From Candidatus Nucleicultrix amoebiphila FS5 (GTDB lineage: Bacteria; Pseudomonadota; Alphaproteobacteria; Caedimonadales; Nucleicultricaceae), in NCBI RefSeq assembly GCF_002117145.1, contig NZ_CP008743.1:1054001-1118000 (forward strand): 64,000 bases of DNA, written 5' to 3'. The notes below the pieces were generated by a model that ran no database searches, had not been told where the DNA came from, and saw only the letters and a program-made list of their open reading frames with translations. Positions within the stretch are counted from its first letter, which is position 1, and each line of letters starts with the position of its first letter. Shown piece after piece: positions 1 through 64,000 of the stretch. The translations under genes and the position numbers were made by a program.

Positions 1-194
1 TAATGATTGGCTTTCAAAGCTTGGATTATTCTAACTGAAGTGACCCCAATGGTCAACTTCGGCAAGAGCATTTCAAATAATCTAGCGTAATACAACTATA
101 CTCAGATCGCGCAATAGCTTTCTCACACACGGTAGAATTGTTATACCCACAAAGATTATATTACATACTGTAATTGCGTAAGTTAATCGGCAAG

Positions 195-253
195 AATGTC
201 TCCTAGAGCGTAAAGCTCTATGTTTAACTGATAAAAAACAAATAGGAGACATT
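195..253 (+). promoter_or_regulatory. Leader hairpin that sequesters the IS110 ribosome binding site
   Basis: Positions 195-205 and 243-253 form a perfect 11-bp inverted repeat (AATGTCTCCTA / TAGGAGACATT). The right arm contains the GGAG ribosome binding site of the transposase that starts at 256. A nested 6-bp hairpin (TAGAGC/GCTCTA) lies between the arms. In a transcript entering from outside, the left arm would mask the binding site, a known way for transposons to limit their expression. IS110-family elements also encode their bridge RNA in non-coding ends, so this leader could be part of one; I cannot show that. I see no gene in 1-194. Confidence 0.5.
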
Positions 254-255
254 CC

Positions 256-354
256 ATGAAATACTATGCAGGATTGGACGTATCAATGAAAGAGACATTT
301 ATATGTGTACTGAGAGAGGACGGACAAAAAGCGTACGAAAGTAGCACATATTAA
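256..354 (+). pseudogene. IS110-family transposase, N-terminal remnant
   Basis: The 32-residue reading frame begins MKYYAGLDVSMKET, the typical start of IS110/IS1111 DEDD transposases; the Asp in LDVS is the first catalytic acidic residue of the RuvC-like domain. It stops after EDGQKAYESSTY, where an intact enzyme would continue for about 300 more residues. The ribosome binding site AGGAG lies 7 nt upstream, so the start is well supported. The reading frame ends just before the first copy of the ~140-bp direct repeat, which suggests another insertion or deletion removed the rest. It is not functional. Confidence 0.7.
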
Positions 355-370
355 TCAGGCAATAAAACGG

Positions 371-508
371 TGTCAATAACACATCAAAGTGACCGAGTTA
401 GTTAGCACGTTAATTGGCCGAATTTTATCCTTAATCTTTGTATGGAGGAACAGAGCGCTCAAAGAGAGCAACGTGTCAACGCCGAAGAGCGTAGCATGCA
501 GGGTTGCT
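371..508. repeat. Direct repeat, copy A (possible IS terminal region)
   Basis: Copy A begins TGTCAATAACACATCAAAGT and shares most of its length with copy B at 1015-1155, in the same orientation. Shared blocks include GACCGAGTTAGTTAGCACG, TTATCCTTAATCTTTG and GAGCGTAGC. The start TGTCAAT and the repeated (A)nTGACC/TTGGCC motifs resemble the ends of IS21-type elements, but no transposase of that family is present, so that assignment is a guess. Together with copy B it brackets the DUF2703 gene. Confidence 0.6.
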
Positions 509-915
509 CATCTGTCCGACGATGATGCCGACATGATCATCTGACTGGCCGCCATCAACCCGGCTTTGATGAACTGCTCCTCCGGAATTGTCTCGTAAGT
601 ACGCCCGCCGACTTCAAGTGTTCGGCAATCCGAGTCACCGCACACGGAGCAGCAGCGGCTCATACCAACGTCGGCGCCGAGCCACTCCTCAATGGATTTG
701 CCCGCGATCCACACGCGGTTGGACTCCGAGGTATTGGCTTTGAACGCAGCTTCATCGATTTCCTGCGTTTCGAGTACGGGCTCGATTTCTAGCGGTCGCA
801 GCGCGGCCGCTAATTTGGCCACCGCTGCTTCGAGTTCACGACCGGTGTCCCCGCAACGTGTGCAAGTCTCGCCGCCCTTAATGAGGCGCTTCCACAAAAT
901 CTGCATCTGTTTCAT
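508..915 (-). CDS. DUF2703 family cysteine-rich protein, metal-resistance associated
   Basis: This is a 135-residue soluble protein. It has the features I associate with DUF2703: an N-terminal MQILWKRLI strand, a CTRCGDTG pair of cysteines near residue 20, a central SNRVWIAGKSIEEWLGADVG block, and a CCSVCGDSDCRT cysteine cluster near residues 88-98 followed by GGRTYETIPEE. Members of the family are often found in mercury and arsenic loci; their biochemical role is not established, and metal binding by the cysteines is inference. AGGAG stands 6 nt before the ATG. The gene is visibly richer in G+C than its neighbours and lies between two direct repeats, which points to recent transfer from another genome. 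No partner gene is directly attached. Confidence 0.8.
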   Translation of the reverse strand: MKQMQILWKRLIKGGETCTRCGDTGRELEAAVAKLAAALRPLEIEPVLETQEIDEAAFKANTSESNRVWIAGKSIEEWLGADVGMSRCCSVCGDSDCRTLEVGGRTYETIPEEQFIKAGLMAASQMIMSASSSDR

Positions 916-1014
916 CTCACTCTCCTGGAAATTCTTGATGGATAACCACTATCATGATAAATCTTTTTTGAATGACTTTGCAAGAGCAGTCGCCACAAGA
1001 TGCAGAACAGCTCC

Positions 1015-1155
1015 TGTCAATAGCACGTCAAAATGACCGAGTTAGTTAGCACGAGAGTTGACCGAAATTTATCCTTAATCTTTGCGTGGTGGAACAGAAC
1101 GCAATGAGAGCGCAAAGTGTCAACGACGGAGAGCGTAGCGTGCGTTGATGCTTTG
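1015..1155. repeat. Direct repeat, copy B (possible IS terminal region)
   Basis: Copy B starts TGTCAATAGCACGTCAAAAT and follows copy A closely to about 1155, with scattered substitutions and small length differences. Same orientation as copy A. The two copies flank the DUF2703 cassette. Between 1156 and 1318 I see no intact gene. Confidence 0.6.
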
Positions 1156-1318
1156 TGCTCTCGTTGCGATAATGCCCACGGCAAAGATCGGATAAATTGA
1201 TTCATTTTCTTATGCTGCCATTTGTAAATCTATCGCAGAATCTATAAGGTTTCCCAGTGCATCATAACGACCCAAACATCTATTGCCAAAGAAAAGCCCT
1301 AAATTACCATTAAAGTAA

Positions 1319-1687
1319 CGGCGGACATGTACAGAAACAGCCCAATTGATGGGAGTGGCACGTGGTACAGTCTCGAAATGGGTATCCAGCTACAAGAAGA
1401 AGGGTGAAATCGAACTTCGTAAGAAAAAGCGGGGGCGTCGGTCTGAGGACATGACCCTCCTGAAGCCCCATCAATGCGCCATTATCTTTAATATGATTCG
1501 AGACTGCTGTCCGGACCAATTAAAGCTACCCTTCATGTTATGGACGCGTGATGCCGTTGGTCTTCTTATTGAGCAGAGATTCGGGATCAAGCTGGCTATT
1601 CGTAGCGTTGGCAATTATCTGAAACGGTGGGGTTTTACCCCTCAGAAACCTCTTCGCAAAGCTTATGAGCGCCTGAATATTTTGTGA
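1319..1687 (+). pseudogene. IS630-family transposase, N-terminal helix-turn-helix fragment
   Basis: The frame holds the DNA-binding half of an IS630/Tc1-type transposase: a first helix-turn-helix with MGVARGTVSKWVSSYKKKG, a basic linker RKKKRGRRSED, and a second winged helix ending in the IS630 signature SVGNYLKRWGFTPQKP. The start is missing, since an in-frame TAA at 1316-1318 cuts off the first helix, and the whole DDE catalytic domain is absent because the frame runs out at 1687. The sequence then passes within about 60 bp into a cusA remnant. A dead fragment. Confidence 0.75.
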
Positions 1688-1744
1688 TGGTTGCAGGGTG
1701 GATGTTTCTTGTCATCACGTTTCACACAGCTGCGGGAATGATAC

Positions 1745-1921
1745 GTTATTTTAGCTGGCCTTATTCCGATCATGTTTATTCACGGCACAGGCTCAGAAGT
1801 TATGCAACGTATTGCAGCGCCAATGATTGCTGGCATGATTACAGCGCCCCTCTTATACATGATTCTTATTCCGATAATCTATCTCTTATGGCAAAAAAAT
1901 AAGCTTGCAATGACAGATTGA
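1745..1921 (+). pseudogene. 3' end of a second CusA-type efflux pump gene
   Basis: 58 codons followed by TGA match the last part of the intact cusA at 6844-9990: compare [11 protein letters not shown] and [20 protein letters not shown] here with VILASLIPIMF and [20 protein letters not shown] there. The DNA differs at many third positions, so this is a diverged paralogue, not a fresh duplication. The first ~980 codons are missing, replaced by the IS630 fragment. It shows that the island once carried two heavy-metal RND pumps. Confidence 0.8.
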
Positions 1922-1974
1922 TACGACAGTACTACAGTTCTCCAATTGCGTATATGTCAAGGGACGTCTCCTAA

Positions 1975-2367
1975 CTATAGTGCGTGCATTACTCGTAATA
2001 GCCGTTCTCTAGCCTCACTACTAATACAGTTTATTTCTGGTTTATTAACCAAATCTAACACAGCAGCTGGATCCATAAACTCCACATAAACTTGACCATC
2101 TTCCTTCATGCGAACAACGATATTACAGGGCAAAAGCAGACCAATGGATGGATCTATTTTCAGAGCCTGGTGAGCTAATTGAGGATTGCAAGCACCTAAT
2201 ATACGATAAGAAAGCATCTCTTGATCGAGTTTCTTTTTGACCGTTGCAGCTACATCGATTTCAGTTAAAACACCGAACCCTTCTTGTTTTAATGCCTGAG
2301 TGACTCGCTCAATTGCTTCGTTAAAGGAATATGAGACTTCCTTTCCAAAACCATATCTATTACTCAT
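1975..2367 (-). CDS. DUF302 domain protein
   Basis: The 130-residue protein contains an almost complete DUF302 domain: an opening YSFNEAIERVTQALKQEGFGVLTEIDV segment is the family's start (only part is quoted here as motif EGFGVLTEIDV), followed by YRILGACNPQLAHQAL and the conserved LLPCNIVV block with one cysteine, near residues 58-85. The fold is a small alpha/beta domain of unknown function that is common in sulfur, copper and mercury loci. There is no signal peptide, so it is probably cytoplasmic. It follows the Met-rich protein gene at 2401-2808 by 33 bp on the same strand, so the two may be co-transcribed. An AGAGGAG site lies just before the ATG. Confidence 0.75.
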   Translation of the reverse strand: MSNRYGFGKEVSYSFNEAIERVTQALKQEGFGVLTEIDVAATVKKKLDQEMLSYRILGACNPQLAHQALKIDPSIGLLLPCNIVVRMKEDGQVYVEFMDPAAVLDLVNKPEINCISSEARERLLRVMHAL

Positions 2368-2400
2368 TTTTTCTCCTCTTGCCCCAATATCTTTTAAAAG

Positions 2401-2808
2401 TTATTTCGCCGTGGCGCTGCTGCCCATTTGCTGTTTCATTTTCTCCAATTCCTCCTTAAATTTGTCCATGTTTTCTTGCATTTGCTGCATTTGCTCTTTC
2501 ATTTTGGGATCATTCATATGTCCCATCATTGATCCCATATGCTCATGCATTTGGTTCATCATATTTGCCATATCGTTAATCTGGCCGTGCATGTGTCCAC
2601 ACATTCCTGGGTGACCCTGGCCCATCATCGGTCCCATATGCCCAGGCATTTGGTTCATCGGATTTGATATATCTTTCATCTGACCATTTGCGTTTGACTC
2701 AACGCTATGAGAGTACTGTTCTGATTCTTTCTGACCTTCTTGTGCTAAAGATGAGGAGGAGATTGAAAATGCAGCGAGTGTAAAAAGAACTATATAACTA
2801 TTGTTCAT
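2401..2808 (-). CDS. Exported methionine/histidine-rich protein, probable metal chelator
   Basis: 135 residues. A clear signal peptide (hydrophobic core to about residue 20, cleavage after SSSLA) leads into a mature part rich in Met, His, Gln and Gly. Two imperfect repeats are visible: MNQMPGHMGPMMGQ and MNQMHEHMGSMMGH, separated by GHPGMCGHMHGQ. The C-terminal 40 residues form a charged, Met-rich helix (MKEQMQQMQENMDKF). Clusters of Met and His in an exported protein fit binding of Cu(I)/Ag(I), and the cus operon 2.4 kb away agrees, but this is inference from composition. I do not recognise a named family. A DUF302 gene follows on the same strand. Confidence 0.7.
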   Translation of the reverse strand: MNNSYIVLFTLAAFSISSSSLAQEGQKESEQYSHSVESNANGQMKDISNPMNQMPGHMGPMMGQGHPGMCGHMHGQINDMANMMNQMHEHMGSMMGHMNDPKMKEQMQQMQENMDKFKEELEKMKQQMGSSATAK

Positions 2809-2997
2809 TTGATTGACCTTTCTCTAACTCATTAATTATATCTTTAATTATATCTTTATTTCCTTAACAAAGAATAAAACGTCCTTTTCAGTAAGCATAC
2901 GTAACAAGAAAAACTTAACGCACGTTCACCGGAAAGGTACAAAACAACAGGGTCTAGAACAACCAGAATAAAATCGACTAAAGAGGAGAAGGGATTG

Positions 2998-3471
2998 ATG
3001 ACACGAGTGAACATCCTTGAAAGAAAGCAACAGATGATTGAGTTTAAGAAAAATAGGCTCATGCGGATTGAGTCCCATGTAAAACTCATGGAGCGACAAT
3101 CCAGAACACGAAGACTTATTGAACTCGGCGGACTCGTGGCTAAAGCTGGACTCGATGATTTAGAGACCAATGTTCTTTATGGAGCTCTGCTGGAAATCAA
3201 AGAAAAAGCTGATGATATAAAAATAGTGAAAGCATGGGCTCATAAAGGCGGCGCTGCCTTTGCTAAGGATAATAAGGATACATCCCCTGTGATCGTTAAG
3301 TTCACCTCAAAACCCAATGAAGAGGTAAGGGCAAAGATGCGAGAACTTGGCCTCAAATGGAACGCCATCCGAGGGGAGTGGCAGGGATGGGTGGATTTGA
3401 AGGGGTTGAAAGATCTTCTGCAAAAGGAAGAAGCGGCAATCCTTAAGATCACTGAACAAGAAGTTGTTTAG
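2998..3471 (+). CDS. traD: TraD-like conjugal transfer (relaxosome) protein
   Basis: 157 residues from the ATG at 2998; the TTG just before it is in frame but AGGAGAAGGG lies at the right distance for the ATG. Residues ~25-65 hold the Ti-plasmid-type TraD core, with RTRRLIELGGLVAKAGLDDL and GALLEIKEKADD. This protein helps the TraA relaxase nick DNA at oriT. The C-terminal part (VIVKFTSKPNEEVRAKMREL, LKWNAIRGEWQGWVD) is an extra domain of a kind that, as I recall, also follows TraD in Rickettsiales genetic elements. There is no traA or traG in the window, so it is a leftover of a conjugative element, or its partners lie to the left of the island. Confidence 0.7.
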   Translation: MTRVNILERKQQMIEFKKNRLMRIESHVKLMERQSRTRRLIELGGLVAKAGLDDLETNVLYGALLEIKEKADDIKIVKAWAHKGGAAFAKDNKDTSPVIVKFTSKPNEEVRAKMRELGLKWNAIRGEWQGWVDLKGLKDLLQKEEAAILKITEQEVV

Positions 3472-3640
3472 AAAAAAGAGAAGGCCCCCCGCAAAAGGAA
3501 GCTCTTATCTTTTAAGTTTATTAAGCAACCATGGATCTGGACACTTGGCGAATGGAAACCCCCTCTACAATCTGCATCGATATGACTACTTGTCTTAAAA
3601 TCTCTAAAGAAAAAACTTAAACCTGGACACCTACTAAAAC

Positions 3641-3925
3641 TTATCTTCTTAAGAGCTTTGAAGGATAGCCAGCCTCAGTTGTTGCTTTTGCAAGGTCAGA
3701 AAGTTTAGCTTTCTCTTTATCGTAAGTTACTTTTGCAACTTTTGTTTTCAGATCAACAGAGACTTCCTTAACGCCAGGAACAGTTTCAAGAGCTTTTCGA
3801 ACCGTAATAGGACAAAGATTGCAGGTCATATTTTGCACAGACAATTCAATAGTCGATAACTGCACTGCAAATGCTGAGACAGCTAAAAAACTACCCATAA
3901 AAAAGATCGTCAATAAATTTTTCAT
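3641..3925 (-). CDS. merP: Periplasmic mercury-binding protein MerP-like
   Basis: 94 residues with a signal peptide (cleavage near AVSAFA, residue 20) and one heavy-metal-associated (HMA) domain. The metal site MTCNLCPITVRKAL carries the CxxC pair in a ferredoxin-like fold. In mercury operons this protein binds Hg(II) in the periplasm and hands it to MerT. It is the last gene of the leftward operon, 21 bp after merT. Copper-binding HMA proteins look similar; the MerT neighbour makes MerP the better call. Confidence 0.85.
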   Translation of the reverse strand: MKNLLTIFFMGSFLAVSAFAVQLSTIELSVQNMTCNLCPITVRKALETVPGVKEVSVDLKTKVAKVTYDKEKAKLSDLAKATTEAGYPSKLLRR

Positions 3926-3946
3926 AATCTATACTCCTCGTTCGTT

Positions 3947-4294
3947 CTAAAAGAACCTTGAGCTATACCAAGGAAAGGTCAGCAATAACAAAATGATCAG
4001 ACTTATTATCCAAAACACAAGACGTTGAATGAAGAGAGTGCTTGGGTGAGCGCAAGGCTTGCCAATTTCACAAGTAGGCGGTTTTAAGTATAATTTATAA
4101 AATGAATAACCCAGAGATAAAGCTACTAATCCAATAATATAAGGACGATAGGGGGCAAGTGCTGTTAAGTGACTAGTCCAAGCACCTCCAATGCCTAGGC
4201 TGAGGACGACCAAAGGACCAATACAACATAAGGAAGCAACGATAGAAGTTCCTATAGCTCCGAATAGACTCGCCCAGATTGATTTATGATTCAT
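3947..4294 (-). CDS. merT: Mercuric transport protein MerT
   Basis: 115 residues, the normal length. Three membrane segments are visible (about 10-35, 50-68, 90-110). The first carries the vicinal cysteines SLCCIGPL, and the loop between segments 2 and 3 holds the second pair in CEIGKPC, both diagnostic for MerT. It moves Hg(II) from MerP across the inner membrane. The start overlaps the end of merR by 11 bp, so translation is probably coupled. No merA reductase gene is present in this window, so imported mercury would need another fate or a merA elsewhere. Confidence 0.88.
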   Translation of the reverse strand: MNHKSIWASLFGAIGTSIVASLCCIGPLVVLSLGIGGAWTSHLTALAPYRPYIIGLVALSLGYSFYKLYLKPPTCEIGKPCAHPSTLFIQRLVFWIISLIILLLLTFPWYSSRFF

Positions 4295-4706
4295 ATGTAA
4301 ACTCCTCTGTTTCTAAGGCATCCAAAATGGGACAATCGGTCATTGGCTTTTTGTTCAATTGACACTGTTTGACTAACGTTATGAGAGCTTGTTTTATGGT
4401 CTGCAGTTCCTGAAGTTTTTGATCAATCAAATGAATTTTAGTTTGTGCTTGGGTTTGGATCTCATGACAGGCATTTTTTGAGGTTCCCTTAATGGTCAAA
4501 AGCTCCATAATCTCATCTAAAGTGAACCCTATGTTTTTAGAGCGCATAATAAATCTCAGACGTTTCAATGCTTCTTTATCATAATACCGATAGCCATTAG
4601 CCCCACGGAAAGGCTTAGGCATAAGGCCTATTTTCTCATAGAAACGAATGGTATCGGCCTTAATCTGACATTCTTTCGCCAGTTGACTAATTCGATAGTT
4701 GCGCAT
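4284..4706 (-). CDS. merR: MerR-family metal-responsive regulator
   Basis: 140 residues from the ATG at 4706, chosen because GGAGAG lies 8 nt upstream; the frame is open further up but those codons run into the preceding gene. Residues 1-70 are the MerR winged helix (DTIRFYEKIGLMP, GYRYYDKEAL), followed by a dimerisation coiled coil. Cysteines at 80, 115 and 125 are the likely metal site. The 115-125 spacing of ten resembles ZntR/CadR proteins, whereas classical MerR has nine, and the ZntR histidine is absent, so the preferred metal (Hg, Cd, Pb or Zn) is open. It probably controls the operon in which it sits through the operator at 5128-5159. Confidence 0.85.
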   Translation of the reverse strand: MRNYRISQLAKECQIKADTIRFYEKIGLMPKPFRGANGYRYYDKEALKRLRFIMRSKNIGFTLDEIMELLTIKGTSKNACHEIQTQAQTKIHLIDQKLQELQTIKQALITLVKQCQLNKKPMTDCPILDALETEEFTYES

Positions 4707-4720
4707 GGTTTGTTCTCTCC

Positions 4721-5089
4721 TTACACATCGCAAGCACAGTCTATGGATGAGGTCTTATCTTCTTTAAAAGCTTTATAAGCTTTTAAGGCCCAGGTTTCTC
4801 CCACACAGCCCCCCATAGTTGATCCAATGGCTAAGACTTCGCCAACTTCAGCTTCCGAGGCCCCCAATTCTTTGGCTTTTAGGATATAATAAGTCAAACA
4901 AGGTTCACAGCGAGCACTTACACCCCATAAGGCCGCCATCAAAGCTTTGTACTTAGCCGGCAAAACTCCATCCTTAAAGATGACTTCTTCACGCATCTGA
5001 TGAATGAGGCCTGCCGTCCCCAATCCAACTTTGGCGAACTCTTTAAAATAGCCATAGGCAGGATCAATAGTTTTAGGATCGATCGTCAT
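4721..5089 (-). CDS. AhpD-like / carboxymuconolactone decarboxylase family protein in the mer operon
   Basis: 122 residues, all-alpha AhpD fold. The redox motif ARCEPCLTYYILKAKELGA has the CxxC of the family, near residues 61-64; the histidine usually four residues after the second Cys is a Tyr here. A second cysteine pair, CACDV, closes the protein and is unusual for the family. It is the first gene after the MerR-type operator and is followed by merR after a 14-bp gap, so it is controlled as part of the metal operon. Role is inferred: a thiol-disulfide reductase or metal-handling protein that copes with metal-oxidised thiols. GGAGG lies 5 nt before the ATG. Confidence 0.75.
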   Translation of the reverse strand: MTIDPKTIDPAYGYFKEFAKVGLGTAGLIHQMREEVIFKDGVLPAKYKALMAALWGVSARCEPCLTYYILKAKELGASEAEVGEVLAIGSTMGGCVGETWALKAYKAFKEDKTSSIDCACDV

Positions 5090-5127
5090 GGTTTCCTCCG
5101 TTTTTTTGAACGTTCCCCATCATTTTA

Positions 5128-5159
5128 AGTATACTCCTTAGAGTTTACTCCAAGGTCAA
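5128..5159 (-). promoter_or_regulatory. MerR-type promoter/operator for the AhpD-merR-merT-merP operon
   Basis: On the minus strand TTGACC (-35, 5154-5159) and TATACT (-10, 5128-5133) are separated by 20 bp, longer than the ideal 17. The spacer region carries the dyad CCTTAGAGT-TT-ACTCCAAGG (5136-5155, one mismatch). Overlong spacers with a central dyad are the hallmark of MerR-family promoters, where the activator untwists the DNA. Spacing of 20 is the ZntR type; classical MerR sites have 19. Confidence 0.85.
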
Positions 5160-5237
5160 GGGATTTTTTAACCATTAAACAATGTTTTTATGTGATAAAT
5201 TAAAAAATAAAAGGTGATCGGGGGCTTTTCAGTTAAG

Positions 5238-6494
5238 ATGAATAATAGCTTATTTAAAAGTCTAACTGCTTTTTCTATCATCGTCTTAAGTTTTTCTAGC
5301 ATAGCAAAAACTTCGAATTCTTCTTCTCCATCAATGGAAATGACCACTTCAAAGGCTAAAAAACAAAAGACACCTCTCTATTGGATTGATGCCATGGAGC
5401 CTACCATCCGGTATGATAAACCAGGAAAATCCAGGATGGGAATGGAGCTTGTTCCTGTTTACGGGGAAGAAAGCAAATCACCCCCTGTGTCTCCAGGTGA
5501 GATTCACATTGATCCCCAAATCACCAATACGCTTGGCGTAAGAACTGCAGCAGTAAAAGAATCAACACTCTTTCAAAAAATACGTGCTTATGGCTCAATT
5601 GCTGTTAAAGAAGACAATATTACGAGTGTCACGAGTCACGCGGATGGGTGGATTAAAAAACTTTATGCCAATGAACTTGGTGAGATTGTCCAAAAAGATA
5701 AGCCGCTCTTTGACTTTTATTCGCCGCGCATTGTACAAATTCAACAAGAGTATATTATTTTTTTAAAACAAGATAAGAAATCAGAAAATGTCCGATTTTT
5801 GAAAAATACCCTTAAAACTTTAGGCCTAAGCGATAGACAAATAGAAAACATTACGACGACTAAATCACGCCAAGATACGATCCCTTTTTATTCTCCGGTC
5901 ACTGGCGTGATTTCAGAATTAAACGTTCGTGAAGGGGCTCAAGTGAAAGGTGAGGATACACTTTTAAAAATCACAGATCTTTCAACGGTATGGGCAATTC
6001 TTGAAGTGTTTGGCGAGGAGGCTTTCTCTCTTAAGGCGGGACAAACGGTTGACATTCACATCCCCGATGTTTCGGAAAAAGTCTGGAGTGCATCAATAGA
6101 ATATGTTTATCCTGAAGCAAACCCTTCTATTCGTACGGTTAAAGTGCGCGTTCTCTTGCCGAACCCTGAGGGGTTTTTGAGGCCTAATATGGTTGTCAAT
6201 GCAAGGATCTTAACCTCTCCTAAAAAAGCCCTCACCATCCCAAGAGAAGCTCTTATTTATGGTACTTCCAAGAACTATGTGATTGTGTCCTTAGGGGAAG
6301 GTCGCTTTTCTCCTCGTTTCGTTACTCCGGGCATTGAAACAGAAGAAGATGTGGAAATCTTAGCAGGATTAAAGGTGGGTGAAAAAGTCGTTACGTCAGG
6401 TCAATTTCTCATCGATTCAGAATCCAATCTAAAAGCGAGCCTGCAGCGGTTAGAAACTCAAAAAGGAGACAATCATGATCACAAACATCAATAA
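5238..6494 (+). CDS. cusB: CusB, periplasmic adaptor of a copper/silver RND efflux system
   Basis: 418 residues from the ATG at 5238; an upstream in-frame GTG at 5214 is possible but the signal peptide fits the ATG start. After the signal peptide comes the CusB-type metal motif LYWIDAMEPTIRYDKPGKS with MGMELVPVY, then barrel-sandwich and hairpin segments (VTSHADGWIKKLYANELGE; PFYSPVTGVISELNVREGAQ) and the C-terminal membrane-proximal domain. The adaptor links the inner-membrane pump to an outer-membrane channel. The gene overlaps cusF by 20 bp. No cusC channel gene lies in the window. It is divergent from the mer-type operon and could share regulation through the 148-bp intergenic space. Confidence 0.88.
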   Translation: MNNSLFKSLTAFSIIVLSFSSIAKTSNSSSPSMEMTTSKAKKQKTPLYWIDAMEPTIRYDKPGKSRMGMELVPVYGEESKSPPVSPGEIHIDPQITNTLGVRTAAVKESTLFQKIRAYGSIAVKEDNITSVTSHADGWIKKLYANELGEIVQKDKPLFDFYSPRIVQIQQEYIIFLKQDKKSENVRFLKNTLKTLGLSDRQIENITTTKSRQDTIPFYSPVTGVISELNVREGAQVKGEDTLLKITDLSTVWAILEVFGEEAFSLKAGQTVDIHIPDVSEKVWSASIEYVYPEANPSIRTVKVRVLLPNPEGFLRPNMVVNARILTSPKKALTIPREALIYGTSKNYVIVSLGEGRFSPRFVTPGIETEEDVEILAGLKVGEKVVTSGQFLIDSESNLKASLQRLETQKGDNHDHKHQ

Positions 6495-6825
6495 AAGGAT
6501 GATTACCCACTTTATTCTATCCTTAAGCATAACATTCATAAGTTGGGAGGTTATGGCTGAAGGAAGCAATATGAACCCTTCTCAAGAGGTAAAGTCTAAC
6601 ACCGTTGTAGGTCACGGTACAATCGAGGGAATTGATGAGGAAAAGCATCAACTTACGATCAAACACGATCCCATAAAGGCTCTTGATTGGCCAGGAATGA
6701 CAATGGCTTTTAGTGTGTCTGAGAAAGTGGACATGAGTCAATTAAGAGCAGGCACAATCATTAATTTTCATTTAGAAAAAGATATAAACAATCAAATGCA
6801 AATTACCCACATTGAAAAGAATTAA
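6475..6825 (+). CDS. cusF: CusF-like periplasmic copper/silver chaperone
   Basis: 116 residues with a signal peptide to about residue 28. The mature part has the CusF small beta-barrel with the Cu(I)/Ag(I) ligands in KHDPIKALDWPGMTMAF: His, the capping Trp, and the MxM pair. CusF delivers metal to the CusBA pump. AAGGAG precedes the ATG inside the end of cusB, so the two are translationally coupled; cusA follows after 18 bp. Confidence 0.87.
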   Translation: MITNINKRMITHFILSLSITFISWEVMAEGSNMNPSQEVKSNTVVGHGTIEGIDEEKHQLTIKHDPIKALDWPGMTMAFSVSEKVDMSQLRAGTIINFHLEKDINNQMQITHIEKN

Positions 6826-6843
6826 TCACTTAAAGGGTTAAGG

Positions 6844-9800
6844 ATGATTACTGCGGTTATTCGCTGGTCTCTTCGCAACCGTTTTTTAGTATTGTTAGCA
6901 GCGGTTTTGTTAACCTTATGGGGCATCTATGCTACCAAGAATACCTCCATAGATGCCATCCCTGATCTTTCTGATGTACAAGTAATCATTAAAACAAACT
7001 ACCCTGGACGTTCACCGCAAGTGATTGAGAGTCAAGTCACTTATCCACTGACTACCACAATGTTAGCGGTGGCGGGGGTCAAAGCCGTTCGAGGTTTTTC
7101 TTATTTTGGGCAATCTTTTGTTTATGTAGTGTTTGATGAAAAGACCAATCTTTACTGGGCTCGATCCCGTGTTCTTGAGTATTTAAATCAAGCGATCAGC
7201 AAACTTCCTTCAGGAGTGCGACCAGAACTTGGCCCCGATGCCACTGGTGTGGGGTGGGTCTATCAGTATGCCCTTGTTGACCGCACAGGGCAGCATGATC
7301 TTGGGCAGCTGAGGGCGCTGCAAGATTGGTTTTTAAAATTTGAGCTTCGCACTGTCCAAGGTGTTGCGGAAGTTGCAACCGTCGGAGGAATGGTCAAGCA
7401 ATTTCAAGTGATTCTTGATCCTTATCAACTGATTGCCCTTAAAATTCCTCTCTCCAAGGTTAAGCAAGCCATCCAGAATGCCAGCCAAGAAAGTGGCGGC
7501 TCTGTCCTCGAAATGGGGGAGGCTGATTATATGATTCGCGGAACGGGGTATCTCCAATCCATAAAAGACATCGAAGAAATTCCCATTGAAACAAGTAAAG
7601 AAGGAATCCCCATTCTTATTAAGAATATTGGACGCGTTCAGCTTGGGCCTCAAGTTCGTTTAGGGGTTGCTGAGCTTAATGGTGAAGGTGAAGCTGTTGG
7701 AGGCATCGTTGTCATGCGCTTTGGAGAAAACGCTCTTCATGTCATTAAGAACGTAAAGGACAAACTTGAGAGTCTTAAAAACAGCCTTCCTAGTGGTGTA
7801 GAAATTGTTACAACGTATGATCGTTCAAACTTAATCTTAAGGGCAATCGATCAATTAAAATCAACCCTTATAAAAGAATGTCTTATTGTGGGCTTGGTGT
7901 GTCTTATTTTTTTGCTGCATTTTCGCTCAGCTTTGGTCATTGTTTTAACGCTTCCCCTCGGAATCTTATGTGCCTTTATCATTATGTATTATCAAGGCAT
8001 TAATGCCAATATTATGTCTTTAAGCGGCATTGCGATTGCTATCGGTGCTATGGTAGATGCGGCTGTAGTGATGATTGAAAATGCCCATAAACATATAGAG
8101 ACATGGCGAAAAAAACATTCTTCAGAAAAGATACTATTTGCAGATCATGTCAAATTAATTCTTGAGTCCACAAAAGAAGTTGGCCCCCCGCTTTTTTCTA
8201 GTCTTCTGATCATTACTGTCAGCTTTCTTCCTATCTTTACGCTTCAGGCTCAAGAAGGCCTTTTGTTTACTCCTCTTGCACTGACTAAAACCTATGCAAT
8301 GGCTGCAGCGGCAGGACTATCTGTCACTCTTGTACCTGTGTTAATGATCTATTTTGTTCGTGGAAAAATTCGCTCAGAACGTAAAAATCCTCTCAATAGG
8401 TTTTTTATTACTCTTTATGAAAAAATCATAGGACACGTTTTTAAGTATCCAAAAGTAACTCTTTTGAGTGTATTTGTTCTCGTACTCTTAAGCGCTTACC
8501 CCATCTTAAAATCGGGGTCTGAATTTATGCCTCCTTTAAAAGAGGGAGATGTTCTCTATATGCCGAGTGCTTTTCCGGGGTTATCCATTGGTAAAGCAGC
8601 ACAAACGCTTCAACAGACAGATAAATTGATCCGAGAGATTTCTGAAGTAAAAAGCGTCTTTGGTAAAGCAGGTCGGGCAGATACCTCTACTGATCCAGCG
8701 CCTCTTGAGATGTTTGAAACCGTTGTGCAATTAAAAGATCCTAAAGAATGGCGCTTAGGAATGACTTATGAAAAATTAATTGAAGCCCTTAATGAGACCG
8801 TAAAAATCCCTGGACTTGTGAATCTCTGGGTGCAGCCCATTCGTAATCGCATTGATATGCTTTCCACAGGACTCAAAAGCCAGATAGGGATTAAAGTCTC
8901 AGGATCAGATCTGAAAATGATTGATTCTCTCGGCAAAAAGATTGAAAGTCTTCTCAAATCTCTTCCTCAAACCGTTTCTGTTTATTCAGAGCCTAATGCC
9001 CAGGGAAGATATGTGACTATTGCTCTTAATAGGCTTCAGGCTGCAAGATATGGCTTTAATATTGATGAAGTTAGTGAAATTATTAATAATCTCATTGGCG
9101 GTGAAAATATCGCTGAGACAGTCAATGGTCTCGAGCGTTTTCCCATTAATATAAGATTTCCACGGGAGCTCAGAGATTCTCCTCAAAAAATTAAAGACCT
9201 TCCTCTTTTAACCCCCAGTGGTTCAGTAATTAATTTAGGCAGAATTGCCGATATCACCATTATCTCGGATGGACCTTCTCAAATAAAAACAGAAAATGCA
9301 CGCCCCTCGGGTTGGGTCTTTCTTGATATTGGAGAAGAAGATCCTGGTTCTTATATTACGAAAGCAAAGAAACTTCTGGCAAATGAGCTCACACTTCCTT
9401 CAGGATATTCTTTGTCATGGGCAGGGCAATATGAATATATGGAACGGGTTGTTGAAAGATTAACCCTTATTCTGCCTTTAACCCTCTTTATTATTTTTTT
9501 CCTTCTTTGGGTTACTTTTAAAAACTTCATGGAACCCTTGATTATTCTTATTTCACTTCCTTTTGCACTTAGTGGAGGACTGTGGTTAACGTATGTTTTA
9601 GGGTTCAATCTTTCAGTCGCTGTTGCCGCTGGTTTTATTGCCTTAATGGGCGTTGCCGCAGAGTTTGGTGTGGTGATGCTCATTTATCTTGATCACAGCA
9701 TTGAAAACTATAGAAAGCAGAAAAAACTTAAGAATCTCAACGATCTTCTCTCTGCCATTACAGAAGGAGCCGTTCTTCGCGTACGCCCTAAGACTATGAC

Positions 9801-9990
9801 TGTTGCGGTAATTCTCGCAAGCCTTATTCCTATCATGTTTGAACACAGTACAGGATCAGAAGTGATGCAGCGCATTGCAGCTCCTATGATTGGCGGCATG
9901 ATCACAGCACCTCTTCTCTCAATGGTTGTTGTTCCCGTTATTTATTTCTTATGGCAGAGAAGAAAACTTTTCCCGAAGCGAGCGAAGTAG
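6844..9990 (+). CDS. cusA: CusA, heavy-metal efflux RND transporter
   Basis: 1048 residues, full length for the HME subfamily. Twelve membrane segments in the usual 1+5 / 1+5 pattern with two large periplasmic loops. The proton-relay segment reads GAMVDAAVVMIENAHK. The three methionines that bind Cu(I)/Ag(I) in E. coli CusA are recognisable in their contexts: LYMPSAFPG, APLEMFETV and RIDMLSTG; this and overall similarity favour CusA over the Zn/Co pump CzcA. The pump drives metal out of the periplasm through CusB and an outer-membrane channel. A diverged 3' fragment of a second such gene lies at 1745-1921. Confidence 0.93.
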   Translation: MITAVIRWSLRNRFLVLLAAVLLTLWGIYATKNTSIDAIPDLSDVQVIIKTNYPGRSPQVIESQVTYPLTTTMLAVAGVKAVRGFSYFGQSFVYVVFDEKTNLYWARSRVLEYLNQAISKLPSGVRPELGPDATGVGWVYQYALVDRTGQHDLGQLRALQDWFLKFELRTVQGVAEVATVGGMVKQFQVILDPYQLIALKIPLSKVKQAIQNASQESGGSVLEMGEADYMIRGTGYLQSIKDIEEIPIETSKEGIPILIKNIGRVQLGPQVRLGVAELNGEGEAVGGIVVMRFGENALHVIKNVKDKLESLKNSLPSGVEIVTTYDRSNLILRAIDQLKSTLIKECLIVGLVCLIFLLHFRSALVIVLTLPLGILCAFIIMYYQGINANIMSLSGIAIAIGAMVDAAVVMIENAHKHIETWRKKHSSEKILFADHVKLILESTKEVGPPLFSSLLIITVSFLPIFTLQAQEGLLFTPLALTKTYAMAAAAGLSVTLVPVLMIYFVRGKIRSERKNPLNRFFITLYEKIIGHVFKYPKVTLLSVFVLVLLSAYPILKSGSEFMPPLKEGDVLYMPSAFPGLSIGKAAQTLQQTDKLIREISEVKSVFGKAGRADTSTDPAPLEMFETVVQLKDPKEWRLGMTYEKLIEALNETVKIPGLVNLWVQPIRNRIDMLSTGLKSQIGIKVSGSDLKMIDSLGKKIESLLKSLPQTVSVYSEPNAQGRYVTIALNRLQAARYGFNIDEVSEIINNLIGGENIAETVNGLERFPINIRFPRELRDSPQKIKDLPLLTPSGSVINLGRIADITIISDGPSQIKTENARPSGWVFLDIGEEDPGSYITKAKKLLANELTLPSGYSLSWAGQYEYMERVVERLTLILPLTLFIIFFLLWVTFKNFMEPLIILISLPFALSGGLWLTYVLGFNLSVAVAAGFIALMGVAAEFGVVMLIYLDHSIENYRKQKKLKNLNDLLSAITEGAVLRVRPKTMTVAVILASLIPIMFEHSTGSEVMQRIAAPMIGGMITAPLLSMVVVPVIYFLWQRRKLFPKRAK

Positions 9991-9996
9991 CTGATG

Positions 9997-11160
9997 TCAA
10001 CTAGAGTCCTTTGAGCTCAACTTCCCAACCTTCCTCCCAAACAATTCTGCGGCAGCTCTCAGAGGTTCATCAGCAAGATGGGCATATCTTTGGGTGGTGG
10101 ATGGATTGGTATGACCTAAAAGCTTTCCGATAATGCTAAGGCTTAACCCACTCGAGACAAGATGAGAAGCATAGGTATGACGAAGATCGTGAATTCTTAC
10201 ATTTTTTAAGCAAGCTTCTTTTAAGATTTTTTTCCAAAAAGTCGCACCTCCTTGCATAGGTTCTCCAGTAACTCTATTTGGGAATAGATATGGAGAAGCG
10301 TGTTTTTGAAGTTCTTTAAGATTAGCAAGAACTTCTAGAGCTTGTTCTGAAAGTGGCAGATGCTCCTTCTTTTTCTGTTTGGTCAAATGTGAAGGTTTCG
10401 TCCAAACCCCTTGTTCTAAATCAAATTGATCCCAGGTGGCATGAAATACTTCGCTTTTTCTAGCGCCTGTTAATAGAAGAAGCTTAAAAGAAAAGGCTGT
10501 TAAATGTTCTGGGTAGGATGACAGAACACTCCAAAGTTTTTTAACTTCCTCTTCATTAAGCCATCGATCCCTTTTTCCTTCGGTGTATCGTTCAATTCCC
10601 CTCACTGGATTGTCTGCTCTCCAACCCCAAGACATAGCTAAGGAAAACATCTTAGAAAGTAAGGCTAAGATTCTATTAGCTTGGTAGGGAGTTTTCTCAT
10701 GTTTCAGGTGAAGGCTCTCTATATCTCTACGAGAAATATTGGCCACAAATTTATTACCCAAGGAAGGTAAGATGATATTCTTTAGTAATTTTTGGTCTTC
10801 TTTTAAGCTTCTTGTTCTTTTCCGTACACCGTGTCTTACAATATAATCTTGAGCAAGAGTGTTTATAGTGGGAAGATCTCTATTCTCTTTCTTTTTTTCT
10901 GCAGGATCATTTCCATGGGCAATACTCCCCAAATATTTCTTAGCAAGACCACGCGCTTCTTCTGTAGTGATATGTCCATGCACTCCCAGTTTAAATCTTT
11001 TTTTAATGCGGTTAATATTTCTGTATTCAATGCAATAAGTTCTCCTCCCACTAGGGAGAATAATAAGCCCAAACCCTCTCAGCTCAGAATCCCATATTTT
11101 TAAGGGTTTCTGAGAATCAGGCTGAGTGCTTTCAACGATTCTCTTTGTCAGTTTAAGCAT
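9997..11160 (-). CDS. int: Tyrosine integrase of the island
   Basis: 387 residues from the ATG at 11160, which has AGGAGA just upstream; the frame is open for 19 more codons but no better start is seen. The N-terminal DUF4102-type arm-binding domain (SELRGFGLIILPSGRRTY) is followed by a core-binding SAM-like domain and the catalytic domain with the Arg of LLLTGARKSEVF, HDLRHTYAS, LGHTNPSTTQRY: the R-H-R-H-Y set is complete. It belongs to the P4/CP4-57-like integrases that use tRNA 3' ends, in agreement with the tRNA-Leu fragment 195 bp upstream. It converges on cusA with a gap of 6 bp. Confidence 0.93.
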   Translation of the reverse strand: MLKLTKRIVESTQPDSQKPLKIWDSELRGFGLIILPSGRRTYCIEYRNINRIKKRFKLGVHGHITTEEARGLAKKYLGSIAHGNDPAEKKKENRDLPTINTLAQDYIVRHGVRKRTRSLKEDQKLLKNIILPSLGNKFVANISRRDIESLHLKHEKTPYQANRILALLSKMFSLAMSWGWRADNPVRGIERYTEGKRDRWLNEEEVKKLWSVLSSYPEHLTAFSFKLLLLTGARKSEVFHATWDQFDLEQGVWTKPSHLTKQKKKEHLPLSEQALEVLANLKELQKHASPYLFPNRVTGEPMQGGATFWKKILKEACLKNVRIHDLRHTYASHLVSSGLSLSIIGKLLGHTNPSTTQRYAHLADEPLRAAAELFGRKVGKLSSKDSS

Positions 11161-11354
11161 AAGCTCTCCTATGATGATAAAAAAATTAATATCATATCCT
11201 CTGAAAATTGTCACCAAATTGTCACCAAAGCAGAGAGAATTTCCGATATTTTCCGATAATTTCCAAGATTATCTGATAAGCACGGAATCCTTTAAATACT
11301 AGCTAAATAAACGTTCTAAGGCTATTTAATATGAGCTTGCTAAATTTTGATATA

Positions 11355-11413
11355 CAGACTCAAAATCTGCTATCCGCGAGGATGTGGGAGTTCGAGTCTC
11401 CCCGGGGGCACCA
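11355..11413 (+). other. Attachment site: 3' fragment of tRNA-Leu(CAA)
   Basis: The fragment begins in the anticodon arm (CAGACTCAAAATCTG, anticodon CAA), continues with the long variable arm of a tRNA-Leu, a T-arm of GGGAG-TTCGAGT-CTCCC and ends with the 3' acceptor strand CGGGGGC plus ACCA at 11413. The matching 5' half (D arm and a GCCCCCG acceptor strand) is absent upstream, so it cannot make a tRNA. A 3' tRNA copy next to an integrase is the standard signature of an att site. Confidence 0.88.
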
Positions 11414-11558
11414 ATTTTATTGATGACGCGGTTTTGAGGTGTCCTTCCCTTTCCAAGGGCAAATTTTTTTATTTTCTTTTTCCAAGATTTTGCCTCTGCA
11501 AGCGCCTTTGTTCATAAGGGTTTTCAGAGGTCGTGTGCATTTTTTTTAATCTTTTTTC

Positions 11559-11588
11559 TTGGTCCTTTTTGCCCTTTAGGCGTATAAA
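11559..11588 (+). promoter_or_regulatory. Sigma-70-like promoter ahead of the structured non-coding region
   Basis: TTGGTC (11559-11564) and TATAAA (11583-11588) are 18 bp apart. The nearest downstream gene starts almost 800 bp away, so if active it would make a non-coding transcript beginning near 11595. Match is only moderate at -35. Confidence 0.4.
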
Positions 11589-11594
11589 TACCCT

Positions 11595-11920
11595 TATGTT
11601 TGTTCTGCAGAATAACATTTACGCTTGCCTCTCTCCCCCAACAAGAGGGATGGGCGTAAGGATACGTGAAAGAAGTAATAGGTCATTAAGATCTTAAGAC
11701 CACACAGTAAACGATCTTTTAAAAGGAAGAGGGTTAGTTGTCCGCCGGCCCAGGACCTTTTAAGAAGATTTTTAGAGTGTTAAAAGAATTTTTCCCCGGG
11801 GAAAGAGCTTCGAAGGAAGAGAAATTGAGAAGGCTCTCCCTTTGAAAAACGGATCATGCTCTTTCCTCCCTCAGCGTCCTGAGCCACCCAGGCGATGGGG
11901 GAGTGAAAGGGTTATCACCC
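11595..11920 (+). ncRNA. Candidate structured RNA of unknown class
   Basis: No protein frame is supported in 11414-12361. By eye several strong helices can be drawn that do not conflict: TTACGC/GCGTAA (11619-11624 with 11654-11659) enclosing CCTCT/AGAGG; a 13-bp helix with one bulge, 11714-11726 with 11756-11769, capped by GTCC/GGAC; the self-complementary TTTCCCCGGGGAAA near 11790-11803; and CTTTC-CTCCC (11861-11870) with GGGAG-TGAAAG near 11899-11909, holding an inner CTCAG/CTGAG hairpin. It lacks the conserved motifs of RNase P RNA, SRP RNA and tmRNA. It could equally be decaying sequence that folds by chance; strand is inferred from the promoter. Confidence 0.35.
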
Positions 11921-11963
11921 AAGAAGAACAATAAAAAAACATCGTCAGAAAATGTCATCACGC

Positions 11964-12245
11964 GATTCTTTCAGAACCGCGGGGCGATTCAGCGTGCTTA
12001 TTGGTAACCAAACCACGCCCCTGCGAGGCCCCTTGGCCGCGGCAGTCCATCTTGCTTGTTGTGCTGGATCACGTCGCTGCGCTCGTGATGACGCACTTCT
12101 ATAGGCCGTCATCGCGCCGATTCTTTCAGAACCGCGGCAATTCAGCGTGTTTATTGGTAACCAAACCACGTCTCTGCGAGGCCCCTTGGCCGCGGCAGTC
12201 CATCTTGCTTATTTAACTGGATCACGTCGCTTCGCTCGCAAGGGC
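11964..12245. repeat. Tandem duplication with 155-bp period
   Basis: Copy 1 starts at 11964 and copy 2 at 12119, both with GATTCTTTCAGAACCGCG. Shared blocks include TTATTGGTAACCAAACCACG, TGCGAGGCCCCTTGGCCGCG and GGCAGTCCATCTTGCTT. Each copy ends in CTGGATCACGTCGCT-(G/T)-CGCTCG; in copy 1 this forms an ATCACG/CGTGAT hairpin. The block is richer in G+C than its surroundings. It looks like a dispersed intergenic repeat of the kind common in Rickettsiales/Holosporales genomes; copies elsewhere in the genome cannot be checked here. 12246-12361 is AT-rich and probably holds the promoter of the next gene. Confidence 0.85.
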
Positions 12246-12361
12246 GCAAGATTTCTGGCTCTCTCAAATATTACTAAAAGTAATTTTTACATTATTATGT
12301 AAATTTACTTATTATTAGTTGTTTTATGACAATATAACTTTATTGTATATTGGAGGGTAAC

Positions 12362-12652
12362 ATGAAATACTTAAGTATTAAATCTATTGTTGCAACACTT
12401 GCTTTGGTTATGTTTGCATCCGCCAGTTCTTTTGCAGACGTCCCCCTTCAAATCAAAAATATGAAGCGGGAGATTACACAGTTGTTGGCTCAGGCCGCAC
12501 AACATGGTTCAACGGGTAAAAGAGGTTTAGCAAGAACAGAAGTAGGCGCTGCTAAAAAGAAACTTGAAGACTTAAAAGCTCAGCATGAAGATCCTGCTTT
12601 CGTAGCAGAACAAGAAGATTCCATAAAAGACGTCGAAGAACTTTTAGGATAA
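12362..12652 (+). CDS. Small exported helical protein of unknown function
   Basis: 96 residues from the ATG at 12362, with GGAGG 6 nt upstream. A signal peptide (MKYLSIKSIVATLALVMF, cleavage after SSFA near residue 25) is followed by about 70 charged, helix-favouring residues (LQIKNMKREITQLLAQAA, AAKKKLEDLKAQHE). No cysteines and no motif I recognise. It stands alone, with an imperfect 8-bp hairpin at 12683-12705 after the stop. Likely periplasmic or secreted; function unknown. Confidence 0.65.
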   Translation: MKYLSIKSIVATLALVMFASASSFADVPLQIKNMKREITQLLAQAAQHGSTGKRGLARTEVGAAKKKLEDLKAQHEDPAFVAEQEDSIKDVEELLG

Positions 12653-12880
12653 TTTAACGACATCGCAATACTCTTACTGGAAGGCGGTTGATTTATGCAG
12701 CCGCCTCAACTCTATTAAGGCTTATCTCTGTTTAGAAAAACTGGTCACCTTACGCTTTTTCAACAAATTACATAGAGTGTAGACCCTAATTTTAAAAAAA
12801 TAGTTAATATGCGCACTAAGTAATAAATATTTATGAATTAGTACTTTATTAATGTTGTACAAAATATCATAGCGATGAAT

Positions 12881-12899
12881 AAACGAAATTACTTCGTTT
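12881..12899 (+). promoter_or_regulatory. Hairpin in the leader of the 12923 gene
   Basis: AAACGAA-ATTAC-TTCGTTT is a perfect 7-bp stem with a 5-nt loop, followed closely by the AAAGGAGG ribosome binding site. It could act as an mRNA 5' stabiliser or weak attenuator; there is no long T-run. The rest of 12653-12922 is AT-rich with no gene seen. Confidence 0.35.
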
Positions 12900-12922
12900 T
12901 ATAAAATAAAGGAGGATGCAAC

Positions 12923-13735
12923 ATGAAAGTATTTACTATTTCAGCATTATTTTTTATTACAACTACTGCTCATGCATCATCACTACCTGATCAATTCCGT
13001 GAAGATAAACCTTTTAGACCCATTTCAATGAAAACCGGTAGCGTGCTTGGCGGAAGTGCGATGCGAGACCTGGAGAGAAAAACGCAAGGAACACAATTAA
13101 GAAATATGATGAAACTCAGTGCAACTCCAGAATTTGAAGAACTCCGTGCTCAAGCCACCGCTAATTTTAACACTGCGTTTACAACACGCGTTAATCCAAA
13201 GGTTATTGAGTTATTACCCATAGAAATTATTTTTCTTGTTCCTCCTGCTCTGATTAATAAAGCGAATTTCTTAAATGAGTTCACCCCTTCTGAGGATGAT
13301 GGGATCGTCGGAAGCATTGTCCCTTCTGCAAAAAACGTAGACGCCCTTGAGATATCAAAAGCTTTTGTGCGTCTTGCGCTTCTCATTAAAGATGAGTCAG
13401 CGTTTGGCATGTTCAAAGATGAGTTGATGAAGGTCTGCTTTTTAAAGGCCTCGGAACATCAGCGCACCCTAGAAAGCATGATTCCTCTGGGCAACAAGGC
13501 TGATTACTATACTTCCCTTGGTCAAGTAATACGCTGGGCGGCTTTCAGAGCGCGTAGTGTTGATGAACAAAAAAGTTTACTGAAAGAATCTTTAAGCAAT
13601 TTTGAGCATGCACAGGAAACCTTAACGTACTTTTTGACTGATTATAATACGCCTTGGATTACCCGTGAAAGCTTTGCTGGTAAAATTATGACTGAAATAG
13701 ACCTCGCGCAAAATCGTTTACGCACTATTTCTTAA
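12923..13735 (+). CDS. Exported protein of unknown function
   Basis: 270 residues. Signal peptide MKVFTISALFFITTTAHASS with cleavage near residue 18, then a soluble, mainly helical domain without cysteine pairs or an enzyme motif I know. AAAGGAGG lies 7 nt before the ATG, a strong site, and a good terminator follows at 13747, so it is a single-gene unit and probably well expressed. I do not recognise the family. In a protist-associated bacterium an exported orphan like this is a candidate host-interaction protein, but that is only context. Confidence 0.7.
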   Translation: MKVFTISALFFITTTAHASSLPDQFREDKPFRPISMKTGSVLGGSAMRDLERKTQGTQLRNMMKLSATPEFEELRAQATANFNTAFTTRVNPKVIELLPIEIIFLVPPALINKANFLNEFTPSEDDGIVGSIVPSAKNVDALEISKAFVRLALLIKDESAFGMFKDELMKVCFLKASEHQRTLESMIPLGNKADYYTSLGQVIRWAAFRARSVDEQKSLLKESLSNFEHAQETLTYFLTDYNTPWITRESFAGKIMTEIDLAQNRLRTIS

Positions 13736-13746
13736 GACCTTTAAAG

Positions 13747-13779
13747 TGAGCCCTTTGCATCGTCTAGAGGGCTCATTTT
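13747..13779. terminator. Rho-independent terminator after the exported protein gene
   Basis: TGAGCCCT (13747-13754) pairs perfectly with AGGGCTCA (13768-13775), followed by TTTT on the plus strand. It stands between convergent genes (exported protein and phosphofructokinase) and could serve both. Confidence 0.75.
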
Positions 13780-13786
13780 AACCCTC

Positions 13787-14869
13787 TTATGAATCTCCCA
13801 AACAAATTCCTAAACCGCGCGCAGTTTTGACAAGCGTGCCCTGGGGCTCCACTTCTCCATAGCTTTTGATGGCTTCTTCCAATGAAACATCCACCACACA
13901 ACGATTCTGCCACGCGACCATGCGATCGGATTTTCCTTGGGCAATCAGATCAACTGCATGAACACCAAAGGATGAAGCAAGCAAACGATCACTTGCATTC
14001 GGTTGTCCTCCGCGCTGAACATGTCCCAAAACGGTAAAACGCGTCTCTGCTCCTGTGAGTTCGGTAATACGATCGGCTAGATAATGACTAATTCCTCCAA
14101 AACGCTTGCGTCCGGTAGGATCAGCAATCACCACTTTTTCACCATCTTCGGTTTTCACCGCTTCAGCCACAATCACGAGAGCAAAATTATGACCTTCCTT
14201 CATAATCGTTTGGATATGTTTTGCAACATTGTGAAGTGTATAGGGAATTTCTGGGATGAGAATTATATGAGCTCCTCCTGCGATTCCAGCACTCAGCGCG
14301 ATATGACCTGCATCACGCCCCATCACTTCCAAAATCATCACACGATCGTGACTGGCTGCCGTTGGCTGCAAACGATCTAAGGCCTCGGTGGCCACATCAA
14401 CTGCTGTCGTAAAACCTATGGAGTTTTCCGTAAGACCAATATCGTTATCAATGGTTTTAGGAATACCAATAAAAGGGACATGCCCTTTATGGGCCAAGCG
14501 CCTTAAAATATTTAAACTGCCGTCTCCGCCAATACCAATAAGCCCATCTAATCCCAGTATTTTGCACCCTTCAGCAAATTCTTCAGATCGATCCTTGATG
14601 TGACCATCATCTAAAGGAAAAGCAAAGGGATCCCCCTTGTTGGTCGTTCCCAAGATTGTGCCGCCCATACGCGGAATAGGGGCTCTAAAACTCTCAAGTG
14701 TTAGAGGTTCTGCTTCCACAGGACGCCTTAAAAGACCTAATGTCCCTTGACGAATGCCGTAGACATCCCAGCCATAACCATGGATCGCTCGGCTCGTCAC
14801 AGCAGCAAGCACCATATTCAGTCCAGCGCAATCACCTCCGCTGGTTAAGATTCCGATTCTTTTTTTCAT
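13787..14869 (-). CDS. pfkA: 6-phosphofructokinase
   Basis: 360 residues from the ATG at 14869 (GTG codons three places upstream are in frame). The enzyme phosphorylates fructose 6-phosphate. Seen: GILTSGGDCAGLN at residues 6-18, GGDGS at 114-118, PKTIDND at 137-143 with catalytic Asp141, and EVMGRDAGH. In this superfamily Gly at the fourth place of GGDG points to ATP as donor and Asp (GGDD) to pyrophosphate; the Lys of PKTIDND is shared with PPi enzymes but also with ATP-using relatives such as the trypanosomatid enzyme. ATP use is therefore likely, not certain. Many alphaproteobacteria lack this enzyme, so its presence matters for sugar use. Confidence 0.88.
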   Translation of the reverse strand: MKKRIGILTSGGDCAGLNMVLAAVTSRAIHGYGWDVYGIRQGTLGLLRRPVEAEPLTLESFRAPIPRMGGTILGTTNKGDPFAFPLDDGHIKDRSEEFAEGCKILGLDGLIGIGGDGSLNILRRLAHKGHVPFIGIPKTIDNDIGLTENSIGFTTAVDVATEALDRLQPTAASHDRVMILEVMGRDAGHIALSAGIAGGAHIILIPEIPYTLHNVAKHIQTIMKEGHNFALVIVAEAVKTEDGEKVVIADPTGRKRFGGISHYLADRITELTGAETRFTVLGHVQRGGQPNASDRLLASSFGVHAVDLIAQGKSDRMVAWQNRCVVDVSLEEAIKSYGEVEPQGTLVKTARGLGICLGDS

Positions 14870-14994
14870 CACAACCACACTATTTTATGTCCAAACTATA
14901 ACATTTACGCCACATTCTGCAAGCACACTTAACAATGGGGGGTAAGAGGTGTTATTCTAAAACATAAAATAATTTAAAGCGTTGACTTAGTGTA

Positions 14995-15195
14995 ATGGAT
15001 CAACAAGAAATATTAAAAGCACAACTAGACAAATTGGCGAAAGAACATCGAGAGCTGGACAGTCTCATCGGGCAAATGATGCGTGCCAATGTTGTTGATC
15101 AGGTTGCTATTAAGCGCCTTAAAAAGCGTAAGCTTATTTTAAAGGATCAAGTTGAAAAAATAAAAAGCATTCTCTTGCCTGACATTATTGCTTGA
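14995..15195 (+). CDS. DUF465 (YdcH-like) small protein
   Basis: 66 residues, a pair of charged helices. DKLAKEHRELDSLIGQMM followed by IKRLKKRKLILKDQVEKI is the DUF465 pattern (loop-in-helices, KKRKLxLKDxI). These proteins are common in alphaproteobacteria and have no settled function. Stands alone between the phosphofructokinase (divergent) and trxA. Confidence 0.8.
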   Translation: MDQQEILKAQLDKLAKEHRELDSLIGQMMRANVVDQVAIKRLKKRKLILKDQVEKIKSILLPDIIA

Positions 15196-15256
15196 GAAAA
15201 AGAATCGATCCTCCTAGGATGATAAACAAAGAAGATAAAAAAGGTAGGTACGTGTT

Positions 15257-15577
15257 ATGGCTTTAGTTTCCGCAACAGATGATACATTTAACAAAGAAGT
15301 GCTCCAAGCATCACAACTGGTATTGGTCGATTTTTGGGCTGAATGGTGTGGTCCTTGTAGGGCTATCGCTCCCATTTTAGAAGAAATGGCTGAAGAATTT
15401 GAAGGCTCCCTTAAGATCGTTAAGGTGGATATTGATAACAATCCTGATGCAGCTGTTAATTTCAACGTACGCAGCATTCCCACGCTTCTGTTATTTAAGA
15501 ACGGTAAAGTCGTGGGAACTCAAGTCGGTTTAGTACCAAAGTCTGCATTAGAGGAATGGGTTAAGGGTTTTATTTAA
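15257..15577 (+). CDS. trxA: Thioredoxin
   Basis: 106 residues, full length. Active site WCGPC with Cys31 and Cys34, the buried Asp of LVDFW, and the cis-Pro of SIPTLLLF. Cytoplasmic general disulfide reductase that serves ribonucleotide reductase, MsrA and others; needs thioredoxin reductase, not in this window. The phaC gene follows 28 bp later. Confidence 0.95.
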   Translation: MALVSATDDTFNKEVLQASQLVLVDFWAEWCGPCRAIAPILEEMAEEFEGSLKIVKVDIDNNPDAAVNFNVRSIPTLLLFKNGKVVGTQVGLVPKSALEEWVKGFI

Positions 15578-15605
15578 TATAAACCTTTAAGACAGGAAGA
15601 AAAAA

Positions 15606-17411
15606 ATGGGGACAACAACAAAAGAAAAACCCACTTTACCAAACTTGCCCAGCGATCCTTATGAGATGAGTAGTTTGTTCATGAATTATGGAACAAAGTT
15701 GCAAAACATCTTACAACATGCCGCTGAAAAGAAACAAAAAGGGGCGGGTTATTTTACCATCTTTAATCCTTGGGTTACGGCTGAATCCTTTATGGATGCT
15801 TTTCAAAAAATAGCCTCAAACCCCAAAAGCTTTATGGACGCTTCTAGTGCTTTTTGGAAAGATTATATGGCTCTTTGGCAAGAGACCTCTAAAAGTCTTC
15901 TCAAAAAAGAAGAAACGAAGCCTATTATTGAACCAGAACTCTCAGATCGACGCTTCAAAGATGATTCTTGGCGTGAAAACCCCTATTATAATCACTTGAT
16001 GCAAAGTTATTTGCTTTGGAGTCGTTGGATGAAAGATGTTTCAACGGATATTGAAGGCGTCGATGAAAAGACAGCTCACAAAGTCCAGTTTTATTCCAGA
16101 CAAATTTCTGATGCCCTCTCACCCAGTAATTATATTGGGACAAATCCCCTTGCTTTGAAGAAAGCCTATGAAACAAGCGGTAAAAGCGTTCTCCAAGGAA
16201 TGAACAATTTCTTAAGAGATTTAGAAGCAGGGCAAGGTCAGCTCAACATTAAAATGGTGGATAGAGACGCATTTCAGCTGGGTAAGAATATTGCAATTAC
16301 CCCTGGAAAAGTTGTGTACCAGAATGATTTAATTCAACTTATTCAGTATGAGCCTACAACAAAAAACGTCTTTCGTTTACCGTTGTTGTTAATTCCACCC
16401 TGCATTAATCGTTTTTATATTTTTGATTTGAGACTCTCAAATTCCTTCGTGCGCTGGGCTTTAGATAAAGGATTTACAGTCTTTATGGTTTCCTGGGTTA
16501 ATCCCGATGAACGCCTCTCTCATAAGAGTTATGAGGACTATGTCTTTGAAGGTGTAAAGAATGCTATTGATGTTATGTGTGCTATTACGGGAGAAGAGAA
16601 AGTAAATGCGCTTGGTTATTGCATTGGTGGCAATTTCCTTGCAACTCTCAGTGGCTATCTGGGAGGAGAAAAGAAAAACCCTCTCGCAACTACTTCCTAT
16701 CTGGCAACTCTTTTTGACTTTGAAAACGCTGGCGATTTGATGGTCTTTATCGATGAAAAGCAACTAGAAGACATTGAACGTCGTACAAAAAAACAAGGTT
16801 ATTTGGATGGTGATACATTAGCACGCACCTTTAACATATTAAGAGCCAACGATTTAATCTGGTCCTATGTGGTCAACAACTATCTCTTAGGCGAAGAACC
16901 CTTGGCCTTTGATCTTCTTTATTGGAACTCTGATTCGACGAATTTACCTGCAACCATGTATACGTATTACTTAAAAAACATGTTCTTGAAAAACCTTCTT
17001 CGTAAACCCGGTGCTCTTACAATTGGCGGGAAAGGACTCGACCTCAGCAAAGCCGCTGTGCCAACTTTTATTTTAAATACACGGGATGACCATATTGCTC
17101 CATGGTGGTGTGGATATGCAGGAACTCAAGTATTCAAAGGTCCCTTAAAATTTGTACTGGGCGGCTCAGGACATGTGGCTGGAATTTTCAATCATCCAAG
17201 TTCAAGCAAATATGGCTATTGGGTCAATGATAAACTTTCAAAAACGCCCAATGAATGGCTGAAATCTGCTAAACAATTCGAAGGCTCCTGGTGGAATGAA
17301 TGGTTCAAGTGGATACAAGACTATAACAAAGATATGGTGCCTGCGCGCAAACCAGGATCAAAAAAATATCCCCCCCTTGAGGAGGCACCAGGATCTTTTT
17401 CAAAATTGTAA
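15606..17411 (+). CDS. phaC: Class I poly(3-hydroxyalkanoate) synthase
   Basis: 601 residues, typical for class I. It polymerises (R)-3-hydroxyacyl-CoA into storage polyester. Alpha/beta hydrolase fold with the synthase version of the lipase box, GYCIGG, giving nucleophile Cys339; Asp494 in NTRDDHIAPW and His523 in GGSGHVAG complete the triad. The N-terminal ~200 residues include the family's LNPWVTAES-like segment (IFNPWVTAESF). An acetyl-CoA acetyltransferase that could start the pathway is at 37290; no phaB reductase is seen here. Ribosome binding site AGGAAG precedes the ATG. Confidence 0.93.
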   Translation: MGTTTKEKPTLPNLPSDPYEMSSLFMNYGTKLQNILQHAAEKKQKGAGYFTIFNPWVTAESFMDAFQKIASNPKSFMDASSAFWKDYMALWQETSKSLLKKEETKPIIEPELSDRRFKDDSWRENPYYNHLMQSYLLWSRWMKDVSTDIEGVDEKTAHKVQFYSRQISDALSPSNYIGTNPLALKKAYETSGKSVLQGMNNFLRDLEAGQGQLNIKMVDRDAFQLGKNIAITPGKVVYQNDLIQLIQYEPTTKNVFRLPLLLIPPCINRFYIFDLRLSNSFVRWALDKGFTVFMVSWVNPDERLSHKSYEDYVFEGVKNAIDVMCAITGEEKVNALGYCIGGNFLATLSGYLGGEKKNPLATTSYLATLFDFENAGDLMVFIDEKQLEDIERRTKKQGYLDGDTLARTFNILRANDLIWSYVVNNYLLGEEPLAFDLLYWNSDSTNLPATMYTYYLKNMFLKNLLRKPGALTIGGKGLDLSKAAVPTFILNTRDDHIAPWWCGYAGTQVFKGPLKFVLGGSGHVAGIFNHPSSSKYGYWVNDKLSKTPNEWLKSAKQFEGSWWNEWFKWIQDYNKDMVPARKPGSKKYPPLEEAPGSFSKL

Positions 17412-17431
17412 TTAAAAAAACGGAGTGGGCT

Positions 17432-17445
17432 TTTAAGCCCCAAAA
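17432..17445. terminator. Hairpin after phaC, possible terminator
   Basis: GGGCTTTTAAGCCC is a perfect 14-nt palindrome shortly after the phaC stop. No T-run follows on the plus strand (CAAAAAGC), so termination there would be inefficient. The histidine kinase start is 14 bp on, so the hairpin may instead separate expression of the two genes. Confidence 0.35.
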
Positions 17446-17458
17446 AGCTTAGCTGCCC

Positions 17459-19591
17459 ATGAATTTTTTCTCTAAGTTCAATCGCATTGCAACTCTTGCT
17501 TACAGTGGTGTTATTATTAGCGCCACACTGCTTTTTAGCTCTCTTTATCAGGAAAGCAAAGTTTATATTCTTAATGCTTTGCGTTTGCAGCTGACTGAAC
17601 AGTCTCAATCTCTCAATTTCGTTCTACGAATTCGCGCAGACGCTGTAAAATCGATTAAGAGTCAGGCAGAAAGTTTTCTCAGTGAACCCCCAAATCCTAA
17701 TTTTAGACCGCATCTTGTTTCTGAATATGACAATGGAATATTCACCCTTAATAAAAGCACCGTGAATAAAGCCAATGTTGGTAATTTAACAGGCCTTATG
17801 ACAGTTGAAAAAATTTCATCTGAATTATGGCATGAAATTACGATGGCTTATCGTTTGAACCCTCTTTTTAGAGTACTTCTGGAAAACAATCGATCTATTC
17901 GCCATGCCTATTATATTTCAAATCGAGAATTTAGTAATATTTATCCATGGTTATCGCCTAAAAAAACCTATTACTGCATGGAAAATTTCAAGCATGGTCT
18001 TTGTCAATTGGTTCTCCATGCTGGCACTTCGAAAGATGGATTATATTGGACAGACATTTATCTGAGTCCTGATAATGTTTTGATGATGACGTGTGCGGCA
18101 TCGGTGTATTCAAAAAATCATTTTAAAGGCGTTGTTTCAATCGATTTTACGTTGAGTTCCTTAAGCAGCTTTGTTGAATCATTGCATCACAAATTTGGTC
18201 GTCTTATCGTGATCAATGATCATCACAGTATTCTTGAAGACACAGGAGCCTATAATAACGCAATCGAAAATAACCTTAAATTACAAATAGAAGACACACT
18301 TCCCGATGGGTTAGAGATTGAACAAATTCTTAAAATTCATCCCAATAAGATTACTAAACTTGGCAATTACTGGGTATTTCAATCGTCCACAGCGCATGCT
18401 CCTTGGACGGTTGTCTACTATGTAAGTGCCTGGGAAATCACCTTGGCAGCCCTTCGAAATATTGGTCCTGGATTTATCTTAATCTTCGTATTCGCGACGA
18501 TTATTCTGGTAGCAGCGAATCGCATTATCGTACAGGAATTTATACAACCGACTGAACGTTTGGTAACACATATTACAAGCCAAGGTCGTTCAAAAGTGGT
18601 TTTCAGTGATTTAAAAGAACCATGGTTACGTTGGTTTGAGACAGTCTCAAAAGTTTTCGAAGAAAACCGGAATTTGGTTAAAACGCTCGAACAAAATATC
18701 CAAGACTTGGATCGTCAAGTTTTGAAAAGAACGAATGATCTTTATAAGCGTAATAAGCAATTACAAGATGCGATTAACAATCTTAAAAAAGCGCAATCAA
18801 AAATCATTTTTCAAGAAAAGATGGCGGGGTTAGGCGCTCTCACAGCAGGGATTGCCCATGAACTTAAAAACCCCTTAAATTTCGTCATTAACTTTTCTGA
18901 AATTTCACGAACTTTTCTCGAAGATTTAAAACGTATTCTGAACAAAACTTTGAAACAATCTTCCAAGGCCGATCAAGAACAAATCAAAAAGCTTCTGGTG
19001 GATCTTCTCTCAAACATTCACCGCATAGAAAAGCACGGACGTCATGCTGATATGATCATCCATAGTATGTTAGTCCACGCCCGGGGTGGATCAGATGCTC
19101 CCCATGAAGCCGATTTGAATGACCTCTTAAGAGAGAATATTTTATTATTGCTTTCGAGCTTTAAACAAAAAGGCTTTACACCTCAGATTAAAACTTCATT
19201 CGATCCCAAATTAACGCCGGTGAAAATTTATCATCAGGACCTCAGCCGTGCGCTTCTCAATATCGTCATGAATGCTTTTGATGCATTGCTCGAAAAGAAA
19301 CTGAAAGATAAAAACTACGAACCTCTCCTCGAGATATGGACAAAAGATAAAAAAGATTTTGTTGAAATAGGTATTAAAGATAATGGTCCTGGCGTCAATG
19401 AAAAGCACCTTAAGAAGATTTTCGAACCCTTCTTTACCACGAAGCCAACAGGTCAAGGAACAGGCTTAGGTCTTTCTCTGAGCTATGATATTATTTCTCA
19501 ACAACACAAAGGAACGATGACCATCAACACCAAGAAAGGCGAATTCACAGAATTCGTCATAACACTCCCTAAAAATATAAATAAAGCATAA
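17459..19591 (+). CDS. Membrane sensor histidine kinase (orphan)
   Basis: 710 residues. First membrane segment about 12-30, an exported sensor region of ~300 residues with a Cache-like end (GVVSIDFTLSSLSSFVESL), second membrane segment about 331-355, then a long coiled coil with VLKRTNDLYKRNKQL. The kinase core has the H box with phosphorylated His467 in GIAHELKNPLNF, the N box LLNIVMNAFDAL, the G1 box IKDNGPGV and the G2 box GTGLGLSLSYDI. No response regulator is adjacent, so the partner is unknown. A clear ribosome binding site is not visible before the ATG. The location after phaC does not by itself imply a role in PHA control. Confidence 0.88.
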   Translation: MNFFSKFNRIATLAYSGVIISATLLFSSLYQESKVYILNALRLQLTEQSQSLNFVLRIRADAVKSIKSQAESFLSEPPNPNFRPHLVSEYDNGIFTLNKSTVNKANVGNLTGLMTVEKISSELWHEITMAYRLNPLFRVLLENNRSIRHAYYISNREFSNIYPWLSPKKTYYCMENFKHGLCQLVLHAGTSKDGLYWTDIYLSPDNVLMMTCAASVYSKNHFKGVVSIDFTLSSLSSFVESLHHKFGRLIVINDHHSILEDTGAYNNAIENNLKLQIEDTLPDGLEIEQILKIHPNKITKLGNYWVFQSSTAHAPWTVVYYVSAWEITLAALRNIGPGFILIFVFATIILVAANRIIVQEFIQPTERLVTHITSQGRSKVVFSDLKEPWLRWFETVSKVFEENRNLVKTLEQNIQDLDRQVLKRTNDLYKRNKQLQDAINNLKKAQSKIIFQEKMAGLGALTAGIAHELKNPLNFVINFSEISRTFLEDLKRILNKTLKQSSKADQEQIKKLLVDLLSNIHRIEKHGRHADMIIHSMLVHARGGSDAPHEADLNDLLRENILLLLSSFKQKGFTPQIKTSFDPKLTPVKIYHQDLSRALLNIVMNAFDALLEKKLKDKNYEPLLEIWTKDKKDFVEIGIKDNGPGVNEKHLKKIFEPFFTTKPTGQGTGLGLSLSYDIISQQHKGTMTINTKKGEFTEFVITLPKNINKA

Positions 19592-19675
19592 GTTGCATTT
19601 ACCCGAAGATAAAAGTAGGTTAAAGAGAGAGCGCGTTAAAGGATCCTAACCAAAAAAATAACAGAAAGGTAGGCT

Positions 19676-21472
19676 ATGGCGGGAAAGAATGCTCAACAAA
19701 AGCTTGTTAATCTTCGAAAATATTTAAAGAATCAAGGCGTTTCAGGATATATTCTCCCTAATACAGACGAGCATTTAAGCGAATATCTTCCGCCCCATTC
19801 AGAACGTTTGACTTGGCTTACTAATTTTAGAGGATCAGCTGGAATTGGCATTATCTTGGAAAATCAAGCGGCCTTATTTGTGGATGGTCGCTATATTCTT
19901 CAAGCGCGTCATCAAACGGACGGAAAGTTATACACCTCATTTTTAATCAACGATAAAACTCCTATTCAATGGTTAAAGGAAAAAATAAAAAAGGGTGAAA
20001 AAATCGCCTACGATCCTTGGACGCTCACAGAAAAGGAAATTCTCAATTTTGAGTCAGCGCTTCAAGAAAAGGGGGCGAGTCTTAAAGCCCTCAAACAAAA
20101 CCCCATTGATGCGATTTGGATGGATCGCCCAAAATTTCCAAACTTTAAAATTATTCCCCATCCAAAAAAGTATTCTGGCATCGATAAGGATGTAAAAATT
20201 AAGGATCTCGTCAAAACTTTGAAGCAACACACTATTGATGCTTATGCCACAAGTATTTTGGAAAATGTAGCGTGGCTTCTTAATATTCGCGGCAATGATT
20301 TGGAATCACTCCCCGTAACAATTTCTCATCTCATTGTTCATCAGTCTGGCATCGTTGACTTTTTCGTCGATGAAAAGAAACTCTCTGCGAGCATCAAAGC
20401 GCATTTGGGTAGTAAAGTACGTCTTCATTCTTATTCAAAATTTCTGAGTGAATTAGAAAAGCTGGGTAAGAAAAAATCTGTTATCTGTATTGACCCTGAC
20501 ATGTCACCAGCGATTTTGATCCACACCATAGAGAATGCAGGAGGCAAAGTCATACGCAAATTTGATCCTTTGTTGCTCCCCAAGGCTTGTAAAAATCCTA
20601 CTGAAATTCAGGGCGCCAGAGATGCACACATTCGCGATGGGGCAGCCTTGTCATCCTTTTTAGCTTGGTTTTCTGAACAAGCCCCTAAAGGTAAGCTTGA
20701 TGAAATCAAAGCTGCGGATAAGTTATTTGATTTTCGTTTAAAGCAGAAAAATTTTAAGAGTTATAGTTTTCCTACTATCTCCAGCACAGGGCCAAATGGC
20801 GCCATTATTCACTATCGCGTCACGCCTGAAACCAATCGCCCTATTAAAAAGGGAGATATCTATTTAGTTGATTCTGGAGCCCAATACTTGGAGGGCACGA
20901 CGGACGTGACGCGAACAGTCATCGTAGGGAACAAAGCCACCCAAGAACAGAAAGATCGTTTTACGCGCGTTTTAAAAGGTCACATCGCTTTGGCTTTAGC
21001 AAAATTTCCCAAAGGTACGACTGGTTCCCAATTGGACGCCCTTGCTCGTTATCCTTTATGGCAAGCAGGCATTGACTACAATCACGGTACTGGTCACGGT
21101 GTTGGCAGCTATTTAGGTGTTCATGAAGGACCCCAGCGCATCGCGACTGTACCAAATCGTATTCCCCTAGAGGCTGGTATGATTCTTTCTAATGAACCTG
21201 GATATTATAAAGAAGGAGCCTTTGGGATCCGTATTGAGAATCTTGTCGTTGTTAAGGCTGCAGGAAAAATAAAAGGGGCTGAGAAAGAAATGTTTGAGTT
21301 TGAAACATTAACACTGGCCCCTATTGATTTGAATCTGGTGGATATCAAATTATTAGGGCCTGCAGAAAAGGCTTGGCTCAACGCCTATCATAAACGTGTG
21401 CGTGAAACACTTACACCTTTGGTAGATTCAAAAACAAAAGCTTGGCTTAAAAAAGTCACAAAGGTTCTTTAA
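19676..21472 (+). CDS. pepP: Xaa-Pro aminopeptidase (aminopeptidase P, M24B)
   Basis: 598 residues, the long three-domain form also found in eukaryotes and many alphaproteobacteria. Two creatinase-like N-terminal domains (start VSGYILPNTDEHLSEYLPP) precede the catalytic pita-bread domain. All five metal ligands can be placed: Asp399 (LVDSGAQY), Asp410 (TTDVTRT), His474 (GTGHGVG), Glu507 (SNEPGYY) and Glu521 (RIENLVVV). It removes N-terminal residues before proline. The stop codon overlaps the end of the convergent ubiH-like gene by 4 bp. AGAAAGGT precedes the ATG. Confidence 0.93.
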   Translation: MAGKNAQQKLVNLRKYLKNQGVSGYILPNTDEHLSEYLPPHSERLTWLTNFRGSAGIGIILENQAALFVDGRYILQARHQTDGKLYTSFLINDKTPIQWLKEKIKKGEKIAYDPWTLTEKEILNFESALQEKGASLKALKQNPIDAIWMDRPKFPNFKIIPHPKKYSGIDKDVKIKDLVKTLKQHTIDAYATSILENVAWLLNIRGNDLESLPVTISHLIVHQSGIVDFFVDEKKLSASIKAHLGSKVRLHSYSKFLSELEKLGKKKSVICIDPDMSPAILIHTIENAGGKVIRKFDPLLLPKACKNPTEIQGARDAHIRDGAALSSFLAWFSEQAPKGKLDEIKAADKLFDFRLKQKNFKSYSFPTISSTGPNGAIIHYRVTPETNRPIKKGDIYLVDSGAQYLEGTTDVTRTVIVGNKATQEQKDRFTRVLKGHIALALAKFPKGTTGSQLDALARYPLWQAGIDYNHGTGHGVGSYLGVHEGPQRIATVPNRIPLEAGMILSNEPGYYKEGAFGIRIENLVVVKAAGKIKGAEKEMFEFETLTLAPIDLNLVDIKLLGPAEKAWLNAYHKRVRETLTPLVDSKTKAWLKKVTKVL

Positions 21473-22653
21473 GAAGCTTTGAGTCCCATAGCATGACGCG
21501 CGAGGAGTCGACGCAAGGGGGCAATTCTTTGCACTCCTCTTAAGCCAAGGCCGCGCAAGAATCCTAATCCTTTACTCTTGTTTGAGAATAGATGGATAAG
21601 ACCATGGGTCACCCCTGACATAGACAACACATCAAAACGACGCTGCTTTTGATATTCACTCAGCAACCAAGATCCGCCAATATCCAATCCCAATTCTTGC
21701 GCTTCTTTTATCAGTCTTTCCAAAACAACAAGATCTCTAAACCCCAAATTAAGACCCTGCCCTGCTACTGGATGAATAGCATGGGCCGCATCTCCTACAA
21801 ATAAAGCACGCGGAGCTTTATATTCCTTCACCATTGTGAGATTTAAAGGAAACGACCAGCGCTGGCTTGCCAATTTCAGTTGACCAAGATTAGGAAATCG
21901 CACGTGCACTTCTTCGATAAAGGTTTCGTCATTGAGTGTTTTCCACTGTTCTGCTTTCTGAGTCTCCTCACTCCATATCACCGAAGAAAGATAAGGATCC
22001 CCCATGGGTAAAAAAGCGATGGGCCCCCGCTCAAGGAAGTTTTCAAAAGCAATATTGTTGTGAGGTTTCTCATGAAAAACATTGAAAACCAGAGCCGTGT
22101 GATGATAAGAGCGTGTCCAAGATTGAATATGCAGTCTTTGACGTACAGCAGAGTTTTTTCCATCCGCGCCAATCACAAGAGACGCTTGAATCACTTCTCC
22201 ATTTTTTAGAAGCACCTCCATAAAAGGTTCCTTTAAAGATAAATCTTGAATTTCAGACGGTGCATAAATCTGTAGGTTTTTTCTGTGATCAAGCAATGTG
22301 GCCAAACTTTGGCGTAAAGATGCAATTTCAACGTTGTAGCCTAAAGGGTTTCCTCCGCTCTCTTCTTGACCATAACGGACAAACCCTCCGCCCTGATGAT
22401 TGGCCACATAAATTTCTTGAATGGGTGTGGCGTCTCTATGAATTCCTTCCCAAACACCACAGTTTTCTAAAAGTTCAATGGTGCCCGAGGCAAGAGCTAC
22501 AGTTCGACCATCTAAATTTTTCGGCAACGGCGCACGCGGATCCACAATGTCAACAAGAGCGACTTTAAGACCTGTCTTCGTCAATTGAAGAGCGGCCACA
22601 GCGCCTACAGGACCTCCCCCTACGATCAGAACATCACATTTTATTTTTGTCAT
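21469..22653 (-). CDS. FAD-dependent ubiquinone biosynthesis hydroxylase (UbiH/UbiF/COQ6 family)
   Basis: 394 residues. N-terminal dinucleotide-binding motif VGGGPVGAVAAL at residues 11-22, the DG motif VIGADGKNSAVR in the middle, and the FAD-ribityl motif GDAAHAIHPVAGQGLNLGF near 285-303. The family hydroxylates the polyprenyl-phenol ring on the way to ubiquinone; which ring position (C-1, C-5 or C-6) cannot be told from sequence alone. With coq7 at 26360 and two ubiquinol or cytochrome c oxidases, quinone synthesis fits. Single gene, no operon partner. Confidence 0.88.
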   Translation of the reverse strand: MTKIKCDVLIVGGGPVGAVAALQLTKTGLKVALVDIVDPRAPLPKNLDGRTVALASGTIELLENCGVWEGIHRDATPIQEIYVANHQGGGFVRYGQEESGGNPLGYNVEIASLRQSLATLLDHRKNLQIYAPSEIQDLSLKEPFMEVLLKNGEVIQASLVIGADGKNSAVRQRLHIQSWTRSYHHTALVFNVFHEKPHNNIAFENFLERGPIAFLPMGDPYLSSVIWSEETQKAEQWKTLNDETFIEEVHVRFPNLGQLKLASQRWSFPLNLTMVKEYKAPRALFVGDAAHAIHPVAGQGLNLGFRDLVVLERLIKEAQELGLDIGGSWLLSEYQKQRRFDVLSMSGVTHGLIHLFSNKSKGLGFLRGLGLRGVQRIAPLRRLLARHAMGLKAS

Positions 22654-22764
22654 GGGAACAGTATTTCAGCTGATTTCCCTATGGTCAACAGGAGAATCCA
22701 TAAACTTATCTTTTGATCCCAAAATGGGAACATGTTATATTAAAAATTAAGGGGCGATGAAATA

Positions 22765-23067
22765 ATGAGAATTATAGCGGTAAAAAACCTAAAGGAATTT
22801 TGGGAAAGGCACCCTCAAGCAAAAAACTCTTTAAAGTCATGGCATGATGAAACAAAAAAAGCGAATTGGAATAATACGCAGGATATCAAAAAGCGCTATA
22901 TACGTGCAGATTTTTTAAAAAACAATAGAGTTATATTTGATATTTCTGGCAACAGATGCCGCTTAGTTGTTGAAATAAATTACAATTTTAAGATCGTTTT
23001 TATTAAGTTTATTGGGACTCATAAAGAATATGAAGAGATCGATCCGGAGATGATTAATGAATATTAA
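22765..23067 (+). CDS. higB: HigB-type mRNA interferase toxin
   Basis: 100 residues, RelE-fold HigB family: opening IIAVKNLKEFWERHPQAKNS, middle SLKSWHDETKKANW and DIKKRYIRAD, core NRVIFDISGNRCRLVVEINY, and end VFIKFIGTHKEYEEID. These toxins cut mRNA on translating ribosomes. The antitoxin gene follows with an 11-bp overlap; the toxin-first order is normal for higBA. AGGGG lies ahead of the ATG. Confidence 0.9.
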   Translation: MRIIAVKNLKEFWERHPQAKNSLKSWHDETKKANWNNTQDIKKRYIRADFLKNNRVIFDISGNRCRLVVEINYNFKIVFIKFIGTHKEYEEIDPEMINEY

Positions 23068-23461
23068 GATTAAGCCAATTAAAACTGAACAGGATTATAA
23101 AGAAGCTTTAGAAAAAGTAAGCAAACTTATGTCTGCTAAAATAAACACTCCTGAAGGTGATGCGTTAGATGTGCTCACGACTCTAATAGAGGTTTATGAG
23201 GCCAAACATTATCCTATTGATCCGCCAGATCCTATTGAGGCTATAAAGTTTAGGCTTGACCAAGAAAATCTTTCAAGAAATGACTTGGCTACAATTCTTA
23301 AAGTAGAAAGAGGACGTGTATCTGAAATTCTTTCAAAAAAAAGAGCTTTAAGCATCAACATGATCAGGGTGCTTTATCAAAAACTTCGTATTTCTCCTGA
23401 AGTTTTAATGAGGACATACCCTTTAGCTAAAAAAGCGTCCACATTAAAGATTAGGGGCTGA
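23057..23461 (+). CDS. higA: HigA-type antitoxin with helix-turn-helix
   Basis: 134 residues. The N-terminal part (AKHYPIDPPDPIEAIKFRL) and the Xre-type helix-turn-helix near residues 75-115 (LSRNDLATILKVERGRVSEI) are standard for HigA proteins paired with HigB toxins. It neutralises the toxin and represses the operon. Starts inside the end of higB, so the two are translationally coupled. Confidence 0.9.
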   Translation: MNIKIKPIKTEQDYKEALEKVSKLMSAKINTPEGDALDVLTTLIEVYEAKHYPIDPPDPIEAIKFRLDQENLSRNDLATILKVERGRVSEILSKKRALSINMIRVLYQKLRISPEVLMRTYPLAKKASTLKIRG

Positions 23462-23560
23462 CACCTAATAAATAAGCAGACCATTGGATTTTGTGCGCTG
23501 GCTATACCTTTGCACAGGAAGCTTCTGACAAAAAAAGTCCAATAACATTGAACCTGGCCA

Positions 23561-23887
23561 TTAATAAGAAAACATTTCTATAAGAGATCTCAAAACTTCA
23601 TGAGCGGTCTTTTGATGAATTTTTCCTAATTTCTTTACAATACGTATTTTATCAATTGTCCTAATTTGATCTAAGACGATCTGACCTTCTTTGCCTTCGA
23701 AGGTAATCTTAATTCTTGTAGGGTACTTACGTGACTTAGTAGTCATAGGAGCTACAATAATAGTGTTGATGTTCCTGTTCATCTCATCGGGAGAAATGAC
23801 AACACACGGCCTCATTTTCTTAATTTCTGATCCAAGAGTCGGATCTAAGTTAATAAGACAGATATCAAAACGCTTAATATCTACCAT
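23561..23887 (-). CDS. mazF: MazF/PemK-family endoribonuclease toxin
   Basis: 108 residues from the ATG at 23887. SH3-like MazF barrel: FDICLINLDPTLGSEIKKMR, PCVVISPDEMN, VAPMTTKSRKYPTRI and GQIVLDQIRTIDK. These enzymes cut single-stranded mRNA at short motifs. The ATG overlaps the stop of the antitoxin gene by 7 bp, which makes translation coupled and places the antitoxin first. Confidence 0.9.
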   Translation of the reverse strand: MVDIKRFDICLINLDPTLGSEIKKMRPCVVISPDEMNRNINTIIVAPMTTKSRKYPTRIKITFEGKEGQIVLDQIRTIDKIRIVKKLGKIHQKTAHEVLRSLIEMFSY

Positions 23888-24132
23888 TTCCACTCATCTA
23901 CGTCCCAGTTCGTTGTAGAATATTCGTCGAGCAGCTTATCATCACCTGCTAATGCCATCTTTTTAAATGAAGAATCCCAATTATGCCTAGGTTTACGCTC
24001 GATATTGCGAAGGATAACCTTATCATCTTCGATTTCAAGATCTACAGCCTCTTGGAAATGACAACTCTTAAAAACGTACTTAGGAAGACGAATTCCTTTT
24101 GAATTGCCAATTTGAATGATATTGATACGCAT
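23881..24132 (-). CDS. mazE: MazE/AbrB-fold antitoxin
   Basis: 83 residues from the ATG at 24132, with GGAGG 5 nt upstream. The N-terminal swapped-hairpin DNA-binding domain reads IIQIGNSKGIRLPKYVF; the tail with DEYSTTNWDVDEWKW is acidic and tryptophan-rich, as expected of a MazF-binding segment. Autorepressor and toxin antagonist of the mazF gene downstream. Confidence 0.88.
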   Translation of the reverse strand: MRINIIQIGNSKGIRLPKYVFKSCHFQEAVDLEIEDDKVILRNIERKPRHNWDSSFKKMALAGDDKLLDEYSTTNWDVDEWKW

Positions 24133-24347
24133 ACTTGCCTCCATGTAATTACAATATAATTACATTTGCGATAAATGTCAACGCTTTCCAAAAGATTGTA
24201 AATTCAACTTTTGTTCTTCTGATAGAAGATCTCTTGAAAATTATATTCAAAACCTTTGAATTTCCTACACACACATCGTCATAATATTCTGCAATGTTAA
24301 ACCTATAATAGCTTGATTTTTTGCGCAAAAAATGATTATGTATATCG

Positions 24348-24359
24348 TATATCGATATA
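24348..24359. promoter_or_regulatory. Palindromic operator ahead of the higA-like/sulP pair
   Basis: TATATCGATATA is a perfect 12-bp palindrome, with the half-repeat TATATCG just before it. It lies 23 bp before the TTG start of a helix-turn-helix gene and is a likely autoregulatory site. 24145-24347 shows no gene on either strand that I can support. Confidence 0.45.
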
Positions 24360-24382
24360 TGAAATAGCTTTGGAGCGCTGTC

Positions 24383-24694
24383 TTGGTCAAGAAGTTTACA
24401 CAACACCCCGGTCAGGTTTTAGGACAGGTCTATTTAGAACCCCATGGCATCACTCAAACAGCCTTTGCTCAACATTTGGGGTGGACTTACGCGCGCCTTA
24501 ACGAAATTGTAAACGCTCGAAGGGGCGTGACGGCTGATTCAGCGCTCTCTTTTAGTGAAGCAATTCCCCAAACAACCCCTGAATATTGGCTAGATTTACA
24601 AAGGGATTGGGATATTTTTAACGCACGAAAAGAACACCGTGCAATCCCGCCCATGGAATGTTTTTCCATTCATAAAATAAAGTTAATGAAATGA
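24383..24694 (+). CDS. Orphan HigA/VapI-type antitoxin-like regulator
   Basis: 103 residues with a TTG start; GGAG lies about 9 nt upstream. The sequence is a typical HigA addiction-module antidote: HPGQVLGQVYLEPHGITQTA, AFAQHLGWTYARLNEIVNAR, RGVTADSALSFSEAI and TPEYWLDLQRDWD. Normally a HigB (RelE) gene stands just upstream; none is present in the 250 bp before it. Instead its stop overlaps the start of a SulP transporter gene by 4 bp (ATGA). It may therefore have become a transcriptional regulator of that transporter; this is inference. Confidence 0.85.
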   Translation: MVKKFTQHPGQVLGQVYLEPHGITQTAFAQHLGWTYARLNEIVNARRGVTADSALSFSEAIPQTTPEYWLDLQRDWDIFNARKEHRAIPPMECFSIHKIKLMK

Positions 24695-26337
24695 TTGCGA
24701 TTTTAGAAGCCCATAAATCTGGATTACTACACCCTAAACATTGGAAAACAAATATCGCTGCTGGCGTCATTGTTGGTGTTGTGGCGCTTCCTCTTGCTAT
24801 GGCCTTTGCCATTGCATCGGGGGTAAAACCTGAGCAAGGAATTTATACAGCCATCATTGCGGGCATTATCGTTGGCTTATTTGGGGGAACGCGCGTCCAA
24901 ATTTCAGGTCCAACAGGCGCGTTTGTCGTTATCTTGTCCGCCATCACAGCAAAGTATGGCATCAATGGTTTGCAAATCGCCACCATTTTTGCAGGCAGTA
25001 TTTTGCTATTGATGGGCTTTTTAAAACTTGGCAGCGTTGTAAAATTTATCCCTTATCCAGTTGTCGTCGGATTCACCAGTGGCATTGGCGTCATCATTTT
25101 GATGGGGCAATGGAAAAGTTTTTTTGGGTTGCCTGTTGCTCTTCCCATTGATGCTGCTTTTTATGATAAACTTATTTTACTTTTACACGATCTACCAAAT
25201 TTGGATCCCAAGACGACGCTCTTATCTCTCTTGAGTCTATTTCTCGTTATTTTTACACCTCGGTACATAAAAAGCATTCCCTCGCCCTTAATTGCAATGG
25301 CAGTTGCAACGCTTATTCAGTCCTATTTTGATTTTTCGAGCATCGCCACAATAGGGTCTGTTTTTGGAGGACTTCCTCACACATTACCTAAATTTCAACT
25401 TCCTGATTTTTCTACGGTCTCCCTTACCAATCTTCTTTGGCCAGCATTTACCATCGCTTTGTTGGGGGCAGTAGAATCACTTCTCTCAGCGTCAGCGGCT
25501 GATTCAATTGTGGGAACAAAGCACAGCTCTAACAAAGAACTGATAGGACAAGGCTTGGCCAATTTTATTACCCCTTTTTGGGGTGGATTTGCGTCAACGG
25601 GCGCCATTGCACGGACAGTTACGAACATTCGACATGGAGGAAATAGCCCTATCTCTGCCGTTGTTCATTCTCTCGTTCTCGTGCTGACGCTCTTAATTTT
25701 AGCGCCCTATGCGATGCATATCCCCTTTTCTGTTTTAGCGGCAATCTTATTCGTCGTAGCGTTTAATTTGTGCGATGTATCTGAATTCATGCATATTGTC
25801 ATGAAAGCCCCATGGTACGATATGTGCGTGTTAATCATAACGTTCATTCTGACTGTTTTTACAGACTTGGTTACAGCTGTGTTTTTGGGCGTGATACTCT
25901 CAACTCTCTTTTTTGTCCTCAGAACACAACAAACAAGAGACATAAAAATGAGTTCTATCGGAATGTTGTGGAAGAAATTTTCTGAAAGCAATATCGCCTC
26001 TACATCCTTAGAAAATGGTATCATTTATAATATCTCAGGACCCATGTTTTTTGGAGCCGCTGAAAAAATTGAACATGCTCTTTCATCAACCCATACAGAT
26101 CCAAAGTGTGTGGTTTTTCGTTTACAAAATGTTCCTTTTATCGACTTAACGGGACTGGAAACGCTTTCAAAAATTGTTGAGCAATACCATAAGCGCGGTG
26201 TTAAAGTTTACTTCTGCGAAGCAAATAAACGCGTATCAAAAAAACTCTCAAGGGTGGGGATTTTAAAATTGGTTCACACCAACGAAGTATTTCCTTCTTT
26301 GGAAGAAGTGATCAATTTTCAGAATAAACGCGCTTAA
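24691..26337 (+). CDS. SulP-family inorganic anion transporter with STAS domain
   Basis: 548 residues. About 10-14 membrane segments, with the SulP signatures ALPLAMAFAIASGVKPEQGI and GGTRVQISGPTGAFVVILSA at residues ~30-85, followed by a cytoplasmic STAS domain (residues ~440-540: CVVFRLQNVPFIDLTGLETL). Members carry sulfate, bicarbonate or dicarboxylates; the substrate cannot be read from the sequence. The start codon overlaps the stop of an antitoxin-like regulator, so translation is coupled. Confidence 0.9.
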   Translation: MIAILEAHKSGLLHPKHWKTNIAAGVIVGVVALPLAMAFAIASGVKPEQGIYTAIIAGIIVGLFGGTRVQISGPTGAFVVILSAITAKYGINGLQIATIFAGSILLLMGFLKLGSVVKFIPYPVVVGFTSGIGVIILMGQWKSFFGLPVALPIDAAFYDKLILLLHDLPNLDPKTTLLSLLSLFLVIFTPRYIKSIPSPLIAMAVATLIQSYFDFSSIATIGSVFGGLPHTLPKFQLPDFSTVSLTNLLWPAFTIALLGAVESLLSASAADSIVGTKHSSNKELIGQGLANFITPFWGGFASTGAIARTVTNIRHGGNSPISAVVHSLVLVLTLLILAPYAMHIPFSVLAAILFVVAFNLCDVSEFMHIVMKAPWYDMCVLIITFILTVFTDLVTAVFLGVILSTLFFVLRTQQTRDIKMSSIGMLWKKFSESNIASTSLENGIIYNISGPMFFGAAEKIEHALSSTHTDPKCVVFRLQNVPFIDLTGLETLSKIVEQYHKRGVKVYFCEANKRVSKKLSRVGILKLVHTNEVFPSLEEVINFQNKRA

Positions 26338-26359
26338 AAAAACTGACGAAGAATGCGTT

Positions 26360-26899
26360 TTACACTCTTTCCGATAACCATATAGCCAGTTTTGTTCCAG
26401 CCTTGATTGCTCCCTTTAATAAGGGGTAAGCCGTGGCTTGCTCAGCACCATTCGCGAGACCAATGTCGCGATGTTCCAATTCTTCTTCACGACATTTATG
26501 AATCAATGTTTTAAAATCTGATTCGCTTTCAGGCAGTTCTTGTTCTTGTTTGGCATAATGATCATCGATGACTTCTTCAACAGCAACCGTACACGCCATA
26601 GCCGTTTTCTCACCCATCGTTGCTGTCAACGCTCCTAAAGCATACCCCAACCCGTGCCATAAAGGAGATAAGAGCGTTGGTCTTACACGATGCTCGATAA
26701 TGAGCTTTTCAAATTTTTCTAAATGCTCTTTTTCTTGCGCAAGCATATGACGCAACAAATCACCCTTTGGACTCTTTCCCAATATACGCAATTGCCCCTC
26801 ATAAATGCGCAAGGCTCCATATTCTCCAGCGTGATTGACACGAATCATCCGCGCTTTTTTTTCTTGTGGGGTCATCTCTCCTGGCATGGGTTGCGTCAC
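26360..26899 (-). CDS. coq7: Demethoxyubiquinone hydroxylase COQ7
   Basis: 179 residues, di-iron ferritin-like helical bundle. Iron ligands are seen in EYGALRIYEGQL, LAQEKEHLEKFE, VEEVIDDHYAKQ and REEELEHRDIG. It adds the C-6 (C-5 by older numbering) hydroxyl in ubiquinone synthesis and is membrane-associated. The ATG overlaps the dsbB stop by 4 bp, so the two are co-translated. Confidence 0.93.
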   Translation of the reverse strand: MTQPMPGEMTPQEKKARMIRVNHAGEYGALRIYEGQLRILGKSPKGDLLRHMLAQEKEHLEKFEKLIIEHRVRPTLLSPLWHGLGYALGALTATMGEKTAMACTVAVEEVIDDHYAKQEQELPESESDFKTLIHKCREEELEHRDIGLANGAEQATAYPLLKGAIKAGTKLAIWLSERV

Positions 26900-27375
26900 T
26901 GTTGAGGCTCCTTTTGTCTTGCTAAGAAGATCACAATCAGTCCTAAAAACAATGAAATGAACGCACTATAGACAGCCATGGAAAGACCTAAAAACCGAGC
27001 TTGCACTTCATCACATTTCGCGACAGACGCAGCTTGTATTTGTTCGCGCATTTCTTCAAGCGTTGTCGCCCGTTGTCTGCTTTGACATGCCGCAGAAGGC
27101 TCAACAAGTCCTTGCTCAATCGTCACTTGATAAAAGGCTATCAAAGACGTCCCAATCAAAATGGCTGCCGCAAACCAAAGTAAAGGGCGGGCGCGCACTC
27201 CTAAAGGCATAGAAATAAAAGAGACGCCTAAAAGAGTCCAAAATCCATACCGCTGATAATAGCAAAGACCACAAGGCTTTAATTGAAAAAAATATTCACT
27301 GCCATAGGCGATGGCCAAAGCAATCCCTGCGACAGTTATTAAAAATATCCACTTTTGCGTGAGGGTTAGAGACAC
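26896..27375 (-). CDS. dsbB: Disulfide bond formation protein DsbB
   Basis: 159 residues from a GTG at 27375, chosen because GGGAGGCGGGAGA lies directly before it. Four membrane segments. First periplasmic redox pair in LKPCGLCYYQRYGFW; second pair from AACQSRQRATT and AKCDEVQARFLG. DsbB passes electrons from DsbA to quinone, so it links protein oxidation to the quinone pool that coq7 next door helps make. No dsbA in the window. Confidence 0.88.
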   Translation of the reverse strand: MSLTLTQKWIFLITVAGIALAIAYGSEYFFQLKPCGLCYYQRYGFWTLLGVSFISMPLGVRARPLLWFAAAILIGTSLIAFYQVTIEQGLVEPSAACQSRQRATTLEEMREQIQAASVAKCDEVQARFLGLSMAVYSAFISLFLGLIVIFLARQKEPQQ

Positions 27376-27395
27376 TCTCCCGCCTCCCAATTTAT

Positions 27396-27977
27396 TTAGA
27401 TAATGTACTTTATTATGACAAAACCTGCGATCAACGCCAAGACCCCAAGTGTTGTGATCAACCCTAAATTTTTATCGATGTAGTCTTTAATCCAAGGGCC
27501 AAAACTCCAGAATAACCCCGCCACTAAAAAGAAGCGAAAACCTCTGGCAATACAAGAGGCAATCAAAAACGTTGTCATATTAATGCCCACAACACCACTT
27601 GAAATGGTTACAATTTTATAAGGAATGGGCGTTAATCCTTTGAGGGCAATAATCCAAAAGCCCCACTTAATAAATTCTCCTTGAAATTTATCAAAAGCTT
27701 CTTCAAGGCCGTAAGCTGAAACAATCCATTGTCCTAAAGTTTCATAAAGACCATAACCAATGAAATACCCCAGGATACCTCCTAGTACGGAGGTCAGTGT
27801 GCAAATAAGTGCCAAAAACCAAGCGCGATTTCGATTGGCAACAATCATTGCAATATAAAGGGGATCTGGGGGCAAAGGGAAAAATGAACTTTCAGCAAAA
27901 GAGATGGCGCTCAAAACCCAAAGAGCTTGGGGCTTGTTTGCGAAACTCAGTGTCCAATTATATGATTTTCGTAACAT
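27396..27977 (-). CDS. YqaA/DedA-family membrane protein
   Basis: 193 residues, about five hydrophobic segments. The VTT/SNARE-associated core is visible in SFAESSFFPLPPDPLYIAM, the glycine-rich SVLGGILGYFIGYGL and the C-terminal FIKWGFWIIALKGLTPIPYK with IARGFRFFLVAG. DedA-type proteins act in lipid carrier or phospholipid flipping and membrane homeostasis. Lies 20 bp upstream of dsbB on the same strand, so yqaA-dsbB-coq7 is probably one operon. Confidence 0.85.
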   Translation of the reverse strand: MLRKSYNWTLSFANKPQALWVLSAISFAESSFFPLPPDPLYIAMIVANRNRAWFLALICTLTSVLGGILGYFIGYGLYETLGQWIVSAYGLEEAFDKFQGEFIKWGFWIIALKGLTPIPYKIVTISSGVVGINMTTFLIASCIARGFRFFLVAGLFWSFGPWIKDYIDKNLGLITTLGVLALIAGFVIIKYII

Positions 27978-28174
27978 ATTGACCCTTTTGCGATGCTTGT
28001 AAGGTGATCTAGCATGCTCAAGGCGTTCGCTTCAATAAAAAAATCTCGTATTTTTTATATTCAATTTTTTAAGACATCGTTCATCTTGAATAAATTGTTT
28101 CCTTACGTTTGCACCTAGGAAAGTTCTCTAAGCTTGATAAACGGATCAACCGAAAGATATGAAAATCCTAGATT

Positions 28175-29332
28175 TTAAGTTTCATGGTCTGCACGGAAAG
28201 AACGATTGATAGCTTCCTTCAAACTTGTGACGTTAATATTATTTCCCAATGTATAAGACTTTTCACCTGGAGTTATGATGCTAAGGTGATCTAATTTCAG
28301 ATCCTTCATAGCAATGTTCATTGATTTTGTTATTTTTGGAGCTTCAGAATATTTGAATTCATAACCAATACGTTGACTTCCTTTAGTAACTAATAAATCG
28401 AGCTCGGCACCTTTTTCCGTAGCCCAAAAATAAAACTCATACAAATCATTGTCGTATGAATGTACCAGATTTTCTAAAGCATATCCTTCCCAGGATGCAC
28501 CACATTTAGGATGTGTAAGAATAGCATTATCAGACACTCCAAGTAACGTGTGCAAAATTCCACTATCCCGTATATATAATTTTGGACGCTTAACCTGTCG
28601 CTTAGATATATTTTCAAACCATGGCTTTAACTGCCGGATCATAAAGCAACTCTCTAGAATATCCATATAACGTTTAATGGTTTTATCGGTCATATCTAGA
28701 GATCGCGATAGTTCAGAGACGTTAGCAATTTGTCCATGATAGTGAGCGAGCATGCTCCACAGTCTTCTCATATTGCTGGGAACTGTTTGTATTCCCATCA
28801 TGGAAAGATCACGCTCAAGAAAGTTTTGAATATAATTAATTCGCCATTTTTCACTTTGAGAATAAGAGGGCGCTAAAAACGATTTTGGGAAACCCCCAAG
28901 CACCCAATGTTTATGCATATCGTTCACTTCATTGAGCAGAAAAGGAGGGAGTTCAATATAAGCGATACGTCCTGCTAAGGTTTCACTACTTTGCTGGATA
29001 AGGTCTTGTGACGCACTTCCTAAGATAAGAAATTTTTTATCAGAGTTATCGACTAAAAATCGTAAGTAAGGAAATAAATCAGGTCTTCTTTGAATTTCAT
29101 CAATAACAATGGTTCCATTTAAAGGAGGTAATGTTAACGAAGGCGACTCTAACATAGCCAAATCTTGAGGATTTTCCAAATCAAAGATATGAACTTCCTT
29201 CAATTCTTGTACATAAAATTTGGCAAGGGTTGTTTTGCCGCATTGTCGCGGTCCAAGAATAGCGCATACAGAATGCTGTTCAAAAGCATCGTGAATTTGA
29301 TGAAGATAATAGCTTCTTTGAATCATGCTCAT
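28175..29332 (-). CDS. AAA-type ATPase with DUF4143 domain
   Basis: 385 residues. Walker A GPRQCGKTT at residues 27-35, Walker B TIVIDEIQRRPDLFPYLR at ~74-91, sensor motif FLILGSASQDLI. A winged-helix region (LSRSLDMTDKTIKRYMDIL) and the C-terminal DUF4143 nuclease-like segment (GYALENLVHSY; GAELDLLVTKGSQRIGYEFK, with the E-x-K feature of PD-(D/E)XK folds) follow. The family is widespread and horizontally mobile; function is not established. The Walker A carries QC where most members have RQVGKTT. Stands alone. Confidence 0.88.
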   Translation of the reverse strand: MSMIQRSYYLHQIHDAFEQHSVCAILGPRQCGKTTLAKFYVQELKEVHIFDLENPQDLAMLESPSLTLPPLNGTIVIDEIQRRPDLFPYLRFLVDNSDKKFLILGSASQDLIQQSSETLAGRIAYIELPPFLLNEVNDMHKHWVLGGFPKSFLAPSYSQSEKWRINYIQNFLERDLSMMGIQTVPSNMRRLWSMLAHYHGQIANVSELSRSLDMTDKTIKRYMDILESCFMIRQLKPWFENISKRQVKRPKLYIRDSGILHTLLGVSDNAILTHPKCGASWEGYALENLVHSYDNDLYEFYFWATEKGAELDLLVTKGSQRIGYEFKYSEAPKITKSMNIAMKDLKLDHLSIITPGEKSYTLGNNINVTSLKEAINRSFRADHET

Positions 29333-29537
29333 TATCCCTTGTTATATCTTTTTGATTCTACCTCGTATTTATGGTCTTTGACAACCAAAAATACGAGGTA
29401 AATGAGGGGTCTTTCTAGAACTTTCTTTTTTCCATTTCACTTGAAGTCCCCTCTCTAACGAATAAACTTGTAATTTTTAAGGTATTCAGAGCAAATTATT
29501 AGAACAAGAAGATACTTTCAAAGGACTATAAACAAAG

Positions 29538-29906
29538 ATGCCCAAGACTGATCACACCTACTGGTCGATTGCGAAACGCGGGATGCTGTGCCGCTGCCCT
29601 CACTGTGGAAAGGGCAAACTATATAAAAGTTATTTAAAACAAGTTGATTCTTGCCTATCCTGTGGAGAACCATTAGGCGAAATTCGCGCCGACGATGGAC
29701 CAGCTTGGCTCACTATGTTTCTTCTAGGCGCCATTGTCTCTCCTCTTATATTTTTCTTAATAAGGTACGCCCTATGGCCGGACTGGGTATCCATGGGTAT
29801 CGTGATAGTGACCACAATAATATTAACGCTCGTTCTGCTGCCTCCCATCAAAGGGTTATTTATCGCCATAATCTGGCGGAACAGCCATTCTACGAAGAAA
29901 CATTAA
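29538..29906 (+). CDS. DUF983 membrane protein
   Basis: 122 residues. A zinc-ribbon-like N-terminus with two CxxC pairs (MLCRCPHCGKGKLY; DSCLSCGEPLG) followed by DDGPAWLTMF and two membrane helices. DUF983 is typical of alphaproteobacteria, where some members sit beside cytochrome oxidase or nudix genes. Function unknown. trcR follows 73 bp later on the same strand. Confidence 0.88.
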   Translation: MPKTDHTYWSIAKRGMLCRCPHCGKGKLYKSYLKQVDSCLSCGEPLGEIRADDGPAWLTMFLLGAIVSPLIFFLIRYALWPDWVSMGIVIVTTIILTLVLLPPIKGLFIAIIWRNSHSTKKH

Positions 29907-29979
29907 TTTCTTTAAAAAAACTAAACAATGGGGTAAAGTCCAGCTTAAGTTTTCTATTTCGAGACCTAGAGGAGGTCAT

Positions 29980-30519
29980 ATGTCAACGCCACTAATGCCT
30001 AAGGCTACTGCCCTATGGCTTATTGAAAATACAACGCTCACTTTTGATCAAATTTCAGAATTTTGTGGGTTACATGTTTTAGAAATTCAAGCCCTCGCCG
30101 ATGGCGATATTGGTGCAGGATTGGCTCCGTTTGATCCTATTACGAATAATCAATTGACTCTTCAGGAAATCAAGCGTTGTGAAAACGACTCAAATACTCG
30201 GCTCGCTCTTTTACCTCCTATTGATCAAAGTTTGAGCATAAGAAAAAAAGGAAGTCGCTACACGCCTCTTTCAAGACGTGGAGATCGTCCCAATGCTATT
30301 GCTTGGATTTTGAAAAATTATCCTGAAATGCGGGATTCAGATATTATTCATCTTGTGGGAACAACAAAAAACACAATTGAAGCGATTAAAAATCGAACCC
30401 ATAAGAACACACAAACGATTAAGCCTAGCAATCCTGTTACCCTTGGCCTTTGTACACAAGCTGATTTGGATGAGGCCGTAAATAAAATTAACAAAAGTTC
30501 TAAAACCACTGAGCAATAG
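29980..30519 (+). CDS. trcR: TrcR-like cell-cycle transcriptional regulator (DUF1013)
   Basis: 179 residues. It opens MPKATALWLIENTTLTFDQI, the hallmark of DUF1013, with two helix-turn-helix-like parts (TFDQISEFCGLHVLEIQALA and NAIAWILKNYPEMRDSDI). In Caulobacter this protein binds RNA polymerase and is part of the cell-cycle network; the family is confined to alphaproteobacteria, so this gene helps place the organism. GAGG lies 6-8 nt before the ATG. Confidence 0.9.
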   Translation: MSTPLMPKATALWLIENTTLTFDQISEFCGLHVLEIQALADGDIGAGLAPFDPITNNQLTLQEIKRCENDSNTRLALLPPIDQSLSIRKKGSRYTPLSRRGDRPNAIAWILKNYPEMRDSDIIHLVGTTKNTIEAIKNRTHKNTQTIKPSNPVTLGLCTQADLDEAVNKINKSSKTTEQ

Positions 30520-30555
30520 AGTTTTTTGCTCACATTAGGGGAGGCTCCTTAGAGC

Positions 30556-31713
30556 ATGAAATTGCGCACGCTCGATGGTGTTGATGTCGCAGGTAAAATT
30601 GTCTTGCTACGGTTAGATCTGAACCTGCCGATGAAAGACGGGGTTATTCTTGACCAAACACGCCTTAAACTTTCCCTTAAGACTCTTCAAGAGCTTCATT
30701 CAAAGGGCGCAAAAGTTGTTATTATGTCCCATTTAGGAAGACCCAAAGGCAGGGAAGACCCCGTTTTAAGCTTAGAACCCATTGCTCAAGCTCTAGAAAC
30801 AAACCTTCAAGAACCCATCATTTTCCAAAAAGAATGGAATCATCGTCCCCATGCTTCTATCACATTGCTCGACAACATTCGATTTCACAGAGGAGAGGAA
30901 GAGAATGACATGTTGTTTGCCGCGGAGATTGCAAAATTAGGAGATCTTTATGTAAATGATGCTTTTTCTGTTTCTCATCGCGCCCATGCTTCTGTTGAAG
31001 CGATTACCCATATTTTACCCTCCTATGCGGGACGATTGATGGAAGATGAGATTTCAGCCTTGACGAAAATCCTTGATCATCCTGAACATCCTGTCACTGC
31101 CATTGTTGCCGGGAGTAAAATTTCAACGAAACTTACTGTTCTTGAAAATCTTTTGGATCGCATTGACACGCTTATTGTTGGAGGAGGAATCGCCAACACT
31201 TTTTTAAAAGCTATGGGGCTTCCCATAGGGGCCTCAATTTTTGAACGTGATATGTTGGACGAGACACACTCTATTTTAGAGAAAGCGAAGACTCTGAACA
31301 AAACTATCTTTGTTCCAAGAGATGCAAATCTCGATCCAGGTTCAAGAATTGCTGAAATTTCCGCCATTGAAAGCTCTGAAAAAATCTTTGATATGGGACC
31401 TGAAAGCGTTGTAGACATTCGAAAAATTCTTGAAGCCTCTAAAACAGTGATTTGGAACGGTCCTGTAGGTGTTTTTGAAATCCCTCCTTACGATGAATCG
31501 AGCCTGGAGATTGCTAGAATTATTGCAGTTTTAACGCAAAAGGGCGCTCTTTATTCCGTCGCAGGGGGAGGTGAAACTATTGCTTGCCTCAACAAAGCAG
31601 GTGTCATGGACAAATTTTCTCACGTCTCAACAGCAGGGGGAGCATTTTTGGAGTGGCTAGAAGGTAAAAAACTTCCTGGGGTTGAGCGCTTAAGCACAGA
31701 TGTTTCTCGTTAA
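30556..31713 (+). CDS. pgk: Phosphoglycerate kinase
   Basis: 385 residues, nearly full length. It makes ATP from 1,3-bisphosphoglycerate. Conserved parts: LLRLDLNLPMKDG, VIMSHLGRPKG, YVNDAFSVSHRAHAS, the hinge and nucleotide region AGSKISTKLTVLENLLDRID, WNGPVGVFE and STAGGAFLEWLEGKKLPG; in the last motif Ala replaces the usual Gly of TGGGA. Shows that lower glycolysis operates. Confidence 0.95.
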   Translation: MKLRTLDGVDVAGKIVLLRLDLNLPMKDGVILDQTRLKLSLKTLQELHSKGAKVVIMSHLGRPKGREDPVLSLEPIAQALETNLQEPIIFQKEWNHRPHASITLLDNIRFHRGEEENDMLFAAEIAKLGDLYVNDAFSVSHRAHASVEAITHILPSYAGRLMEDEISALTKILDHPEHPVTAIVAGSKISTKLTVLENLLDRIDTLIVGGGIANTFLKAMGLPIGASIFERDMLDETHSILEKAKTLNKTIFVPRDANLDPGSRIAEISAIESSEKIFDMGPESVVDIRKILEASKTVIWNGPVGVFEIPPYDESSLEIARIIAVLTQKGALYSVAGGGETIACLNKAGVMDKFSHVSTAGGAFLEWLEGKKLPGVERLSTDVSR

Positions 31714-31762
31714 TCTTCTGAGCACGCTCGAAAATTTATAAAAATAAAGAAAGGGAGATAAC

Positions 31763-32641
31763 ATGGTGTTAAAATTTTTTCATGGTCTTTCCAATGAAGG
31801 ATTTCACAGATTAGTTTATACGGAAAGAGGCACCCCTAATCCTAAGCGCGCTGTCATTTGCATGCATGGGCTTACACGCAATAAATCAGATTTTGATTTC
31901 CTTGCTGAAGATCTCAGTAAAGATTTTCATGTGGTTGCGCTTGATGTGGTCGGGCGAGGTCAAAGCGATCGCTTCAAAGATCCTCAAAATTATCGTTACG
32001 AACAATACATGAGCGACGCCAATGCTCTCATTGCCCGCCTTGATGTTGAAGAAATCTATTGGATCGGTACTTCCATGGGGGGTTTGATTGGCATGATTAT
32101 GGCTTGTTTACCAAATTCTCCCATTAAAAAACTTATTCTCAATGACGTGGGCCCCTTGATCCCAAAAGCAGCCGTCGACAGAATTAAACAATATGCGAGT
32201 ATAAAATTAACGTTTAAAAATTTTGAGGAAGGCGCTGCTCTTTTGCGTCAAGTCTATGCGCCTTTTGGTAAATTAACGGAAGACCATTGGCAGCATCTTT
32301 TAAAAAATTCCATTGTTCAGGAACCTCAAGGAACCTATACCCTTGCTTATGATCCCTTATCTGCGCGGTATGTGGAAGATGACAATAATCCCGGCCCTAT
32401 TAAAACCATTGAAGATAAAGAGGGAAATATTTTGTTCTGGTCATTTTGGGATAAAATCACCTGCCCTGTTTTGGTCATTAATGGTGAATTTTCAGATATT
32501 TTACCCAAAACACTTCTTGAAGAAATGCAGAAACGAGGACCCAAATTCGATAGATATGAAGTGAAAGAAGCGGGTCATGCCCCTGCTCTTATGGATCCTC
32601 TGCAAAGAGACACAATCTATCAATGGCTTCTTAAAAATTAG
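31763..32641 (+). CDS. Alpha/beta hydrolase
   Basis: 292 residues with the full alpha/beta hydrolase plan: oxyanion region CMHGLTRNKSDFD near residue 35, nucleophile elbow GTSMGGLIG, acid in VINGEFSDILP, and His of EAGHAPALMD near the end. No signal peptide. Substrate not known; closest in look to the esterase/epoxide hydrolase-like group common in alphaproteobacteria. GGGAG precedes the ATG. Confidence 0.88.
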   Translation: MVLKFFHGLSNEGFHRLVYTERGTPNPKRAVICMHGLTRNKSDFDFLAEDLSKDFHVVALDVVGRGQSDRFKDPQNYRYEQYMSDANALIARLDVEEIYWIGTSMGGLIGMIMACLPNSPIKKLILNDVGPLIPKAAVDRIKQYASIKLTFKNFEEGAALLRQVYAPFGKLTEDHWQHLLKNSIVQEPQGTYTLAYDPLSARYVEDDNNPGPIKTIEDKEGNILFWSFWDKITCPVLVINGEFSDILPKTLLEEMQKRGPKFDRYEVKEAGHAPALMDPLQRDTIYQWLLKN

Positions 32642-32642
32642 G

Positions 32643-33293
32643 CTAAAAAAGTTCAAAGAAATGTTTTTTGAGAGCCCCATCAATTTCACGTAAGGGGCTC
32701 TTGATCCCTAGCTTTTCTAAAGAAGTTACTCCAAAATCTTTAAGGCCACAGGGAATGATGCCTTTAAAACACTCCAAGTTTGGGGCAACATTTAAGGCAA
32801 ACCCATGATAAGTCACCCATTTTTCGATGCGTACACCGATAGCAGCAATTTTCTCTTCCTGTTGATTGGTATTCACCACCCACAGTCCGATACGCCCGGA
32901 TCGACGTTCTGCTTTCACAGTGAACTCCGCCAAAACACGAATGAGTAATTCTTCCAAAGTCCAGATATAACGTCTTAAATCAGGCTCTCGGGATTTTAAA
33001 TTCAGCATCACATACCCAACCCGTTGGCCAGGGCCATGGTAAGTGATTTTACCGCCACGACCTGTTTCAAAAACTGGCGTATCTCCAGGATTTAAAAGAT
33101 CACTCTTCACACTGGACGTGCCAAGCGTATAAACGGAAGGGTGTTCTAAGAGCCACACTGTTTCGGGTCCTGTTCCTTCTTGGATGTGGGCAACAATTTT
33201 TTTCATACGCCCAAGAGCCTCAGGGTATTCGACGATATTTTGCGCCACTTCCCAACGAACAGGGTTTTGTGTTTGAGGAGAATTTTGTTTCAC
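32643..33293 (-). CDS. lipB: Octanoyl-ACP:protein N-octanoyltransferase (lipoyl synthesis)
   Basis: 216 residues from a GTG at 33293 with AAGGT 7 nt upstream. The frame stays open for 79 more codons, but that part is antisense to the tRNA-Leu gene and is not coding. Motifs: VWLLEHPSVYTLGTS, GRGGKITYHGPGQRVGYV with the HGPGQ loop, KIAAIGVRIEKWVTYHGFAL with the catalytic Lys, and IIPCGLKD with the catalytic Cys. Attaches octanoate to dehydrogenase E2 subunits before LipA adds sulfur. The 3' end meets the convergent hydrolase gene. Confidence 0.93.
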   Translation of the reverse strand: MKQNSPQTQNPVRWEVAQNIVEYPEALGRMKKIVAHIQEGTGPETVWLLEHPSVYTLGTSSVKSDLLNPGDTPVFETGRGGKITYHGPGQRVGYVMLNLKSREPDLRRYIWTLEELLIRVLAEFTVKAERRSGRIGLWVVNTNQQEEKIAAIGVRIEKWVTYHGFALNVAPNLECFKGIIPCGLKDFGVTSLEKLGIKSPLREIDGALKKHFFELF

Positions 33294-33375
33294 AATTTTA
33301 CCTTCATATGAATATTCTACAAAAATTGCCTTGCAAAACGCAAACTTTTCCGAGTATTTAAAGAATACCTTAAAG

Positions 33376-33462
33376 GCGGTCGTGGCGGAACTGGTAGACG
33401 CGCAGCGTTGAGGTCGCTGTGGGGGAGACCCCGTGGAAGTTCGAGTCTTCTCGACCGCACCA
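33376..33462 (+). tRNA. tRNA-Leu (anticodon GAG)
   Basis: 87 nt with a perfect acceptor stem (GCGGTCG / CGACCGC), anticodon stem CAGCG/CGCTG around loop TTGAGGT (anticodon GAG), a long variable arm (GGGGGAGACCCC hairpin region) and T-loop TTCGAGT. CCA is encoded. Reads CUC and CUU. Confidence 0.96.
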
Positions 33463-33563
33463 ATAAAATTCCTTGAAAAACCTCTCAACACCTCTCGTGT
33501 CATCAAGAACAATATGTTACACTGTTGCAATTAGGCTCAAACCTTGAATTATTAGAGTTGCCA

Positions 33564-54247: not shown

Positions 54248-55387
54248 TCAATATGCGTTTGTTTTGTTTTCTTCTAATGATTTATTGGTAACTTTCCCTC
54301 TCAGCACACGGTACACCCAAGCTGTGTAGGCCAAAATAATCGGCAGAAAAATAAGCACAGCCAAGAGCATCACCATTAAAGTGCGTTGACTGCTGGAAGC
54401 GTCCCATACCGTTAAGCTATGATTAGGCTCACTGGATGAAGGCATGATAAAGGGAAATAAAGACACGCCCACTGAAGAGATCACGCAGAAGATCGCCACA
54501 GAATTGCTCAAGAATGCCCAGCCATATTTTTTAGCATTCACCAAGAAAATAGCGCCCAGAATAGATAAACATCCAAGTCCTGGAATAAGATACAGTTTTG
54601 GTTGGACTCCATAATTATGGAACCAAAGTCCGAACTCTTTTGATACTTGCTTATCAATGGGATTAGAAGACGCTGCTGTATTAATAGCACTGGTGATTTG
54701 ATACCCCTCGATTCCCTGGTATAGCCAAAAACCCCCTATAATAAAGAGGACCAACATGGCAAAACCAGCAAAGAGAGATCCTCGGTGAGCCCTTGAAGAA
54801 AGAGCACCCGTTGTCTTCAGGCTCAAGTAAATCCCCCCTTGAAACAACATCATGGCAATACTCATGAGACCACAGAGAACAGGAAAAGGTGTAAGGAGCT
54901 GCCAGAAGGAACCCGTGTAGGCTAGACGCAGCGTCTCATCAAAATGGAACGGCGCCCCCATAAATAGATTTCCCACCGCCACGCCAAAGATAAGCGCAGG
55001 AACAAGACCGCCAACAAAAAGCAACCAATCCCAGGTTTCTCGCCACGTTGAACTTGGCATTTTACTACGAAATTTAAAACCAACGGGTCTTAAAATAACC
55101 GCAAAAAGAGAGAGGAAGATGGCGATGTAAAATCCCGAAAAAGACGCAGCATAGACAAAAGGCCAAGCCGCAAAGCTTGCTCCCCCTCCTAGAATCAGCC
55201 ACACTTGGTTTCCTTCCCAAACGGGACCAACCGTGTTGATGATAATCCGTCGTTCCTCATCCTTTTTCCCTAAGAAGGGCAACCACATGGCAGCGCCTAA
55301 ATCAAACCCATCGAGGATTGCAAACCCAATTAACAACACTCCTAAAAGAACCCACCATATTAACCTGAGCGTTTCAAAATCTAACAT
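54248..55387 (-). CDS. cydB: Cytochrome bd ubiquinol oxidase subunit II
   Basis: 379 residues with nine membrane helices. Family motifs: GFAILDGFDLGAAMWLPFLG, WEGNQVWLILGGGASFAAWP and GLMSIAMMLFQGGIYLSLKT. Pairs with CydA. Starts 1 bp after the cydA stop codon. Confidence 0.95.
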   Translation of the reverse strand: MLDFETLRLIWWVLLGVLLIGFAILDGFDLGAAMWLPFLGKKDEERRIIINTVGPVWEGNQVWLILGGGASFAAWPFVYAASFSGFYIAIFLSLFAVILRPVGFKFRSKMPSSTWRETWDWLLFVGGLVPALIFGVAVGNLFMGAPFHFDETLRLAYTGSFWQLLTPFPVLCGLMSIAMMLFQGGIYLSLKTTGALSSRAHRGSLFAGFAMLVLFIIGGFWLYQGIEGYQITSAINTAASSNPIDKQVSKEFGLWFHNYGVQPKLYLIPGLGCLSILGAIFLVNAKKYGWAFLSNSVAIFCVISSVGVSLFPFIMPSSSEPNHSLTVWDASSSQRTLMVMLLAVLIFLPIILAYTAWVYRVLRGKVTNKSLEENKTNAY

Positions 55388-55388
55388 G

Positions 55389-56930
55389 TTAAGCTCCCTT
55401 CTTTGATTTTAAGGCCCCATCGGGTCCAAGCTTAATATACTTGCGCATTAGAGTCACATCCACTACAGCGAGGACACTATAGAACAGTACAAAGGCTGTA
55501 AGCGTTGAAGCCACATGAGTTGCAGGAATGCTTGATGCGCTTAAGAAAGTTGGAAGAATGCCATCAATCGTCCAAGGTTGACGACCATATTCCGCCACAA
55601 ACCACCCCAACTCGGCGGCAAGCCACGGCAAAGGCAAGCTCCACAAACATACCTTCAAAAACCAGCGACGATTGCTAAATTGATTGATGGATGCAAAATA
55701 GAAGGCTGCCCCAAAAAGAAGAATGAAATAGAAGCCTAAGCCAACCATAATCCGAAAAGACCAGAACAAAGGCGCAACTTTTGGCACCGTATCCAAGGCT
55801 GCTTTCTTGATTTCTTCAGAACTTGCCTGATTAATATTCGAACGATAGCGTTTTAAGAGCAACCCATATCCAAGATCCTTCCCTGTCTCATCAAACTGAA
55901 AGCGCGCCCCTTGATCATTCGGGTCTTTCCGCAACCTTTCAAGGGCAACATAGGCTTTCATACCATTCTTAATACGTTCTTCCGCATGATCGACCAAATT
56001 GATAATGCCCTCAACTTTTTCATCAAAAGAGCGCGTTGCAATCAATCCTAAGAGCCAGGGGACTTTTATTTCATAATTTGTTCTGAAGTTTTTTTGATCA
56101 GGAAGACCAAATACTGTCAAGCCAGCGGGAGCAGGCTCTGTATGCCACATTCCTTCAATCACAGCCAGTTTCATGCGCTGATTTTCTGAAGTTGTATAAC
56201 CGCTTTCATCCCCCAATACGACAACCGAAAGAGCCGCGGCCAAACCAAAACTAGCTGCTACAGCCATGGAACGTTTGGCAAAATCTACATGCTTTTTCTT
56301 CAATAAATAGAGAGCACTGATGGAAAGAACAAACATAGCGCCTGTTACATAACCCGCACTTACTGTGTGCACAAACTTAGATTGGGCCACAGGATTGAAA
56401 AAGACGTCATAAAAAGATGTCAGCTCCATACGCATAGACGTGGTATTAAAATGAGACCCTACGGGATTTTGCATCCAGGCATTTGCAATTAAAATCCAGA
56501 GAGCTGACAGGTTACTGCCAATGGCCACAAGCCACGTCACTATTAAATGCGCAATCTTTGATAATTTATCCCACGCAAAGAAAAAGAGACCAATAAAAGT
56601 AGCTTCAAGAAAAAAAGCCATCAACCCTTCAATCGCCAAAAGAGATCCAAACACATCTCCCACATAATGAGAGTAATAAGACCAGTTTGTCCCAAATTGA
56701 AATTCTAAAGGAACCCCCGTACAGACACCCATGGCAAAGTTGATACCAAAAAGGATTCCCCAGAACTTTGTCATGTCGCGCCAAATGACCTTATTGGTCA
56801 TGACGTAGACGCTCTCCATAATGGCGATAATAACAGAAAGCCCCAACGTTAGAGGAACAAAAAGAAAGTGATAAAGGGCCGTTGCCCCAAATTGTAATCG
56901 AGAGAGTTCAACCGTATCCAGTTCCCACAT
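55389..56930 (-). CDS. cydA: Cytochrome bd ubiquinol oxidase subunit I
   Basis: 513 residues. RLQFGATALYHFLFVPLTLG holds the high-spin heme His near residue 21; EGLMAFFLEATFIG the proton-path glutamates; the quinol loop is of the long type; WFVAEYGRQPWTIDGILP carries the GRQPW signature. A high-affinity oxidase used at low O2 or under stress, beside the aa3-type enzyme. Operon order: cydP-like, cydA, cydB, cydX. Confidence 0.96.
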   Translation of the reverse strand: MWELDTVELSRLQFGATALYHFLFVPLTLGLSVIIAIMESVYVMTNKVIWRDMTKFWGILFGINFAMGVCTGVPLEFQFGTNWSYYSHYVGDVFGSLLAIEGLMAFFLEATFIGLFFFAWDKLSKIAHLIVTWLVAIGSNLSALWILIANAWMQNPVGSHFNTTSMRMELTSFYDVFFNPVAQSKFVHTVSAGYVTGAMFVLSISALYLLKKKHVDFAKRSMAVAASFGLAAALSVVVLGDESGYTTSENQRMKLAVIEGMWHTEPAPAGLTVFGLPDQKNFRTNYEIKVPWLLGLIATRSFDEKVEGIINLVDHAEERIKNGMKAYVALERLRKDPNDQGARFQFDETGKDLGYGLLLKRYRSNINQASSEEIKKAALDTVPKVAPLFWSFRIMVGLGFYFILLFGAAFYFASINQFSNRRWFLKVCLWSLPLPWLAAELGWFVAEYGRQPWTIDGILPTFLSASSIPATHVASTLTAFVLFYSVLAVVDVTLMRKYIKLGPDGALKSKKGA

Positions 56931-56942
56931 TCAATGCCTCTT

Positions 56943-57107
56943 TTATTGGTTTTTGGTAAAAAGTTTTTGTATTACGATTTCAGCGTTCATGGGCGGTCGT
57001 TGACCCTTATAAAAAGCCGTATAGATCACCCAAAGCCCCCCTAATTTTAAGGCCAAAGTTAGAATAATAGTGATTTGTAAAGCACTTGCTCGTTTCCAGA
57101 TGCTCAT
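56943..57107 (-). CDS. CydP-like small membrane protein of the cyd operon
   Basis: 54 residues from the second of two adjacent ATGs (MSIWKRASALQ). One membrane helix (ITIILTLALKLGGLWVIYTA), then FYKGQRPPMNAEIVIQKLF. Ends 12 bp before cydA. Small proteins of this design are found with bd oxidases (CydP in some proteobacteria); the KLxxLWxxY..F pattern and the position fit, but the match is by eye. Confidence 0.6.
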   Translation of the reverse strand: MSIWKRASALQITIILTLALKLGGLWVIYTAFYKGQRPPMNAEIVIQKLFTKNQ

Positions 57108-57252
57108 CATTTAGTCTCATTTTTTCTAAAATTGTAACAAAATGAGGCAATAAGTGAAATGAAAAATCTCCTTATTTTTGGTTAAATTAATCAATTTTTC
57201 AGAATTATGGGCAATAATAACTATATGTGTTCTGTAACAAAGGTTAAATATT

Positions 57253-57435
57253 GTGGGTTTGTTTAATCTCTTTAAAACGTTTTTTTATCACGAAAAAGGA
57301 GCAACAGCCATAGAATATGGGCTTATTGTAGGGCTTATTTCTGTTGTAATTCTTGCAACCTTGACGAGTGTTGGCACAAAGATTCTGGCGATTTTTAATA
57401 CGATTATCAATGCAATCACCACTGCCCTAGGATAA
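57253..57435 (+). CDS. flp: Flp/Fap-type pilin
   Basis: 60 residues, GTG start. A short leader ends at EKG, with prepilin-peptidase cleavage before ATAIEYGLIVGLISVVIL: the Glu at +5 and Tyr at +6 are the Flp signature. Polymerises into the tight-adherence pilus. A TATAAT-poor AT-rich region upstream probably holds its promoter. No TadA/TadB/TadC/CpaA genes are in the window. Confidence 0.9.
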   Translation: MGLFNLFKTFFYHEKGATAIEYGLIVGLISVVILATLTSVGTKILAIFNTIINAITTALG

Positions 57436-57524
57436 AGAAAAAATATTTTTGGATCACCCCTTGAAATTAAAAATCTACTCCCCATCTGCCCTATAGGATC
57501 CTTAATTAGTAAGAGTCATCATTG

Positions 57525-58442
57525 ATGAATCGCATTTTCAAATCTTTACTTCTCACCGCCTCCTTTTCGGCGTCCTTTCCAGTTCTTGCCCAAGCTGCAA
57601 GCCACGTTGATGCTGCTATTGCGACAAGCCTTATTGGTTCTCCTGATGGGTGTGTCATGGTTCACACTGTTGAACATCAAGAAGCCATTTTAGATGAAAT
57701 TAGAAAGAAAAAACAAAAGGAAGAAGATCGCGATAAATTGCGCCTTATCAATGTGAATGGTAACGGAGACAGCGCCGTTGGCGTTCTTAATGTCAGCGGA
57801 TCAAGCCATGTTGTGAGCAACACGCCACAGAGTACAACATCCCATACAACCTCAGATGTCCTTAACGCGCTTGCAGGTATTTTAGGCGTTAACTCAGAGG
57901 AAGATGCAAACAATTATGCTTCGGATGACTTTACAGAAGTTTCCGCTTCGGATGCAACCTTGGGTAGTTTAAAGTCTAAAGATGCCAATGAAAATTTGGT
58001 ATTTTTCAATAATATCGAAAATTTGAGGAAAAATTCTGGCACTATAAAACAAGTTGAAACACGTCAAGTCGACGCTTCCGCCAAGGAACAAGAGGCTGCA
58101 AACAAATTCTCTTCATCTGAAACCCTGTCACGTGTTGTTGAATCGTTCAAAAACGAACTCAATTCTCTTAATACCCTCGAGTACATGCTAGGTAAGATTG
58201 AAGCAGAAAACAGACGAGGAAAAATCCCCGGCATTGATAAAATTGATTACAGTGACCACTATTACAGTATGAAAGAAGTTTTACGTCAAAAATCTCTTGA
58301 AGCTTATAAAACTTATAGTGAAAACGAAGCTATCCGAGGAGCAATCCCCCCTGCTGCTGTCACTAAGGTTCTTAAAGCCGCCCAAGAAGAACAAGAGATG
58401 GACGACCTCATTTGGTTCTTCCATCACTTTAATATTGATTAA
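57525..58442 (+). CDS. Exported protein of unknown function between the pilus genes
   Basis: 305 residues from the ATG at 57525. Signal peptide with cleavage after VLAQA. A charged coiled stretch (AILDEIRKKKQKEEDRDKLR), a Ser/Thr/Asn-rich linker (SSHVVSNTPQSTTSHTTSD), then a long helical C-terminal part. One Cys (DGCVMV). It lies between flp and tadG, which suggests but does not prove a link with the pilus. No family recognised. Confidence 0.6.
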   Translation: MNRIFKSLLLTASFSASFPVLAQAASHVDAAIATSLIGSPDGCVMVHTVEHQEAILDEIRKKKQKEEDRDKLRLINVNGNGDSAVGVLNVSGSSHVVSNTPQSTTSHTTSDVLNALAGILGVNSEEDANNYASDDFTEVSASDATLGSLKSKDANENLVFFNNIENLRKNSGTIKQVETRQVDASAKEQEAANKFSSSETLSRVVESFKNELNSLNTLEYMLGKIEAENRRGKIPGIDKIDYSDHYYSMKEVLRQKSLEAYKTYSENEAIRGAIPPAAVTKVLKAAQEEQEMDDLIWFFHHFNID

Positions 58443-58458
58443 GAATCAAAAAACTTTC

Positions 58459-59883
58459 TTACTTCACAATCGTCACCGTATTGATTTGATTGGCAATGTC
58501 TTGGAAATACGTCACAATCTGTGTTGTTGTTGTTGCATTAAAAAAATTGCTCGGCTTACTCGCACATGTCGTAAGCATATTGACGGCTTGGGCATCTCCT
58601 CCCATAAACAACAACGTATAAACCTCGATGCCTTGAGCTTTCGCTTGGGCGCAAAGATTCAGGAATTTATTATCAATAGCAGCTCTTGAGGCTCCAATAC
58701 TCGAGATCCCTAAAGTATTTCCAGTCAACTGGAAGCCATAAGCGGTTGGATCCCCCGTAGGGCTTGGACTCGAATCATACCATGTATTAAAACCATCGGT
58801 CATAAATAACAAAACCTTTTTGTTATTCGATTGCTTATAGGGTTTTGGAGCGACGGGCAAATAAGGCCCCCAACCAGGATCAAGCATTCTCCAGCCCCAA
58901 CCAAATCCAAGATTACCAAAAGTTCCGCCGCCATAGATGGGCGAAAAGCCATTAATAGAGTTTAATAAGGCTGTTTTATCATTCGAGGTTGGCAAAATGG
59001 GAGGGCCGCAACTTCGGTTCGGACCAATAGACACAGGTTGGGCCCCATTTGAGCCATCGAGCATTGCATGAACAATCACGACATTACCACTGGCATCGGT
59101 TCTCCAATCATTATCCCATGTAGCATTCGGAGTTGCTGGATGCATGGGGATCGTCGATTGCGTGTAATACACTGGCCATAAGTTTGACCCGGGAGGAAGA
59201 ACTGTTTCTTCATTGGGACTCGCCATGACACATCCCTTCCAAGGCTGGCCCGATGGAAATGTCGCAAGAACAGCCGGATTTGAAAGCCATGCAGTATGAG
59301 AAGTACCTATATTGACCGTCGCTACAAAGGGCACAATCGATATAACTGTGTTGTTTCTTGAATTATTACTCCCATAAATAATATTGATCATGCTGGTTGC
59401 GGCTTGCTTTAAAGCAGGCAGTTTACCACTCCAGTCCATAGATCCTGTCACGTCCAAGACCATAGCCAATTCAAGACCACTAGATCCTCTACGAGAGGTA
59501 GCGGACGCACCGACTGATAAATTGGTAATTCCCACGAAAGATGAAAAATAGCCTTTCACTTGACCACTTGCTTTAACTGTCGCTTCACTAAAATCCGATG
59601 CAACCGTCACTTGAGGGATCACATTTGCCCCGAGGAAGTTAGCGGGAAAATTGGCATTAAAAACTTTTGTGGCATTTGCTACAGCATTGGCTTGATCATA
59701 ACGAAGCGCCGCCACAACCGCTGCATCCGCAGCATAGGCGATTTTTGAATTCACGTAGTTAACGCGCGCAATATCAATCGCCATCCCCACAAAGACGAGA
59801 ACCACAGGGATCGCAAAGGCAGCAATAATGGCCACTGCGCCGTCTTTTGTTTTCCATATTTGCTTTAAAACTTCCCTGCCCAT
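58459..59883 (-). CDS. tadG: TadG-like pilus assembly protein with von Willebrand A domain
   Basis: 474 residues; the second in-frame ATG (59883) suits the AAAGGA site best. N-terminal TadE/G-type segment KDGAVAIIAAFAIPVVLVFV anchors it in the membrane; a vWA domain follows with MIDAS motif DVTGSMDWS near residue 140 and later strands VLLFMTDGFN and EVYTLLFMG. Tad pili need TadE/F/G pseudopilins for adhesion. Downstream of the two TadE genes on the same strand. Confidence 0.88.
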   Translation of the reverse strand: MGREVLKQIWKTKDGAVAIIAAFAIPVVLVFVGMAIDIARVNYVNSKIAYAADAAVVAALRYDQANAVANATKVFNANFPANFLGANVIPQVTVASDFSEATVKASGQVKGYFSSFVGITNLSVGASATSRRGSSGLELAMVLDVTGSMDWSGKLPALKQAATSMINIIYGSNNSRNNTVISIVPFVATVNIGTSHTAWLSNPAVLATFPSGQPWKGCVMASPNEETVLPPGSNLWPVYYTQSTIPMHPATPNATWDNDWRTDASGNVVIVHAMLDGSNGAQPVSIGPNRSCGPPILPTSNDKTALLNSINGFSPIYGGGTFGNLGFGWGWRMLDPGWGPYLPVAPKPYKQSNNKKVLLFMTDGFNTWYDSSPSPTGDPTAYGFQLTGNTLGISSIGASRAAIDNKFLNLCAQAKAQGIEVYTLLFMGGDAQAVNMLTTCASKPSNFFNATTTTQIVTYFQDIANQINTVTIVK

Positions 59884-59913
59884 CTGATGCATTCCTTTTA
59901 TGGCTTTAGTATA

Positions 59914-60462
59914 TCACGGATTCAGCGTTGAAAGCGTCCCTTGTCGCGGTAAAAAAACAGCGGTGGTATAGAGTGGTCTCGCCGTTATGAAAATCCCAAA
60001 TATTATAGGCGCATAGTTATAAAAAACTTCTGTCACAATCATACTCTGTCCGGCCGTCAGCGTTATATTGCCTGGAACATTAACGGGTACAGCGCCCGTA
60101 GAACCTAACCTACTGACTGCTCCTGAAGCGACCTGCCAGGAAATTGTCATAATATTAGGATTTTGCGCCGTTGGCTGAATTTGAGTAACAACGATCCCTC
60201 CTTTATTGCTTATTTTAAAGGGATACGTGATTGTATCTTCAACCCCCAGCATTCCTTGAATGTTCGTTCTGGAAGCTGTTTGTTGTATTGTAACATTATT
60301 CGCAATTGTGGAAGCGAGCACTTGAAGCTTTACGTTTAAAAACATAAACATGGCCAACTCAAATAACCCAGCGATAAAAGTTATAAAGAGAGGCGCTATG
60401 ACAGCAAACTCAATAGCTGCTGTGCCCTTTTTAGACTTCCAAAAAAATCGTGTACTGTTCAT
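59914..60462 (-). CDS. tadE: TadE-like pseudopilin
   Basis: 182 residues from ATG 60462 (AAAGG 8 nt upstream; another ATG two codons earlier). The membrane pseudopilin segment is KKGTAAIEFAVIAPLFITFI with the Glu at the expected place after the Gly. The rest is a beta-rich periplasmic domain. One of two TadE-type genes placed in tandem, 8-14 bp apart. Confidence 0.85.
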   Translation of the reverse strand: MNSTRFFWKSKKGTAAIEFAVIAPLFITFIAGLFELAMFMFLNVKLQVLASTIANNVTIQQTASRTNIQGMLGVEDTITYPFKISNKGGIVVTQIQPTAQNPNIMTISWQVASGAVSRLGSTGAVPVNVPGNITLTAGQSMIVTEVFYNYAPIIFGIFITARPLYTTAVFLPRQGTLSTLNP

Positions 60463-60476
60463 GGCCATAACCTTTA

Positions 60477-60992
60477 CTATTGACCACCATAGTTTTCATT
60501 AACGTAAGTCGCCTCTGCCGTGAGGTTTAAGACACCATTATTCGATAAAAAGGGAATCAACGTTTTTGTTGGATAAATTACCATATATTGTATGACCTCG
60601 CTCGATCCCCCTGGATTAAGGGTCTGGGGATCATTCCCCATTGTTAAGGGCTGAATTTGATTCAAACTTTGATAAACATTAGACGAAATCTGTAACTTAG
60701 AGGGGTCGACAAGACCTGCACTATACGTTTTGATCGTATCCTTTAGAACCTGCGTGACACTATTGCTGCGATTTTGTCCCACGGCGTTCGCTCCTGTAAT
60801 ACCATAACGACCTGCTTGTCTAACGCCAGCAATCAGGGCATTTTCAATGATAAATAACCGTGCAAATTCAATAGATCCAATAAGCAACATTAAAAAAACA
60901 GGAGCTACAAGGGCAAATTCTATCAAAGATGCACCGCTACTCCCTCTTATGTTATTGAGGTGGGTTATAAATCGTCTAAACGCCCCCTTCAA
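60477..60992 (-). CDS. TadE-like pseudopilin
   Basis: 171 residues from a TTG at 60992. The frame has an ATG at 61034, but a TATAAT box lies inside that extra part and GGGAGG stands 8 nt before the TTG, so the TTG is the better start. Pseudopilin segment SSGASLIEFALVAPVFLMLL. First gene of the tadE-tadE-tadG unit. Might play the TadF part. Confidence 0.8.
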   Translation of the reverse strand: MKGAFRRFITHLNNIRGSSGASLIEFALVAPVFLMLLIGSIEFARLFIIENALIAGVRQAGRYGITGANAVGQNRSNSVTQVLKDTIKTYSAGLVDPSKLQISSNVYQSLNQIQPLTMGNDPQTLNPGGSSEVIQYMVIYPTKTLIPFLSNNGVLNLTAEATYVNENYGGQ

Positions 60993-61105
60993 TACAGAAT
61001 CCTCCCGATAATTTATTATACACAATAAAATCAATATTTTCTATTTATTTTAACAATTCTTAAGGTTGATTATTATTAAGTATAGTTTTTTTATATTGTC
61101 TTCTA

Positions 61106-61390
61106 TCAATGTTCGACTAAATCCCCATACTCTGGATGACTATCAATATATTTTTTAATAAAAGGACACGTGGGGATAATCTTCAATTGATTGTCTCGGG
61201 CGTAATCCAAGGCATACTTGACCAAAACTTGGCCTAGATTCCGTCCGCGCAATTCGGGGGGCACAAATGTAATTTGATAATCTAGGGTCTGACCATCATT
61301 TAAAATTCTATAGTTCAAAAAACATGTATAACCCTCTATCACCATATAAAATTGATGACCTTCTACGTCATGTTCAACATTGAAATCCAT
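61106..61390 (-). CDS. GNAT-fold N-acetyltransferase (YjdJ-like)
   Basis: 94 residues from ATG 61390 (GGGAGA upstream). Short acetyl-CoA-binding protein of the GNAT_acetyltr_2 type: ITFVPPELRGRNLGQVLVKY gives the CoA loop, LKIIPTCPFIKKYIDSHPEY the family's end. Substrate unknown. Confidence 0.88.
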   Translation of the reverse strand: MDFNVEHDVEGHQFYMVIEGYTCFLNYRILNDGQTLDYQITFVPPELRGRNLGQVLVKYALDYARDNQLKIIPTCPFIKKYIDSHPEYGDLVEH

Positions 61391-62082
61391 TGCATTCTCC
61401 CTGCACATCGAAAAACAGTTTAAACGATATGTACAGGAAGAGCTCTTAAATTTTTATTAAGAATCTAAATCCGGAGAAGAGTCGTCTCTCAATTCGGGCA
61501 AAAATGATCCGGTCAGTGTTAAAGCATTAAAACTCAACAGCTGACCTTTTGCTTCGACGGGATAAGTTAGAGTAAAGTCTATCAGTCCCTCAGGGGTTCT
61601 GTTCGTCACCAACACGGGGTTCTTAAAGACATAATTAAAATGACCTAAGTGGCTTTCTATTGTTTTTGGAGAATTAAATTCCGCGATTGTTGCGGATGTG
61701 CCAAAAATTTGCAGAACATTGCCAGCAGCAGCGTCTCTTTTTTCCATCTCATCCATTTGATCCGCAGAGAGTTTTAATCTGCGGATATAATCAAGATTTA
61801 GCTTTCCATCCGAATTTAAATACTTTTTCCCCCTCGCGAAATATTTTGAGAGACGAATGCTGCGCGCAATCCCTAAAGAATCTTGTTTTTTCCGATCGCG
61901 CACGAGAGGATATTTGAACATGAGCAATTCAAAATTTCTTAAATCCGTTGTCTTTGGTCCCGTGGATGTAGACACCACAGTAGGATGGTAATCCATTCCT
62001 TCTTCTTCACAACACCCGCAGCACCAGCTGGCCTGTCCTTGGGAAAAAGAGGACGCCATCAAAATCATTGAGAATAAAATTT

Positions 62083-62804
62083 GGGGCTGAAGTAGCTAAG
62101 ACCTAAAAAAGAGGTTAAGATAGCTACGCAATGTATGAGAGAAAAAGCCGATTAAGAGCAAGTCAGCAGAGCAAGTTGATAGAGCACTTTGTAGCTGGAA
62201 CAACAGCACGAGCTGCGTCTGAATTGATTGGAATTCAGGCCAACACAGCCATCACATTTTATCGGCGGCTTAGAAAGCTGATAGCAAGCAAACTGCCATC
62301 GTATGAGCTTTCAGGAGAAGTTGAAGCTGATGAAAGTTACTTTGGGGGGGTTCGTAAAGGCAAACGAGGCCGGGGTGCAGGTGGAAAAGTGGCGGTTTTT
62401 GGGCTATTGAAGAGAGGGGGAAAGGTTTACACTGCCATCATATCAGACGCAAAAACAGATACTCTCTTGCCGATCATTAAAGAAAAGGTTCAGCCTGACA
62501 GCATTGTTTATACAGATACTTTTCGCTCTTACAATGCCCTTGATATCAGCGATTTTCATCATCGGCGTATCAATCATAGTCAGCTGTTTGCAGATAAGCA
62601 TAATCACATCAATGGTATTGAAAATTTTTGGAATCAAGCTAAACGGCAGATGAGGAAATTTAACGGTATAAAGAAAGAGAATTTCTACTGGTTTCTCAAG
62701 GAATGCGAGTGGCGCTTCAATGGAGGGAACCATAGAGACCTTCTAACCCAGCTGAAATCATGGTATAGAGCAACCAGACACTAACTCTTAACTACTTCAG
62801 CCCC
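62083..62804. mobile_element. Intact IS1595-family element (IS1016-like)
   Basis: 722 bp. Terminal inverted repeats GGGGCTGAAGTAGCTAAG and GGGGCTGAAGTAGTTAAG (17 of 18 match). Exact 8-bp target duplication TAAAATTT at 62075-62082 and 62805-62812. One transposase gene. It sits in the signal-peptide codons of an exported protein gene. Confidence 0.95.
62131..62784 (+). CDS. IS1595-family transposase (ISXO2-like DDE domain)
   Basis: 217 residues. N-terminal helix-turn-helix (AGTTARAASELIGIQANTAI), first catalytic Asp in EVEADESYFGGVRKGKRGRG, second in VYTDTFRSYNALD, then INGIENFWNQAKRQMRKFNG with the Asn/Glu position typical of this family. Length fits the compact IS1016 group. No frameshift. 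Confidence 0.93.
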   Translation: MYERKSRLRASQQSKLIEHFVAGTTARAASELIGIQANTAITFYRRLRKLIASKLPSYELSGEVEADESYFGGVRKGKRGRGAGGKVAVFGLLKRGGKVYTAIISDAKTDTLLPIIKEKVQPDSIVYTDTFRSYNALDISDFHHRRINHSQLFADKHNHINGIENFWNQAKRQMRKFNGIKKENFYWFLKECEWRFNGGNHRDLLTQLKSWYRATRH

Positions 62805-63025
62805 TAAAATTTTTGTCTTTTTCATCGTTATCAGTCCTAATTTTTTACCAACTGACAATACCTTCTGTTTGAAAAAAAACAAACAAAATAGAGGCTTGTA
62901 TGATATTTTTATGGAAAGCTATAATTTTTAAAATGGCCGTTCCTGAGAAGAGGAAAAATTATCTTGAATATAGTCCAATTTTAGACTATTATAACTTTAT
63001 AGTCTATTTATGGAGTGTTTACTCA

Positions 63026-63427
63026 ATGAGAAATAAGACAAAAACTTTTCAAAACTTAGACTCTCCTGAATCCACAAGAATAGCCTTAAAGGCTTTCTTT
63101 AAAATAACGAATTTATGGCGACTTTCTAATGATCAGAAAATGAAACTATTAGGAGTCCCCCGGTCCACCTTTTTTAAATGGCAAAAACACCTTGAAGGCA
63201 GTGTGTCTCAAGATACTTTTGAGAGAATTTCATATATTCTGGGCATATATAAAGCATTGCAAATACTCCTTCCCGATTCTAGTGCTGCTGATGAATGGGT
63301 CAAAAAACCTAATAACGCTCCACTTTTTGGTGGTCACTCTGCTCTTGAAAGAATGCTGTCTGGTCACGTTGCTGATTTATATATTGTACGCCAATACCTT
63401 GACTCAGAGAGGGGTGGATGGTCCTAA
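63026..63427 (+). CDS. MbcA/ParS/Xre-type antitoxin
   Basis: 133 residues from ATG 63026 (MRNKTKTF). The frame is open upstream, but that part is AT-rich; GGAG lies 10 nt before this ATG. Helix-turn-helix LSNDQKMKLLGVPRSTFFKW and the toxin-binding DUF2384 part: ERISYILGIYKALQILLPDS, WVKKPNNAPLFGGHSALERM, RQYLDSERGGWS. Pairs with the RES gene that starts inside its end. Confidence 0.9.
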   Translation: MRNKTKTFQNLDSPESTRIALKAFFKITNLWRLSNDQKMKLLGVPRSTFFKWQKHLEGSVSQDTFERISYILGIYKALQILLPDSSAADEWVKKPNNAPLFGGHSALERMLSGHVADLYIVRQYLDSERGGWS

Positions 63428-64000
63428 CAACGCCACCCTTATATTCAATTGAGTGGAGGAAAAGTTGGAGAATAATTCCAAGCCGTTTCCCTCCTATTAA
63501 TCTATTTGAAAGGGTTTCTTCCTCGAGCGACTGGGAAACATTGGCGAGTATTGAGAGTTTAACTAATGATCGCCTTAGAGATGAAAATGGGCAAATATCT
63601 CTCATATCACCAGAAGATCGTGTCTCTGGACCTGGCTCTAGTTTTATTATGGCTCCTTTTACTCATGTGAATCCAAGTGGAAGTAGATTCAGCAATGGCC
63701 AGTGGGGCGTTTATTATGCAGCTCATGATATTAAAACTGCTATTGCTGAAACCAAATTTCATAGAGAAATTTTTATGAAAGCGACAAAAGAGCCTCCGAT
63801 GCACTTAGACATGAGAGTACTTTTGGCTAAAATAAAAGGTGATTTTCATGATATTAGAGGCCAAAATTTCATTAATAGCCCTCTATACGATGAGATCTCA
63901 TATAAGTCCTCTCAGGATTTAGCAAAACACCTTAAAAATATAGATTCAAACGGGATTGTTTATAAGAGTGTAAGACACTCGATGGGTCAAAACATTGCTG
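63418..64000 (+). CDS. RES-domain toxin (3' end beyond the window)
   Basis: 194 codons visible, running off the edge. It overlaps the antitoxin stop by 10 bp. RES motifs: WRIIPSRFPPINLFERV, PSGSRFSNGQWGVYYAAHD and IKTAIAETKFHREIF, giving the Arg, Ser/Tyr and Glu of the ADP-ribosyltransferase-like site. Known members degrade or modify NAD+ when free of antitoxin. The final MGQNIA probably leads into the usual conserved end of the domain. Confidence 0.9.
   Translation, partial: MVLTTPPLYSIEWRKSWRIIPSRFPPINLFERVSSSSDWETLASIESLTNDRLRDENGQISLISPEDRVSGPGSSFIMAPFTHVNPSGSRFSNGQWGVYYAAHDIKTAIAETKFHREIFMKATKEPPMHLDMRVLLAKIKGDFHDIRGQNFINSPLYDEISYKSSQDLAKHLKNIDSNGIVYKSVRHSMGQNIA

Follow-up and report, generated by a model that had tools for sequence, protein, structure and literature searches.

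In the 64,000-nucleotide stretch of DNA analysed here (the window), the gene of a HigA-type antitoxin without a PF05015 HigB partner overlaps the gene of a SulP-type anion transporter and is preceded by a predicted operator. Comparison of the sequences makes it likely that this HigA is a domesticated antitoxin, which would be devoted to repressing its own operon, higA-sulP. A domesticated antitoxin tied to an anion transporter had already been suggested in an earlier note on this DNA; the absence of HigB, the recurrent link to SulP and the operator at HigA-linked sulP genes largely bear the suggestion out, with the amendment that SulP is not the sole partner of such HigAs.

Gene content of the higA-sulP locus

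The features of the locus are shown in Table 1. The product of higA was assigned to the HigA family by its profile score (TIGR02607, cut-off 47.7 bits); its HTH_3 score of 22.1 bits is just below the cut-off, and the solved structures nearest to it are 6f8s (GraA) and 3trb (C. burnetii). The HigA-type protein, the ATGA overlap with a transporter gene and the palindrome ahead of higA were all recognised in the earlier note, with the right coordinates; the operator begins a few bases earlier, at 24341.

Table 1. Features of the higA-sulP locus and of the genes upstream of it (positions in the window).
Feature	Position	Strand	Basis or remark
PF09907 HigB_toxin and HTH partner	22765-23461		toxin gene 22765-23067
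MazF (PemK, PF02452) and MazE-like protein	23561-24144	-	MazF gene 23561-23893
Predicted operator, 26 bp	24341-24366	+	inverted repeat, clade conservation
Distal half-site TATATCG	24341-24347	+	
Central palindrome TATATCGATATA	24348-24359	+	sole exact copy within the window
Distal half-site TGAAATA	24360-24366	+	
Shine-Dalgarno sequence GGAG	24372-24375	+	sequence; 7 nt ahead of the TTG start of higA
Solitary HigA-family HTH protein, 103 aa	24383-24694	+	TIGR02607, 72.5 bits
ATGA stop/start overlap, higA-sulP	24691-24694	+	sequence; suggests translational coupling
SulP/SLC26-family anion transporter with STAS domain, 548 aa, Legionellales-type	24691-26337	+	PF00916, PF01740, tree

A PF05015 HigB gene directly upstream of higA, as in a HigBA type II system, was not found, and the nearest gene on that side is the divergent MazE-like gene. 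When a higB remnant was sought upstream, only weak short matches were obtained, on the wrong strand or inside neighbouring genes, and none was credible. The search for a distant HigB partner, proposed in the earlier note, was extended to the whole 1.84-Mb window genome (G000) and gave zero PF05015 HigB matches; the PF05015 toxin is also absent from the genomes SZAS-38 (G392), SW_31 (G394), G859, G395 and G393. The claim that no toxin stands beside higA holds for PF05015 HigB and has to be limited to it, as two other toxin-antitoxin modules lie close upstream. Both of their toxins, PF09907 HigB and MazF, are immediately accompanied by an antitoxin of their own, the MazE-like protein having been named by position and sequence, without a Pfam match. 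Together with the solitary HigA, these modules form a small toxin-antitoxin cluster. The window genome consists of a single contig, is 96.7% complete, and has no SSU rRNA match (its gene may have been masked or may be lacking in the assembly). The ubiquinone genes of this genome include COQ7 and a UbiH-type gene, which, with its apparent place outside the class of Legionella, suggests an alphaproteobacterium.

The product of sulP is a member of the SulP family, with 269.1 bits against PF00916 (Sulfate_transp) and 66.3 bits against PF01740 for the C-terminal STAS domain. Its nearest kin are found in Legionellales, with 58% identity to Legionella SulPs, and 102 of 143 Legionellales genomes contain a strong relative. 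The SulP core plus STAS is common to the window protein, DauA (C4-dicarboxylate) and BicA (bicarbonate), but the window protein scores under both equivalog cut-offs: 475.8 bits against 614 for DauA (NF008660), its best NCBIfam match, and 300.7 bits against 880 for BicA (NF050096). The best solved relative is 6ki1, which we take to be BicA.

The predicted operator

A perfect 7+5+7 inverted repeat, TATATCG-N5-CGATATA, extends over positions 24341-24359 and includes TATATCGATATA. The layout of the whole predicted operator, with a central palindrome and two distal half-sites, is of the GraA/PaHigA type and is conserved: the window site can be aligned with six operators of other HigB-less HigA loci in the order distal half, central palindrome, distal half (the G396 stretch covers part of its site only), and it has zero mismatches to the clade operator. 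Such a layout is bound by two dimers of GraA in P. putida and of HigA in P. aeruginosa (PMC6393540; PMC6987408). The palindrome noticed earlier is beyond chance, since 31 of 47 related HigBA loci have TATATCGNNNNNCGATATA with 0-1 mismatch ahead of higB, a quality of match that 0 of 200 shuffles reached at any of these loci. Its position before higB in these relatives suggests that TATATCGNNNNNCGATATA represents the ancestral HigBA operator of the clade.

A site with at most 2 mismatches in the 450 bp ahead of sulP was sought at 76 SulP loci. The operator was present at 5 HigA-linked loci and at 0 of the 71 others, where at least 4 mismatches were counted (Fisher P = 5e-8, a value that ignores shared ancestry). 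It lies between higA and sulP in Legionella adelaidensis, inside the divergent higA/sulP gap in SZAS-38 and SW_31, and upstream of yjdM-sulP in G395, and in G396 sulP has its own operator copy about 3 kb from higA. The G571 operator is located at the 3' end of higA, away from the sulP promoter.

Genome-wide, sites with at most 2 mismatches were no commoner than those of a reversed control pattern in most genomes, so that a wider regulon is unsupported and any regulon would be local. A genome-wide regulon in the window genome was likewise rejected, with 5 such sites against 10 for the reversed control. Two operator-like, seemingly intergenic sites of this genome, neither of them above chance, can be mentioned here: G000:C1:2736-2754 (L212), with 2 mismatches, beside an XRE-type regulator-like gene, and G000:C1:296220-296238 (L214), with 1 mismatch.

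Relatives of the pair and loss of the toxin

A scan of 84,980 species genomes provided 51 HigA loci, the majority of which are HigB-HigA pairs, HigB being missing in a minority; more HigB-less copies were added by searching Legionellales and the class of Legionella. When unique loci scoring >100 bits were counted, SulP was found within 3 kb of 8 of the 21 HigB-less HigAs and of 0 of the 33 HigB-paired ones. Without the window the counts are 7/20 and 0/33 (Fisher P = 5e-4, again ignoring shared ancestry). The pair is therefore not confined to one strain, as the earlier note had allowed for: higA and sulP are direct neighbours in four genomes besides the window, and SulP is at most 3 kb away in three further ones. 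The two genes have the same direction, are 158 bp apart and are followed by yjdM in Legionella adelaidensis NCTC12735 (NZ_LR134433.1); in G571, SZAS-38 and SW_31 they are adjacent and divergent, with DabA after SulP in SW_31. The gene order in G546 is higA, pckA, sulP, yjdM, and about 2 kb or less separates sulP from higA at two loci of Legionella. The HigA-linked SulP of SZAS-38 is short (453 aa), with the membrane part alone matched and the STAS domain seemingly missing.

Other genes accompany HigB-less HigAs as well. The closest HigA relative of the window protein (74% identity) is encoded in G859 (L216 10013-10315, minus strand), where an ATGA overlap joins higA to an NDH-1/Hyf-like operon (L216 2833-10016, minus strand) that encodes membrane and peripheral subunits (PF00361 twice, PF00146, PF00346, PF01058), and the HigA operator is located upstream. 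The same ATGA coupling at another operon suggests that a HigA of this kind can serve different membrane systems. Behind most HigB-less higA genes of Legionella stands a conserved gene for a spermidine-synthase-like protein (L030 4458-5252, L188 and others), and at several Legionella loci the HigA operator is found in the gap between the two genes.

In the HigA tree, those HigAs near the window that are without HigB fall into two clades, one with the window, G859, SZAS-38, SW_31 and G571 (support 97/87) and one of 13 Legionella-type proteins (support 100/100); the window branch is long. A higB just before the gene in related genomes was named in the earlier note as evidence against domestication. 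Such a higB was observed ahead of higA in more distant relatives, but the two clades, with 18 HigAs in total, have none, as antitoxin domestication predicts. Nine of the 13 rows of the second clade are without a SulP link, most of them beside the spermidine-synthase-like gene, and SulP is the sole partner seen repeatedly across the two clades, where the SulPs involved come from separate lineages. The HigA-linked SulPs fall into three SulP lineages, with at least 5 label changes on the SulP tree, which indicates that the HigA-SulP link arose repeatedly.

The residues of GraA that touch the toxin GraT were named in the GraTA paper (PMC6393540), and the corresponding columns were mapped onto the HigAs by sequence alignment to GraA, a distant structure. 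Compared with HigB-paired HigAs, the HigB-less ones are more variable at the contact columns and less variable at the HTH columns, with mean entropy changes of +0.62 and -0.27, respectively (permutation P = 1.5e-4, ignoring shared ancestry). In the clade of the window, residues unusual for HigB-paired relatives make up 54% at the contact columns and 7% in the HTH. At the contact columns of four HigB-paired control groups, 6-17% of the residues are unusual, and the group with 17% is also nominally significant (p 0.006, again ignoring shared ancestry). By the alignment to GraA, the toxin-contact columns are relaxed in HigB-less HigAs, and the DNA-recognition positions 37-58 are mostly invariant in them. 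The toxin-binding surface of HigA thus appears to have been lost.

As to origin, the best HigA from the window's own class, by E-value, is just 41% identical and the best SulP from that class 50%. Since the window genome is apparently outside the class of Legionella and both genes are closest to Legionella-type ones, a transfer is likely, and to judge from the sequences higA-sulP was probably acquired from a Legionella-like donor.

Proposed regulation and alternative explanations

According to the model that we prefer, HigA would descend from a HigBA toxin-antitoxin system whose HigB partner was lost long ago. Two HigA dimers are predicted to occupy the 26-bp operator just upstream of the higA start and, once bound, would block transcription of both higA and sulP. 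The operon would be expressed when the HigA level drops, probably by proteolysis, an assumption taken from antitoxin biology and favoured because no toxin is available to modulate HigA. Translation of SulP would be coupled to that of HigA via the ATGA overlap, and the level of anion uptake could in this way be set by HigA.

The presence of two other toxin-antitoxin modules within 1.6 kb upstream might instead suggest that HigA is an anti-addiction factor or a remnant antitoxin of a toxin-antitoxin island, followed by sulP by accident and coupled to it without regulatory meaning, and many orphan antitoxins are indeed decayed systems or have been proposed to act as anti-addiction modules (PMC7354431). 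We regard this as quite unlikely, because seven other genomes have the SulP link and HigB-paired relatives lack it throughout, the operator stands ahead of sulP at HigA-linked loci alone, and it is the contact columns that drifted and not the DNA-recognition columns, whereas an anti-addiction role would preserve the opposite. It is extremely improbable that HigA is still a true antitoxin, acting in trans on a distant toxin or on the neighbouring PF09907 HigB or MazF; their toxin genes are close at hand (Table 1), but both have an antitoxin directly beside them, the genome contains no PF05015 toxin and no credible higB remnant lies upstream, and the contact columns have changed.

The variety of partners has to be weighed separately, as HigA might regulate its own synthesis only; sulP would then simply ride along in the operon, and the targets under selection in this clade would be various genes of membrane systems or metabolism. 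The ATGA-coupled Hyf-like operon in G859, PEPCK between higA and sulP in G546, and the spermidine-synthase-like gene beside the Legionella copies are all consistent with such a role. It is nevertheless unlikely in our opinion, given that SulP alone recurs in both HigB-less clades, with separate SulP lineages, and that sulP operons not adjacent to higA (G396, G395) have an operator of their own. Very doubtful is a more elaborate version, by which two HigA lineages would have lost the toxin independently and would now repress transport operons, with the transporter titrating HigA in place of the toxin, for example through sequestration by STAS at the membrane, which would let transport status influence the transporter's own transcription; since the SulP of SZAS-38 is seemingly without STAS, titration by this domain could not be universal. 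Dedicated autorepression of higA-sulP by a domesticated HigA remains the reading that we favour. Points that speak against it are the operator counts, which support no wider regulon, the second-clade HigAs that have no SulP link, the place of the operator in G571 and the excess of unusual residues at contact columns in one HigB-paired control group.

With the HigBA systems that contain a TIGR02607-type HigA (P. aeruginosa HigA, P. putida GraA), the window protein shares the family, the conserved HTH and the operator layout. It differs from them in the lack of a toxin gene, in the drifted contact columns and in the transporter as operon partner, and the palindrome is TTAACGTTAA in those systems and TATATCGATATA in the window. 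A HigA-like protein of E. coli, YbaQ (PDB 2eby), is annotated as a putative HTH-type regulator and is distant from the window HigA (24 bits); to our knowledge, neither a toxin partner nor a target of YbaQ has been characterised, and it is not known to have a SulP link. Antitoxins that moonlight as regulators are already known, P. aeruginosa HigA repressing the non-toxin gene mvfR by way of its own palindrome (PMC6987408), and reports of orphan antitoxins are common (PMC7354431). P. aeruginosa HigA, however, keeps its toxin and is bifunctional, whereas the window HigA is toxin-free and lies inside the operon that it presumably controls. In the open-licence literature on orphan antitoxins, domestication and Legionella SulP, we found no report of a toxin-free HigA recurrently tied to a transporter.

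The fate of antitoxins after toxin loss is an open question, and most orphans are dismissed as decay or as anti-addiction factors. In the present case the steps can be read from the sequence: the toxin gene is gone, drift has set in at the contact columns, the segment that reads the DNA has stayed fixed, and the operator is found at a new target. This offers a testable model of how an antitoxin may turn into a metabolic regulator. It also supplies a regulator candidate for the SulP-type transporters of Legionella and of bacteria related to it.

Regarding the anion, the DabA gene next to sulP in SW_31 is a hint of bicarbonate, and a carbon substrate of either type could be compatible with PEPCK in G546. 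The usual partner of DabA is DabB, and a SulP partner is unusual. The genes for SulP and DabA at locus L184 (4242-8437, minus strand) have 4 bp in common.
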